Origin: Saccharomycopsis phalli
Taxonomy: Eukaryota; Ascomycota; Saccharomycetes; Ascoideales; Saccharomycopsidaceae
Length of the DNA stretch: 64,000 nucleotides
NCBI GenBank assembly: GCA_020342235.1
Contig: CP073218.1
Location: 1,476,685-1,540,684, forward strand
Direction: 5' to 3'
How positions within the stretch are numbered: the first letter of the stretch is position 1; every line of letters begins with the position of its first letter. Position numbers and translations under genes: made by a program. The notes beneath the pieces are model-generated. The model ran no database searches. It worked only from the letters and a program-made list of their open reading frames with translations, and was not told the origin of the DNA. Positions 1-64,000 of the stretch are shown here, in pieces.

Positions 1-395
1 AGCTCGAAGAGGCAGCCGACGACAGCATCAACTGGTCCAACTTGACGAGCACATCGCGTCGCGTACCATTGACGGCGTTCCGCAACCGTGGACTCACAAC
101 TGCGCCAGTGGAGTACAGCCGCAAGTACTCCAACCGACGGAAGATGAGCAGCTCGAGCATCCGTAAGCATCTCAAGCAGACGGTGCTCAAGAACAAGGAT
201 GTGAGCGAGTTGAGGCGTCCTGAACGGCAAACCAAGCGACGACAGTCGCTGATTATGGAGGCTAACCAGGAGGGGTATATATTTACGGACAACGGGTTAA
301 TTACCGAGAATGCGATTCTTGGTGTGGAGGAGTTGCTTGGGGATGAGATTACGCATGATGAGTTGAGTGGGTTGTTGAGTGGGATTCAGTTTTGA
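1..395 (+). CDS. C-terminal part of an unrecognised protein (truncated by window start)
   Basis: An open frame runs in from the left edge (codons start at base 3) and stops with TGA at 393-395, giving about 131 residues of a C-terminus. The stretch is basic and serine-rich in the first two thirds (many Arg/Lys/Ser) and ends in an acidic, glycine/leucine-rich tail. I do not recognise a family. The first ATG in frame lies well inside, so the true start is outside the window. Codon use resembles the genes that follow, so it is probably a real host gene. Confidence 0.55.
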   Translation, partial: LEEAADDSINWSNLTSTSRRVPLTAFRNRGLTTAPVEYSRKYSNRRKMSSSSIRKHLKQTVLKNKDVSELRRPERQTKRRQSLIMEANQEGYIFTDNGLITENAILGVEELLGDEITHDELSGLLSGIQF

Positions 396-418
396 GAGGT
401 TGATGAATGGCAGAGGTA

Positions 419-548
419 CATGGTACATGGCAGTGATTACATGGCAGTGATTACATGGCAATGATTACATGGCAATGATTACATGGCAATGATTACATGG
501 CAATGATTACATGACTAGTGATTACATGACTAGTGACTAACATGACTA
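419..548. repeat. Minisatellite, 14-bp unit
   Basis: About eight imperfect tandem copies of a unit like ATTACATGGCAATG, drifting to a variant with ACTAGTG at the right end. It lies just behind the stop of the truncated gene. Confidence 0.85.
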
Positions 549-596
549 GTGACTACCAACGGCACAACAACCACCGAGAATTTAACCAAGGATTAA

Positions 597-850
597 TACA
601 ACAATACAAATGGATATTCAACAATACAATGGAGACTAAACAATACAATGGAGATTAGCCAATACAATGAAGATTAGCCAATACAATGGAGACTAATCAA
701 TACAATAGAGACTAATCAATACAATGGAGACTAATCAATCCAAATGAAAATCAAACAATGTCAATGAAAATCAAACAATGTCAATGAAAATCAAACATTG
801 TCAATGAAAATCAAACATTGTCAATGAAAATCAAACAATGCCAATGAAAA
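597..850. repeat. Two adjoining minisatellites, units of about 20 bp
   Basis: The first half repeats a unit like ACAATACAATGGAGACTAAT; the second repeats AATGTCAATGAAAATCAAAC about six times. No coding potential is apparent. The region from here to the LMO1-like gene contains no recognisable gene. Confidence 0.8.
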
Positions 851-1218
851 CCAACCATCAAGAATAGCAAGTGCAATGAAAACTGCTTCCATGTAGTGGT
901 ATCCTGTGCTTCACAAGTTCTCCCCAATTGAAATCGGCTCCATGAAACTCTGAAAATACATTTGCAAACCACTATATCAAGTCTTTTGAGTATTCTGGAC
1001 TATGCCATGCTCTGCCGCTGCTATAATATAATTAAATGTCTAAAAACGAGACCCTTTATGTCATTCAATAAAGTTTAGTACTAAACTGATGAACTGTAAG
1101 ATATTCCCGCTACACTTTTCGCTTCCCAAGGTGTACTAGAGCCCTTGGCTACAGTCTAATGAACGTGGGCAGTCAGTGACTGAGACTTGAGAGTATTTAG
1201 GAGATGGAAAATAAATGG

Positions 1219-1345
1219 AGAATATATGATAAATATATGATAAATATATGATAAATATATGATAAATATATGATAAATATATGATAAATATATGATAAAT
1301 ATATGATAAATATATGATAAATATATGATAAATATACGGAAAATA
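1219..1345. repeat. AT-rich minisatellite, 11-bp unit
   Basis: About ten nearly perfect copies of GATAAATATAT, decaying into GGAAATATACG at the right. A smaller AAGTGAAAAAT repeat follows at about 1438-1495. Reading frames through it are artefacts of the repeat. Confidence 0.85.
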
Positions 1346-1499
1346 TACGGGAAATATACGGGTGATACACGGGAATTATGAATAAAGAATACCACTGCCA
1401 ATGGCGAAATCCAGTGCAATTGATGCAAATCAAGTGAAAAATCGGTAGAAATCAAGTGAAAAATAAGTGAAAAATACGTGAAAAATAAGTGGAAAATCT

Positions 1500-3290
1500 G
1501 TGTGACTCTGTATGCAACGATCGAGGGTGAGTACAGTGGGTGTCTAATGATTTCACCAGACAGCTCATGTCTGGCAATATATTGCATTGAAAATCCAGTG
1601 GCTTATCTAGGATCTGTCCATTCCTCTTGATTAAATGTCCATTCCTTGTCAAATGTCCATTCTGCTTGGCCTTTGATCCCTGTCTCTGAAATCATCTCTC
1701 GGTTTTTTACTCAACCTCTTGCATTTCCTTTGCATTATACACCCATTTCCTCTGCATTATAGCCATCTCCTCTGCATTACACACCCATTCTACCCACTAG
1801 CCTCGTAGAGTCCCGCAAAACAATAAACTACAGTAGTCGGCCATTTGAAACCTCAAGCCCCTTTGAGATTCGACATCTGACGATCTGACTTTGCCGATCA
1901 CAACGCCTTGCTGCTATCTTACGATTACAATTCCACATCCATCCACAATTGCAAATCCGCCCACTCATTCCCCCACAGACAACTTCATTTGCACATGTTC
2001 ACGTATTATATCCAAGCCAGCCCTTCCCCTCACTATTCCCAGCCAATTCAGTCGTACCTCCAATTTACCTTTTCGCCCATCCTGCTTGTTCTCATGCGCA
2101 CCAGCTCTTGGCACTCACATTAGCCGAGCGACATACAAAACCGGCACAAATTACATCCGCGGAAACACCTCTGAGTACGAATCCCATAGTGCCGCTGGGT
2201 CAGCCGTTTTCGCGCCACAAACCCCGGCCAAACGAAGCAGACTCGCCATGATAAGTCAAAAGCAGCGAGGTACCGTAGGCGAACGTATGTACTACTAGGT
2301 GGCATATATGTGGCAATACCAGGCAGCGATCATGCTTACACTTGAAAAAGTTTTCCGGGGTACGAGGCAGTGGATAGAAATAACGTGGAGAAACAGCCTA
2401 GGGAAAAACAGTCTAGGGAAAAACAGCAAAAAGGAGAAAAATGGGAATCCGGGGAACGTGGCGGGGTTGAAAGGGGCGCAAGAGGGGAGAAGAAAGCAGG
2501 CGTAGGCAGTTCAAGTCCCTTGAGTATATCTGGCGGAACTAATGAGCCCACGATGAAAACACGTTGATGTGCAGCTGGAAAACCCTTTTTAGCACACCCA
2601 ATGTGCCTTAAATAGAATCTGATTCCAGAGTATGCCAATCTATGCGCAACGCAGGAATGTGGTGTGTATAATTGGTCCTGGTACTTTTGGAATTCACGGA
2701 TTTGCCAGTGGCAAGACGAGCGTATTCACAACTGCGGATGTAATTGGGGATTTATGTTTGGTTATTGTTGTTTTAGGTAATGTAATGTCGGCACTGTAAT
2801 TTTGGGAATCATGTGGTTGGCAATGGTAGTTGGCTTGAGGTATGGCCTACAACAGGGTAATGGCCCAGAGGTACTGACATTAGTACTGAACCTTGGAGCA
2901 TTTAGCCTGGGAGTATTTAACCTTCGGATATTTAACGTTTGAACATTAAGCTTTTGTGTATTAAACTTTTAGATATTTTTTTTAGGATGCTAAATTGTCG
3001 ACCTCAATTAAGATCTGCAGCGATCTTCGCTCATTCTCCGGCAAATATGCGTACTCTGCTGCGGCATCCTAAAAGCCACTCGGGCGGGTCTGAGCGGATC
3101 TGGAGCGGCTTACTACGGGCGCTGGGCGGCCCTCGGACATATCCGGGCGGCTAAGCTCCAGGCGGCGCAGCGGCAAACTCGTACCTATATTAAAGCGAGA
3201 ATCTTTATATAGCAGATCATTCGTGCAGTAGTGCATATCGTTAGATGGATGTCCTTCTGTTCACTTATATTCACCCAGCCATTCACTGAC
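1500..3290. other. Intergenic stretch with no supported gene
   Basis: Short open frames exist on both strands, but none shows a recognisable domain, a good start context or sustained coding character. I see nothing further here apart from pyrimidine-rich low-complexity sequence around 1890-2110. Confidence 0.5.
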
Positions 3291-3294
3291 TCTG

Positions 3295-3445
3295 AGACTT
3301 TTCCTGTCTGAGACTTGGTCTGAGACTTTTCACCCTGAGACCTTACACCTAGCTTTCACCTCTGAGACTTTTGCACGTCTGAGACCTTACACCTGCCTTT
3401 CATCCTGAGACCTTTCATTCTGAGACCTTCTCACCCTCAAACCTT
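3295..3445. repeat. Degenerate CTGAGACcTTtCACC repeat before the LMO1-like gene
   Basis: About nine copies of a CTGAGACTTTT/CTGAGACCTT motif at irregular 15-25 bp spacing, ending about 90 bp before the proposed start codon. It could be 5' leader sequence or promoter. No function can be read from it. Confidence 0.6.
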
Positions 3446-3537
3446 TCTGGAATTTTTCTAGACTTTCTCCCAACTTCCACTAGATATTCTCTGGTGGCTC
3501 ACTGAGTTTTCTGGCATTGTCACACGCTCCGTCACTC

Positions 3538-5460
3538 ATGTTCCTTGAATCTCCCGCCCAGGTAAACGAGTTTCTCACTTCCTTCTCCCGGGAAAACCCT
3601 GGCACCCTCTTGGATGATGCTCGTGCTGCACTGGTGTTTGAATCCATCAAAACAACCCTTTACAATGAGACACAAGAACGTGCCCAATCGCTCTTGAATC
3701 TCGCAGTCCTCCTCCGGCTCTTGACCCCATCAGATCTCTGGAAACTGCGGCTCAACAGCAAGAAGCTTCTCACCACAGTGGTCATCAGCGCGATCCAGAC
3801 CCCACACAGCAACACCGCATATGACATAATCAGCTTGTATCTCGGGGGAACAATATTTGAGGACCCGAGAAACGACAGCTACCGGCTCTTTGTGGACGTC
3901 ATGACCCACAACTTTGAGATCATTGACAAGTTGGATTACCGACTCACGCTCGAAGACCCAGTCTCCATGCAAACATCACTCCGGTTTCTTAGTTCGTTGA
4001 TGCAGATCCTCGGCCTAGATTCCAACCACGAGTTTGGTGTCCGGCTCACGCTTGTGTTGTTGCTGCTTGACATCCCCAGCCAGATCCACCGTCTTTTGGT
4101 GCCGACAAAGGACCCAGTATTGGCGAGTTTGCACGAGGACATCATCGCAGGAGTTATCCAGTTGTACGAGTCGTTTTACGCCAAGCGGATCGACGTGACA
4201 AAGTACCACATCCACCACTCGCTCATCAAGAAGATAGTCGCAGGGATCAAGAATACAGGCCATGCTGACGTCACCCAGGACGATATAGTGAACGAGTACA
4301 CAGTGCCGATGCTTATCATTGTGCTTGTGTTTGTCAAGAACAAGAAATCCAACCAGTTTAAGATTGCGTGCCGCAAACAACACACTCTCAACACCCATGC
4401 GAAGTTCCCGCTCTCCAAGTTCATTTTTGCCATTGCTGAGCTTCTCAACAAGTCGTTGTTCTCGAAAAGTAACACAAAGTACCCGCAGATTGCCAAATTC
4501 GTGGTCCATTGCAACGACTTGTGCGTGTTTCTTCTCAATCAGGCATTGACTTACTGGTCTGCCTCCGAAAGCACCGACTCCCCACTGGACTTTGCCTACG
4601 TCATCAACCTCGTGAAACTCAACTTGGTGCTTCTTAACGACGCATTGGCAACCAGTACAGATATCCACGCATCCGTGAAGCTAGTATCCTCCAAGGCCTC
4701 CTATAGCCTTATCCAGGAATACCAAATGTCGTTTGTCAAGACAAACACCTTGCTCCCAAACATGTCGCCGTACCAATCCCTTCTTGTAGATGGCCTCAAG
4801 TACCTTTTCATCCAGCAGACCCTCACGGAACTCATCATCGGACAGGTGTGCTACCTCAGCGACCCAATCACCAGCCCAAACAGCACGATTTTCATCTCCC
4901 TTTCTCCCCAGCAGAGCAACATTCTATACAACCAGATCCCGCCGCAATTGGCCCGTGAGAAGCTTGAGCACACCAAAGACTGCAAATCCATTGCGGTTTC
5001 GCAAATTAAAAAGGTCTCGGTGATTAACCACGACAAGTTTTCCACGGCAAAAGGTTACATCCGGCTCTCGAGCCGCAACGTGATCACGGAAATCATTCTT
5101 TTAGACAAGGCAAACAAACGGCTCTTTAGCTTCTTCTCCAACACAGAAAAGATCGCCGAGCTCTGGCAGGACGGCTTGAATCTCCTCATTGAAAATTTCA
5201 GCTTCCGCAACATCTCCAAGACCTCAAAGCTGCGCTTGGAAACCTTATTTGAAATCCGCCGCGACTTACAGTTCTCCAGCTTGATGGTCGACAAGTCGGT
5301 GTTGGAACAGGACTTTCTCAACATAAAATTGCGCGACCCTGATCTGGTCACCAAGTCATTTCACCACTTGTTGGCACGGTGTTCAAATTCAAAGGACACT
5401 GAGGAGTTTGGATATACATATGAAGAGTTGACAGGGTTGGGTGACGACTTTTATTACTAG
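3538..5460 (+). CDS. LMO1: ELMO/CED-12-like protein (Lmo1 homologue)
   Basis: A 640-residue protein from the first in-frame ATG (3538). The frame is open slightly upstream but without an ATG. The N-terminal two thirds is helical and leucine-rich, like the armadillo/ELMO part of the family. The C-terminal part resembles the ELMO PH domain, with a run of beta-type segments around residues 485-560 followed by a helix with the pattern ELWQDGLNLLIENF, close to the WxDGLNxLL helix of ELMO PH domains. Length is close to S. cerevisiae Lmo1 (about 665). In yeast, Lmo1 pairs with the DOCK protein Dck1 as an exchange factor for the Rho5 GTPase, in oxidative-stress response, mitophagy and cell-wall signalling. 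The identification rests on overall pattern. CTG codons occur at several positions and may encode Ser. Confidence 0.72.
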   Translation: MFLESPAQVNEFLTSFSRENPGTLLDDARAALVFESIKTTLYNETQERAQSLLNLAVLLRLLTPSDLWKLRLNSKKLLTTVVISAIQTPHSNTAYDIISLYLGGTIFEDPRNDSYRLFVDVMTHNFEIIDKLDYRLTLEDPVSMQTSLRFLSSLMQILGLDSNHEFGVRLTLVLLLLDIPSQIHRLLVPTKDPVLASLHEDIIAGVIQLYESFYAKRIDVTKYHIHHSLIKKIVAGIKNTGHADVTQDDIVNEYTVPMLIIVLVFVKNKKSNQFKIACRKQHTLNTHAKFPLSKFIFAIAELLNKSLFSKSNTKYPQIAKFVVHCNDLCVFLLNQALTYWSASESTDSPLDFAYVINLVKLNLVLLNDALATSTDIHASVKLVSSKASYSLIQEYQMSFVKTNTLLPNMSPYQSLLVDGLKYLFIQQTLTELIIGQVCYLSDPITSPNSTIFISLSPQQSNILYNQIPPQLAREKLEHTKDCKSIAVSQIKKVSVINHDKFSTAKGYIRLSSRNVITEIILLDKANKRLFSFFSNTEKIAELWQDGLNLLIENFSFRNISKTSKLRLETLFEIRRDLQFSSLMVDKSVLEQDFLNIKLRDPDLVTKSFHHLLARCSNSKDTEEFGYTYEELTGLGDDFYY

Positions 5461-6936
5461 CTCTGGGTCCAGAAGGCAGCTAGTTCTTTGGTATCCATGT
5501 ATTGAACTCATCTCTTGAAAAATGGATAGTAGCTGTAGAAAATTGAAACGGGCCAATCTAAGAAAATGACTAGTGAAGATGTAGCTGACATTAATGTTCC
5601 CCTGAAATCCGAGGATCCATCATATTAACCGATGTTTCATTTAGAGATTCGCAGATCGCTATTGCATGTTTTGGAAGCAAATAACCAATCCGCTTGGGTC
5701 TGATTCAATCGCCCTAGGGCGATTGATTTACATGCTACTCAAGTGATGTAGCTTATTTCCGCGTGGTCTAGGCTAGTAAGCAGCCAAATATCATACTTTT
5801 ATCCGGATATATAGATCCTGCTCTGATATTTCAACAGTTAATCAGATGGTTAACGTGCCTCTCGGATGATTTTCATGCTGCCAACAGTCACATGCTTGCG
5901 CATACTTGGATACATCCACTCGTATTTACACTCATATCGTACCATTTGGGATATGCCCCTTGGATATGCCCCTTGGATATGCCACTAGGATATTCTACTA
6001 GGATAAGCCCCTTGGTATTCCAGCAGATCAGCCGATTTGGCTCAACGGCTCTCGGCTAATTTATGCTCTTGTGCGAGCCACTCTAATTGTCGCGTAGCTC
6101 GTGCCGATTTATCAGTTGATTTACTCATATTCACCAGCAGGCTTTAGTACAGTTTCGTGGGTCAATTGATCTATAGACGATTTAGTAGCCGCGTTTCTGT
6201 CTGAAGGCCCTGTTGATGTAGTTGGATTCGGTTTTTTGCACTCATAATCGGTAAATGAGTGACAAATGCACAGATTATGGTTGAGCTACATGGGGATCTA
6301 CTAAAAGACGAGAGCCATCAGCCATGATCTAATGCAAATAACTTGGATACACGTTTCCCGCAATTTTATCTATTATTATTTTCATTTTCATTTTCATTAT
6401 TATTATTATCATTGTCATTATTATCTACCATCTACCATCTACCATCTACCATTATCTGTCATTATCTGTCATTATCTACCATTGTTTACAGTTATATATA
6501 ATTATCTATCATTGTGTGCCATCTTCTATCATTACCATCTTCTATCATCACCATCTTCTATCCACACTATCCACTATCTACCAATTGAATACACCAATAC
6601 CTCCAACTTCAATATCCAAACCAACCTCGACCATAATAAACACCTGGCATTATACACAGTTACTAGATACGTCAACACCCACCATCCACCTTTGGCATCT
6701 TTGCACCAAAAATCCCATCATGTCATTGGTTATGACACTCACATACAATCGACACCAGCCGACCCCCAAGGCACAACCATATATAGCTTTTAATAACATC
6801 ACATCAACCTAACACACCCAAACCTCTTGCCCCGAGCCATTACAATATTATTCCCTCCAACACTGTATTTCGCCTTGCTACTCACGCCTAGTGTGGCAGG
6901 GGTGGCACATGGGTCGTGGCGTACAGCGATGCAGTA
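5461..6936. other. Intergenic region between LMO1-like and FKH-like genes
   Basis: No gene supported. It holds short repeats: TTGGATATGCCCC copies near 5945-6010, and a pyrimidine-rich TACCATC/TTCTATCATCACC repeat at about 6420-6560 that produces false open frames. The last 150 bp is CA/CT-rich and probably the promoter and leader of the forkhead gene. Confidence 0.5.
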
Positions 6937-8580
6937 ATGCGTTCCATTTCTTTAATCACAACTCCAAGTCCAAGTCCACACCAGGCACAACGTGACACTA
7001 ACCATATAAAACCAGAACCCGTCTCTCTTGCAGCCTTGGAAGCCTATACCCCACCACCCGACTATCTTCAGATCGACCTTGGTTCGTGCGTGCCTAATCA
7101 GGAAGGTGCGAAAAAATTAAAAATTTCGACTCACCACCTTGACATGAGCATCGTTCCCAGCGTTCCCACGGGGGATTTGACGGTTTTCCAGCCGCCGGCC
7201 GCGACAGCCGGCGACACAAAGCCGGAAAACCGCATTTCCGCCTATGCTCGGCTTGATTTCAACCTGTTTACGTTCTACATCCAGACGCTCCAGGTGGTGC
7301 TTGGCAGACATGTAAATAACGACCAGAGCCACTCTGTGGACATTCACTTGGGGCCCAAGAAGGCCGTCTCGCGAAAACACGCCAAGATCTTCTACAATTT
7401 CGGCACCCAGCGGTTTGAGATCTCGGTACTTGGTCGTAATGGGCTCTTTATCGACAACAACTTCATTGAAAAGGGGCTCACGGTACCGCTAAGCGACGGG
7501 AACAGCATACAAATCGGCCAGGTGTCGTTCAAGTTTGTGCTCCCTGAATCCGGCGAGAAATTGGACTTGCCCAAGGAAAAGGTGCCCGAACAAACTCCGG
7601 TCCCGGCCAAGGTCAAGCCGACGCCCAAGAAGGACAAGAAGAAACCGAAAAAAGTATACACGTTGGACGAGATCCCGGAAAAATACCGCACAAAGCCCGC
7701 CACGTCGTACTCAAACATTATTATCGCCTGTTTGCGCAGCTCCCCAAGCAAGGGCATGTCGCTCTCAGAAATTTACAAGTCCATCCAGGAGTTGTACCCT
7801 TACTACAAATACTGTCCCGATGGATGGCAGAGCTCAGTGAGGCACAATCTCTCGCTTAATAAAGCATTCAAAAAGATATCCAAGGAAGGAAAAGGTTGGC
7901 TCTGGGGCATGGACGAGGCCTACTTTGCCGATAAGGAAAAACCCAAGCCTGAGCCAAAACCCGCCCCGAAATTGTCGGCCGACGACAAGAAGATCTTGGA
8001 CATTCTCCAGACACAGCTACGGGCAATCACAAAGAATATAAAGGGCTTGAGCAAGGAAGCCATCATCAAGGTTCTCACCATTGCATTATCAAGCACCATG
8101 TCCCAGCTCCAGGCCAACGCAAAGGGAATGTCCCTAATCACATATGTCCAGAAAAACCAAGCTGAACTCACGCGAATCCTCACCTCCAGTCTCAATAATG
8201 CCACCACTCAAGTCACCGATGGGAAACAGACTTTTGCCGAGTTGATTGGCGCAAAACCCAAACCAGCAAAAGTCAAGCCGCCAATCAAGACAAGCTCGAT
8301 CCCGCTCATCCCTATGAAGCCGAAACCTGTCGAGGAAAAGAAACCGCGTTCCGATTCCATTTCTACTTTTGAAACGAAGCTCGATAAGCTTCTTGCTGGT
8401 GAAGAAGTGCCTACTACCACCGTGCCCAAGAAAAGAACAGAGTCGCTCATTGCGTTTGAACAAAACTTGGACAAGTTTTTGGCAGGAGAGGAGGAATTGT
8501 TGGGCTTGGGGAAGCGCGATGATAGAAAGCGGAAGTTGGATGACGGTGAGGAAAGCTCAAAGAAGCATTTGAAGACATAG
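6937..8580 (+). CDS. FKH1/FKH2-like: FHA-forkhead transcription factor (Fkh1/Fkh2 type)
   Basis: A 547-residue nuclear protein from ATG 6937; an in-frame GTG lies 21 bp upstream but an ATG start is expected. An FHA domain covers about residues 100-200, with LGRH at 122-125 and SRKHAKI from 145, which contribute to phosphothreonine binding. A winged-helix forkhead domain starts near residue 253 (KPATSYSNIII) and contains the recognition-helix motif SVRHNLSLN and the WLWGM strand. In budding yeasts Fkh1/2 drive G2/M (CLB2-cluster) genes and affect replication timing. The linkers are rich in Lys/Pro, and the tail carries two similar SISTFETKLDKLLAGEE / SLIAFEQNLDKFLAGEE repeats. The gene has a single CTG codon (residue 110), at a position where related FHA domains carry Asp or another polar residue, so Ser is more likely than Leu. 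Confidence 0.93.
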   Translation: MRSISLITTPSPSPHQAQRDTNHIKPEPVSLAALEAYTPPPDYLQIDLGSCVPNQEGAKKLKISTHHLDMSIVPSVPTGDLTVFQPPAATAGDTKPENRISAYARLDFNLFTFYIQTLQVVLGRHVNNDQSHSVDIHLGPKKAVSRKHAKIFYNFGTQRFEISVLGRNGLFIDNNFIEKGLTVPLSDGNSIQIGQVSFKFVLPESGEKLDLPKEKVPEQTPVPAKVKPTPKKDKKKPKKVYTLDEIPEKYRTKPATSYSNIIIACLRSSPSKGMSLSEIYKSIQELYPYYKYCPDGWQSSVRHNLSLNKAFKKISKEGKGWLWGMDEAYFADKEKPKPEPKPAPKLSADDKKILDILQTQLRAITKNIKGLSKEAIIKVLTIALSSTMSQLQANAKGMSLITYVQKNQAELTRILTSSLNNATTQVTDGKQTFAELIGAKPKPAKVKPPIKTSSIPLIPMKPKPVEEKKPRSDSISTFETKLDKLLAGEEVPTTTVPKKRTESLIAFEQNLDKFLAGEEELLGLGKRDDRKRKLDDGEESSKKHLKT

Positions 8581-10117
8581 GCTCTGGGACTATAAAGGAT
8601 GGTAAACGGTGTTTTTGAGTTGCATGTTAAGGGATTAGGTATACAAGGCGTTGACACTGATCTTGGTGTACTTGTTGGTGGTTTACCAGTGGTTATCAAT
8701 TGAATTGGTTGTTACACATGGTACTTGTGACTGGCACAGATTGATGGTTTGAATTATTTTACTATACTCGTTGGACGGTCTTTATGTTGGTACTGGCTAT
8801 CCATCTCGATATTGTCAAGTATTGATATTGCCAAGTATTGATATTGCCAAATATTGATATTGCCAAGTATTGATATTGCCAAATATTGTTATTGCCACAT
8901 CTTGATATTGCCACATCTTGATATTGCCACATCTTGATATTGACCATGGTTTATATTATTTCAAACGACTGTCAGCAATCACTGGCTACTGTGCAAAGTA
9001 CTAAAATGTCTGAAATGCAGTTCTAGTACGAGTTTTACTAGTTAATTGGATTATATGCGCATATTAATAATTCGTGTATTTATAAAACCATGTATTGAAC
9101 ATTGGCAATGCATTACAATTTGGATTATATTCACCATGCGCATCATGAATATAATTCCTAACATGCTACGCGTATTATTGACCTGTTAAACTATTGATAT
9201 GCCATCATTGCTTAAAGTCTAGACTCACGAGATACAATATTCAATGCCTTGTCACATTGGTTGCAAAGAATTGGTGTATTTGGCGCATTTATTTGATGCG
9301 TTTGATCGGACCCTAGCGTGAGTAAAGAATAGAGTGGCACAGGCGTGTTATTCAGTTTAGTCGTGGTACAAGTCGACTCAGTTTTGTATTGATCCTTGTT
9401 TAAACTTATTTTGGAGTTTAAATCCGCACATTGTATGGTTTTTGTGCTTTTTAGTGTGTATCGGACACATGGTACTGTTTCTTGATTTTTAAGTCAATAT
9501 TAGCTGCATTTATTCGCCATAGAGTATCTCATATGGAGTGATTAATGTCTTGTAGAATGCACATTTCGTACAAGGTGCGCTTGGTAATATAATTACCGTG
9601 CTATTCATTGGTATGAACGGCCAAAATAGGAATTACTAGCTAAGATTCACTTACTTGAGAATTCAAGTCTAATTTAATGAAGAAATAAACCCTGGGGTCG
9701 GCCCTGTGACGACTAGAATGTCCAAGAGGAAATAGAGCTGTTGAGAAGTGAAAAAATGGGATTTAGTATTGAAAAAGTAAAGTAGAATTTGATTGTAATA
9801 TAGTAATTAAAAAACGTGTAGATGAAATATATTCACTTGACTATTTATACTTGGAAAAAGGAGACTCTTTTAGGAAGGAAATGAACTTGGCTAGGCCACT
9901 CCTTTGTGGCAACAGTCTGGATCAGCTAGAATGGAGTCGAGAAGTAAAATCAGTCTTTATTACATTGATATATTAAACATATTTGTTAATTTTATAAAAA
10001 TATCTAGTGTAGTGGTACATAGGGTATTGGAAATGTGAAAATTGCTTGCTGGGCATTGATATTACTTGATGTTCTTGTGCTTGATCATTATTGCTTGTAT
10101 TGATATCCATGACATGG
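8581..10117. other. Intergenic region with a 16-bp minisatellite
   Basis: At about 8808-8945 there are roughly nine copies of GCCAAGTATTGATATT and variants. The rest (8946-10117) is AT-rich with no recognisable gene, RNA or repeat. It is the shared 3' flank of two convergent genes. Confidence 0.6.
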
Positions 10118-11573
10118 CTAGTCTAGCCCGCTAGACACTTCCTTCTTGGGAACATATTCCTTAAACACAAACTCATGCTTTTGGAGCTTTGCTTGTGGCT
10201 TGACGATCTTGCCTTGGGATGGTTCAGTCCCAGTAATCTTTCCTTGGGTTTTCTTTTCGACTTTCGCTTTCACAGTTCTTGTCTTTTCAGCTTTCGCTTT
10301 CGCAACTCTTTTTGCCTTTTCAACTGGTTTTGCCTTTTCAGCTTTACTTTTCCTAACTCGTTTTGCCTTTTGAGCTCCTTTCGGTACCTCGACTTCTTTT
10401 GTTACCTCAGCTCCTTTTTTTCCCTCATCTTCAGCCTCAGTCACTTGTTTCACATCTTTACCCAACTGGCCAAGCTTCTCTGTATCAATTTGCATACCCT
10501 CAATCTTCCTCCCACTGATATTCCGAATCAACTGCATCACGTTAATTCCTACAGAATCAGATACACACTCACACTTCTTTGATCGCAACCCATACTGAAG
10601 CCAGTCCTCCAACGCGAAATTGACACTCTCTGCCAAGTTGTAGTCGTAGTTGAACCCCGCGTGATACCCGTATGGAAACGTGACAATAAACTCGTGCTCA
10701 TGGTGCACAATTCTGTTGACCTTGACACCCTTGTTCTCAAGGAATTGTGGGCTGGCCATAAACGTCTTGTGCCGCAAAAACTCGTGGCACGTCTTGTATT
10801 CTTCCGGAAACTGGTCCCGGATCACCTCATAAAACTTTCCGGCCTGGTCCTGGGGAATCGCATACCACTGTTTTGGTGCACCAAAGTGAAGATAGTTGAT
10901 GCTGTACAAGTCCTGGTCCTCCAAATGCCAGGCAAAAGAGGCCTTCCAAAGCCCGGCATAAAGATATGCCTCATTGACACCCGGGATCTGCTCGTCCAAG
11001 TAGTCTAGCAAGTTGGGTAACTTTGCCACGTTCCACACTGCGACCGAGTCGTCGAAAATCGACCCGAGACAGTCGGCTCCATACATGGGCTCGGCATACA
11101 GAAGAGTCTTCCAATAGTGGCTCTCCAAGAACTCACAGCGCTCCTTGGTGTACTCAGACGTGTCAATGTTGTAGCCGTGCTTCTCCATGGGTATGCGTTT
11201 TTCGCCTCGAGGCACTGGGGGCCGGTGATTCTGGGAAACCTGCCTCCACTCGGAAAGACTGTATGAGCGCAGACGCTCGATATTCTCGGAGAAAAACACG
11301 CCCTTGTTCCCGTGGATATGCTGCACAATTGGGTTTCTGATCCGCACCGAGGAGACCTTGTTTTCTACTGGTGGAAGACTCTGGACCCATTCAGGGGGAG
11401 GGATAATCTTGACGATGCCGGACTGCATGCCGTACTGGTTGATGGAGCTCATGTACCGGTAGAAGTCCTTGAACTCGTTGTAGGACTGCGGTTAGCGTGC
11501 AATTGGCTGCGAAGAGACTTACTGGTCGAAACACGGGCACATTGCCCAGGGAATATTCTGTTGGAGTGGCCAT
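10118..11573 (-). CDS. JmjN-JmjC histone demethylase (KDM4/Rph1/Gis1 type), one intron
   Basis: Two exons on the minus strand, 11573-11523 and 11485-10118, give 472 residues. Exon 1 (17 codons) ends in PVFRP and exon 2 continues SYNEFKDFYRYM, together forming a canonical JmjN. The JmjC domain has the Fe(II) ligands H204, E206 and H292, with the same 88-residue spacing as human KDM4A. The structural zinc ligands C250, H256, C322 and C324 are also in KDM4A register. It is predicted to be an Fe(II)/2-oxoglutarate lysine demethylase for H3K36 and/or H3K9. Unlike Rph1 and Gis1, the C-terminus has no C2H2 zinc fingers. Instead there is a Lys/Ala-rich tail (residues about 365-455) with AKPVEKAKRVAK-like repeats that could bind DNA non-specifically. 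Without the intron the JmjN start would be missed. Confidence 0.9.
11486..11522 (-). other. 37-nt spliceosomal intron of the JmjC gene
   Basis: On the minus strand the intron starts GTAAGT and ends GCTAACCGCAG, so the CTAAC branch-point motif lies only a few bases from the 3' AG. Removing it joins exon 1 (ending CCA) to exon 2 (starting TCC) in frame and restores the JmjN motif. It is the only spliceosomal intron I could place in the window. Confidence 0.88.
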
Positions 11574-11972
11574 ACTGAGAAACGATCCTGCTGAGAGAAA
11601 AGGCAGAGTTACCCGGCGGTACGGGCCAGGCTGACGGCAAGTCTGATTGCAAGGCCGATGGATCAGGATTACTTGTAGGACCTGACGTTGAATGTAGGGG
11701 TAGACCGAGCCTGGAGGCACATGTACGCCTGGAGACGCAATTTGCACCTCGATGGTGCGAGGCAGTGGGACGTGGTCTCTGTACATTTCCAAGACAAGGT
11801 TTAACTGTGGTATGTCGTTGGAATTAATTTACACTGATGATTCTTTTTGTATCAAGGCAGCACGCTGTAATCGGTGGGCTGGAGCTTGTTGGAAATTGCC
11901 AAGGGGGGAAGACAGGATGATATAAGGTTGAATGCAGGTTGTGAAACGCAAGTTGAAACAAGTTGGTAAAGT

Positions 11973-12160
11973 GTCGAATGTCGAATGTCGAATGTCGAAT
12001 GTCGAATGTCGAATGTCGAATGTCGAATGTCGAATGTCGAATGTCGAATGTCGAATGTCGAATGTCGAATGTCGAATGTCGAATGTCGAATGTCGAATGT
12101 CGAATGTCGAATGCCAAATGCCAAATATCAAATGTCAAATGCCAAATGCCAAATGTCGAA
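11973..12160. repeat. 7-bp satellite GTCGAAT, about 20 copies
   Basis: Perfect tandem GTCGAAT copies run from about 11973 to 12110, then degenerate to GCCAAAT/GTCAAAT. Because the unit is 7 bp, all six frames stay open and encode periodic peptides. These are not genes. Confidence 0.95.
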
Positions 12161-12404
12161 ATATCCCATTGAGCAATTGATGGATCCACTCAATTCCCAT
12201 GAGCATGATTCTCGTCACTGGAATCTGCACCCAGTATTGGAGCGACTAGTCCAATAACGTACACAGGGCAGTATTCAACAGTCAGGGTCGTGGCTTGGTT
12301 GACCTATTTGGAAATATGTCCGAATGCCCAGACTTTTCAACGGAAATTAGTAAAGTGAATATCGAAAATTTTGCAAACTCATGTAAGTTTGATCCATCTA
12401 GAAA

Positions 12405-12660
12405 ATTTTACTCTAGCCAAAACGGAAAATTCCATTTTAGCCACGTAAAAATTCTATTCTAGTTATGTAAAGAATTCCCTTGTAGCCACGTAAAAATTCT
12501 ATTCTAGTTATGTAAAGAATTCCCTTGTAGCCACGTAAAAATTCTATTCTAGTTATGTAAAGAATTCCCTTGTAGCCACGTAAAGAATTCCATTCTAGTT
12601 ATGTAAAGAATTCCATTCTAGTTATGTAAAGAATTCCATTCTAGTTACATAAAAATTCCA
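12405..12660. repeat. Tandem repeat of about 42/21 bp
   Basis: Alternating CCACGTAAAAATTCTATTCT and AGTTATGTAAAGAATTCC blocks, repeated about six times with drift to simpler copies at the right. Confidence 0.8.
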
Positions 12661-13162
12661 CAGTAACCGTGCACTTGCCCCAGTATCCTTGTCCTATTTC
12701 ATCCAACGCAGTGCTTACTGTCGTATGCTGTTTCTCGCATAGCCCTGGTTGTCGTTTGGATCTAAGGCTATCTCAATGTAACATGTCAGGGATCTATAAC
12801 AACAAACCCGTGGTATTCAAGCTACATTGTCTGGAGGCAGATTCACGCATCCAGATTCACTTGTCATACCCACTTGTCTTGCCTAGTGCAGATCTTGTTT
12901 AGTACCAATGCAACATTTCAGGCTAGTCAGTAATTAGATCTGTCACTTGAACAAAGGGCAAGACCAAATCGCCAGGGTGCCTCCTTCGATATATAGACGT
13001 TGCCCATGCCACACGCCCAAAACAGAATGGGTTCCGTCCGTTTTTAGCATCTTCTCGGCATGTCTCAGTGTGAACACCGGTATCTTGACTCCGCTTCTGC
13101 CGCAGCTCGGTGCAGGAGTGATTGGTTTATAAACCACTCTCCAGGCCACCGATTGTCCAACC

Positions 13163-15214
13163 ATGACCCAGTGCCTAAGCGAACCATATTACCGTCAGGG
13201 CGACTCGGTGCAAGATGTGCTTGAAAGGCTCCCGTTACACCACTTTGGTGCAGTGGAGTTGCCTGGTACCAAAGCCAATGGGTACTCGCCAGTAGTGAGA
13301 CACGAGCTCTCAAAAGATAAGTTCATTGTGACTATCCACCCGGAGATCCAGACATTGTACGACTTCTTTGTCCACTCGGTGAAGCGAGTTCCAGACAGAA
13401 ACTATCTCGGGTACCATGACGGGTCAAAGTACCAGTACCTCACGTACCGACAGGCCGAGACCCAGCGCACGGAAATCGGCTCGGGACTTGTGTACTTGTT
13501 GGCCGAGCTAGGCATCGTCGACACTGCCGGCACTGTCATCACCATCTACCTTCCAAACTGCCACCAGTTTTCGTTGGTCGACTTGGCGACCCAGGCATAC
13601 TCACTTACAAACACCCCATTGTACGACACCCTCGGCAAGGATTCGTTCGAGTATATCTTCAGCTTGACAAACTCGCCGATTGTCGTCACCGAAAAGCTGA
13701 AAATCCCGCTCATCTTGTCCCTCAACCTCCCCTCGCTCAAGGTCGTGGTCTCAATCGACGACCTCTCTCTAGGCGACGACCACCGCTTGTTCCGCCAGGC
13801 CGCAGGCCGCACCCTCCTCGACTTGCGCGCGCTCCGCCGCCTAGGCGCCGCCCATGCAATCCCACACCGCCCGCCGCTCCCGCACGACATCTTCACTGTG
13901 GGCTTCACCTCCGGAACAACCAGCTTCCCCAAGGGTGTTCCCACAGAACATCGCATCATGGTGGCACAGGCGGTGTTCTTTCTCGGGGTCTTGCCATACC
14001 ACGATAAAAAGTCGCCCCAAAGCACCTACCTCTTGCTTCCCTTGGCCCACGTCTACAGTAGGGCCATGTTCTACATGGACACAATCTGTGGCTACACTGT
14101 CCATTATCCGTCGTCACCGGGAAACGTGGTCGCGTCCTTTGCCGACATCAAACACGTCAAACCTGTCGCCTTCATGGGCGTGCCTCGCATCCTAAACCGA
14201 ATCGAGCAGTTGCTCAAGGCAAAGTTGTCCAAGGACTCGTATGCTGGGCGGGCAATCCAGACCAAGGTCGACTCAATAAACGCAAACAACAACGAGGCTC
14301 ACTTTGTCTACGACAAATTCATCATGCCATCAGTTAGAGCCGCCATCGGCTTCGACAACGTGCGCTTCATTGCCTCGGGCCTGGCCGCAATCTCCAGGGA
14401 CTCCCTCGTATACCTCCGGGCGGCTCTAGGCATCCCCTGCATGCAGGGCATCGGCTTCACCGAGGCGGCAGGCGGCCTAAGCTGCCTGTCTCCAGAAACA
14501 AACTCCATCGGCACCAACGGGGTCATTGCCCCCGTCATAGAAATGAAACTCAAGGACGTCCCGGACATGAACTACACCTACGCCAAGAATCGCTCCGGCG
14601 AATTGTTGCTCCGTGGCCCCAGCATATGCCGCAGCTACTACAAGCAACAGGACTTGTTCAACGATAACATCGAGCTGGGTGGCTGGTACAAGACAGGCGA
14701 CATTTGCCAGTTGGATAGCAAGAACCGCATCTTGGTGCTCGATCGCGTAAAGAACTTCTTCAAGCTATCCCAGGGCAAGTTTGTCGCCTCCGAAAAGGTC
14801 CAGAACACTTACTTGGCCAGCAGCATGTTACTCGAGCAGTTGTTTGTCCATGGCACAAGCTTGGACTCTTATCTCGTGGGAATCGCAGGCATCAACGTCG
14901 AAAACGTTCTCAAGGTCTTGAAAGACCACAATCTCGGGCCGTCCGCCGACCCGAAACTGTTGCTCAAGTACATCAATCAGCGCCAAGTGAAAAAGTTGCT
15001 TCTCCAGCAGATTAACAAGTCCATTGGTGACGGCGACTTGACTTCCTACGAGATGCTCAAGAACGTCCATTTCTCAATTGCCCCTTTTTCAGTCGCTACC
15101 GACACTCTCACGCCCACTCTCAAGATCAAGCGGCCGCAAATCCGCAAGTTGTATGAGTCTGAGATTAAGTCCTTGTTTTCCGAGGGGAGTATCATCAGCA
15201 GCGCGAGGTTATAG
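13163..15214 (+). CDS. FAA2-like: Long-chain fatty acyl-CoA synthetase, probably peroxisomal
   Basis: A 683-residue ANL-family AMP-forming ligase. The P-loop-like motif FTSGTTSFPKG starts at residue 248. The A8-type segment GWYKTGDI is followed by ILVLDRVKNFFKLSQGK, the fatty-acyl-CoA synthetase signature, and there is an acidic/Lys core near the C-terminus. The last three residues are ARL, which fits the PTS1 peroxisomal targeting consensus, so it probably activates fatty acids for peroxisomal beta-oxidation as Faa2 does. In-frame CTG codons are few (five). The one at residue 407 lies in SG-x-AAIS, where relatives have Ser or Ala (SGSAPIS/SGASPLS), so Ser fits there and Leu does not. The start ATG at 13163 is the first in frame. 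Confidence 0.9.
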   Translation: MTQCLSEPYYRQGDSVQDVLERLPLHHFGAVELPGTKANGYSPVVRHELSKDKFIVTIHPEIQTLYDFFVHSVKRVPDRNYLGYHDGSKYQYLTYRQAETQRTEIGSGLVYLLAELGIVDTAGTVITIYLPNCHQFSLVDLATQAYSLTNTPLYDTLGKDSFEYIFSLTNSPIVVTEKLKIPLILSLNLPSLKVVVSIDDLSLGDDHRLFRQAAGRTLLDLRALRRLGAAHAIPHRPPLPHDIFTVGFTSGTTSFPKGVPTEHRIMVAQAVFFLGVLPYHDKKSPQSTYLLLPLAHVYSRAMFYMDTICGYTVHYPSSPGNVVASFADIKHVKPVAFMGVPRILNRIEQLLKAKLSKDSYAGRAIQTKVDSINANNNEAHFVYDKFIMPSVRAAIGFDNVRFIASGLAAISRDSLVYLRAALGIPCMQGIGFTEAAGGLSCLSPETNSIGTNGVIAPVIEMKLKDVPDMNYTYAKNRSGELLLRGPSICRSYYKQQDLFNDNIELGGWYKTGDICQLDSKNRILVLDRVKNFFKLSQGKFVASEKVQNTYLASSMLLEQLFVHGTSLDSYLVGIAGINVENVLKVLKDHNLGPSADPKLLLKYINQRQVKKLLLQQINKSIGDGDLTSYEMLKNVHFSIAPFSVATDTLTPTLKIKRPQIRKLYESEIKSLFSEGSIISSARL

Positions 15215-15312
15215 TCAATTGACTGTGGTATAGATATTGACTGTGGTATAGATATTGACTGTGGTATAGATATTGACTGTGGTATAGATATTGAATGTGG
15301 CATAGATATTGA
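15213..15312. repeat. 18-bp minisatellite after the synthetase stop
   Basis: About five and a half copies of TATTGACTGTGGTATAGA directly follow the stop codon, so they probably lie in the 3' untranslated region. Confidence 0.88.
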
Positions 15313-17791
15313 GTGCGACTACAGCTACAACTGACCCCCTATACGTATTGCTACAATTTGCTTATAATTATTCCTTCTTCGGATATAGTTGTCCCAAATC
15401 AAAGCAGCAAGATTCACATCTACTGCTTGCGTGTGCTTAATTACCAAGATCCAATCAAGTTCACTTTGCTTCCTATTTTATATGTAATTCTCTGACAAAT
15501 ATTGAGGTACTAAAGATTCCTCAACAAGCCTAAAGTCTACTTGTCTTGATTTTCGTCACAGGCACATTTAATGCACCATGTCTCGCTTCCGTCAAATTTT
15601 GGCCATGACAAGCATTACAAAGAGTGGTGGCCCATACGCTAAATAGCACTCTCAATAAATTAGTAATTTTCCCTATTGTAAAGCAGCAATTTAGATATTC
15701 ACGCTACCATGTACTACCCTTTCCGCCAAGACTTTTCTAAATTGGACTAAGAAGCGCCTTGGAATCGAAAGTGTCCAAGATTCTTCCCTTGGGCCTTACC
15801 ATTCCCAAAATCCAATGTCTTTGCAGCATGTATCGTGATTCAGACTGTACCTAGGCTAATCAGTCATGTGGCTAGAGAAAATTCATCGAACCAGTAACCG
15901 AATTGACAATAGAATAGATACTACGATATCATATTTATATTGTGAGTTTTGGCGAATATTCTGTTACAGATGATCTGGATTTTCTATAAATGGAAACAAC
16001 ATTGATGTCAAACGATTTATTGAATCAAAAGATGTCAGTTTGAAAGTCTCGCAATGGTTATACAATCCCAAAGGAGCAACACTAATAAATTAAAAGTTTG
16101 TATTACGTTAATTGTCTTGACTAGTTTAGCAGCATTGAATATCAACCATGGCTTGTCCACTAGTCATTGACAAGTTCAGAGACCATTTTGTTCCTACTGT
16201 GCAAGTCTCAAGATTGATCTTGCAACAAAATACAAGTACCATTACACAACCCACTTTGGTTTCCAATAGTGTGCTGCTACCAAAGTAATATTGACAAGCA
16301 ATATGGAGAAATTTTGTAAATATCAATGTGGCTTTATACCTGTTTTGAGCATTCATCGACGCCTCAGCCTTTACTGTTGAATATCAGATGAATTAGTCTC
16401 AATCATATTCCAAGGTGTTGTTAGAAATTAGACAAGAAATGCAAATTGCAACATGAATTTTGGCAGTCTCATTAAGATTGCAGAGTAGCACATAATTACA
16501 CTAGCTTTTTGACATTTCCATACCTTTGATTTCACCAACAAAGATATTGGCAGTTTGGCGGTACTTTAATCTTTCCGAAACACTGGACTGGTGAAAAAAA
16601 TATAAAAGAAAAACCCTCGTAAAACCGGTAACTGCGGCAAAAGAGCTTTTGAATTGATTGCAATGGATAGGAAGGCCGTCATTGAAATATATCTTGGGAA
16701 ATTGTACCCCACATTCCAGGCCAGCTGGAGATGTGAATGAATACTTCTAATAATTTTCAATTGATGAAAGCAGCAATGGAGGAATCACAATAGGTTCAGC
16801 TAATTACATTTTGTGATGTGCGTTTCAAGATGCTGTTAAAGTGCCAAGGCAGGATTGGCAATATTGGATTTGGATCTGCTTGACGATTTTTTCAGTTCCC
16901 CCGCAAATGTCGGCAATGTACCATTGTACTGGGTGCCATGTCTCACCAAGGGCATGCCAAGGATTGATAGATAAGTGGGAGATATGAAGTGAGATAAGTG
17001 GGAGATAAGTGGGAGATATAAGTGAGATATAAGTGAGATATAAGTGAAATATGAAGTGTATTCCGAGTGGTTGAAACATGGTGGTGAATTACAGTATAAT
17101 GAGAGACATAGTGAGAGACATAGTGAGAGACTAGTGAGAGTAGCAAGAGACTAGTAAACGACACAGCAAAACAATACCAATACCAACGACAATATGGTAA
17201 ATATAGCGAGGTAAATATATCAAGATAAGAATGGTGAGGAGAATATGGTGAGGAGAGCAACAATACAATGTGGAGAATATCAATGAGGAGAATATCAGCA
17301 AGCAACATCAACAAGCAATGAGGAGAATTGGCCAAGAGGTAGGGTGAATATTTCATGCTGTCAGGATGTGTATTTACGATGGAAACCTTAAAGCATGGCC
17401 ATGCCAACGGCCAAGTAAACTGACCAAGCGTGGGAGAATGGGAAAACCGTCTGGAAAAAAGAGCAAAGGAGGGGCAGTAGTGGGGCAGACGCACGACAAA
17501 TTGCCATGCAATCATTGGCGAAAAGCTAGGCTACCAACCAGGTCACATGGTGAGCAAGCGAAGGAGACCCAATGGCAAATGGCATATTGGTAATGTGAAT
17601 CAAGGGCCGTTAATAAAATTGCCGCAATTCCCGTGAGACTGTAGTTATTGACGGTGTTTTGCCTCGTGCTGTTGCTCCACTCTCGAGACTGTTTTCGGCT
17701 GTATAGGCTATCCCACGAAAATTCCCAATGCGGCTATCCCGCGCATACCAAGTATATATATATATGTCCACGACTCCCCGAGACAATTGCC
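15313..17791. other. Long intergenic region upstream of CYB2
   Basis: No supported gene. Short repeats lie near 16970-17060 (AGTGGGAGATA units) and 17095-17145 (GTGAGAGACATA units). A TATATATATAT stretch at about 17755-17764, some 30 bp before the CYB2 start, may be its TATA region. Confidence 0.5.
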
Positions 17792-19426
17792 ATGTTCAAG
17801 AACCTCCGTTTCCGGGTACCAAGGCTCCCCCGCTTCCGAGCCGCGCGTTTTGCGCCGTTGGCTTTGAGAACCTCCAGAAACTACTACTACAAGGCTGCGT
17901 TTTCGACCACGATTGTCACGGCAGCAGTGGCAGCAACTTTGACCAAGAAAGAGCCCAAAGGCGTCACGGTGGAAGAGTTACAAAGACACACCACCGTCGA
18001 GACCGGGATCTGGGTCGCTGTCAATGGCGAAGTGTACGATCTCACGACTTTTTTGCCAATCCACCCAGGCGGAGCGCGAATCATCTTGTCGTATGCCGGG
18101 AAAAACGCCAGTTTGATCTTCAACAAGTACCACGCAAAGGACTTCCCTGAGAAGTTTCTCAGTGAGGAGAACTTTGTCGGTCCATTGATTGGTGAATTGG
18201 AGCCAGCCGAGGATATCACGGAGTCAGGTGACTTGGAGGAGCGTATGGAGCGCATCAAGAACAAACCACCCTTGTCGCAAATCTTCAACATTTCTGACTT
18301 TGAGTACGTGGCCAAGCAGGTTTTGCCGGAAAACGCTTGGGCATACTACTCCTCTGCTGCCAATGACGAGGTGAGTATCCGCGAGAACCACTATGCCTAC
18401 CTGCGGGTGTTTTTCAACCCAAAGGTCTTGACCGACTGTTCTCACATGGACATTAGTACCGAGTTCTTGGGCGAAAAGGTCGATGCGCCGTTCTACTGTT
18501 CGGCTGCGGCCCAGGCCCGTTTGGGAAACGTCGACGGTGAGTTGTCGATTGCAAGAGGCTGTGGTAACGAGAACATTGTGCAGATGATCTCGGCCAATGC
18601 CTCGTTTTCGTTTGACGAGATCACCGACGCCCGGCCAGAAGGAAAGACTCAATGGTACCAAATGTATGTCAAGGAGGACCGTCAGAAGGCCTATGACGCA
18701 ATTAAAAGCTGCGAGGCCAAGGGAATCAAGGGAATCTTTGTAACTGTCGACACCTCTGTCATGGGAAAACGTGAAAAGGACATGCGATTCCGATTCTTTG
18801 CCGACGACGACGATGACAACGCAGATATCCAGGAGTTTGTCAAGGAAAACGACCCGATCTTATCGTTCAAGGACCCGGTTTTGACCTGGGAAGACATCAA
18901 GAAGTTCAAAAAGGCCACCAACATCCCGGTCGCCATCAAAGGTGTCCAGAGAGTCGAGGACGTCTTGATCGCCGTCGAAAACGGTATCGAGGCCGTGGTC
19001 TTGTCAAACCATGGTGGAAGACAATTGGACTTTGCCCGTGCTCCGTTGGAGGTTTTGGCTGACGTCATGCCTGTGTTGCGCGAGCGGAAACTCGACGACA
19101 AAATCGAAGTCTACGTCGACGGAGGTGTCAGAAGAGGCAGTGATATCATCAAGGCATTGTGCTTGGGGGCCAAGGGCGTCGGTCTTGGGCGTCCATTCTT
19201 GTATGCCAACTCGGCTTACGGCGAAGACGGTGTCAAGCGGGCCATTGAGATCCTCAAGGAGGAGATTGTGCTCAACATGAAGTTGTTGGGTGTCAGCAAG
19301 TTGGACCAATTGACTCCTGACTTGTTGGATCTCCGCAGCTTGCACTCCAGACCATTGTACCTGGATGCCATGTACAACCGGGCCTACGATGACTTGTCGC
19401 CTCCAAAGTTCAAAGATGAGGACTAA
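17792..19426 (+). CDS. CYB2: L-lactate:cytochrome c oxidoreductase (flavocytochrome b2)
   Basis: A 544-residue mitochondrial intermembrane-space enzyme that oxidises L-lactate to pyruvate and passes electrons to cytochrome c. The N-terminus (residues 1-35) is Arg-rich without acidic residues, a presequence, followed by a short hydrophobic sorting segment (about 37-50). A cytochrome b5 domain follows with heme ligands H91 (HPGG) and H114, at the 23-residue spacing known for Cyb2. The FMN-binding TIM barrel carries catalytic H407 and R410 in SNHGGRQLDFARAP. ATG 17792 was chosen because the upstream extension of the frame has no ATG and would bury the presequence. Only two CTG codons occur. The one at residue 204 (YAY-x-RVFFNP) falls where the family has His, Ser, Lys or Gln. 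Confidence 0.95.
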   Translation: MFKNLRFRVPRLPRFRAARFAPLALRTSRNYYYKAAFSTTIVTAAVAATLTKKEPKGVTVEELQRHTTVETGIWVAVNGEVYDLTTFLPIHPGGARIILSYAGKNASLIFNKYHAKDFPEKFLSEENFVGPLIGELEPAEDITESGDLEERMERIKNKPPLSQIFNISDFEYVAKQVLPENAWAYYSSAANDEVSIRENHYAYLRVFFNPKVLTDCSHMDISTEFLGEKVDAPFYCSAAAQARLGNVDGELSIARGCGNENIVQMISANASFSFDEITDARPEGKTQWYQMYVKEDRQKAYDAIKSCEAKGIKGIFVTVDTSVMGKREKDMRFRFFADDDDDNADIQEFVKENDPILSFKDPVLTWEDIKKFKKATNIPVAIKGVQRVEDVLIAVENGIEAVVLSNHGGRQLDFARAPLEVLADVMPVLRERKLDDKIEVYVDGGVRRGSDIIKALCLGAKGVGLGRPFLYANSAYGEDGVKRAIEILKEEIVLNMKLLGVSKLDQLTPDLLDLRSLHSRPLYLDAMYNRAYDDLSPPKFKDED

Positions 19427-21155
19427 ACGATCCATTAATAGATGCACCGCACTGTCTAAGTATTGGCCCACAGAATGGCCATCTTAGATACATGAATATA
19501 TTACCTCGACAAATTGTAGATTGGAATCTTGGCTCATGAAGTTCAAGTTATTCTTGTAGCGATGAATGGGATCTTGTAAGATATATGTATCATATAAGAT
19601 AAATGTATCATGCGACGATAATATTATCCTATAAGATAAATGTATCATGCGACGATAATATTATCCTATAAGATAAATGTATCATATAACGACAAACATG
19701 GCATCGCTACAAACTTGTAAATTCGTCAATAATATAAGTGGTATAGTCATTTTAGAATGTACCTCCAAGGTCATTTTCTCACTATTCCGCTTTGTATTTA
19801 TACTTTTCCAGGTTCAATACCAGTCGGGCTCTGGGCTAACCCCGTTCTTTAATCCCGGGCTTTGCTCTTGCTACCTGATATTAACATGGAAGCTGCTACA
19901 CCTTTGTTCTCACGTGATAATAATTTAGTCACGTGATACAATACTAAAGAATATAATTTGCATCAAATATTTTAGCAATACCCAATGGTGATACATTCTA
20001 CACAGTTGTATAGTTCCAATTCTTATGAGATATCCGACTATTGAGACAACACACAAGGATTCTGCACATTGAAATCGCGTCAACAGTTGCTCAAGAGATT
20101 GCTCTCAACCCCCGGCTAAATAACATGTAGATCATAAACAGAATTAACCAAAGGTGGCCTGGTCATCAACTTCAGCTTTGAAAGTATGAAATCTTAATAT
20201 CGTTGCGGATGTGCCGAGCAAAATTATTATATTGCGAGCTTCCCCTCATCAGTTTGTTTGTCCTAACAATGCATCTGCATGGGCAAAATGGTACCTAGAT
20301 AATATTCAAATATCCGTCCAACTGGTATACCACACTAGTCGGTCAACGACAAAAAAGACTCTAATTAAACTGAAATTGGACTAGACATCTGAATACAAGT
20401 TCGGAAATATTGCATGCTTACATCATCTCGCCACTACGTAGGCTATCGGAAAGTCTGGTACAGCTCTTCAGCTTATATTTTCCACCAGAGGTTATGGTCT
20501 GTCTTGAAAACCGGTCTCTATAAGCCACAGAATTAAATTGCAAGTCAAGGCCTCTTGGTGCTGTAAATCGTGGTAACTTGAGTTAGCCAAGGTCTCCTTG
20601 ATCTGTGAATTCATGCCCCATTGAACTTTTTTTCAAGGTGTATTCGTGCAGTAACCCAACCCTACCACGTTCGAGGTCAAGTGCGAAATTCATCAGGGCA
20701 AATTTAAACAGAGTACATACACCAGGAAACTTTGGAATATTCTGCTAATACAATGTTTTGCATAGAAACAGACTCGTTGACAGCGATGACAAGCCATCTG
20801 TCACTTCACCAGGGATATCTTGGCATAGATGAAAATCGAAATCAATCCCAGCAACTTGCACGAGTCCCGAGACCTTAATTGCCATTCCCCGCTGCTTACT
20901 AGCCCCATTAAGAAACGGTAATCCCTGTTCAATGTCCGGTAATGTATTCATTTTTGCCATGCATGTCACGATAACCACTTTTTGACGGAATTGAGTGACG
21001 GTGAACTTAGGCATGGTGGAAAGAAGGTTTTCTAATTGTCTCAGAGACATGCCTTCCCTCAATACATGCGGAAACTATAGGCGGCAGTTCTCCCCGTTTC
21101 GGAGTTGCGAACATGTTATTAAAGGACGGCCATCTGCGACTTTTCTCCTTGTGCA
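19427..21155. other. Intergenic region between CYB2 and the P450 gene
   Basis: A 37-bp type repeat (CCTATAAGATAAATGTATCA plus ATGCGACGATAATATTAT) occurs about three times at 19570-19690. Two CTCACGTGATA / GTCACGTGATA E-box sites lie at about 19910-19937. A roughly 100-codon open frame on the minus strand (21050-20745) is not recognisable and I do not call it. Confidence 0.5.
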
Positions 21156-22691
21156 ATGGTATATTCTGGTAAATTAATTGTCTGGACGGGCATTTTTGCC
21201 TTTGTCATTGTGGTGTACAAGGTTTTACGATATATCCAAGTCTGGCACTTCAAGAGTCAGCACAATGCAGATAAGCCACTAATGGTCCCTTCCAGCTTTC
21301 TTGGGATACCGCTCACTTACAAAGGCATCCAAATGAAGAAAGCAGGAAAACATGTCGACTGGACTGCCAGCTACTACGATGAGTACAAGCGTAACACTAT
21401 TGCATTCAATGTGTTTGGCGCACCTGTATATTTCACCCGAGACCCACGTAATATCAAGGCGATTTTGGCTACCCAGTTTGAGGATTTCGAATTAGGGACC
21501 CGCCATCGGCACTTTTATCCGCTTCTTGGCGATGGAATATTCACACTAGACGGTGAGGGCTGGAAACACTCCAGGGCAATGCTCCGGCCACAGTTTGCCC
21601 GTCTGCAGATTTCCCAGATGGAGAACTTGGAGCACCATTTGCAGTTTTTTGTAAAACATGTCCGCAACACCAAGGGCGCCACCATGGACGTGCAAAAGTT
21701 GTTTTTCAAATTAACTGTAGACACCGCGTCCGAGTTTTTGTTTGGTGAGAGTGTCGGATCGTTGCAGGACGAATCGATTGGAGCTAAAAACGAAGTCAGC
21801 TTCGATGGGAGAGAGAATTTCGCCGAGACGTTTGCCGAGGCCCAGCAATACATTTCGACTAGAGGGTGGCTCAACAAGTTGGACTTTTTGGTGAATAGCA
21901 AACGTTTCTATGACACATGTGCCCAGGTGAAGAAGTTCCCAAAATACTACGTCAACAAGGCATTGGCGACTCCTGCTGAAAAGTTGGAGAAGCTTTCGCA
22001 AGGCAAGTACGTGTTTTTGTATGAGCTTGTCAAGGAAACCAGGGACCCAAAGGTCATCCAGGACCAGTTGTTGAACATCTTGCTAGCCGGAAGAGACACC
22101 ACTGCAGGATTGTTGTCGTTTGCGTACTTTGAGTTGGCACGCAACCCAGAAATATGGAAGAAGTTGAAGACGGAAATCCACGAGCATTTTGGTGACACCA
22201 ATGAGAACATCACGTTTGAGTCGTTGAAAAAGTGCAAATACTTGCAATATATCTTGAATGAGACCCTCAGATTGTATCCCTCAGTGCCGATAAACTCCAG
22301 AGTGTCCAACAAAGACACTACCTTGCCGTACGGAGGTGGCCGTGATGGGTCAAAGAAGGTATTTATCGGCAAGGGGGAGAAGATTGTCTACAACATTTAT
22401 GCTACACATCGAATGGAAAAGTATTATGGCAAGGATGCGACTACGTTTCGTCCCGAGAGATGGAAGGAGAACCCAAAGTTGGGATCTGACTGGGAGTTTT
22501 TGCCATTTAATGGAGGACCACGAATCTGTTTGGGCCAGCAGTTTGCACTTACTGAAGCAGGATACACTATTGCCCGCTTGGTGCAGTTGTTTCCAAACTT
22601 GGAGTCAAGGGACAATTCTCCGGATCCGTGCCTTAAGGAGTCGCTGTTGACGATGAGCCATTATAACGGGGTGCTTGTGTCTATTTCGTGA
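21156..22691 (+). CDS. CYP52-like: Cytochrome P450, CYP52 (alkane/fatty-acid omega-hydroxylase) type
   Basis: A 511-residue microsomal P450. A hydrophobic N-terminal anchor (about residues 2-25) is followed by the I-helix oxygen-binding motif AGRDTT at 311-316, the K-helix ETLR (E369, R372), and the heme-binding loop FNGGPRICLGQQF with cysteine C458. The MLRPQFARxQIS segment and the FNGGPR form of the heme loop are typical of the yeast CYP52 family, which hydroxylates n-alkanes and fatty acids at the omega end. Co-occurrence with a peroxisomal acyl-CoA synthetase upstream fits growth on hydrophobic substrates, but the two genes are 6 kb apart and not an operon. Two in-frame CTG codons (residues 150 and 497) lie at positions where Ser is at least as plausible as Leu. 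Confidence 0.92.
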   Translation: MVYSGKLIVWTGIFAFVIVVYKVLRYIQVWHFKSQHNADKPLMVPSSFLGIPLTYKGIQMKKAGKHVDWTASYYDEYKRNTIAFNVFGAPVYFTRDPRNIKAILATQFEDFELGTRHRHFYPLLGDGIFTLDGEGWKHSRAMLRPQFARLQISQMENLEHHLQFFVKHVRNTKGATMDVQKLFFKLTVDTASEFLFGESVGSLQDESIGAKNEVSFDGRENFAETFAEAQQYISTRGWLNKLDFLVNSKRFYDTCAQVKKFPKYYVNKALATPAEKLEKLSQGKYVFLYELVKETRDPKVIQDQLLNILLAGRDTTAGLLSFAYFELARNPEIWKKLKTEIHEHFGDTNENITFESLKKCKYLQYILNETLRLYPSVPINSRVSNKDTTLPYGGGRDGSKKVFIGKGEKIVYNIYATHRMEKYYGKDATTFRPERWKENPKLGSDWEFLPFNGGPRICLGQQFALTEAGYTIARLVQLFPNLESRDNSPDPCLKESLLTMSHYNGVLVSIS

Positions 22692-22895
22692 ATGTATTTA
22701 TACAAGATTGTTGGTGTAGGGATCAAAAATGGTATTCTGTGCGTGTGAGGAGGCCTGAACGCGTATGAAGTTGCGGATCGTATGAAACTGAGTATATTGT
22801 ATGACTTTGACGTAGATCTTACACTAAAAAGTGAAGAATTAAAAGAAAACAACAGGGATCGAATAGTACAAGAATACCATTCTTTACTCATCTAA

Positions 22896-23087
22896 ATGCA
22901 GCACATACACACATTGGGTTACTTATTATTGCCTGACCAAATACATTCCCTCATAGAAGCAACACAAGATATTCCGGAAAGCCGTTCCTGGCGTGACACA
23001 TGGAGTCATTCGTTAAATACTATTATATTAAAAGATCAACTGGTAATCACTCATCCATTACGTCATATATTTACCCGGATCGCATGA
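22896..23087 (+). CDS. Small hypothetical ORF (63 aa)
   Basis: A 63-codon frame with an ATG start and its own stop lies 17 bp before the next gene. The peptide begins MQHIHTLGYLLLPDQ, with some resemblance to the start of a dioxygenase-like fold, but it is too short to assign. It may be a remnant or an upstream ORF on the leader of the PaiB-like gene. The evidence is weak. Confidence 0.2.
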   Translation: MQHIHTLGYLLLPDQIHSLIEATQDIPESRSWRDTWSHSLNTIILKDQLVITHPLRHIFTRIA

Positions 23088-23103
23088 TAAGCAGGGATCA
23101 ATC

Positions 23104-23754
23104 ATGACATGTCAGTTTGCCAAAATGTATATACCTGCGAAATATGACTCGGATAATTGGGATGAACAAGCCGAAATAATCAAGCAGTACCCTTTAGCCA
23201 CCGTGGTAACGGTCTTTGACGGTAAAATCACTGCAAACCATGTTCCTTTTTTCTTGTACACTGATTCGGGCAAGAAGTATTTACACGCGCACATCTCCAA
23301 GAGAAACCCGCAAATGAGCCAGCTAGACGGAAATGATAACGTCTTGGTGATCTTTGAGTCACACGATAGTTATATTTCCCCCTCATACTATCCTGGGAAG
23401 AAAGAGACTCACAAGTATGTTCCTACTTGGGATTTTGCCGCGGTTCATGTCACCGGAAAGGCCAAACTTCACGACAATGCGGCTTGGATCAGGCGGCAAT
23501 TGGACAATTTCACTGGCCAGAACGAGGAGAAGAGAGCTGAATCGTGGAAAGTAAGCGATGCCCCCGAAAATTACGTGAATTTGAAAATGAGGGCTATCAT
23601 AGGAGTGGAGATTGAGATTGTATCCAGCGAGGCGAAGTTTAAGTTTGAGCAAGATATGAAGAAGCCTGACGTACAAGGGACAGTGGTAGGATTGGATACT
23701 GATGGGAAACATGAGGTCGCCAATCTTGTAAAGAAGGCTAATGGAATCTTATAG
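23104..23754 (+). CDS. PaiB-like FMN-binding protein
   Basis: A 216-residue single-domain protein. MYIPAKY at residues 8-14, the GKITANHVPFFL strand, the HISKRNPQ and SYISPSYYP motifs, and VPTWDFAAVHVTG in the middle match the FMN-binding split-barrel family named after Bacillus PaiB. In bacteria PaiB is described as a negative transcriptional regulator; fungal homologues are known but their function is unclear. The yeast protein could bind FMN and act as an enzyme or sensor. The second Met (residue 8) aligns with the usual bacterial start and may be the true start. The gene contains no CTG codon. Bacterial origin by transfer is possible but not shown. Confidence 0.8.
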   Translation: MTCQFAKMYIPAKYDSDNWDEQAEIIKQYPLATVVTVFDGKITANHVPFFLYTDSGKKYLHAHISKRNPQMSQLDGNDNVLVIFESHDSYISPSYYPGKKETHKYVPTWDFAAVHVTGKAKLHDNAAWIRRQLDNFTGQNEEKRAESWKVSDAPENYVNLKMRAIIGVEIEIVSSEAKFKFEQDMKKPDVQGTVVGLDTDGKHEVANLVKKANGIL

Positions 23755-24341
23755 TTGACAAGCTTAGAAAATGTATTTGGTCATGGCTAGTACAACCTTA
23801 AATATTTCAATTTAAATTCTACAATAGAAATAAAATGATCATTGATTTGGTCCTGCTTTATGATATTGATGACTATTAGCCAACGGTATTCAAGGGTCTT
23901 GATTAGAAATTTCCACGCTTTAAACGTCCAAATAAAGTCAAATAGACATAAAGATCAATGTACTGGATAGCACAAAGTATAACTACAATTCTGGTATGCC
24001 ATTTTCGGTAATACGGCCGTTGATAGAATTGGTAATAGCCCACGAAACATTGGCTGGAATGTACCCGTGCAGATGGTACATTTGACGTAGTGTATATACA
24101 TCAAAAATGTGGGGTAGGGTCGTCACATGACAAACCGTAATCATTTATTTACCTTTCCACAAACCAGACACCACAACAGTGGACTATATTCCAATCATCA
24201 AATTCGTCGGACACTTTGACTTATTCCGTGGAACAAATACTCTATCAGACATTTATCAGGCGCGCTGCTAATCTTTTGCCCCTGCATAAGATAAGAAATT
24301 CTATTTAAGTCGCTGATTTCCTCGGAAGATAAGCCATTGGG
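23755..24341. other. Intergenic region between the PaiB-like and amidase genes
   Basis: An AT-rich stretch of 587 bp with no gene, repeat or RNA that I can recognise. It probably contains the terminator of the upstream gene and the amidase promoter. Confidence 0.4.
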
Positions 24342-26021
24342 ATGTCGTTGGAAAAAAGTTATAAATATGACTGGACAAAAATTGAGGACCCCGAAAGGTT
24401 TAAGCAAGAATGGTTACCTAAAGTATTAAAGTACCGTGAGACTTTAGACGCGAATACTTATCAGGAGTACAAGATTGCCGAGTCCAAGCTTCCAGAAAAC
24501 TTGGACAAGCCTTTCAATGCAATCAAGTATTTCTATTCAGAGAAGTTCCTAACTGGATCTGAAATGAAAATCACCGAATTAAGCGCTGTTGAATTGATTG
24601 CTGAGCTCCAAGCGGGAAAACTCAGTGCCGTTGAAACCCTAAAGGCATTTGGAAAACGCGCAGTTATTGCACAGCAGTTTACCAACTTGGCTGTGGATAT
24701 TTTCATTGGCGAAGCGTTGCAACGGGCACAAGAATTAGACGACTACTTCCAGAAACATGGAAAGACAGTTGGTCCGCTTCATGGGTTGCCTATCTCGCTC
24801 AAAGCCCAGTTTGACTACAAAGGAAGGGTCACACACGGTGGATACGTCTGCTTTGTTGAAAACATATCTTCTTCAAACTGTGTCAGTGTGACTATTCTTG
24901 AAAAATTGGGTGCGGTGTTCTACATTCGAACCAATGTTCCCCAAACATTGATGCAGTTAGACTCAGATAACAACATTGTAGGACGTACAAGGAATCCATA
25001 CAACTTGTCTTTGTCCTCTGGAGGATCGTCAGCTGGAGAAGGAGCTGTAGTTGCATTTCGTGGATCTCCAATCGGGATAGGAACCGATATCGGAGGGTCA
25101 ATACGTAGTCCTGCTGCATTTAGTGGATGCTATGGCTTGCGGCCAACAAGTCGTCGCATTTCTCTGCTCGGAAGTGTTTCTGCTGGTGCTGGACAGGAAA
25201 CCATCCCCGGAGTTTCAGGACCATTGGCAAATACTGTGGATGACATTGAGCTTTTCATGAGACTGTATATTAATGATGGGGAGCCGTGGAACTTGGACGC
25301 ATGGTCTTTAAGAATCCCGTGGCGTGATGTTCCTGTTCCATCCCCAAAAAGTGTCACTATTGCCGTCATGTGGGACAATACTATAGTGAGACCCAGTCCA
25401 GCAATTGAGCGGGGCTTGAGATATGTGGTGGAAAAATTGAAAGCTGTGGGGATTAATATCATTGATTTCGCTCCAATAAAAGCACAATTGGCGCATGAAA
25501 CTGCAAATGAAGCATACACTTGTGACGGCAACTACATGCTGTCAAAGTTGCTCAGCAAGTCTGGAGAACCGGTTACGAAACTCACACGATGGTCATTGAA
25601 CTTTGGTGATGGAAAAGATCGGTCTGCTGCGGAAAACAGACGGATAAATGATGTCAGAGACTCGTTGAGAAACGAGTATAATTCATGGATGGTCAACAAC
25701 AAGGTGGACTTTATCCTTGGGCCGTGCTACAATAATGTGGCGCCAAAACCGTACGAAGTATTTAACTGGTCATACACCTCTCTTTATAACTTGTTGGACT
25801 TTCCAACTTTGGTGTTCCAAACTGGGTTGGCTTTGGACCCTGAAATTGACCAACTTCCATCTGACTTTGCTCCAAGAAACCCGTTGGAAAGTCTTGAGTA
25901 TCAAGACTATAATGCCAATGATTTCAAGGGTGCTCCAATCGGACTTCAATTAGCTGGGAGAAGATACTTTGATGAAGAAGTGGTTGCTGCTGGAAAATTG
26001 ATTTCTCTGTTGTTAGAATAG
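24342..26021 (+). CDS. AMD2-like: Amidase-signature family hydrolase (acetamidase/Amd2 type)
   Basis: A 559-residue amidase, full length for the fungal acetamidase group. The Ser-cisSer-Lys triad is visible: K154 (LPISLKAQ), S229 in SSGGSSAGEGA, and nucleophile S253 in GTDIGGSIRSPA, with the 24-residue spacing seen in FAAH. It hydrolyses an amide to a carboxylate and ammonia; the substrate cannot be told from sequence. No signal peptide is apparent, so it is likely cytosolic. It is the last ordinary host gene before the transposon block; a long-TIR element starts about 85 bp after its stop. Confidence 0.93.
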   Translation: MSLEKSYKYDWTKIEDPERFKQEWLPKVLKYRETLDANTYQEYKIAESKLPENLDKPFNAIKYFYSEKFLTGSEMKITELSAVELIAELQAGKLSAVETLKAFGKRAVIAQQFTNLAVDIFIGEALQRAQELDDYFQKHGKTVGPLHGLPISLKAQFDYKGRVTHGGYVCFVENISSSNCVSVTILEKLGAVFYIRTNVPQTLMQLDSDNNIVGRTRNPYNLSLSSGGSSAGEGAVVAFRGSPIGIGTDIGGSIRSPAAFSGCYGLRPTSRRISLLGSVSAGAGQETIPGVSGPLANTVDDIELFMRLYINDGEPWNLDAWSLRIPWRDVPVPSPKSVTIAVMWDNTIVRPSPAIERGLRYVVEKLKAVGINIIDFAPIKAQLAHETANEAYTCDGNYMLSKLLSKSGEPVTKLTRWSLNFGDGKDRSAAENRRINDVRDSLRNEYNSWMVNNKVDFILGPCYNNVAPKPYEVFNWSYTSLYNLLDFPTLVFQTGLALDPEIDQLPSDFAPRNPLESLEYQDYNANDFKGAPIGLQLAGRRYFDEEVVAAGKLISLLLE

Positions 26022-26105
26022 GGATTAATTAAGGAATAAAGGTGACTACTATGTAGAAACTGGATGACGTGCCGTTGGCTAAAGAAACTTTCTTCTTCTG
26101 ATCTA

Positions 26106-26813
26106 ATACTGTCGGAGTTTATAGCTTTAGACTTATTAGCCATAGTATTATGATGAACTATAAACTACTTAATTATTTGTTTTGTTCCTTTAGGATATGG
26201 ATAACCGGATTGGGCTCTGCTAGATATAAGGTCTAGCTTGAATTGTTCAAATTGTTGTGTTTTCTATAATGAGGAAGTCCTCCTTATATAGACGTTCGGA
26301 GGTTCTCCGAGGGATTAATCCTTCAATATAATTGAGAGTAATTCTATTGGTGGACCACATCCACCGTCTAATCAAGGGTGGAGGTTGGTGAGACATCACC
26401 AACGCCAACCTCGCATTAGTGAACTATTCTGCAGTGGTTGTGAACCACGACAGTAATACCTGTACCACCTATCACAAGGAAGCATGTCATGGTTAACTAA
26501 CCACTCCAGAACAGGTCCAGTATTCAAAGAGTCCGGAGTAGCTTCCCAGATTCAGCCACAGAATACAGTAGCGCGTACGCTGATCAGTGATAACCACCAT
26601 CTGATTAGTGGAGAACAACTTCTTAGGAAGATCGGCGCTCTCTATTGGAAGGCCGACCGTTCGCTGCAATCATAACGATCATAAGACTAATTCAGCTGGA
26701 TATCTTTATCTAGCAAAACCCAATCCTAAAAGAACAAAACAAATAATTAAGTAGTTTATAGTTTACTGTAATACTATGTCTAATCAGGATAGACTTATAA
26801 ACTACGACAGTAT
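26106..26813. mobile_element. Non-coding element with long terminal inverted repeats (MITE/foldback-like)
   Basis: The ends start TACTGTCG and finish CGACAGTA, and the two flanks are imperfect inverted repeats of about 120 bp (26106-26230 and 26700-26813). A core of about 32 bp (AACTATAAACTACTTAATTA and on) is identical on both sides. The interior has no coding capacity but holds several short hairpins. A TA target duplication is possible but cannot be proved from one copy. It may be a MITE mobilised by a Tc1/mariner-like transposase elsewhere. Positions 26231-26452 recur inside an LTR at 55105-55327. Confidence 0.7.
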
Positions 26814-26888
26814 CAATGCAGACCGGAGGCACTGTAATTAAAACAGTTTAGGTGTAGCCTACTAAGGCTACTTAGTTAAGTAAAAAAG

Positions 26889-26961
26889 TGGACGAGATAG
26901 GAATCGAACCAATGACCTCTCCCTTGCAAGGGGAGCGCGCTACCAACTACGCCACACGCCC
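26889..26961 (-). tRNA. tRNA-Ala (TGC)
   Basis: Minus-strand cloverleaf starting GGGCGTGTGGCGTAGT, with anticodon loop CTTGCAA (anticodon TGC) closed by CTCCC/GGGAG. T-arm and acceptor each contain one mismatch (T-T). A TTTTTT terminator follows directly (26882-26887). There is no intron. The mismatches may mean a weakly functional copy. Confidence 0.85.
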
Positions 26962-27211
26962 TAATTTACGAGATTTTAAAATTAGAGATATCTATGATGT
27001 CCGAATTTACCAACAATATAACAGAATTTATTCAACGCTTCTGCTATAACACTTATATCGAGTTAATCAATAAGATAATAAGAGTAACTACAAATATAAG
27101 TTGTAAATAGTTCTAAAGTGAACTTAAGATATCCCATTACTAGCAACTTAAACAGCTATTTATACTTTTCCTAAGAATGGATTTGTACTTGTGTAATATG
27201 TGGGACACTCC

Positions 27212-27525
27212 TGACGTACATACTACGTATGTGCCGAATAATCCTGATTGATCAGAGAGCAACCATAACAAATAACTAGGATGCAAGATGAGGGGAAGAA
27301 CAATAGGAACAATAAGCAATCAACAATTAGTATTTAAGGGACAGGAGGTCCACTAAATCAGGGAGCAAATTTTTATATATTATTATACATATATTACGGC
27401 TGTAATTCGTGCATTGTGACCGACACAACACTGTTACCCACTGATACTTTTGCCAACAAACCACCAACAACCCACCAACAACCCACCAACAACCTAAAGT
27501 GGCCCCGTAAATTCGAGGTCCGTCA
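27212..27525 (+). mobile_element. Solo LTR, copia family 'C' (314 bp)
   Basis: Runs from TGACGTACATAC to GGTCCGTCA and is flanked by the perfect 5-bp duplication ACTCC (27207-27211 and 27526-27530). The uninterrupted target is present at 42919-42923 in the other K copy, which proves the insertion. It is near-identical to the LTRs of the copia element at 43123-49561. Confidence 0.93.
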
Positions 27526-27568
27526 ACTCCGAACACAATCACAATAGTACTAAGGAACACAATCACTG

Positions 27569-27901
27569 ACGTACATTAGTGAAATGTACTTATCCTATCA
27601 GAGTTCTTGGTCTCGTAACCACGATTATTGATGATGTGGTTACAACCGGATGGAGCAGTATTACCCTACCTATAATACCTTATAAAAGGGCTTTACTGCC
27701 TCCAAGTAATTTAGTTCAGAATTTTATATACACAATGTATATTACGGTATCGATTGGAACAATGTATAATTGTTGTAGTAGCTACTGATAGTTCTGTGCT
27801 CCGAACCTACAATATTATTTATTTAATATTGTGGGCCGTATTTACGTATTAAGTTTTTCCTTATGATTGATTACAGTCTAAGGTTTTTTGTTAGTACATC
27901 A
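27569..27901 (+). mobile_element. Solo LTR, family 'F' (333 bp)
   Basis: TGACGTACATTAG to TAGTACATCA, flanked by ATCAC on both sides (27564-27568, 27902-27906). The empty site is seen in the other K copy (at about 42879-42888). It contains a CCTTATAAAAGGG promoter-like box. A second, 5'-truncated copy is at 56131-56399. Confidence 0.9.
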
Positions 27902-28015
27902 ATCACAACATTATCACAGGGTACAATCACGTGAAGAGTAGTCTTGACCTTTTCTCGTTACAAACAAAAAATGTGTACGGGACATGGTAAAGCTTACCTT
28001 CCACGTGATGGATGT

Positions 28016-28387
28016 TGACGTACTTAGTGTTGTCTCTTCTCTGATGGGGACCTTGTGACGTCATACGAAGTATGATACAAGAATATTGTCACGTGATAAG
28101 TGGAATGAGCAGCATGGGAAGCATGGACGTCGATCTATGGTGATGTGCAGTATGACTCCGCCACAACACAGGGGACACGTATATGTGAGAGATGCAGGTA
28201 TAAAAGATAGTAGTTTAGACCTGAAGATCTTTAGTTCAAAATAAATATAGTATACATTTGTAAGATAGCCCGGCACTATCAATAATACCTCGTATCTTAC
28301 TGAGCTCACTACTACTATTACTTATTATTTATTTATTACTACTAGTGCAAGGTCCCCATCAGAGAAGAGACAACACTAAGTACGTCA
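28016..28387 (+). mobile_element. 5' LTR 'J' (372 bp) with 40-bp perfect inverted ends
   Basis: Starts TGACGTACTTAGTGTTG and ends with its exact reverse complement: 28016-28055 and 28348-28387 are perfect 40-bp inverted repeats. It is followed at once by a primer-binding site and a gag frame, so it is the 5' LTR of a plus-strand copia-type element. Confidence 0.85.
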
Positions 28388-28401
28388 GATTAGAAGTCAG
28401 A
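28388..28401 (+). promoter_or_regulatory. Primer-binding site for a tRNA-Arg(UCU) half molecule
   Basis: GATTAGAAGTCAGA directly follows the LTR and is the exact complement of the anticodon arm of yeast tRNA-Arg(UCU) (TCTGACTTCTAATC). The same 14 bases follow the 5' LTR of the copia element at 43123-49561. Priming of this kind, from an internally cleaved tRNA, is known for some yeast copia elements. Confidence 0.8.
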
Positions 28402-28426
28402 AATAATTAAAAAACTATTTAACAGG

Positions 28427-29333
28427 ATGTCATCATCGGAAGACAAACAAATGAAAGGGAATTCCGAAGTCGATGACTTGAAGAAATTAATTGAAAACTT
28501 GCGTTTAGATGCTAAGCAACGTAAAAAAGAATATGAAGAAAGAGAAACAATGTTCAACAACATCTTGATGAGAATGGAAATGTCAAAAGCGGTAGCAGAA
28601 CCTGCATCGACAATTGACGAAAATAAGAAAAACGCGAGAAAAGAAGCTGAAGAAATTTGCAGACCATACAATGAAGAATGGAAAAGCCTACCTACTATCG
28701 ATGATTTCAGGGGAAGAAACAAGTGGAGACATGCAATTGAGGAATTATGTGGTGAATCAATTTTTGGGGAACATATCAAGGAATTTTTGGAGGGCAAAAC
28801 ACCAGAAAAAGCAGGAAAAGCCGCCCACGAAGGAAATGCAAGAGATGCCTGGTGGGAGACGATCAACAGGCAAATCACCCGAAATGTGCAAGTCCGAGCT
28901 GGAAAACTGATGCGACTTGATCAAATCTACCAGGAATTGCAATACGAGAGAAAATTTGATCTTGAAAGAGAATTTGAAAGGTATGTGGAAATTTTTGAAG
29001 AAGCGAGAAAGAAACGAGAGACAGCCGGGAACTTCCTTTTAGCGCGGGATATAGCAATATTATACCAGCGTGATTGTGATACAGTATATCAGGCTCTCAA
29101 CAACACTCCCGCTGATGAATACATAACACTATTGGACGCAGTACGAAGATCACACAACAACCGAAAAATTGCGGGGAAAGAAATTCTGGATATCATTATG
29201 GAAGGAGGTTGCGTGGCCAAAGCTGATATCATAAGTAGGGTCAGAAATAATCCGTCATTTAACTTGTGGAACCCATTACAATTTGGAAAAAGATATGACA
29301 ACAAACCAACGAAGCACGAGGTATACGCGAATC
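28427..29333 (+). pseudogene. Copia-type Gag fragment, cut off by an LTR
   Basis: About 302 codons from an ATG 25 bp after the primer-binding site. The protein has an N-terminal coiled-coil-like part and a capsid part containing GNARDAWWETINRQI, which matches GEARDAWWDIINYEI in the Gag of the element at 46339-49197. The frame is interrupted at 29333 by an LTR, so protease, integrase and RT are missing. It may still make a truncated Gag; whether it is expressed is unknown. Confidence 0.8.
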
Positions 29334-29637
29334 TGACGTAATCTAGCAGATCCTTATGGCTTCCATATCTTACTATTGTAGATATTCTTATTCTTGTTAC
29401 TATACTAGCTATTTCCTGTCCTATTTATATTCTTTCTGAGATGCCTTCAGTTATCTTTATCTCATGACATCATTATTAGTATGACCTCATATTATTATCA
29501 GTTCACTATTAGTATGACCTGATAACTTTATTAGATTGCTAATACTATGACCTCATACTCTTAATATACCATAAACAGTATGATATCATGGTACTGAAGG
29601 ATTGCTATTTCTCAATACCAGCTTATTTATCATGCAT
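29334..29637 (-). mobile_element. Truncated LTR (A/B family), joined to a LINE fragment
   Basis: Starts TGACGTAATCTAGC like the other A-family LTRs and stops abruptly at CATGCAT, where LINE sequence begins. It lacks about 110 bp of the LTR, so no right-hand duplication can be read. Confidence 0.85.
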
Positions 29638-30355
29638 CAACCAAAGAGTGGCAAGAAATGGTCACCTCAACCAGTGAATCACTCCCAAACCACTATAGGA
29701 ATGCGCGCAAGATCAGCACCAGTCTGTTCAAAGTGCACCGAGACAAAACCAAGCTCCTCCTCACGGAAGCGCTTGCAGGCCCCAAGGCAATCCTCAGTTT
29801 GGCATCACAACTACTCAGCGGAAAGAGCCTCACAGACGGATCGTTGCTCAAATTATTTGGCAATGATGACCCAAAGTGTAAACGATGTGGGATTCACTCC
29901 CCCTCCATCATACATGACCTACGATGTCCAGAGCTCCTAGAAGCTCGAATTCTATCGCGCATTGATGACATACTAGATTCCACTCATGGCATACGCAATA
30001 CGCTTGGCAAAGTGTTTGCCGACTAAAAATCAGTCCACAAACTCCTAGAGTTCTACCAGAACGTGTTGGAACATGATTCCTCCAACACATGATGAGATTC
30101 AGCGGTCACATTCGACAACAAGAGTGACCAGGCTTCTTACACAATCCATACAAGCACCAAGCACCAACAATATAACTGCCTCCATTGAAGTTTTTAATCC
30201 CAGGCAACCGCATGAGGGTTGACAAAGGGTGTTTTTCAACAGAAACACTGCCTCGGGATGTTCCTGAGTGAAAATATATTCGTCGAACAACCATGTATCC
30301 GGTGATAATATACAGCTAAATACAAAATTAAGTATTATTATCATCATTATCTCAA
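29638..30355 (+). pseudogene. LINE 3' fragment (ORF2 C-terminus and 3' end)
   Basis: Encodes the last part of the LINE ORF2 protein, including CKRCGIHSPSIIHDLRC, a C-terminal CCHC-type knuckle (CX2CX8HX4C). A nonsense change (GAC TAA where the longer copy has GAT CAA) truncates it. The fragment ends in an ATTATTATCATC-type tail near 30355, comparable to the TAA-repeat tail of the long LINE copy at 56733. It is 5'-truncated, as is common for LINEs. Confidence 0.85.
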
Positions 30356-30781
30356 CGGGCACCTGATTTTACCCTGTTCTCAGCTCCTCACGTGTGTATA
30401 ACTAAGCGCATATACTTACCTGTACCTTAATTATAACAATTTTTTGACAGTCGTTACAGTTGATCGTACTAGCATGAAACCTGATAGTGCCTATCACGGC
30501 TACTACCTGTTCTTTCATCGTATGGCTGTAGTAATGTCAAACAGTGTCAAACGAGACGGACCTAAGTTGAGCCATAAATTAAATTCAAATAGTACTGTAG
30601 AAGATGACACAAGTTAAAACATTAGCACCGATCACGTGATCAAAGAGAGATTTAATCTTCACTATCGGTAAATTATAGTGAAAGTTATAAGACATTCTTG
30701 AATTAGGATCATGGTTTGTGTATCATAACTAGAAGAAAGTGATCATAATCAGTCGATAATTATAATACGTTAGAGTTTTAA
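30356..30781. other. Unassigned AT-rich sequence, possible decayed gypsy LTR
   Basis: No gene. It contains CTCACGTGTG (about 30392) and the palindrome GATCACGTGATC (about 30634). It lies directly before a Ty3/gypsy-like gag remnant, so it may include the old 5' LTR and leader, but I cannot define LTR ends. Confidence 0.35.
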
Positions 30782-31609
30782 TTGGAGTTGGGACAAATCA
30801 CGAATCACAACATATATTATTTGATAGCACCACAAAGTGGAGGAAAGATCACCTCTGAAGAATCAATCGCAAGTTTGTACGAGCAAGTTTCAGCTTATGA
30901 TGGGTCTTCTGACATTTTTTGGATTTTGGAATGGGTCAATTCATGTCAGATGTTCCTTCCTAAAATTCTAGAATCCAGAAGGGATAAGCTTGGTATGATT
31001 AAAATTCTTAAGCTTGAAGGAAATAGGGCTCAATACTGGTTTGGAAAGTTCAAGGAATCAGCGGATCTGAACAAAAACAGTGCTGCATTGGAAGATATGA
31101 TAATTCACTTTAAGAAACATTTTCTTCTCGGTGATTACCAATACCAGCTAAGAGAAGCTCTTCGTACACTTCAACAGACAGGGCTGATCAAGGAGTACAA
31201 TCTGAAATTGAATCAAATTGTATCCTATTTGATGAATTATGATAAAGAGCAAGCTTTAGTTAGTTATGTGCAAGATTTAAACTGAACAGTCTATTTGCAC
31301 ATCATTCGGCTTTTCCCAAGAAATTTCAAGGAAGTTCAGTTAATTACCGAGAGATATGATACTACGTTAGAAGGATTAAGGGCCGAATATTCTCTTAATC
31401 CTAAAAGAGGAGCAATCCCAGGATCTAGATTGGGCACCTGGAACGGACCAGCAAAGGGAACTCAGTTAAAGACCATTCGACAGAAAAGAAAATTGTCAAC
31501 AAAGAAAAAACGCACAGGACACCTTAGTATGAAGCCTGATCATTTACAAAGGGACTGTATCAATTACTTGAAGACTAAAGTCGTCATCGTAAGTAGTCTA
31601 GTGAAATAA
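30782..31609 (+). pseudogene. Ty3/gypsy-like Gag remnant, frameshifted
   Basis: Two frames (30782-31285 and 31295-31609) together resemble a retrotransposon Gag. The segment MIIHFKKHFLLGDYQY followed by LREALRTLQQTGLIKEYN is the typical capsid motif of Ty3-type Gag, and a basic tail ends in a broken zinc-knuckle-like DHLQRDCINYL. There is no ATG at the start, and a stop with frame change breaks it in the middle. The copia element at 31793 is inserted downstream. Confidence 0.6.
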
Positions 31610-31792
31610 GATGGACGATGCATGGTATATAAATACAAGGCTCAAAAAAAACCAGTGATACACGATAACCAAAAGCTTGGCTGAAAAAGTTGAAATTGGT
31701 TTGTAATTCCTTACAACGTCGACGTGAGTCAAGACCAATTGTCATTGGAGCACCCAAAAACTGACCGTGAGACAGAAAGATAGATTATAATA

Positions 31793-32119
31793 TGTCGATG
31801 TCTATATCCTCGTCCATTGAGTGTGACATCGTTACAAACTTATACTCAGATATTTAGTTAATTATAGATGAGTTTTTGTTCCTTTATAAGTGAATAATCG
31901 GAACGGTAGTGATGATTGGATTGATTTAGTTGTTTTCTTGAACTACGGAAATATCCTCTCTTTGTATCAGATAATATTCCCTTATAAGATCCTATTGTTA
32001 TGAGTTTCACTGGTTATTACAACAGCATAATCGCTTAGTTGTCTTACTCAGTGAGTACATTACAACGTAGAATTGCTTCTCCGTTATAGGTGTCTTACTT
32101 GTGGTTCTCAACCTCAACA
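31793..32119 (-). repeat. 3' LTR of copia element G
   Basis: TGTCGATGTCTATATCC to CCTCAACA, 327 bp, almost identical to the 5' copy. One visible difference is TCTATATCC against TCAATATCC near the left end. Sequence to its right holds the purine tract. Confidence 0.93.
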
Positions 32120-32720
32120 TACCGCCTTCTCTCTTAAAAGAATTCTTTTGGCCTAAAGGATTCTTTTAGTTCGAAGTTTATCCAATGACGCAAATTATTC
32201 CACGGGAAGGAACTCTCCAAAGAGACTTTCCATAGCCATTGTGTCGTCCAATAAACTATGGTTCGAATGGGACTCATGATTGTTTCCACCAGTGGTGGTT
32301 TATCATAACCCACTAAAGGACCCGTGTTGTGCTCACCGAGTCTAAGCGTTCTTGTCTAGATCAAGACTCTTTCTTATCGTTTCAGTGGCTTGGATGATCA
32401 TCAAGTACCAGTTCTCGAATTAGTTTCATCCTTATGAGTATACGTATTTTGATTCCACTCTAAACCGCACAAACTTGGTACTTGTAAAGAGGTACAGAAC
32501 GTCATGGTGTGGGTAGATAGCAAATTGAACACCCACTATCATTAATCCCTCCTATGGTCAGATCATTAATCCACTAGCTATCACATACAAGACATGACTA
32601 CTCAGTTTCAATGATCAGAATCAGTATCTCATTTCCTATATTGTCAAGTCGTCACTTGCTCTAGTAGTCCTATGCCTACCATTCACCAGTTTATAGTGTT
32701 GTTTCACTCTTTCAGTTTTG
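32120..32720. other. Non-coding 3' region of copia element G
   Basis: About 600 bp between the pol stop and the 3' LTR. No frame of note. The minus-strand purine tract is at its left end (about 32120-32140). Confidence 0.6.
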
Positions 32721-35700
32721 TTAGATCGTCTTCATACTCAAACCCTCAAGATCGTCTAACCAAGTTTTACCTTTTCTGGTATATGCCAATGGCTTGGTAA
32801 AAATATCTGCTTTTTGTTCAGTTGTAGGGATGTATTTTAATTCCAACTGATCGAGTTTAGCTAGATAGTCAATCTTTTGCCAGTAAGCAGTGTATCTCAA
32901 CAGCCGCTTCCGTTCCAGATTTATTTTGCTGATAGCTGGCTTATTGTCCACGTACGCAATCATTTTCTCTCTTTCCCTAGTATCGTTGTCATCTTCATCT
33001 GGCGTTCTTTTCCTCTCTTCTTCTCCCATGGCATCCAAGAATAATGTTATAAGGTCTTCTACTTCTTGACCTTCCTTAACCCCTTCATATAGAGCTAAAG
33101 TTTCAATTTCAGTTGTAGATTCTATTGGCTTATCAGCTTTCTTAGTCCTCCATCCTACAGGTACTCCGTATAACATGACAATGTACCCATAGTAGGAAGC
33201 TAGCTTTTCCGATCGGCCCTTATTCTTTTCACCTTGGTAAGATGCATCGGAATAAATTTCTATTCTTGTAGGTCGGTTGACTGGTTCAATTTTAATACCA
33301 TATTCTTTCGTGTTATGAAGATAATGCATTGCATGCCTAACTTTCACCCATACCTCTTCGTAATTTTCTCTTGACCATGATGAAAGATAATTTGCAACGA
33401 ATGTTAGATCAGGTCTGCACGCCCCTTGAACATAGTTTAATATACCCGTGAACTTGTTAAAGTTGTCGTGTGCCCTAGAGAGAGTAGGAGATTTTCCTAG
33501 ATCAATGTACTGCTGTATAGGAATCATTTTGGACGTTTTCAGTGCTATCGGACATATTTCTGGAGTTCTGCTTACGTCTTCTTTATCTCTGGATAGTATA
33601 ATACCATTCTTGGACAAGAGCGTTGTTTCAGAATCTTCAGTAGGATCAATTTTTCTAATTCTCAAACCCAAGAGTATCTGCGGAAACCCTAGGATCTTCA
33701 ATTCGACCTGTTGCCCTACCTCTTCCAAAAATGACGTCGCATCCGACTTATTTTTTGAAAAAACCACTATATCATCGACATAGACCATGATAATCATATT
33801 CTTATGTTCATTGTGATATATTGATTTCGCTATTGACGGTAATTCCTTCATTCCCATCTTAGTTAAAATAGTTTGGAAGTGTTTGTACCACGCTTTTGGA
33901 CTCTCCTTTAGACCATAAATGGCTCTAAGAATGTTCCAGGCTATCTTTTTATTTTTTTCCGTCTTCATTGACGTGGGTATATCTTTCGGAGGCTTAGCAT
34001 GAATGATTGTTCCTTCCGAAAGTTTCGCATTTAAAAATGCTGTTTTGACATCAGCTTGAACAATATGCCAGCCGAGTCGCACAGTTAAGATCAAAAGTAT
34101 TCTCAAAAGAACTAAGCGCACAGTAGGTGAGTATGATTCTTCATCAGTACTCGCAAGATACCGATTCAATTGATCACCTCTAAGTACTAGTCTGCTCTTA
34201 TAAACCTCGTCACTCTTTTTGGTATCTACCCAACGCATAGACATGAGTTTTTCATCCTTGTCTACTAAAATTTCCTCATACGTGCTGTAACTCGTATGGG
34301 ACTGGAGCTCTGTATCTCTGGCAGCTCTGCGTTTTTCCGGGTCTTCATAATCCCAAGCTTCGACATGATTTATTTTGTTAAGATTCATCCTTAATTGATT
34401 CCGCACGCTTGGTTTCGTGTGTTCAATTAGTGCATCATGTTCGTGAATCTCTTGACTTACTGCAATTGGTTCTGAAAGTCGTTGACGTTTCGCGTTTTCC
34501 AGATCCATGACTTCCCCTTCTGGGGCAATGTCGTTTGACGTTTCCTCGATGTTTAGTTCAGGGTTGTCTGCAGGTTGCGATCGTTTCTGAACTTGTTTCA
34601 TTGAAGTTTGTCCTCCTCCTGAATATCGTAGCGCAGGAATGATTTTGTGATACGATTGAATCGGTTCCCCAAATCCAAAGTTCACACACGTAGTTAAATA
34701 TCTTTTCCGTGTTATCACATCCTCAACTAGATACCCAAGATGGTTTACCTTACATCCTAGAAACCTGCCTAAAAGAGTAGGTTTTAGAACGTTGCGTTTT
34801 GCCTCGTTTCCGATATCAAAATGTACTCTAGCTCCGAACCGGTGAAAAATGTCTTTATCAATAGTTTTGATCCGATCTGGTCCCTCGTGTAGTAGTAAGG
34901 GAATTTTTCCTGATGATGGTCTCGGTGTTCTATTGTACTGATATGTGATATGGTTTAAGATATCTTGAAGGTAATATTTCTTCAAGTCGAAATTCAGTAT
35001 CTGCCATGCGTGTTGATTATACATCGAGTAAAGACTCGTTTTTATTATCTTGACTTTGTCCTTAACCACGCCCACGTATCTCTCCGCTACCCCATTCAAG
35101 GGACTTGAATTTGGTGGGAGTTCAACTTTCTCAATCCCGTGTTTTCCTAAGAAGTTGAGAAAGGAAGTTGATTTGAATTCCGTGCCTTGGTCAGAGTAGA
35201 ATCTCTTAAAGCCTCTTTTTAGTACGGGTTCAAGCTTTTCTTGAGCCATGTTCTTTGTCGGGAGAGTCTTAACCATCATCACTTTGCTATACTCATCTAC
35301 CGCAACCAAAACCGTGACACCTTCTATTTCTGCTAAATCTGCATGTAGAGTATGTCGTGGTATCTTCGCCTTATAGTAGAACATTGATTTTTGGTTGTTA
35401 TGTTTGACATTGGCTTCAAGACATTCAGGGCAACGGACCTCGTCCTTTTGTATACTCTGAATGGCTTCCTTACTTAGTTTGTATAAGTCCTTGTACCTAA
35501 GTAGGTTTCTCTCTTTCGTATGACCAAACCTCTTATGTAATTGTAGGGCTATACACTCCAGTGCTTGCGAATTCTCTACAGTTAAAGATAGAGACTCTTT
35601 GTTTAGAGGTAAGTAATTTAAACCTGTACTACTCCTGACTAACGGAGTTTTGTCCCCTTCATATTCAAGATGCGACCCTTCTTTGCCAGCAATTACCCAT

Positions 35701-36050
35701 ACCAGTTGACTTGTAAGATCTGTTTCAGCAACAATTGCCAAATGTCTTCCCATATCGGTCGGCTTAATGAAATAGGCGTTTACCTCTAGGGCATTACCTT
35801 CTAACGGGATCTTCATTTTCCCTGGTCCATATGCCGGAATGACTTCTTTTCCTACAGGCATGCAATTAATTTCACCCTCCTGAAGGTCTCGAATCATACC
35901 TTTATGAGTAGTCACCGATATCTCAGCACCGCTGTCAATAAGGAGTCTTTTGCCTGATTCTTCATTTAACTGGTCCGCCCTTATCTGAAACCTATATATT
36001 TTGGCTCCTTTAACCTTGTTTCCGACTCCTCGGTTTAGGTTTTCTTGGAT
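32721..36050 (-). CDS. Copia G Pol polyprotein (PR-IN-RT-RNase H)
   Basis: The frame is open from 36050 to the stop at 32721 (about 1109 codons), in the +1 frame relative to gag. In order it contains: protease active site LLIDSGAEIS; integrase zinc region (HKRFGH ... CPEC); DDE core (HADLAEIEG, YSDQGTEFKS, GVAERYVG); reverse transcriptase with SRLVLRGD, QADVKTAFLNA and active site MVYVDDIVVFS; and RNase H with IEIYSDASYQG, TTEIETLALYEG and IAYVDNKPAISK. The order PR-IN-RT-RH defines the copia (Pseudoviridae) group. It mediates processing, cDNA synthesis and integration of the element. No internal stop is present, so it is probably functional. Confidence 0.93.
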   Translation of the reverse strand: MQENLNRGVGNKVKGAKIYRFQIRADQLNEESGKRLLIDSGAEISVTTHKGMIRDLQEGEINCMPVGKEVIPAYGPGKMKIPLEGNALEVNAYFIKPTDMGRHLAIVAETDLTSQLVWVIAGKEGSHLEYEGDKTPLVRSSTGLNYLPLNKESLSLTVENSQALECIALQLHKRFGHTKERNLLRYKDLYKLSKEAIQSIQKDEVRCPECLEANVKHNNQKSMFYYKAKIPRHTLHADLAEIEGVTVLVAVDEYSKVMMVKTLPTKNMAQEKLEPVLKRGFKRFYSDQGTEFKSTSFLNFLGKHGIEKVELPPNSSPLNGVAERYVGVVKDKVKIIKTSLYSMYNQHAWQILNFDLKKYYLQDILNHITYQYNRTPRPSSGKIPLLLHEGPDRIKTIDKDIFHRFGARVHFDIGNEAKRNVLKPTLLGRFLGCKVNHLGYLVEDVITRKRYLTTCVNFGFGEPIQSYHKIIPALRYSGGGQTSMKQVQKRSQPADNPELNIEETSNDIAPEGEVMDLENAKRQRLSEPIAVSQEIHEHDALIEHTKPSVRNQLRMNLNKINHVEAWDYEDPEKRRAARDTELQSHTSYSTYEEILVDKDEKLMSMRWVDTKKSDEVYKSRLVLRGDQLNRYLASTDEESYSPTVRLVLLRILLILTVRLGWHIVQADVKTAFLNAKLSEGTIIHAKPPKDIPTSMKTEKNKKIAWNILRAIYGLKESPKAWYKHFQTILTKMGMKELPSIAKSIYHNEHKNMIIMVYVDDIVVFSKNKSDATSFLEEVGQQVELKILGFPQILLGLRIRKIDPTEDSETTLLSKNGIILSRDKEDVSRTPEICPIALKTSKMIPIQQYIDLGKSPTLSRAHDNFNKFTGILNYVQGACRPDLTFVANYLSSWSRENYEEVWVKVRHAMHYLHNTKEYGIKIEPVNRPTRIEIYSDASYQGEKNKGRSEKLASYYGYIVMLYGVPVGWRTKKADKPIESTTEIETLALYEGVKEGQEVEDLITLFLDAMGEEERKRTPDEDDNDTREREKMIAYVDNKPAISKINLERKRLLRYTAYWQKIDYLAKLDQLELKYIPTTEQKADIFTKPLAYTRKGKTWLDDLEGLSMKTI

Positions 36051-36864
36051 TTAATTCTGGGTGAAGAACATAGCATTCATCTTCACTATGAGTGTTTTTC
36101 TTGCATTTATCACAATACTTGTCAGACTTCAGTCCTTTCTTTTTCTTAGTTAGATGTTTAGAATTCTTCTTTCTGCTTTTTGTGAAATGTCCAAGATCAG
36201 ACACAGTTTTGTCTTCAGCGACCGGATTACCTTCTTTTAGTCTTTGGTAAACCGTAACAATTTTTCCATTCAACGTATCTCCTGGTCCGGTTAAGATCTG
36301 ATTATATGGATGATTAGACAGTTCCCAACCATTTGCTTCCAAGATTTGAACGACGACCTCGTCTTCCGTCTTCTGCGTCCGCTTCATGTGAGCATAGACT
36401 CTTTGTACCACTTGATGTTGAGTCGCTTCTGGCTTAAATTCCAATTTGGATAATTCTCTCCGGTTTTCAAACTTGTACACTCTCCGAATCTTGCGGTTTG
36501 TGTCTAAAAAGAGATCATACGCCAGTTGAGGGTTTTTCCGAATAGTTTCAGCTATCTCCCTCGGGAATGCTTTAGATAAAATTAAAATAAAAATAATTCT
36601 ATCCCGTGAAGTCTTTGCAGTCTTGTTCACGGATTCATCGCTTTCAAGAATGTATTTTACATTCCCAGCTTCACAAGCATCTTCAATTGCCTGTTGCCAA
36701 TTTTCCATCTGTTCCTGTGAGAACTTCTCAGGGAGGATTGATAAAGTATCGATGGCAATGCTTGCTGTCGAATTCGTAAGAATGTAGTTTGCTTTATCGT
36801 CCTGATCTCGCAACGGAGCTCGCACCATGTCGATGTCAATATCCTCGTCCATTGAGTGTGACAT
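36010..36864 (-). CDS. Copia G Gag protein, starting inside the 5' LTR
   Basis: 284 residues from ATG 36864, which lies 36 bp inside the 5' LTR (36828-37154), so the first 12 codons are LTR-encoded, as in Ty1. The C-terminal part is basic and has a zinc knuckle CDKCKKNTHSEDEC (CX2CX4HX4C). The stop is at 36012-36010. The pol frame (+1) opens at 36050, giving a window of about 40 nt containing AGA, CCG, AGG and CGG codons for a programmed +1 shift. Confidence 0.9.
   Translation of the reverse strand: MSHSMDEDIDIDMVRAPLRDQDDKANYILTNSTASIAIDTLSILPEKFSQEQMENWQQAIEDACEAGNVKYILESDESVNKTAKTSRDRIIFILILSKAFPREIAETIRKNPQLAYDLFLDTNRKIRRVYKFENRRELSKLEFKPEATQHQVVQRVYAHMKRTQKTEDEVVVQILEANGWELSNHPYNQILTGPGDTLNGKIVTVYQRLKEGNPVAEDKTVSDLGHFTKSRKKNSKHLTKKKKGLKSDKYCDKCKKNTHSEDECYVLHPELNPRKPKPRSRKQG
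36816..36827 (-). promoter_or_regulatory. Candidate primer-binding site of copia element G
   Basis: Directly after the 5' LTR the minus strand reads TGGTGCGAGCTC. A TGG start complementary to a tRNA 3' CCA end is the standard position. The matching tRNA would end GAGCTCGCACCA; I cannot name it. The site lies within the gag coding frame. Confidence 0.55.
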
Positions 36865-37154
36865 CGTTACAAACTTATACTCAGATATTTAGTTAATTAT
36901 AGATGAGTTTTTGTTCCTTTATAAGTGAATAATCGGAACGGTAGTGATGATTGGATTGATTTAGTTGTTTTCTTGAACTACGGAAATATCCTCTCTTTGT
37001 ATCAGATAATATTCCCTTATAAGATCCTATTGTTATGAGTTTCACTGGTTATTACAACAGCATAATCGCTTAGTTGTCTTACTCAGTGAGTACATTACAA
37101 CGTAGAATTGCTTCTCCGTTATAGGTGTCTTACTTGTGGTTCTCAACCTCAACA
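36828..37154 (-). repeat. 5' LTR of copia element G
   Basis: 327 bp, ends TGTCGATGTC and CCTCAACA on the plus strand, with TAATA outside. It contains the gag start codon. Confidence 0.93.
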
Positions 37155-37745
37155 TAATATCTACCCAGTTGATGTTTAGATTTCCAGCCACTCAATTTTA
37201 AGGTTAGAGTAAGTGTTTGGCAATATTTCAGTTTGCGTACAACTATCAATACAGGTTAGTCATTTGAATGACACCATTTTTGAAGACAGACACGGGTTAC
37301 TGTCCACAGGATCAACAGGTACATGGCATATTAATTGATACGGAGATGAATGATAATTCGGCAATTCAAGGATATAGTGGGGTATATCAACCATAACGAG
37401 CTCTAGTAGCTATTCGATTGGGGAGCATCAAAAAACCTGTGCTAGAGTGAATAAAAAATGTTCTAAAGTACAGTGTGAGGTAAGAGAATAGGTCTTGCCA
37501 AACCACAATGCCATTTGAACCACACAACAAAATAAAGCCAAATCCATGACTCCGTTTTTGGGACACTTCAAATTTACTAAAGATTTGATGCAAACGGTAT
37601 TCCGAATAAAAGTATCCGACTGATTTACTATAATCACCTATAGCGGCTCGTAAACATTATGTGGTGCATATGGTATGCCCCGAAGTTGAACATACACATT
37701 GGTACAGACAATTCCAACCTGTGACTATCCCGCGCAGGCTAATAT
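37155..37745. other. Flanking sequence, probably decayed retroelement
   Basis: No intact frame. A stretch near 37270-37440 reads as broken peptide on the plus strand, interrupted by stops. It continues the target of copia G, which could be the old gypsy-like element at 30782, but I see no diagnostic motif. Confidence 0.35.
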
Positions 37746-38160
37746 TGACGTAATCTAGCAGATCCTTATGGCATCCATATCTTCTATTATAGATAATTCA
37801 TCTTCTTGTTACTATACTAGCTATTTCCTGTCCTATTTATATTCTTTCTGAGATGCCTTCAGTTATCTTTATCTCATGACATCATTATTAGTATGACCTC
37901 ATATTATTATCAGTTCACTATTAGTATGACCTGATAACTTTATTAGATTGCTAATACTATGACCTCATACTCTTAATATACCATAAACAGTATGATATCA
38001 TGGTACTGAAGGATTGCTATTTCTCAATACCAGCTTATTTATCATGCATGATGTATATCACCATGCATTAACTCCTTCAACACTTTCAGCACTTTCAGCA
38101 ATCTCTAGGATTTTCGACATCTTCAACATTTAATCTCTCAGATCTTCGACATCTTCAACA
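37746..38160 (-). repeat. 3' LTR of the A-family element
   Basis: 415 bp, TGACGTAATC to CTTCAACA on the plus strand. Identical by eye to the partner at 40103. Confidence 0.93.
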
Positions 38161-38821
38161 CCCTCCCTTAACTGAAAGCTTCTCATTCCACACAGAAATT
38201 AACTCATTGAATTTACTATCTGCTAGAATCTTTGTGAGCACGTCTGCAATATTTCTTCAGCACCAAGTTCTTCATCCTATGGTTCTAACCATCAAAGCAT
38301 TTCTTTGACCCTACCGCCAATTATAGTTTCTTCAATTTCTTCGATCAATCGTTTCTGAAGCCTTCCGCTTCAATTTCCTGCGCCATAGACATAGCGGAAT
38401 AATAGCAGCTACCTTCATCAAAAACTAAGCATGCGTCACCGTAGCAATAATTAGTTTCGTCGGATAAAACAACCGACACCTCTCATAGTGCTTCATATTA
38501 TATGTAGACTCTCATCATCAATGGAATTTCATCAAAACTTGATAACCCATCAGTCATAACTGTTTTCCATCAGCACTTCTCCAGTTCTTTATTCGCATAT
38601 ATCATAACTCTTCACTTAACTGCCTTGATGCATTCATTCCTTTACCCCATTTTGCTAAGAATATCAGGAAAATACCAACCCATGACGGGCTCCCATGAAA
38701 CTGGTGAATAACTTTATTTCCAAATCTTCCACTTTAATCAGTCCTAACTATACCAACTCAGTGCAGTGATCCTTTACTCTGAAGTTGTCTCTCACTGACA
38801 ATAATAAGCTCAATTAGCACT

Positions 38822-39220
38822 TCAATGCTTTCTGAAATACTTTCTTTTCCTTGTATTTCCTTTCATTGTATCGATGATTTCAATCATGTCAGCTGCATAA
38901 ATCATCACAGCTCCTTCACTAATCACAGCTCCTTCACTAATTACCGATCTTTCACTAATCACCGATCTTTCACTAATCACCGATCTTTCACTAATCACCG
39001 ATCTTTCACTAATCACCGATCTTTCACTAATCACCGATCTTTCATTAATCACAGCTCCTTCATTAATCACAGCTGTTTCACTAATCACAGCTGCTTCACT
39101 AATTACAGCTGTTTCACATCATTGTCTTTCATTTGGTCCAACTTTGCTTCTTCGCCAATGAAACTAGAACTTCCTGAGCGTCATTACTATCCTGGTCAAT
39201 CATATCTATTTGCCACTTGA
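38822..39220 (-). repeat. 18-bp in-frame tandem repeat inside the A-family element
   Basis: About a dozen copies of CTTTCACTAATCACCGAT. On the element's sense strand an 88-codon frame from ATG 39088 encodes a repeating RSVISE hexapeptide; the opposite strand is open too (SFTNHR). Openness on both strands follows from the 18-bp period, so a protein product is unproven. Confidence 0.7.
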
Positions 39221-39235
39221 CATCCATGTCTGCTA

Positions 39236-39703
39236 ATAAGTCTCCTGACTATCTATAAGTCTCTTAATAAGTCTCCTGACTATCCATAAGTCTCTTAATA
39301 AGTCCCCTGACTTTCCATAAGTCTCTTAATAAGTCTCCTGACTATCTATAAGTCTCTTAATAAGTCTCCTGACTATCTATAAGTCTCTTAATAAGTCTCC
39401 TGACTTTCCATAAGTCTCTTAAAAAATCTCCTGACTATCCATAAGTCTCTTAGTAAGTCTCCTGACTATCCATAAGTCTCTTAATAAGTCTCCTGACTAT
39501 CTATAAGTCTCTTAATAAGTCCCCTGACTTTCCATAAGTCTCTTAATAAGTCTCCTGACTATCTATAAGTCTCTTAATAAGTCTCCTGACTATCTATAAG
39601 TCTCTTAATAAGTCTCCTGACTATCCATAAGTCTCTTAATAAGTCCCCTGACTTTCCATAAGTCTCTTAAAAAATCTCCTGACTATCTATAAGTCTCTTA
39701 ATA
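39236..39703. repeat. 31-bp tandem array inside the A-family element
   Basis: About 15 copies of a 31-bp unit, AAGTCTCCTGACTATCTATA followed by AGTCTCTTAAT, with a few CCC/TTTCC variants. It is non-coding (31 is not a multiple of 3) and makes up a quarter of the internal region. Confidence 0.93.
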
Positions 39704-39846
39704 ATCCCAACACAGAAATCCAATACCTCTTATCCCCCTTTGACAGCTGAACCTATACTAGGGTCAGCTTCATTCGAGGTAGAGGATCCACTATTAAATG
39801 TTTCTCTGAAACTCCTCATAATTTGATTCACAGGATTATTAATATT

Positions 39847-40102
39847 CTAATAAGTATCTTTGGGCAGTCTATTTTGCAATAAAATTCCATTGAGAGCATC
39901 TAATCCATTAGTTGCTTTAGTCAATAGACCATTGGGCGAACTGTCTGGTAAACCACGACCCCCCATTAACAAGATACTGAACAAGACCAATGCCATACGG
40001 ATCAAACTTCTGAACGAACACCTTTGCCCATCTGGCATAACTGGTAGCTCTTCGCAACTTTTCTGTTGGGTGAAAAACAGCCGCGCTTCAGGGCTCATAA
40101 CC
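39847..40102 (-). pseudogene. Degenerate gag start of the A-family element
   Basis: About 83 codons from an ATG that lies within the primer-binding site. LPDSSPNGLLTKATNGLDAL matches LPDGSPNEVVNNAATALDGI of the B-family Gag at 62180-63118. The remainder of gag has been lost, apparently replaced by tandem repeats. Confidence 0.8.
40089..40102 (-). promoter_or_regulatory. Primer-binding site matching the tRNA-iMet anticodon arm
   Basis: The plus strand here, CAGGGCTCATAACC, is identical to the anticodon stem-loop of yeast initiator tRNA-Met, so the element RNA (GGTTATGAGCCCTG) can pair with it over 14 bases. It abuts the 5' LTR. The ATG in it, complementary to the CAT anticodon, is also the gag start. 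Confidence 0.88.
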
Positions 40103-40517
40103 TGACGTAATCTAGCAGATCCTTATGGCATCCATATCTTCTATTATAGATAATTCATCTTCTTGTTACTATACTAGCTATTTCCTGTCCTATTTATATT
40201 CTTTCTGAGATGCCTTCAGTTATCTTTATCTCATGACATCATTATTAGTATGACCTCATATTATTATCAGTTCACTATTAGTATGACCTGATAACTTTAT
40301 TAGATTGCTAATACTATGACCTCATACTCTTAATATACCATAAACAGTATGATATCATGGTACTGAAGGATTGCTATTTCTCAATACCAGCTTATTTATC
40401 ATGCATGATGTATATCACCATGCATTAACTCCTTCAACACTTTCAGCACTTTCAGCAATCTCTAGGATTTTCGACATCTTCAACATTTAATCTCTCAGAT
40501 CTTCGACATCTTCAACA
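40103..40517 (-). repeat. 5' LTR of the A-family element
   Basis: 415 bp, TGACGTAATC to CTTCAACA. On the sense strand it has a TATAAATAGG box near the 3' end. Confidence 0.93.
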
Positions 40518-41398
40518 AATATTGCACATACTACATCAAGATCGAATCCTCAATGAAATTGAGAAATTTATTAAGAATGATTGAGACAATACATTGTAAA
40601 AGAAGGGATAAAATGCTACAACTAGTGTTGAGTATAATGTCAGCGTAAAATAATACCACAGGTCGATGTGATAAGCAAAGCCAACGATAAGTACGAATTA
40701 AGGAACAGTGTGCATCTTTGACTAACTATAAATACCAGAAGTTGGCTGGAATCTTCCTCGATATTCGACACATGTTTATCAAATACGTATCCTACAGCGG
40801 TTACTTGTTCTATTATAACTTGGGTATGTTGAAAATTAGGAGGAGATTGAATCATGCCTGCAGCAGCTTATGACGATGATAATGATGTGGACGATCCCGC
40901 TGCTCAGAACAAGTTTTTGAAGAGCGTGCCTTCGTCACAGAGATCTGTGACTAATTTTTTGAAAACATCAAACATACGTGCTTCAGACGACCAGTTAAGT
41001 TCCAGGGACAATTTTCTTACAATCCTTCTTGACTATACTAGGCTCCCAGGGCAGATTTATACTTCGCCGTCTATGACTAAGGACGGTGCCTCTATGTAGT
41101 CGAAAGAAAGCACTGCGACAGAGATAAAAACTTTCAACTGGAGCTAATGAATATGTAAGGTAATGAGCATTGGTAATTCCTTCAGGTATTTGTGCTTGGG
41201 CCCTCGAGCCCAATACGCCAATAATACAAAGAAGCATATCCCTATTAAAGTTGGTCCAATAGTCCCCACACCAATATAACATATGGCCTACTGGCAACGG
41301 TGTACCTGGGGATATTGATATAGTAGCAGAACTCTTAATTGCATCAATAAAGGTCATAGTGCCATACTCATCCTTACGAGCATGAAATCTCTCTGTAG
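40518..41398 (-). pseudogene. Decayed gag remnant related to the B-family Gag
   Basis: On the minus strand, 41390-40995 reads ERFHARKDEYGTMTFIDAIK and later FNRDMLLCIIGV, matching ERFHTIKDEYGTMSFAQAVK and FSQEMQSCIIGI of the Gag at 62180-63118. The left half (40518-40990) has no recognised content apart from an 81-codon plus-strand frame (40854-41099) that is probably spurious. Confidence 0.65.
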
Positions 41399-41553
41399 AT
41401 GTTGAAGATCTCAGAAAAGAGTATAAATATGGTAGACAGCTAGATCAAGGGAATATCCCGGTCTTTAAATTAATATAAATATGTAGTTAGATTAACAAGA
41501 TAAAAATTATCTATAATAGTAAGATAAGGAAGTCATTGATAGCTACGCTAGAT

Positions 41554-42072
41554 TGTTGATGAATACCATTTAAGGATAAGGTTTAACCAATCACTATTAG
41601 AGTTAACATTCCATAATAAGGTTCAACTGACAGTGAAGACAAGTATCCGGAATGTCGAAATCTAGCACAGATCCTTATGGCAACCATATCTTCTATTATA
41701 GATAATTCATCTTCTTGTTACTATTCTAGCTATTTTCTGTCCTATTTATACTTTTCTCTGAGATGCCTTCAGTTATTCTTAACTTCAGATACCTTTACCG
41801 GTGATCTCCTTAATGTATGATATCGTTGTCGATCTCCTTAATTTATGTGCTCACCAGTAGGACGATCTCCTTAATCTCTCAGATCCTCAACACGATCTTC
41901 AACACTCCTTAATCTCTAGGATCTTCAACATCTTCAACACGGAATAGGAACAAACTGGTAAACAGAATGTGAGTATAAATAGTATAGGATACGTATAGTT
42001 AGAATAACAAGAATTGACTTATTTACACCAAGTAAATATGGAAGCCGTACAAAGAGAAGCTAGATTACAACA
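41554..42072 (+). mobile_element. LTR 'H' copy 1, itself carrying a nested LTR
   Basis: TGTTGATGAATACC to GATTACAACA, flanked by the duplication TAGAT (41549-41553, 42073-42077). Its 3' end encodes MEAVQREARLQ, similar to the Gag start in the B-family LTR (MEAIERNASLR), so H is a related family whose Gag begins in the LTR. Confidence 0.9.
41653..41939 (-). mobile_element. Solo LTR (A-related, 287 bp) nested in LTR H
   Basis: TGTCGAAATCTAGC to CTTCAACA with the perfect duplication CGGAA (41648-41652, 41940-41944). The empty site is seen in LTR H copy 2 at 51694-51920. Confidence 0.92.
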
Positions 42073-42276
42073 TAGATTACGACACTTTTTGTGTAGTCCT
42101 ATTACAATGCATACCTCGTGACATATTATGCATAATCGAACGTCTTATACAGTGCAGAGTCAACAGATAAAACGATGCTAGTTGCATTCACACTGCGATT
42201 CACGCTCCATACAATACTCTATATGATTGTGATCATAATTACAAAAAAAAATTAGTAACAAATATCAAAAATATGA

Positions 42277-42367
42277 CGACACAGACAGGATTCGAACCTG
42301 CGAGGCAAATGCCAGCGCCTAACAAATTTCTCTGTGGGCGGCGCCTTAACCACTCGGCCACTGTATC
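42277..42367 (-). tRNA. tRNA-Ser with anticodon CAG (reads CUG), 10-nt intron
   Basis: The minus strand begins GATACAGTGGCCGAGTGG. Its acceptor stem is perfect (GATACAG/CTGTGTC, discriminator G). It has a class II variable arm (GGC-ATTT-GCC) and T-arm GCAGGTTCGAATCCTGT. The anticodon region is CCGCC-CACAGA-[GAAATTTGTT]-A-GGCGC. By alignment with the tRNA-Ser(GCT) gene at 56509 (ATGCC-CTGCTA-[intron]-A-GGCAT) the anticodon positions read CAG. Position 33, normally U, is A, and pair 27-43 is C-C. The G73 discriminator and long variable arm are serine identity features. A TTTTT terminator follows (42267-42271). The gene would let the cell read CUG as Ser. Residual doubt: it could be a mutated, inactive Ser gene. 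Confidence 0.75.
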
Positions 42368-42372
42368 TATGG

Positions 42373-42456
42373 TGAAGGATACGAGGTTCGAACTCGCGCG
42401 GGAGTATTCCCAACAGATCTTAAGTCTGCCGCCTTAGACCACTCGGCCAACCCTCC
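42373..42456 (-). tRNA. tRNA-Leu (TAA)
   Basis: 84 nt, no intron. It starts GGAGGGTTGGCCGAGTGG. Anticodon loop CTTAAGA closed by GCAGA/TCTGT gives anticodon TAA. Variable arm present, discriminator A. It lies five bases upstream of the tRNA-Ser(CAG) gene on the same strand with no T-run between them, so the two are probably one transcript. Confidence 0.92.
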
Positions 42457-42510
42457 TTTTCATACATGTTTTTTTTTAAATTAGGTACTTCTCTACACTT
42501 CTCTCGACAT

Positions 42511-43122
42511 TTTTGTAACGAGAAAAGGTCAAGACTACTCTTCACGTGATTGTATCCTGTGATAATGACGTACATACTACGTATGTGACGAATAATCAAG
42601 GTCGTTTCAGAAAGGAATCATAATAAATATGCAGGATGAGGAGGAGAACAATAGGAACAATAAGCAATCACCAGTTAGTATTTAAAGGACAGGAGGTCCA
42701 CTAAATCGAGGAGCAAATTTTTATATATTATTATACATATATTACGGCTGTAATTCGTGCATTGTGACCGACGCAACACTGTTACCCACTGATACTTTTG
42801 CCAACAAACCACCAACAACCCACCAACAACCCACCAACAACCTAAAGTGGCCCCGTAAATTCGAGGTCCGTCAGATAATGTTGTGATTGTGTTCCTTAGT
42901 ACTATTGTGATTGTGTTCGGAGTGTCCCACATATTACACAAGTACAAATCCATTCTTAGGAAAAGTATAAATAGCTGTTTAAGTCGCTAGTAATGGGATA
43001 TCTTAAGTTCACTTTAGAACTATTTACAACTTATATTTGTAGTTACTCTTATTATCTTATTGATTAACTCGATATAAGTGTTATAGCAGAAGCGTTGAAT
43101 AAATTCTGTTATATTTGGTAGC
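42511..43122 (+). repeat. Old LTR-like repeat 'K' (copy 2), split by a solo LTR
   Basis: Same sequence as 27009-27963 in the opposite orientation, with a solo C LTR at 42566-42873. It contains AAAAGTATAAATAGC. It lies just upstream of the tRNA-Leu/Ser pair, as the other copy lies just upstream of tRNA-Ala. Confidence 0.6.
42566..42873 (+). mobile_element. Solo LTR, copia family 'C' (308 bp)
   Basis: TGACGTACATAC to GGTCCGTCA with the duplication GATAA on both sides (42561-42565, 42874-42878). It differs by several substitutions and small gaps from the copy at 27212. Confidence 0.92.
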
Positions 43123-43762
43123 TGACGGACCTCGAATTTACGGGGCCACTTTAGGTTGTTGGTGGGTTGTTGGTGGGTTGTTGGTGGTTTGTTGGCAAAA
43201 GTATCAGTGGGTAACAGTGTTGTGTCGGTCACAATGCACGAATTACAGCCGTAATATATGTGTAATGAAGAAGAAGGTTTACCCTTAATTTTTGGAACTC
43301 GGATCGTCCTTGTATTCCTTTTAGAGGATTAGGACTTTCCCTTTTTAATTGTTATTTCCTATCTGGCTCTTGCTCTTCCTTAAGTGATCTCCCTTTTGGA
43401 TTATTATTTCCTATCTGGCTCTTGCTCTTCCTTAAGTGAAGTTGCCCCAACCGGTTCAACTCCACTTGACTCCGATCATAAGCCCTTTATTATCAAGTAT
43501 AAATAGTCAGACTTTTCTTTGAATAGTCAAGCGAATATATTTTAGCTATTTTACCACTCGTATCCTAGTTGCTATATTACAATATGTATAATAATATATA
43601 AAAATTTGCTCCCTGATTTAGTGGACCTCCTGTCCCTTAAATACTAATTGTTGATTGCTTATTGTTCCTATTGTTCTTCCCCTCATCTTGCATCCTAGTT
43701 ATTTGTTATGGTTGCTCTCTGATCAATCAGGATTATTCGGCACATACGTAGTATGTACGTCA
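43123..43762 (-). repeat. 3' LTR of copia C, with nested LTR D
   Basis: Without the 321-bp insertion and its duplication it is 314 bp, the same length as the 5' copy. The first three bases of the LTR on the sense strand (TGA) form the stop codon of pol, and the preceding AAAAGAGGAGAAA is both coding sequence and purine tract. Confidence 0.9.
43261..43581 (+). mobile_element. Solo LTR 'D' (321 bp) nested in the copia C LTR
   Basis: TGTAATGAAG to TATATTACA with the perfect duplication ATATG (43256-43260, 43582-43586). It has a TATAAATAG box near the 3' end. A short related piece lies at about 53783-53813. Confidence 0.92.
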
Positions 43763-45923
43763 TTTCTCCTCTTTTGCTTTAATTATTGCCTCTATCTCTT
43801 CCACAATTTCTCCGTTTTCTTTTAAATTCTGGATGTGTTGTCTTATTGCATCCTCATTTGTTATTATCGGACCTATTGCCTTCCTAGATATCTGTGATGT
43901 CCATTTGGTTAAATGATCTGCAGGGTTCAGTGTTCCTTTTATCTGAAATATTTGTACTTGATATTGCTGTATGAACTCTTTTATGTATTGTAGCATCTGT
44001 TGGTTTATTCGATTTGACGATGTTAGCTGGTAATTTGTAATATTTTTAACTACTGCTAGATTGTCTTCATAGATATTGACAGATATCTTTCTCGCGCCAA
44101 TACCCTTAGTATTTTGTGGATGTTCACTATTTGAAATATTCCTTCTGTTAAAGCTATCATTTCTGATTCTCTAGTGCTTACTGATGCTCTCTTTTGGCTC
44201 AGACTCTTCCAGTCAATTAACTTGTTGTTTAGGAATATAAGAAAACCCGTGATACATTTGGGATTTGTTATATTTCCAGTTGCCGCGTCCACGAATAGAT
44301 CAATAACAAAATCAATCTTCTGCGGTTTGTTTTGTTTCTGATAAGTTATCTGAAGTTTTTCTTTGTTGTGCTTTAAGAAGTTTGTCAATTGTTTTCGGTC
44401 TTCGTCTGTAGCTCTGTGTGTGATGGAGCTGAAGTGAGCCGTTGGAAAAGCCAACATTGGTTCTGTAGTGATGGACTGCCAGATGAGATTGCCACATTGT
44501 GTCTGGAAATATTTCGTGTTGGAAAGGGATTTCAGTGTGTCTTCATTTAGATCCTTGTCGCAACTAATATTCATTTCATTCTCTTTGTTTTCAACATTTA
44601 TCCCTAAGAATTTTAAACGTTGATTGTCGTTTTGTATCGTGTTTAATATCTTTAATGGAAATTTTTCTTGAAGTCGTTCTATTAGTTCCTTGGTCGCATT
44701 CTCTTCGCCAATGCAAAGGAGGTCATCCACATATGCTATTAAAATGACACATTCTGGTTTACCCAATCGTCCTCGAATGAAAATAGTAGCGTTCCCGTCA
44801 ATTGAGCACATTCCTATTTTCGCTAACAGTCGGCGTAGCGTTTCGTTCCAGTAAAACCCTGCTTGTGGTAGGCCGTACATTGCCTTCTTTAATAACCAAC
44901 ATTTGTCTTTAGGTACCTTTGCGTGTTTTGGTGGTTTGATGTATACTTGCGCGTTATCCAAAGAAGCGTTGAGGTATGCTGACTTGATATCACAGTGTGT
45001 TAATGTTAAACCGTTGTTACTGGCAATGGCAAGCATTGTTCTTAATATCATTGGATTGATGACTTCAACTGCTCTCTCGTTGGGGTCATAATCAATGAGT
45101 GGAAGTGCTTTGTCACCCCGAGCCACTAGTCGTGCTTTGTATTGTTCGCCTTTTATCTTGGTTGGATCTTGGGAAAATACAAACATCGAATTAATCAAAG
45201 GTTGCAATGGTCTGTCAACTAAGGTAAAAACGTTAAGGTCTTTGAATTTTTGAAGTTCTCTGTCCATTGCTTCCTGCCAATCGTGGTAGTTTGTCTTCGG
45301 GTCTTTAACAATGATGTTATTTAATTTAACTATTGCATTTTGGAAGTGTGCCAGATTGTATCTTTTGAGAGGATGATGTTTGTACTTTTGTTTTAACCAT
45401 GCTATCTTTTCAATTCGATTGCGCATCTCAAGTGACTTGTCTTTGTGTTCCTCTGTTGGCGGCACATTTTCTTGATTTTCTGATTCTGTTGGCTCCACCC
45501 GTACAAATTTTCTGGGATTTCCTATGGATGAGTCTTCTGATGAATATGATTGTCGTTTTCTTTTTGTATTGATCGTAGGTAATATTACTTTGGTTGGTGT
45601 AATCGCTGGTGTGTCCTTTGCTTTGTGTTGTTGTTTATTCGCTAAAGGTTCGTCAGGGGATTTCCTACTTTCCACAGATTTTATGATTGCCTTTTGGTTC
45701 TCTTGACGCTGTGTAATTTGACCTGTTTCTTGGGGGTTTTCTAATTCTTGTTCCTGATGAGTTTCCGATTCTGGTTTCTGGTGAGTTTCCAAATCTGATG
45801 CCTGGTGGATGTCCAATTCTGTTCCCTGTGTGATTTCCTTGTTGGTGTTTTGTGTTGAATCGTCTGGTGGAATAGGCTTGTCCGCGTTTTCAGATAAAAC
45901 CGCAGCATCCGCTTGTTGGTTTT
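43760..45923 (-). pseudogene. Copia C pol, RT-RNase H part (frameshifted)
   Basis: Contains reverse transcriptase motifs YKARLVARGD, THCDIKSAYLNA and LIAYVDDLLCIG. The RNase H motif FVDAATGNITN is followed by RASVSTRESEMIALTEG. Near 44090 the frame shifts by one base and continues as the last RNase H part (DNLAVVKN, then TLNPADHLTKW), ending at the LTR. It was once continuous with the gag-IN frame to its right; removing the solo LTR and one copy of GTTTT makes the frames contiguous. Confidence 0.9.
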
Positions 45924-46338
45924 TGACGTAATCTAGCAGATCCTTATGGCATCCATATCTTCTATTATAGATAATTCATCTTCTTGTTACTATACTAGCT
46001 ATTTCCTGTCCTATTTATATTCTTTCTGAGATGCCTTCAGTTATCTTTATCTCATGACATCATTATTAGTATGACCTCATATTATTATCAGTTCACTATT
46101 AGTATGACCTGATAACTTTATTAGATTGCTAATACTATGACCTCATACTCTTAATATACCATAAACAGTATGATATCATGGTACTGAAGGATTGCTATTT
46201 CTCAATACCAGCTTATTTATCATGCATGATGTATATCACCATGCATTAACTCCTTCAACACTTTCAGCACTTTCAGCAATCTCTAGGATTTTCGACATCT
46301 TCAACATTTAATCTCTCAGATCTTCGACATCTTCAACA
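45924..46338 (-). mobile_element. Solo LTR, A family (415 bp), inside copia C pol
   Basis: TGACGTAATC to CTTCAACA with the perfect duplication GTTTT (45919-45923, 46339-46343). It splits the polyprotein gene between integrase and RT. Confidence 0.95.
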
Positions 46339-49197
46339 GTTTTCACCTTTGTCTTTGTCACGTTGTAAATCCTGCAACTCGTTGTCTGATATTTGATCAT
46401 TTTCTTGCATTGTTTCGTCTCCGGAGTCAATTTCTGCGTCTAGTAATGGGTCAAAACTTGGGTCCGATTCGCTATCAGATGACATGGTTTGATCGGTGAT
46501 TGTCCTGTTTGTGGATGACTCCGCATAGTTTATTGGTGATCCTCGGTCCGTTTTTGGGATTACGTTGTCCAGTGCGCTACAGTATCCTTCTGCGTCGATT
46601 TTCAAGCTTTTAAGTATATTGCTCTTTTCTTCTTCGTCCGTTAGAGTAGCATTCATCGTTTGAGTCTGGTCTTCGGAATCACCTTCGTAGCTTTTTTCAG
46701 AGATATCCAGACTGGGGTAGTATGCCCGGTCAAGTTCCTGCCGTAAGGTATGTAGATTCGAATTGTTGAAGAGTTCTTTGTGATCATTGTAGTATCTGCG
46801 AATCATGCCATATGACGATAGCGGCTTTACATTTGGTGTAATGATTTCCTTGCCATGTCTTGTGATGACTCTGAAGCAATTTCCCCCAATATCCATTCCT
46901 ATGATGAATCCTTCAATGTTGTCTGGTAGTATCTTTGATTGTGTCAAACCAACTGATTCTTTTTGTTGTTGGTTGTGAATAGTAACGATCACGTCGATTC
47001 CAAATGGTAAGAGGTTATGTGTCGGATCGTATGGATACAACATCTGTGTTGGTGATTTCCACTTGTTTCGTTTTGATGGTGTTTGATTAACGATGTCGAT
47101 GGCATATTGAAAAATTTCTCTGAAGAAGATAGATATTTTTTCAGGGTTAAAATTGGATATAATCTTGTAGACTTGCTTTAAAATTTTCTTGTTATAATTT
47201 TCGGCAAGACCATTCTTGTAGGGTAGGTAGGCGGGTGTAGCATGTTTTGTTATCCCGATTTGACGTAATTCATGATGGGTAGGAAATTCCGGTGCATTAT
47301 CACATCTCAAACTTCTGATATGACTATTTCGAAATTCCTCTCGAACCCCAGTAATGGTGTCCATGAATGGTTCTGTTAAATCCTTGCCAACGGTGATCGT
47401 TGGCCAACAGTAGCCCGAGTATTCGTCGATAAGAGTAGTAATGTATAGCTTCTGGTTCTCACGATCGCTGAAAGGTCCTAGTGTGTCGCTGTGTAATCTG
47501 TATAGTGGTAACGGTGCTGGGATTCTTGTACCTCTGTGTGATACTTCTGTAGCATTACACATTACGCAAATTTGACATTCTTGGATTTGTTTCTTGTCTT
47601 CTTCGTCGTGTTGTAACTTGATGTTCATGTGCTCCAATCTTTTGATTAAGCTGTCATAACTCATGTGATTGGAGATTAAGTGAAAATCGAAAAGTGTACG
47701 TCCAACAAAATGTGGAATAGTTTTGTGGTTCTTGAGTAGTGTGAATAGATTCATTTTGAGGATTTTTTGTTGTGACAGTTGAAGTATTTTCTCAATATAC
47801 GGTTTGTCCTTGCTGTGCATAATTGACGGTTTGGAAGTAAATGCGGATTTGATGAGGTATCTAAGTCCATCGGTTCGTTTCATACCGATCTTGATAATTT
47901 CTTGAGTCTTTTTGTGGTAGAGGAACGTATCATTGTCATCAAAAATAACAAAATTGCCGTCTTGAGTTAAGTCGTTTAGAGCAAGTAGATTATGATGGAT
48001 GTTGTTGAAGATTAATGTGTTAATTGGTATCAGATACTTTGATTTAGGAAATAGTTGTAGAGTCCCGGTTTGAGCTCGTTGGTGAATTTTCTTTGCCCCG
48101 AAAGGTAAGTGGATTTCTACCTGAGTTGATTCGCTACTGTTGCAAAAATCTTGTGTATTGAGTACAGCTTTATCTACCAGGGTTCCGTTTGCACCTGAAT
48201 CAATAACAATATCCTTTGACAGTTTGGTCTTGTTGGTTCCTTTTTTGAAGGTAGCACGATTGGCTTGAAGCTCTTGATTTTTTGCCTTTCGTTCCATTCT
48301 GATTTTGTTTGTCATATAAGGATCGGTTGTATTTATGCCAGGTCTCTGTTTCGCTTGATTAATGATTTTGGTTAAATCCAACTGTTCCCCATTTGCAATT
48401 GTTTCCAGAATAATCGCCCCATAGATTTGACGGTTAGTTTTGCATCGACTTACCTTCAAGAAAATTGTATTATAGTCCGTGGGTTCCAATGTATTCAAAG
48501 CGCGTGTGATTGTTGGACATTCTGCTGTTAGACTAGACTTTAACAGTGTGGCGGTGCAATCACCCCCTTTGATGGCCAAATCTCTTGTTATAGTCTCATA
48601 TATCTCGATGTGTCTGCAAAACTCCTCTGTCATATCGCCTTGATTGTTGTGGTCAAGTTCGGCCCATATTTCCATTAGTGTCATTTTTTGTCCAAGAGTT
48701 ACCTCGTTATTATCGATAATTTCATAATTGATAATATCCCACCAAGCATCTCTTGCTTCACCTTCGAATTGCTGTTTGCCCACTGTTTCGGGAATTTGAC
48801 CTCCTAAATAACACTTGATCGCGTTACCGATAAGTCGATCTGGTGTAATGTTTTCAATTTCCCATCTCCATTTATTTCTGTTTTGGAACGTTGACAATCC
48901 TGGTAAGTCTTTCCACTTTTCTCGTTTTTCTTTGACAATCTCACGGGCATTGTTGATTGCTTCCTCGTTTTGATCTTTTTTCTTGTCTTTTTCCTTGGAT
49001 TCAATATTTGGATCACGTGCGGCAATTGCTTGTGTCAACTTGACTAATTGTGCAACTAACGCGCTTTGTTGTTCTGATTGCTTGATGAATTGTTCAAAAC
49101 GTTCGTCGTTTTCATCTTTATTTTTTGCTTTGATTTTTAATTCGCTGATTTGTTTGGTTAAGTCTTCAATAGTTGATTTGTCGTAGCTTGGAGTCAT
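46339..49197 (-). pseudogene. Copia C Gag-protease-integrase part
   Basis: About 950 codons from ATG 49197, single frame with no gag/pol shift. A coiled-coil-like N-terminus is followed by capsid motif GEARDAWWDIINYEI, protease DIVIDSGANGTLVDK, the integrase zinc region (H..H...CQICVMC) and the DDE core (LHSDTLGPFSD, SLRCDNAPEFPT, NGLAENYNKKI). No zinc knuckle is visible in Gag. The frame is open up to the inserted LTR, which supplies an early stop, so a truncated Gag-PR-IN protein could still be made but no RT. Confidence 0.9.
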
Positions 49198-49233
49198 TTT
49201 TTTTTTTTTTTTAAAAAATTTCTTTAAATATAA

Positions 49234-49247
49234 TCTGACTTCTAATC
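49234..49247 (-). promoter_or_regulatory. Primer-binding site for a tRNA-Arg(UCU) half molecule
   Basis: Plus strand TCTGACTTCTAATC, adjacent to the 5' LTR, identical to the anticodon arm of yeast tRNA-Arg(UCU). The same site is used by element J at 28388. Confidence 0.82.
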
Positions 49248-49561
49248 TGACGGACCTCGAATTTACGGGGCCACTTTAGGTTGTTGGTGGTTTGTTGGCG
49301 GATTGTTGGTGGTTTGTTGGCAAAAGTATCAGTGGGTAACAGTGTTGTGTCGGTCACAATGCACGAATTACAGCCGTAATATATGTATAATAATATATAA
49401 AAATTTGCTCCCTGATTTAGTGGACCTCCTGTCCCTTAAATACTAATTGTTGATTGCTTATTGTTCCTATTGTTCTTCCCCTCATCTTGCATCCTAGTTA
49501 TTTGTTATGGTTGCTCTCTGATCAATCATGATTATTCGGCACATACGTAGTATGTACGTCA
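49248..49561 (-). repeat. 5' LTR of copia C
   Basis: 314 bp, TGACGGACC to GTACGTCA on the plus strand. It ends 96 bp before the tRNA-Thr gene. Confidence 0.93.
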
Positions 49562-49657
49562 GTAAGTTCCTCTATCCCCTCGGAATAGTTATTTTATAGA
49601 GGTAATATTGAATATCCTGGCGATTTAGGATATTGAATGTTACAAACTTTTAAATAG

Positions 49658-49729
49658 GCCCGTTTAGCTTAGTGGTAGAGCGTTGCACTTGTAATGCAAA
49701 GGTCACTAGTTCAATTCTGGTAACGGGCA
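49658..49729 (+). tRNA. tRNA-Thr (TGT)
   Basis: 72 nt, perfect acceptor GCCCGTT/AACGGGC, anticodon loop CTTGTAA (anticodon TGT) closed by TTGCA/TGCAA, discriminator A, followed by a T-run at about 49731-49740. No intron. Confidence 0.94.
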
Positions 49730-49839
49730 TTTGTTTTTTTGCTTCCTTTGGAAAGGCCACATTTTGGTATACAACGAGCATTTAATAACTAACAAAAACA
49801 AATGCTATGAAACACTCATTGGAAAATTGAACTGGTATA

Positions 49840-50160
49840 GCCTACGTTAGTGGAATGTACTTATCCTATCAGTGTTTTTGGCCTCGTAAAGGTGAATGAT
49901 TTTGTGGGTCGCACCTAGTTGATATTACCCGGCCTGATATATCATGCTAAACGGATTTATCACCCCAAACTGGTCTAATCATGTTTCCATACACATAATG
50001 TATATATTATGATAACAATCAGAACCTTGCATAATAACCACATTGGCTGCTGAAATCTTTGTACTCCGAGCCAATGATATGGATTGATATTCTTGGCCGT
50101 GTTTGAGTATTCTGTTTTTTCCCCGTGATCTGTCAGCCTTTTTGTTAGTATACTTACAAC
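49840..50160 (+). repeat. Decayed LTR of family F
   Basis: CGTTAGTGGAATGTACTTAT and later ACACATAATGTATATATTAT align in order with the F LTR at 27569-27901, but with many substitutions. Confidence 0.55.
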
Positions 50161-50189
50161 TGAGCCGTCATACAATAACTATTGAATAT

Positions 50190-50425
50190 CTCCGACTAAG
50201 GAGATTGAATATTTCATAATGTTGAATATGTGAGAGATTAATGAGATTGGTAGTGATGATATACATTAAGGAGATCACCGGTACAGACATCTGAAGATAA
50301 GTATAACTGAATGTATCTCAGAGAAGAATATAAATAGGGCAGAAAATGGCTATAATAACAACAAGGAGATGAATTATCTATAGCCGTGGATATGGAAGCC
50401 ACAAGGAAAAGTGCCAGGCTAGGGC
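50190..50425 (+). repeat. Decayed A/H-type LTR
   Basis: Contains the sense-strand landmarks AGAATATAAATAGGGCAG and GATATGGAAGCC in the right order. The left end is unclear. It is followed by a LINE remnant. Confidence 0.55.
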
Positions 50426-50860
50426 AAAACCATCAACTGGATAAGCAGCTTTTTAGCTTACAGGAAAACTCACCTAAAAATGGGTGACAGGTTGTGTGAT
50501 TAGACATTCTCAGTTACCTTGGGTGTTCCGCAAGGCTTGTCGTTATCCCTATCATATTCATGATTCACACGTATGACCTTTACAGCTGCATTAGGCGGAA
50601 TGGTGCAGAGGCAGTAGAAATTAGTTCACCACATAACCATTAATTAGATGGGAACCTGGAGCGGAATTGAGCGCACGTTTCAACGCTGCCTAAAGGAATA
50701 CCATCAATGTGTATTCAACAACTTTATAAGCCTCGATTACGGACTAGAACTTCAATATATTTGGTTCTTTAAAAATCTAAGATGTCGGCCCAAATTTTCC
50801 TCTGGTCTCAAAGCGTTGTCCAAGATGCACCAGAATGGCTTAACAGATAAAATACTCCGG
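50426..50860 (+). pseudogene. LINE RT remnant
   Basis: Broken plus-strand peptide TLGVPQGLSLSL, then ERTFQRCLKEYHQC and SLDYGLELQYIWFF, matching GVPQGSPISP, EHTLQRCLQECHQW and SFDYGPKLQYIRFF in the RT of the long LINE copy at 56994-60341. The YVDD-equivalent region is lost. Confidence 0.7.
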
Positions 50861-51693
50861 TAGAACTACTAGGAGCACAACGGACCGCAAAATAATAATA
50901 TTGCTTCTATAATATAGTAACTGGGATATGAGTTAGTAAAATAGCTAAAATATATTCAGATGAAGGCCGTACCAAGAAGAAAGAACAGAAAACTCTGCCC
51001 TTTGCACTTCAGCAACAATCTCGGAAGGTCACTGCTTACTGCCATAGCCTTTGCCTTCGTTCCAGCTGTTACCAATCTCACGAAGTACATTATGGAACCA
51101 CTATTCCATATTGTTCCACCAGCTGCTGACGTCACAACTGACGCCATCTGTCATGCTATCACCTCTCCGGCTCCAGTCAGCATCCAGTCCTCACTGAATG
51201 TTGTTTCAATCACGGTCACCCTGAGTATCGTCACCGCAATGGTGTCTGAGACGATCACTGCAACATAAGATATCCTAACTTTGATCCTGCATTCGAAGAA
51301 GCTGTGCACAGGTTTGTCATGATCGCTTCCAAATCTGGTGAAGCCTTGCGCCGTGGAGTTAATCACTGGATAACAGAAGCTTACCTCCCAACGCTCCAAT
51401 TGCTGTCGACCTGGCTTCTGGTCTATCGTTCTTACGTTACTATCCAGCGTCTCACCTTTATCCCATAAAACATCATTGGAGCATGACACCTTTCATGGTA
51501 TCAATTGTGGTACAAATGATTGATGTTCGTCGTCACTACATTTTACTACCACCCCAACGCGATTACAACTATTTTCTACTTCCTTTGGTTATACATCTTG
51601 TACTCTTGGACTCTGACTCCCACTCCCCCACGCCAAAAACTTACCAAAGTTGAACACCCAGTAATCCACTATGTTCATGACGCCTCAGGTAAC

Positions 51694-51920
51694 TGTTGAT
51701 GAATACCATTTGAGGATAAGGTTTAACCAAACACTATTAGAGTTACCATTTCATAATAAGGTTCAACTGACAGTGAAGACAAGTATCCGGAATAGGAACA
51801 AACTGGTAAACAGAATGTGAGTATAAATAGTATAGGATACGTATAGTTAGAATAACAAGAATTGACTTATTTACATCAAGTAAATATGGAAGCCGTACAA
51901 AGAGAAGCTAGATTACAACA
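51694..51920 (+). mobile_element. Solo LTR 'H' copy 2 (227 bp)
   Basis: TGTTGATGAATACC to GATTACAACA with the perfect duplication GTAAC (51689-51693, 51921-51925). Confidence 0.93.
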
Positions 51921-52261
51921 GTAACTACTTCCGACGCCCTGATGCTCACCAATTTTGGCCCCCACCGAAACAACCGCTTCCTGTGAACGAAGCACCACCA
52001 TCGTTTTTCCGATGCTTGTTTGCGTGGCCTTGTTTCTCTCGTGCCACACCTGCTCCTCGGCCAGAACGCTATCGTTTACACCGCTATACGTTTCCCACTA
52101 ACGGCTCGTTGCTTGACATCATCAAAGACATTCTCCCAACGCTCCGCAAGAAACCGTTCCAAATCAAGCTGCTTCTCAGTGAGCTCCGTGGCCATAAAAA
52201 AAGAATCCTGTTTTTCTTCACCTTGAACGTAACCTGGACCTGATCGAAACTCCTTCCGATT

Positions 52262-52487
52262 GTTGTAATCTAGCTTCTCTTTGTACGGCTTCCATATTTA
52301 CTTGGTGTAAATAAGTCAATTCTTGTTATTCTAACTATACGTATCCTATACTATTTATACTCACATTCTGTTTACCAGTTTGTTCCTATTCCGGATACTT
52401 GTCTTCACTGTCAGTTGAACCTTATTATGGAATGTTAACTCTAATAGTGTTTGGTTAAACCTTATCCTCAAATGGTATTCATCAACA
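52262..52487 (-). mobile_element. Solo LTR 'H' copy 3 (226 bp), inverted
   Basis: Reverse complement of copy 2 with few changes. CCGAT occurs at 52256-52260 and 52488-52492, with one extra T on the left side, so the duplication is nearly intact. Confidence 0.88.
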
Positions 52488-53013
52488 CCGATCTTAAGGC
52501 ATTCGTTCTTGGGTTTAACACTAAGACCATTGACTTGACTCACTATCTTAACGACGCTGTTCTGCCTTTATAAAAACTTTCTATCGACCTTCCCTCGCAC
52601 GCCACATATAAATATTGGCGGACTTACTCCAAACCGCCGCCCAGTCTCATTATTTAGCGTTTCTCTCGATGCAAGAAGCTCTCACTTTGCTTTCTCGCTG
52701 ATTCGTGGTCGTGCTGCCAGTCGCACTACCTCACTTCACTCATTGCCAACGCTCCATTGTTTACAGATTTCCGGGAATATTGTGCCATGTTGTTCATGGA
52801 GGAAGGTGACGCTATTCCCACGTTTTCGCCTTAACTTCAGCGATTGAAAGCAGATGCTCCTAACCGCAACTCTAACCAGCTCTCCAAATCCCTAAACATT
52901 CTCCTAACGATGTTTTTCTCACTCGCCAGTCCCATCATCCTGCATTAAGACGCACGTGCATCTTACTTCCCGACGGAGAACGACTCTCCACGGTCCTAGA
53001 CTCAGGCAGTCAA

Positions 53014-53370
53014 TGTCGTAAGCTAGCGTTTCTTTCAATGGCTTCCATATCTTACTATTGTAGATATTCTTATTCTTGTTACTATACTAGCTATTTCCTG
53101 TCCTATTTATATTCTTTCTGAGATGCCTTCAGTTATCTTTATCTCATGACATCATTATTAGTATGACCTCATATTATTATCAGTTCACTATTAGTATGAC
53201 CTGATAACTTTATTAGATTGCTAATACTATGACCTCATACTCTTAATATACCATAAACAGTATGATATCATGGTACTGAAGGATTGCTATTTCTCAATAC
53301 CAGCTTATTTATCATGCATGATGTATTTCACCATGCATTAACTCCTTCAACACTTTCAGCACTTTCAACA
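53014..53370 (-). mobile_element. Solo LTR, B family (357 bp), in the gypsy-like protease
   Basis: TGTCGTAAGCTAGC to ACTTTCAACA with the perfect duplication GTCAA (53009-53013, 53371-53375). Near-identical to the 5' LTR at 63084-63440. Confidence 0.93.
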
Positions 53371-53813
53371 GTCAAGTCTCACTCATCAGTGCCAATCTTG
53401 TCAAGAAGTTACCACTTATTACCATTACTGATCCAGATGAACCCACATGAGCCTATAACACTGCGTTTGCTGCTCATGAGGTGCCACATATCACCACCAT
53501 GATTCGTTTCCAGTTGCTAAATTCTGATACTGTCTTCCACCAGGTTTTTGTTATCACACGAGAGGATGATATCCTCATCCTCGGACAAGACTTCATCTCC
53601 ACCTGCCTTGTTGACATCCTTCCGTATGATGATGATCTGTCACCCACTGACGTTCTTATCGCCATTTATTAACCTGACCCTCTGACGTTACCTGAGTACA
53701 CTCCGTATGGCCACAAATTTAAGTTGACCACACCTATCCCGTCTCTCCAGCCACGTCCACTTATCCGGGTACGACCTCCGTGTAATATAGTGGCTATTTC
53801 ACCAACTCGTATC

Positions 53814-54468
53814 CTAGTTACTCTATTACAGCTTCAAGCATTTGCAGTCTTGGTCATATAAAATGGATGTGCTTTGCGAAATGATAATACTGAGTGGGGT
53901 CCCATCGATGCCATCATTAACTCAATCTTGTGAATAGTATTGTCATTGTTCGTGCCAACTTCCGCATAATCATGTACATTGAAAGTGGTATACAGCTTCA
54001 GATTCTACTCAATTCATTGACCATAACAAATGCTGTGTGGTATTTCAAAAACATGTCGAGTCAAAGCACAGTCTGTAGTTTGCTTCAGACAGTATAAACC
54101 ATTATAGCAAGTATAATAATTCTTAGCCGTTCTATCGTTCTGAATACATTAATAGCAAGAGGTTTTAGTGGCCTTAAAACACTTTAAATGGGAGTAAACT
54201 AAGCAATTGAGCAACCTCTTGGAGGCTTATCCAATACAGAAACTACAATTCCTTTATTCAGATGCTAGAGGAACTGGATTTGCAGCGAACAATAAAATAC
54301 TGTTAGCAAACTGTTACAGCATGCTGTGTCCACCTCCCTGGACACTGACGACGAGCACGACAATTATGTGACAGGCTCTTCAAACTGTATAGTGAAAAAA
54401 CTAAGCTCCTTATACTGGAGACGCTGGAAACCCCGACGCAATCCTTAACTCAATTTCTCGATTGTTCA
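53814..54468. other. Unassigned sequence between retroelement remnants
   Basis: No intact frame and no recognised repeat after the short LTR-D-like piece (53783-53813). Probably worn retroelement sequence. Confidence 0.35.
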
Positions 54469-55760
54469 GTGAAGCAAACCACACTGACTGACGAATCTGG
54501 TATTTACAGAGCAATTCACCACGCGCCTATTAAGTTACCCCACAAATACGAGGTATGCAAAGACGACCCACCACCGATACAAGATCTACAGCGGGCCCGC
54601 ATCCAGATGTTCAAGAAAATGGCCTCAGACATTGCTACCAAAGAGAGGCAGAAAATGGTCACCTTAACCAGTGACTCACTTCCAAACCACTATAGGAACG
54701 CACGCAAAATCTGCACCAGTCGGATCAAAGTGCACCGAGACAAAACCAAGCTCCTTCTCACGGAAGCACTTGCAGGCCCCTGTTGAAGATGTCGAAGATC
54801 TGGGAGATTAAGGAGATCGTCCTGTTGAAGATCTGAGAGATTAATGAGATCATCCTATTGGGGATCTCATAAATTAAGGAGATGGACAGCGGGGTCATAC
54901 ATGTTGAAATACATCATGCATGATAAATAAGAGTGTACTAAAAGATAGTAATCTTTTAGTACCATGAGGTCATATTGTTAGTGGTATAATATTAGTATGA
55001 GGTCATACTATTAGTAATCTGATAGTGTTATCAGGTCATACTAATAGTGAACTAACAGTAATATGAGGTCACACTAGTAATGACCTCATGAGCTAAAGAT
55101 ATAATGTCTAGCTTGAATTGTTCAGATTGTTGTGTTCTCTATAAGAAGGAAGTCCTTCTTATATAGACGTTCGGAGGTTCTCCGAGGGATTAATCCTTCA
55201 ATAGAATTGTCTTCAATTCTATTGGCGGACCACATCCACCGTCTAATCAAGGGTGGAGGTTGGTGAGACATCACCAACGCCAACCTCGCATTAGTGAACT
55301 ATTCTGCCGTGGTTGTGAACCACGACAGAAAGAATATAAATAGGACAGGAAATAGCTAGTATAGTAACAAGAAGATGAATTATCTATAAAAGTAGATATG
55401 GATGCCATAAGGATCTGCTAGATTACGACAGCCCCAAGGCAATCCTCAGTTTGGCATCACAACTACTCAGCGGAAAAAGCCTCACAGACGGTTTGTTGCT
55501 TAAACTATTTGGCAACGATGACGCAAAGTGCAAAATATGCGCGATTCACTTCCTCCTCCATCATACATGACCTCCAATGTCCCGAGCTCTTAGAAGCTCG
55601 AATTCTATCGCGCATTGATGGCATACTAGATTCCACTCATGGCATACGCAATACGCTTGGAAAAGTGTTTGCCGATCAAAAATCAGTCCACTAACTCCTT
55701 GAGTTCTACCAGAACGTGTTGGAATATGATTCCTCCAACACATGATGAGATTCAGCGGTC
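54469..55760 (+). pseudogene. LINE ORF2 3' fragment, interrupted by an LTR
   Basis: The left part (54469-54780) encodes DDPPPIQDLQRARIQM and VHRDKTKLLLTEALAGP. The right part (55431-55760) continues with AILSLASQ and the C-terminal region but has lost frame near CAKYARF. Compared with the long copy the knuckle Cys/His spacing is disturbed. The LTR at 54781-55430 separates the two. Confidence 0.85.
54781..55430 (+). mobile_element. A-type LTR (650 bp) with a foreign 223-bp block, in the LINE fragment
   Basis: TGTTGAAGATG to GATTACGACA, flanked by the perfect duplication GCCCC (54776-54780, 55431-55435). Compared with other A LTRs, about 17 bp upstream of the TATAAATAGG box are replaced by 55105-55327, a block also present in the TIR element at 26231-26452. 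Confidence 0.9.
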
Positions 55761-55842
55761 ACCGCATATTACTAATAGCCTTAGAATTGTTACTAAGCAG
55801 TACCCACCGTCTAGTGCCAACTTATAAAAATATTTTACATTA

Positions 55843-55858
55843 GCGGGCTTAGCTCAGA

Positions 55859-55891
<33 letters not shown>

Positions 55892-55915
55892 TGTGATCGA
55901 TACACAGAGCCCGCA
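55843..55915 (+). tRNA. tRNA-Phe (GAA)
   Basis: 73 nt, perfect acceptor GCGGGCT/AGCCCGC, anticodon loop CTGAAGA (anticodon GAA) closed by CAGA/TCTG, discriminator A, followed by a TTTTTTT run. No intron. Confidence 0.94.
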
Positions 55916-56130
55916 TTTTTTTGGACTTAATATTATTAACAACTTACAATAGGATGCAGTATTCTGTTATATATGTAGTTTCTTCTTATCTGATGTAGTT
56001 ACTAATGCACAACAAATGCTGCATGACAAACATAGTACGTACGTGCAGAGAAATACTGTGAGGTACCTGGTGTTGTCTCTTCTCTCTTGGGAACGTAGCA
56101 CCAGTATAATAATAATAGGTAGTAGTAGTT

Positions 56131-56399
56131 GATGTGGTTACAACCGGATGGAGCAGTATTACCCTACCTATAATACCTTATAAAAGGGCTTTACTGCCTC
56201 CAAGTAATTTAGTTCAGAATTTTATATACACAATGTATATTACGGTATCGATTGGAACAATGTATAATTGTTGTAGTAGCTACTGATAGTTCTGTGCTCC
56301 GAACCTACAATATTATTTATTTAATATTGTGGGCCGTATTTACGTATTAAGTTTTTCCTTATGATTGATTACAGTCTAAGGTTTTTTGTTAGTACATCA
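56131..56399 (+). mobile_element. 5'-truncated LTR of family F
   Basis: TGATGTGGTTACAACC to AGTACATCA, nearly identical to 27632-27901; the first 63 bp of the LTR are missing. Just before it, GGTGTTGTCTCTTCTCT (about 56070) matches the end of LTR J. Confidence 0.88.
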
Positions 56400-56508
56400 A
56401 TATCATATTTTAACATTCTGTACAAGTCCGATAATTGTGTCAGAAGACTACCATTTCACAATAAAAATTAATAATTATAACAAAAATTACAATGTACCAA
56501 AAATATGA

Positions 56509-56609
56509 CGTCACAGACAGGATTCGAACCTGCGCAGGTAAAACCCAATGCCTAACAACTAAGATTAAACTTTAGCAGGGCATCGCCTTAACCACTCGGC
56601 CACTGTAAC
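56509..56609 (-). tRNA. tRNA-Ser (GCT) with a 19-nt intron
   Basis: The minus strand starts GTTACAGTGGCCGAGTGG; acceptor GTTACAG/CTGTGAC, discriminator G. The anticodon arm is ATGCC-CTGCTA-[19 nt]-A-GGCAT, anticodon GCT. It has a long variable arm and T-arm GCAGGTTCGAATCCTGT. The last about 25 nt and the 3' flank (GTCATATTTTTGG) are nearly the same as in the tRNA-Ser(CAG) gene, so the two are recent paralogues. Confidence 0.9.
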
Positions 56610-56647
56610 CAAGTTGTTTAGTGTGAACGATATTTTATCGTTTACAC

Positions 56648-56706
56648 TAGGCACGTGTATCCCACGTGTTGGTCACATGGGATGACACGTGAACATCACA
56701 TGCCAG
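56648..56706. promoter_or_regulatory. Cluster of E-box-like sites
   Basis: Within about 60 bp: GCACGTGTA, CCACGTGTT, GTCACATGG, ACACGTGAA and ATCACATGC, all fitting the CACRTG core bound by Cbf1-type bHLH proteins. It lies between tRNA-Ser(GCT) and the LINE 3' end. Confidence 0.5.
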
Positions 56707-56993
56707 CGTGCGGATAAGAGATGATGCCTATGGTAATAATAATAATAATAATATTTATTTTTGTATTTAGCTATATATTGTCTCCGGCAATACGGTGATT
56801 CGACAGATATATTTTCACTCAGGAACATCCTGAGGCAGCATTGCTGTTGAAGAAAACCCTTTGTCAACCCTCATTTGGTTGCTTGGGATTAAAAACTTCA
56901 GTGGGGGCAGTTATATTGTTGGTGCTTGGTGCTTGTATGGATTGTGTAAGAAGCCTGGTCACTCTTGTTGTCGAATGTGACCGCTGAATCTCA

Positions 56994-59900
56994 TCATGTG
57001 TTGGAGGAATCATATTCCAACACGTTCTGGTAGAACTCAAGGAGTTTGTGGACTGATTTTTGGTCGGCAAACACTTTTCCAAGCGTATTGCGTATGCCAT
57101 GAGTGGAATCTAGTATGTCATCAATGCGCGATAGAATTCGAGCTTCTAGGAGCTCTGGGCATCGTAGGTCATGTATGATGGAGGGGGAGTGAGTCCCACA
57201 TCGTTTGCACTTTGGGTCATCATTGCCAAATAATTTGAGCAACGATCCGTCTGTGAGGCTCTTTCCGCTGAGTAGTTGTGATGCCAAACTGAGGATTGCC
57301 TTGGGGCCTGCAAGTGCTTCCGTGAGGAGGAGCTTGGTTTTGTCTCGGTGCACTTTGAAAGGAGTGGTGCTGATTTTGCGTGCGTTCCTATAGTGGTTTG
57401 GGAATGATTCGCTGGTTGAGGTGATCATTGCTTGCCACTCTTTGGTTGCTGCGTCTGAGGCTATTTTCTTGAGCATCTGGATGCGGGTCCGTCTTGGATC
57501 TTGCATCGGTGGCGGGTCGTCCTCGAGTCGTTGTTCCTCTAGTGCATAATCCGCGCGTTGTTCAAGTAATCGAGCGGCTGCGTCAAACGTTCTGATATCT
57601 GGATTGTGAGGGGCTGTTGCCTGTAACATGTCCTGGATAAGAGGGCGCTTTGGAATTATGATTCTCGTGCTTCCATTGATCGTGGTAGTTTGGAACAAAC
57701 TTGAGCGGACTGGGTTTTGGCGTGATGTATTCATGAACCATCTCATAGATTTCATTATTGCCAAGGACTTGAGTAGGATCGTTGGTGGTGGAATACCACT
57801 TTCGATATAGATGATCGGGGTGGACGTGGGTCTGAGAGGCCTAGCGCCAGTCGTAGGATTGAGTTGAATATCACACTGACCTGACCCCATTGGGTTTTTG
57901 TCATGCTGTTATAGAACACCTCGAGTCCATACGATATGATGGGGACTGCGCACGTTTTGAACAATATTATCGTGGTACGTCCCGTGGTTCCTCGTGTCAT
58001 TCGGCTTAAGTACCTTATTTGTTCAGCAGTACGGCGCATCTTGGACAATGTTTGTTTTAGATGGCTCCTGAAGCTGAGTCTTGAATCAAGGGTAATGCCT
58101 AATAACTTGACCTCGTTTGTTTCCTCCTTTCGTCCTCCGTTCGGAAGTTGGAGGCTAGATTCACAGTTCGGTAACCGTCTTCGATTCGGGAAGAATCGTA
58201 TGTATTGTAGTTTCGGGCCATAGTCAAAGCTTGTGAAATTCTCTTGACCCCATTGATGGCATTCCTGTAAGCATCGTTGAAGTGTATGCTCAATGTCGCC
58301 TCGGGATCCCGTTTTGACAATTGTAATGTCATCAATGAATCCTAAAGCCACAGCCCCTTTCCGCTCAAGCCGGTTGTAGAGGTCGTGGGTGTAGATCATG
58401 AAGAGGATTGGAGAGATTGGAGAGCCTTGTGGGACACCGAACGTAACGGGGAGGTGCTGGTCTGATAACTGTCCATCAATTTTTAGCTGAGTGCTTCGGT
58501 TCTGGGAAGTTATTAGTCCAATTAATTATCTCGGGTGGAGCGCCGACGGCCTGCATCTTTTGTAGTAGGATCGGGTGGCTCATGTTGTTGAAGGCACCTT
58601 CAATGTCGACTAGGACTGCTCCGGAGTGGCTGGAGTTGTCTAGTGGCATTTTCTGGTTGTCCTTGAGGTGAGTCTGGGCGTGGACCTTGAGGTTATTTAC
58701 TAAGGTTGTAACCGCATCCGTTGCGCAGTACCCTTTGCGCCCCCCAAATTGGTAAGATGGAAGTTGGATTTTGGCAACCAATCTTTGGGTCATGATTGAC
58801 TCGAAGATTTTCCCAAGTATATTGAGTAAGCTAATTGGTCGAAATGATTTTGGTGTCTCGTAATTGGCCTTTCCCGGTTTCGGATTACTACCGTGATGCT
58901 GGTTTTCCACTGTTTGGGGAATGCTCCAAGTTTGAGGCACGCGTTGTAGATCAATTCCAACTGGTCAGGGAAGGTTTTCCCATGCCAAAGCTCCCTGATT
59001 TGACCAACGGTGAGCTGGTCAGGACCTGGAGCTTTTTTGAGCTTTAGGTATCTGATGGTGTTGAATATTTCCTCCTTCGTTATTGGTTCGATGTCGTCCC
59101 AATGAGTGTTGTGCGGTTGGAACGAAGCTGGCGTGAGGCTCACCTACAGTGATCTGTGGGTAAAAGGTTTTGCCAAAGGCTTCGTGTTGTTCCTCGTACA
59201 GTTTCATCATTCTATGGCGCTTTGCTGGGTTTGTGTATCTGTAAGCAGTCCAGATGGTGGTGTGGTCCAACTTGAGTAAGAAATCATTCCAGCACTTGGA
59301 TTTGGCTTTTTGAACAGTTTCCTGAAAGGCCTTCTGAGCATTGCTTCGTTCTGGATTGTCCATTGCGAGGCTTGTGACAGTTCTATACGCGTCTTTGACT
59401 TCTTGAGTGAACCACCTTTTTGAGCGGCTATTTACTAGTTTCATCGGGGTGTTTCTGTCAATTAGTTGCCTTAGACTCTGGGTTAACTTGGCGGATGCCT
59501 TGTTTAGTTCATCCTCTGTGTGGATGGCGCTTGCGAACCGACGTTTATCTAGTGTTGCACGTACCTTTGACCAGTCCGTTTTAGAGTAGTTATGCACCGT
59601 TTTTGGCTTGATCTTGTTCGACATGTCGGGAGGGCGGAGTGATACGCGAAGACCGAAGTGGTCGGAGCCGAATTGCCGAAGCTTTGGCTGTGGTGTCACT
59701 TGCCCTTCCAACTTATCGCTGATTAGTATAACATCAAGAGTGTTACCGTCACGGTGTGTGGGCTGGTCGATGATGTTAAGGCATTGGAGTTTCCCCATTT
59801 CCATGATGTCATCGATCCTCAGTGTGGCCTTCCGTGCTTCCACCCCTGCTATGTTGCGAGAGGTAAAGGCTGGGTGGGCTGCATTGAGGTCGCCCATGAT

Positions 59901-60341
59901 AATTCCATTGAAAATTCCTTGTTTGTCTATAATGTAGTTTCTTACTAGTTTTAGCGACCGGGACTTGAGGTGGGCCTTGGAATCGTGCGGCGCATTGTAG
60001 ATGTTGATGATGTCTACAACTTGCTTTCGTGATTCTAAGGTGATTCCCACACAGTCTCTATCTTTTAATTCATTGATATACCTTGTGCGGTAGCCATATT
60101 GTTGATCTTTAATTTTCTTGTTAACATATGTCGTGGCCCTAGGTCGGGCTGACTGGTCGTTTACCTCAGGGAGGTAATCATATTTGTCATAGGCGGCGTG
60201 GTTGCAAGTCTCATCGGGGTTGCACTGACGTGCAGTCTCCTGGACTAATAGTATTACTGCCGAATTCTTGTAATGGTCAAGGACCGCTTCTAGATGCGGC
60301 CTTCGTTTCTGGATGTTGATCGAGATGATTGTTATCTTCAT
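56994..60341 (-). pseudogene. LINE ORF2: AP endonuclease-reverse transcriptase, frameshifted
   Basis: From ATG 60341 the first 440 codons are open: an endonuclease with ISINIQKRRPH, VQETARQ, GDLNAAHP and FGSDHFGLR, then the start of RT. After that the frame alternates between two registers (59143-58790, 58940-58476, 58399-57755, 57890-56994), which requires at least four frameshifts. RT motifs present are KAPGPDQLTV, FRPISLLNILGKIFES, VLVDIEGAFNNM, GVPQGSPISPIL and ALGFIDDITIV (FIDD catalytic box). The C-terminus has CKRCGTHSPSIIHDLRC. No intact enzyme can be made. Confidence 0.88.
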
Positions 60342-62180
60342 TGTGATCCAACTTGGCTTGAGTCACTGTGGGAAACCATCTGAGTTCGACTTGACCGTAG
60401 ATTATATCTTGATGTCGAGTTCTCATCAGGAGCTGGGTAAGTCTCCGTCGTATTGATCACTAGATCTTTTGGGATCTTGGGTTGACTGGAGTGACGTAAT
60501 CTAGCAGATCCTTATGGCATCCATATCTTCTATTATAGATAATTCATCTTCTTGTTACTATACTAGCTATTTCCTGTCCTATTTATATTCTTTCTGAGAT
60601 GCCTTCAGTTATCTTTATCTCATGACATCATTATTAGTATGACCTCATATTATTATCAGTTCACTATTAGTATGACCTGATAACTTTATTAGATTGCTAA
60701 TACTATGACCTCATACTCTTAATATACCATAAACAGTATGATATCATGGTACTGAAGGATTGCTATTTCTCAATACCAGCTTATTTATCATGCATGATGT
60801 ATATCACCATGCATTAACTCCTTCAACACTTTCAGCACTTTCAGCAATCTCTAGGATTTTCGACATCTTCAACATTTAATCTCTCAGATCTTCGACATCT
60901 TCAACATGGAGGGGTTACTCGTGGCGTTTGGGTTTCCCGGTGTGCCGCTTTGTGCGGTGGAAGCAGGAGGGATGGAAGATGGTTGGCTCGTTTTTGACTT
61001 GGAGCCGCGGCTTCGGCGTGGCCGTCGCGGTGACTCTTTGAGGAGGTCAAGGTGAGTCCGTTTCCGGATGTTGCGCTTTCCCTTGTACTCGGTTAGTCTG
61101 TGGATTTCTCCTTCGATGCAGTAGCGTTGTTCTGACGCGAATTGCGCTGTTGCCTCGTCCGGGAAGAATAACCGAGCTGAGTAGCGTTTTGTGCATTCGA
61201 TAGGGATTGTGGACCAATCCGGCATGTTTTCTGGGCTAATGAGTGGTCTTGGTGCGGAACACAAGGCTTCTCCTTCCCACTGCGCATTTCTTAAGGTTCT
61301 CGAAATTTCGAGTGCGACGTTGTCGGGGGAGAAGGTTGCTGGGACGTTTTGGATTACCCGTGAGACCCATGGTTTTGTGTTGAGTGGTCCTGGTGATCCG
61401 AGCGCAGATTGGAGTGTCAACTTGTTTTCGTCGGTGAAGGGTTCGTTTAGGTGGACCCGGAAGTGGTGCGCCGCGGTGAGGCTGATCATGCTGATCTTGC
61501 ATGCCGACTGGTCAATAATGGCTTTGGACTCAACTTCGAATTGGATGCGTTTTGCAGCACTCCATGTTCGACTTTGAGGATTAACGTAATACGCTAATCT
61601 GCCAGCTGTTTCAAGGTCTTTGCCAGTTGGTCTTTGCTCCCTGGTTTTGGTTCTGGTTGCAGTGTGGCCACGTTTTGATGAGGTGGCCGGGGGTGCGAGG
61701 AATGCATGTTGGGTTTGTAGAAATTGAATGGCTTCCTCCTGTCCAGCTTGGCGGAGGAAGGTGGTTGAATCAAGTTTGTAAAACCGGGCGGCCCCAGAGA
61801 TTGCGTTAGTGAGTACTCCGTAGGCCTGTATAGCGTCACGAGCCCTGTCCTCAAATGTGTAATTTGAGTTCCCGCTTTGGGAGGGGTGGTTAGTTTCATA
61901 AGGTTGGATAAGCTTTTCTTCGACGTTTTGTCGGTTCCAAGTTTGTGGGGGTGGCGAGATGGCACCCGGTGGGGTGTTGTATCCGCTTGTTTCGTGTTCT
62001 GAGGGGTCGGTTTCGTCCTCCTCGGTGAGGCCATAGGATTTTTTAATTTGGCCGTTGGTGTGTGTTGCTGGTGCCCTGGCGGCACTTGGGTCAATTTGAA
62101 GTTGGTTAATAGATTCGCCGTGGGAATCCATGCGGTTTGCTGTTGTTTGGGGCCCTAATGGGTCGCCCGGGGGTTCAAAC
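60338..62180 (-). pseudogene. LINE ORF1, split by a solo LTR and fused to copia sequence
   Basis: Encodes a Pro/Ser-rich protein with a central segment that may be the RNA-binding part (RIQFEVESKAIIDQS ... ALEISRTLRNAQWEGEALC) and a basic tail (SPRRPRRSRGSKSK). The solo LTR at 60492-60906 interrupts its last part. Beyond the LTR the frame goes on to a TGA at 60340-60338, which overlaps the ORF2 start as ATGA. Confidence 0.7.
60492..60906 (-). mobile_element. Solo LTR, A family (415 bp), inside LINE ORF1
   Basis: TGACGTAATC to CTTCAACA with the perfect duplication TGGAG (60487-60491, 60907-60911). Its removal with one duplication copy (420 bp) keeps the ORF1 frame. Confidence 0.95.
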
Positions 62181-63118
62181 TCATTTTGTGTTTCACCAAT
62201 TTGGGAAGAACTCATTTTTAAAGATTCAAATAACGCCTTGTTTGCCATAAAGTGTCTCGATGCCCCACTATCAAGATATGTGGGATACCTTTCCGCAACC
62301 CCATGGTATGCAAGCCATGAGTGATTGTTCTTCGATAATGCATGTTTCTCATCATCATCGGTTTCCTTAAGTACCTTCTTACAATCCTTTTTCACATGTC
62401 CCTTTTTACCGCACTTAAAACAGGTCACCTGACGTCGTACCTTCCGATGTCCTAGAAATGCCGAATGATTATTACCAGCCTGATATTCACCATCCATTTT
62501 GCTAAAAAGATGCATAAAATTTGAAGTTTCCGCATTAATTCCTCGATTATCATACCGGTCAATAAAGTTTTGGATAACATGTTCCGGAACTTGCTCTTGT
62601 CGAAGAATAAAGATTCCAATAATGCATGATTGCATTTCCTGACTAAAGTTTGAAAAATAGTTCCGATGTCGTTCCATGGCATATTCAAATGGCGATAGTG
62701 TGCTTGAAGATGGCGATACAGTGGTTGTACCCTTTACTGCTTGAGCAAATGACATTGTCCCATACTCATCCTTGATTGTATGAAACCGTTCTCGTGCAGT
62801 CGAGCATTGAATTCTCTCAGTATATTGTGCAACCTTTTCAGTAACTCCCTTTCGTAATAATAACGCAATAATACCATCTAATGCTGTCGCCGCATTATTG
62901 ACCACTTCATTTGGTGATCCATCTGGTAATCCAAGGTCCCCATGGACAAGGTACTGAACAAGACCGAAGCCAATCAGATCGAGCTTGTAGATAAATAACT
63001 TTGCCCATCGAGCATAATTGGTAGCTCCTTGCAACTTTTCTGTTGGTTCAAAAGTTGCCTCGCTTCCAGGGTTACTCATAACCTGTCGTAAGCTAGCGTT
63101 TCTCTCAATGGCTTCCAT
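62180..63118 (-). pseudogene. B-family copia Gag and protease start, fused in frame to LINE ORF1
   Basis: From ATG 63118 (34 bp inside the LTR) it encodes Gag with KLQGATNYARWAKLF, SPFEYAMERHRNYFSNF, zinc knuckle CFKCGKKGHVKKDC, and the protease motif TYLDSGASRHFM. At about 62180-62215 composition and sequence change to LINE ORF1 without a stop, so one 744-codon frame spans both. Integrase and RT are absent. Related degenerate Gags at 39847-40102 and 40995-41390 show this family supplied or accompanied the A elements. Confidence 0.82.
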
Positions 63119-63440
63119 ATCTTACTATTGTAGATATTCTTATTCTTGTTACTATACTAGCTATTTCCTGTCCTATTTATATTCTTTCTGAGATACCTTC
63201 AGTTATCTTTATCTCATGACATCATTATTAGTATGACCTCATATTATTATCAGTTCACTATTAGTATGACCTGATAACTTTATTAGATTGCTAATACTAT
63301 GACCTCATACTCTTAATATACCATAAACAGTATGATATCATGGTACTGAAGGATTGCTATTTCTCAATACCAGCTTATTTATCATGCATGATGTATTTCA
63401 CCATGCATTAACTCCTTCAACACTTTCAGCACTTTCAACA
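63084..63440 (-). mobile_element. 5' LTR, B family (357 bp), of the truncated copia element
   Basis: TGTCGTAAGCTAGC to ACTTTCAACA. It is followed on the sense strand by GGTTATGAG, a shorter (9-nt) match to the tRNA-iMet anticodon arm. The matching 3' LTR is missing. Confidence 0.9.
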
Positions 63441-63474
63441 AGACGTACGTCAAGAAGTGAGGCAGGATGGAAAT

Positions 63475-63680
63475 ATGGGGAATGAATCATGTGATGAAAG
63501 ATTTTCATGCGCCACAAATGTATCATGTGACCAAATAGCATGTGACGCGAATGTGACACGTGACATAGCAAATCATGTGATATAATTAACATGTGACTTG
63601 GAATCAGCATGTGATAAAATTAACATGTGACTTGGCATCAGCACGTGAGGGTAGTTGTCATGTGATAGAAATGACATGTG
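63475..63680. promoter_or_regulatory. Array of CATGTG/CACGTG sites
   Basis: About eleven CAYGTG sites in about 200 bp, mostly as ATCATGTGA, ACATGTGAC or GCACGTGAG. They fit the CDEI/Cbf1 site RTCACRTG in reverse. Spacing is irregular (10-30 bp). The array runs directly into the 8-bp repeat. Confidence 0.6.
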
Positions 63681-64000
63681 TGGATGTGTGGATGTGTGGA
63701 TGTGTGGATGTGTGGATGTGTGGATGTGCGGATGTGCGGATGTGCGGATGTGCGGATGTGCGGATGTGCGGATGTGCGGATGTGCGGATGTGCGGATGTG
63801 CGGATGTGCGGATGTGCGGATGTGCGGATGTGCGGATGTGCGGATGTGCGGATGTGCGGATGTGCGGATGTGCGGATGTGCGGATGTGCGGATGTGCGGA
63901 TGTGCGGATGTGCGGATGTGCGGATGTGCGGATGTGCGATGTGCGGATGTGCATGTGCGATGTGCGGATGTGCGGATGTGCGGATGTGCGGATGTGCGGA
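63676..64000 (+). repeat. 8-bp G-rich tandem array to the window end, telomere-like
   Basis: About six copies of TGTGGATG, then about 26 of TGCGGATG, an irregular patch at about 63936-63965, then more copies to base 64000. The GT-rich strand runs 5'->3' towards the right end, as a right telomere would, and GGATGT is shared with known Candida and Kluyveromyces telomere units. Other minisatellites in the window show that short arrays are common here, so telomere identity is unproven. Confidence 0.8.

Follow-up and report, generated by a model that had tools for sequence, protein, structure and literature searches.

The window, that is, the whole stretch of 64,000 nucleotides that was analysed, carries a 91-nt tRNA gene with the anticodon CAG on its minus strand (Table 1). 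The gene was matched to the Rfam tRNA family RF00005 by cmscan, with a score of 39.2 bits against a gathering score of 29. A class II model of our own, built from seven mature sequences with that of this gene among them, gave 80.5 bits. ARAGORN as run made no call here, nor for the intron-bearing tRNA-Ser(GCT) at 56509. The acceptor sequence GATACAG, the long variable arm and G73 are of the serine type. As a preliminary description of the locus had it, this serine-type body holds CAG where the paralogue at 56509 holds GCT. Read 5' to 3', the anticodon loop comprises C32, A33, CAG, A37, the intron and A38. The anticodon stem is CCGCC/GGCGC, including the C27xC43 mismatch. The 10-nt intron and this mismatch had both been pointed out beforehand and are both present in the sequence.

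Table 1. Position and strand of the tRNA-Ser(CAG) gene, its parts, its paralogues and neighbouring genes. Positions are those of the window except where a contig is given.
Feature	Position	Strand	Remarks
tRNA-Ser(CAG) gene, 91 nt	42277..42367	(-)	Rfam RF00005; one of three genome copies found
Anticodon CAG (34-36)	42332..42334	(-)	A33 before (42335), A37 after (42331); from the sequence
Anticodon arm 27-43	42315..42341	(-)	C27 (42341) x C43 (42315) mismatch
10-nt intron GAAATTTGTT	42321..42330	(-)	Pairing of its G at -3 with C32 is possible; presumably spliced out
T5 run 3' of tRNA-Ser(CAG)	42267..42271	(-)	From the sequence; likely Pol III terminator
Second tRNA-Ser(CAG) copy	C5:1553992-1554082		100% identical; same A33, CAG, A37 and intron
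Third tRNA-Ser(CAG) copy	C3:1181409-1181499		99% identical; same A33, CAG, A37 and intron
tRNA-Ser(GCT), source-type paralogue	56509..56609	(-)	U33, 19-nt intron; one of six found
tRNA-Leu(UAA) gene	42373..42456	(-)	Directly upstream of tRNA-Ser(CAG)
AMP-binding protein gene	13163..15211	(+)	Its five CTG codons entered the codon test

The tRNA-Ser(CAG) gene was used as a DNA query against the assembly to which the window belongs (14.15 Mb in 8 contigs). Nine matches were returned: three tRNA-Ser(CAG) genes, the query locus included, with 100, 100 and 99% identity, and six tRNA-Ser(GCT) genes with 75-78%. No gene of the UCN type was among the nine. Derivation of tRNA-Ser(CAG) from tRNA-Ser(GCU) is indicated by this similarity. 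The three CAG copies differ at one acceptor-stem base only, at which a G-U pair becomes A-U. The A reported in place of U33 is confirmed in all three. Since three copies carry A33 and the same intron, the sequence of this tRNA is attributable neither to chance nor to sequencing error.

Introns are identical in the three tRNA-Ser(CAG) genes; those of the six tRNA-Ser(GCT) genes are 16-21 nt long and all different. In all 13 serine genes examined (3 CAG, 6 GCT and 4 CGA), the residue facing C32 is a G located three bases upstream of the 3' splice site, as would be expected if the two formed the anticodon-intron pair. The predicted fold of the precursor arm is different: there, A33 to A37 are paired with the intron, and a GAAA loop closes the helix. 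Pairing of the intron with the anticodon, proposed in the preliminary description, is therefore a feature of the predicted precursor. As the C32-G pair can form and the pairing with A33-A37 is predicted, both appear possible in the tRNA-Ser(CAG) precursor.

The meaning of CUG was assessed by aligning relatives of encoded proteins with the CTG codons masked. In pyruvate carboxylase (PYC), CTG codon 195 fell in a column that was serine in 120 of 120 aligned relatives. Both PYC CTG codons together gave S 124, A 1 and L 0 in 240 cells. For the AMP-binding protein, S 13 and L 1 were counted in 44 CTG cells, figures that a separate set of columns reproduced, and CTG 407 lay in a column with serine in six of nine relatives. 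At ordinary codons of the same protein, serine was found at 29% for Ser codons and leucine at 48% for Leu codons. The CTG columns of the amidase were uninformative, serine and leucine each occupying 43 of 480 cells.

Pfam searches under both codes covered 20 proteins, half of them from the window and half from other loci; four of the 20 matched no family. Families that overlapped, among them AAA_23 as a competing match at the place of SMC_N, were dropped from the sum. For the 16 non-overlapping domains whose score differed between the codes, Ser minus Leu came to +23.9 bits. Fourteen of these favoured serine; SMC_N (-4.8 bits) and RVT_2 (-1.0) favoured leucine. AAA_23 favours leucine by 9.7 bits, and replacement of SMC_N by AAA_23 lowers the sum to +19.0. 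For 12 domains of ten proteins, the totals were 2823.6 bits for Ser, 2822.8 for Ala and 2799.5 for Leu. With Ser and Ala this close, Pfam alone does not exclude alanine at CUG; alanine decoding was rejected on the PYC column and the tRNA itself. Taken together, the aligned CTG codons and the Pfam scores argue for translation of CUG as serine in this genome, in support of the earlier proposal that this tRNA should read CUG as Ser.

A normal tRNA-Leu(CAG), the finding named in advance as speaking against that proposal, did not appear in seven pattern searches of the genome, which are not equivalent to a census. When 2 mismatches were tolerated, the D-arm of leucine tRNAs matched 20 known tRNA-Leu genes and 3 other places, none of them a tRNA-Leu(CAG). 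Of the 36 matches to a gapped D-arm pattern, 34 were class II genes that had been read before; the remaining 2 were not among them. Three patterns that combined TCAG and a T-arm and allowed for short or long introns gave 7, 2 and 5 matches and no tRNA-Leu(CAG). The 3' half of the Saccharomycopsis malanga tRNA-Leu(CAG) probe had no match in the genome with up to 3 mismatches, and the T-arm core of that probe had a single match, in apparent coding DNA. Our class II model detected nothing at the 7-match and 2-match TCAG loci, the T-arm-core locus and the 3 other D-arm loci, and known genes were found in the same run. Nothing was found by Rfam at locus L064. One of the 5-match set was the same place as in the 7-match set; the remaining 4 were assessed by visual inspection alone.

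The 34 class II genes with the common D-arm were read by eye and comprised 12 tRNA-Leu(CAA), 5 tRNA-Leu(AAG), 3 tRNA-Leu(UAA), 1 tRNA-Leu(UAG), 6 tRNA-Ser(GCT), 4 tRNA-Ser(CGA) and 3 tRNA-Ser(CAG). tRNA-Ser(AGA) and tRNA-Ser(UGA) were not retrieved by the class II D-arm patterns and presumably have another D-arm; since they were missed, these patterns do not amount to a full tRNA census. The only tRNA-Leu(UAG) found (L029, 1428-1525) has an intron and a G at position 32, according to our reading of its splice sites.

The host was placed by protein similarity. Among the best 120 of 7996 matches to the PYC piece (L047), the best named match was Saccharomycopsis crataegensis at 85%; three matches without a name stood at 92, 88 and 84%. 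Further named matches in this set were Cyberlindnera and Wickerhamomyces (80%), Kuraishia and others (79%) and Ascoidea rubescens (78%). The best named match of the AMP-binding (acyl-CoA-synthetase-like) protein was also S. crataegensis, at 41%. The best named relatives of the window amidase were Scheffersomyces and Candida, not Saccharomycopsis. The G+C content was 42% in the window and in the other loci read, unlike the 33.84% given for S. schoenii (PMC6508603). The host is most likely Saccharomycopsis or a near relative, judging from these proteins. With a host of this appearance, the tRNA-Ser(CAG) falls in the CUG-Ser2 clade.

CUG ordinarily encodes leucine, and a limited set of yeasts translates it with a serine tRNA of this kind. 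The CUG-Ser2 clade consists of Ascoidea and Saccharomycopsis. Its tRNA-Ser(CAG), made from tRNA-Ser(GCU) and with A at 37, was described in 2018, and serine at CUG was identified by mass spectrometry in two species (PMC5951914). The gene described here agrees with that tRNA in the tRNA-Ser(GCU) source, the Saccharomycopsis/Ascoidea host, the serine-type body with CAG, and A37, the last in three of three copies. It stands apart in that tRNA-Leu(CAG) is kept in four of the five CUG-Ser2 species of that paper, Ascoidea rubescens being the one without it, whereas none was found here by patterns. The terms position 33, A33 and G33 are absent from the main text of PMC5951914; its cloverleaf figure may show the base.

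The closest comparison is provided by S. malanga, for which the sequence of a tRNA-Ser(CAG) northern probe is printed in the Methods of PMC8629427. In that study, the tRNA was expressed and charged, the amino acid not being identified by the assay. The complement of the probe is identical to the present gene from GGTTAAGGC through the whole anticodon arm, and C27xC43, C32, A33, CAG, A37, A38 and T44 are common to both. Differences lie in the D-loop, with two extra bases, and at one base of the variable arm; neither the acceptor nor the T-arm is within the probe. Since the probe carries A33, A33 is not new. The novelty that the preliminary description implied is not supported: the CUG-Ser2 tRNA had been described (PMC5951914), and A33 together with C27xC43 is present in the probe (PMC8629427). 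The genetic-code change and the unusual anticodon loop are already in print, and the locus adds one more member to a described family. The parts of the published texts that were covered mention neither the 10-nt intron nor the closely spaced tRNA-Leu(UAA) tandem nor the predicted three-base stem slip.

A 2019 report gave the S. schoenii tRNA-Ser(CAG) as lacking G33 but having m1G37 (PMC6508603), which conflicts with PMC5951914 and with the A37 found here. As a speculation, the G that forms the first intron base here might explain the m1G37 reading. Introns have been reported in S. schoenii serine tRNAs, with the anticodon not given in the text covered (PMC13148404). A bacterial tRNA, tRNA-ProX, also combines A33 with a crossing of amino acid and codon, and is an unrelated proline tRNA; the role of A33 in mistranslating tRNAs was called unexplored in the same 2024 review (PMC11415595).

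The locus is almost certainly a CUG-decoding tRNA-Ser(CAG) gene of a CUG-Ser2 (Ascoideales) yeast, with two further copies that are identical to it or nearly so. From known biology, the gene would be transcribed by Pol III, with the tRNA-Leu(UAA) upstream of this copy perhaps on the same transcript, and the 10-nt intron would be removed by the splicing endonuclease. The tRNA would then be charged with serine by SerRS, an enzyme that does not read the anticodon, and serine would be inserted at CUG. A37 in place of G37 would remove a leucine-identity element. A33 and C27xC43 may weaken LeuRS recognition or decoding.

Ambiguous decoding could be added to this reading, with CUG partly translated as leucine through a missed tRNA-Leu(CAG), wobble of the tRNA-Leu(UAG) at L029, or mischarged tRNA-Ser(CAG). 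Ascoidea asiatica does read CUG as both Ser and Leu (PMC8645108, PMC11415595), both CAG tRNA types were reported in 2021 for 10 of 11 Ser2-clade species (PMC8629427), and SMC_N and AAA_23 score better here with leucine. We nevertheless judge it quite unlikely, given the seven pattern searches without a tRNA-Leu(CAG), A37 instead of G37, and the scarcity of leucine at CTG positions of PYC (0 of 240 cells) and the AMP-binding protein (1 of 44), though not of the amidase (43 of 480). Absence of tRNA-Leu(CAG) would not be unique: A. rubescens is without it, and a single CAG tRNA was reported for S. fodiens (PMC6508603).

Folding of the tRNA was predicted with ViennaRNA, unconstrained and without modifications, tertiary contacts or proteins. 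The canonical anticodon stem of tRNA-Ser(CAG) had a probability of about 0, against 0.98 for a slipped stem, displaced by three bases (GCGCC/GGCGC). For this slipped stem, each of six further class II tRNAs gave a probability of 0. tRNA-Ser(CGA) and tRNA-Ser(GCT) also folded poorly, with canonical stems at ≤0.07 and ≤0.23, respectively. The bases of the predicted slip are also present in the S. malanga probe. The model gives a hint of a three-base slip of the anticodon stem and no more.

This preference for a shifted stem, the unusual A33 and stem mismatch, and the missing ARAGORN call are what might be expected of a relic, that is, an unused, mutated tRNA-Ser(GCT) copy whose anticodon loop is broken, in which case a different tRNA would read CUG. 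Such a relic is highly improbable here: the copies are identical except for the one acceptor-stem base, G-U to A-U; the intron is constant in the three CAG genes while all six tRNA-Ser(GCT) introns differ; a tRNA with an identical anticodon arm is both expressed and charged in S. malanga (PMC8629427); and CTG codons follow serine. Sequencing error and pseudogene were both rejected on account of the three matching copies.

The CUG-Ser1 (Candida) tRNA-Ser(CAG) is likewise a serine tRNA with CAG and, mostly, a purine at 33, but it derives from the UCN type and carries G33 (C33 in C. tropicalis and C. sojae) and in most cases m1G37; that of C. albicans is reported to be mischarged with leucine at a low level (PMC8645108, PMC5951914). 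The comparison with Candida made in the preliminary description stands as an analogy and fails as to origin, the Candida tRNA having come from a UCN serine tRNA and itself having mostly G33 and G37. An independent reassignment of the Candida (Ser1) type, outside the Ser2 clade, would share codon, amino acid and mostly the purine at 33 and would suit the amidase, yet it has very little chance of being correct and was dismissed on kinship with AGY-type tRNA-Ser(GCT) with no UCN gene among the nine matches, on A33 and A37 in place of G33 and G37, and on a pyruvate carboxylase nearest to Saccharomycopsis.

For the CUG-Ser2 tRNA-Ser(CAG) that we prefer, a function of the arm itself may be suggested. 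The arm GCGCC-GCCCACAGAA-GGCGC, which contains C27xC43 and A33 and recurs unchanged in S. malanga, might be a selected attenuator, in which the stem slips by three bases, LeuRS is kept off and the tRNA decodes slowly, independently of the Candida G33. We put this forward as a doubtful proposal. If A33 and C27xC43 do act against LeuRS or slow decoding, two lineages would have met the same problem with different bases at 33. A known, separate origin of CUG-to-serine decoding was recovered from raw sequence, and this genome may add a case of loss of the ancestral leucine tRNA.

The spacer between tRNA-Leu(UAA) and tRNA-Ser(CAG) is 5 nt (CCATA, 42368-42372) and contains no T-run. Since a T5 run, likely a Pol III terminator, lies behind tRNA-Ser(CAG), this copy may be co-transcribed with tRNA-Leu(UAA) as one Pol III transcript. 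Five tRNA-Leu(CAA)-tRNA-Arg(UCU) tandems with spacers of 12-14 nt are also present in the genome (L012, L017, L019, L026 and L028), and the other two tRNA-Ser(CAG) copies have no tRNA within 45 bases upstream; for these reasons a special role of the tRNA-Leu(UAA)-tRNA-Ser(CAG) tandem was set aside and nothing specific is claimed for it.

Possible signs of mobile elements were noted beside the tRNA pair, at 32721-43702. These comprise an RVT_2 reverse-transcriptase ORF at 32721-35897; a direct repeat of 300 nt (37746 and 40103), of which a third, shorter copy lies at 41668; and inverted repeats at 42730-42877/43119-43266 and 42620-42740/43582-43702. Two tandem arrays are present in 38842-39797, one with an 18-nt and one with a 31-nt unit.
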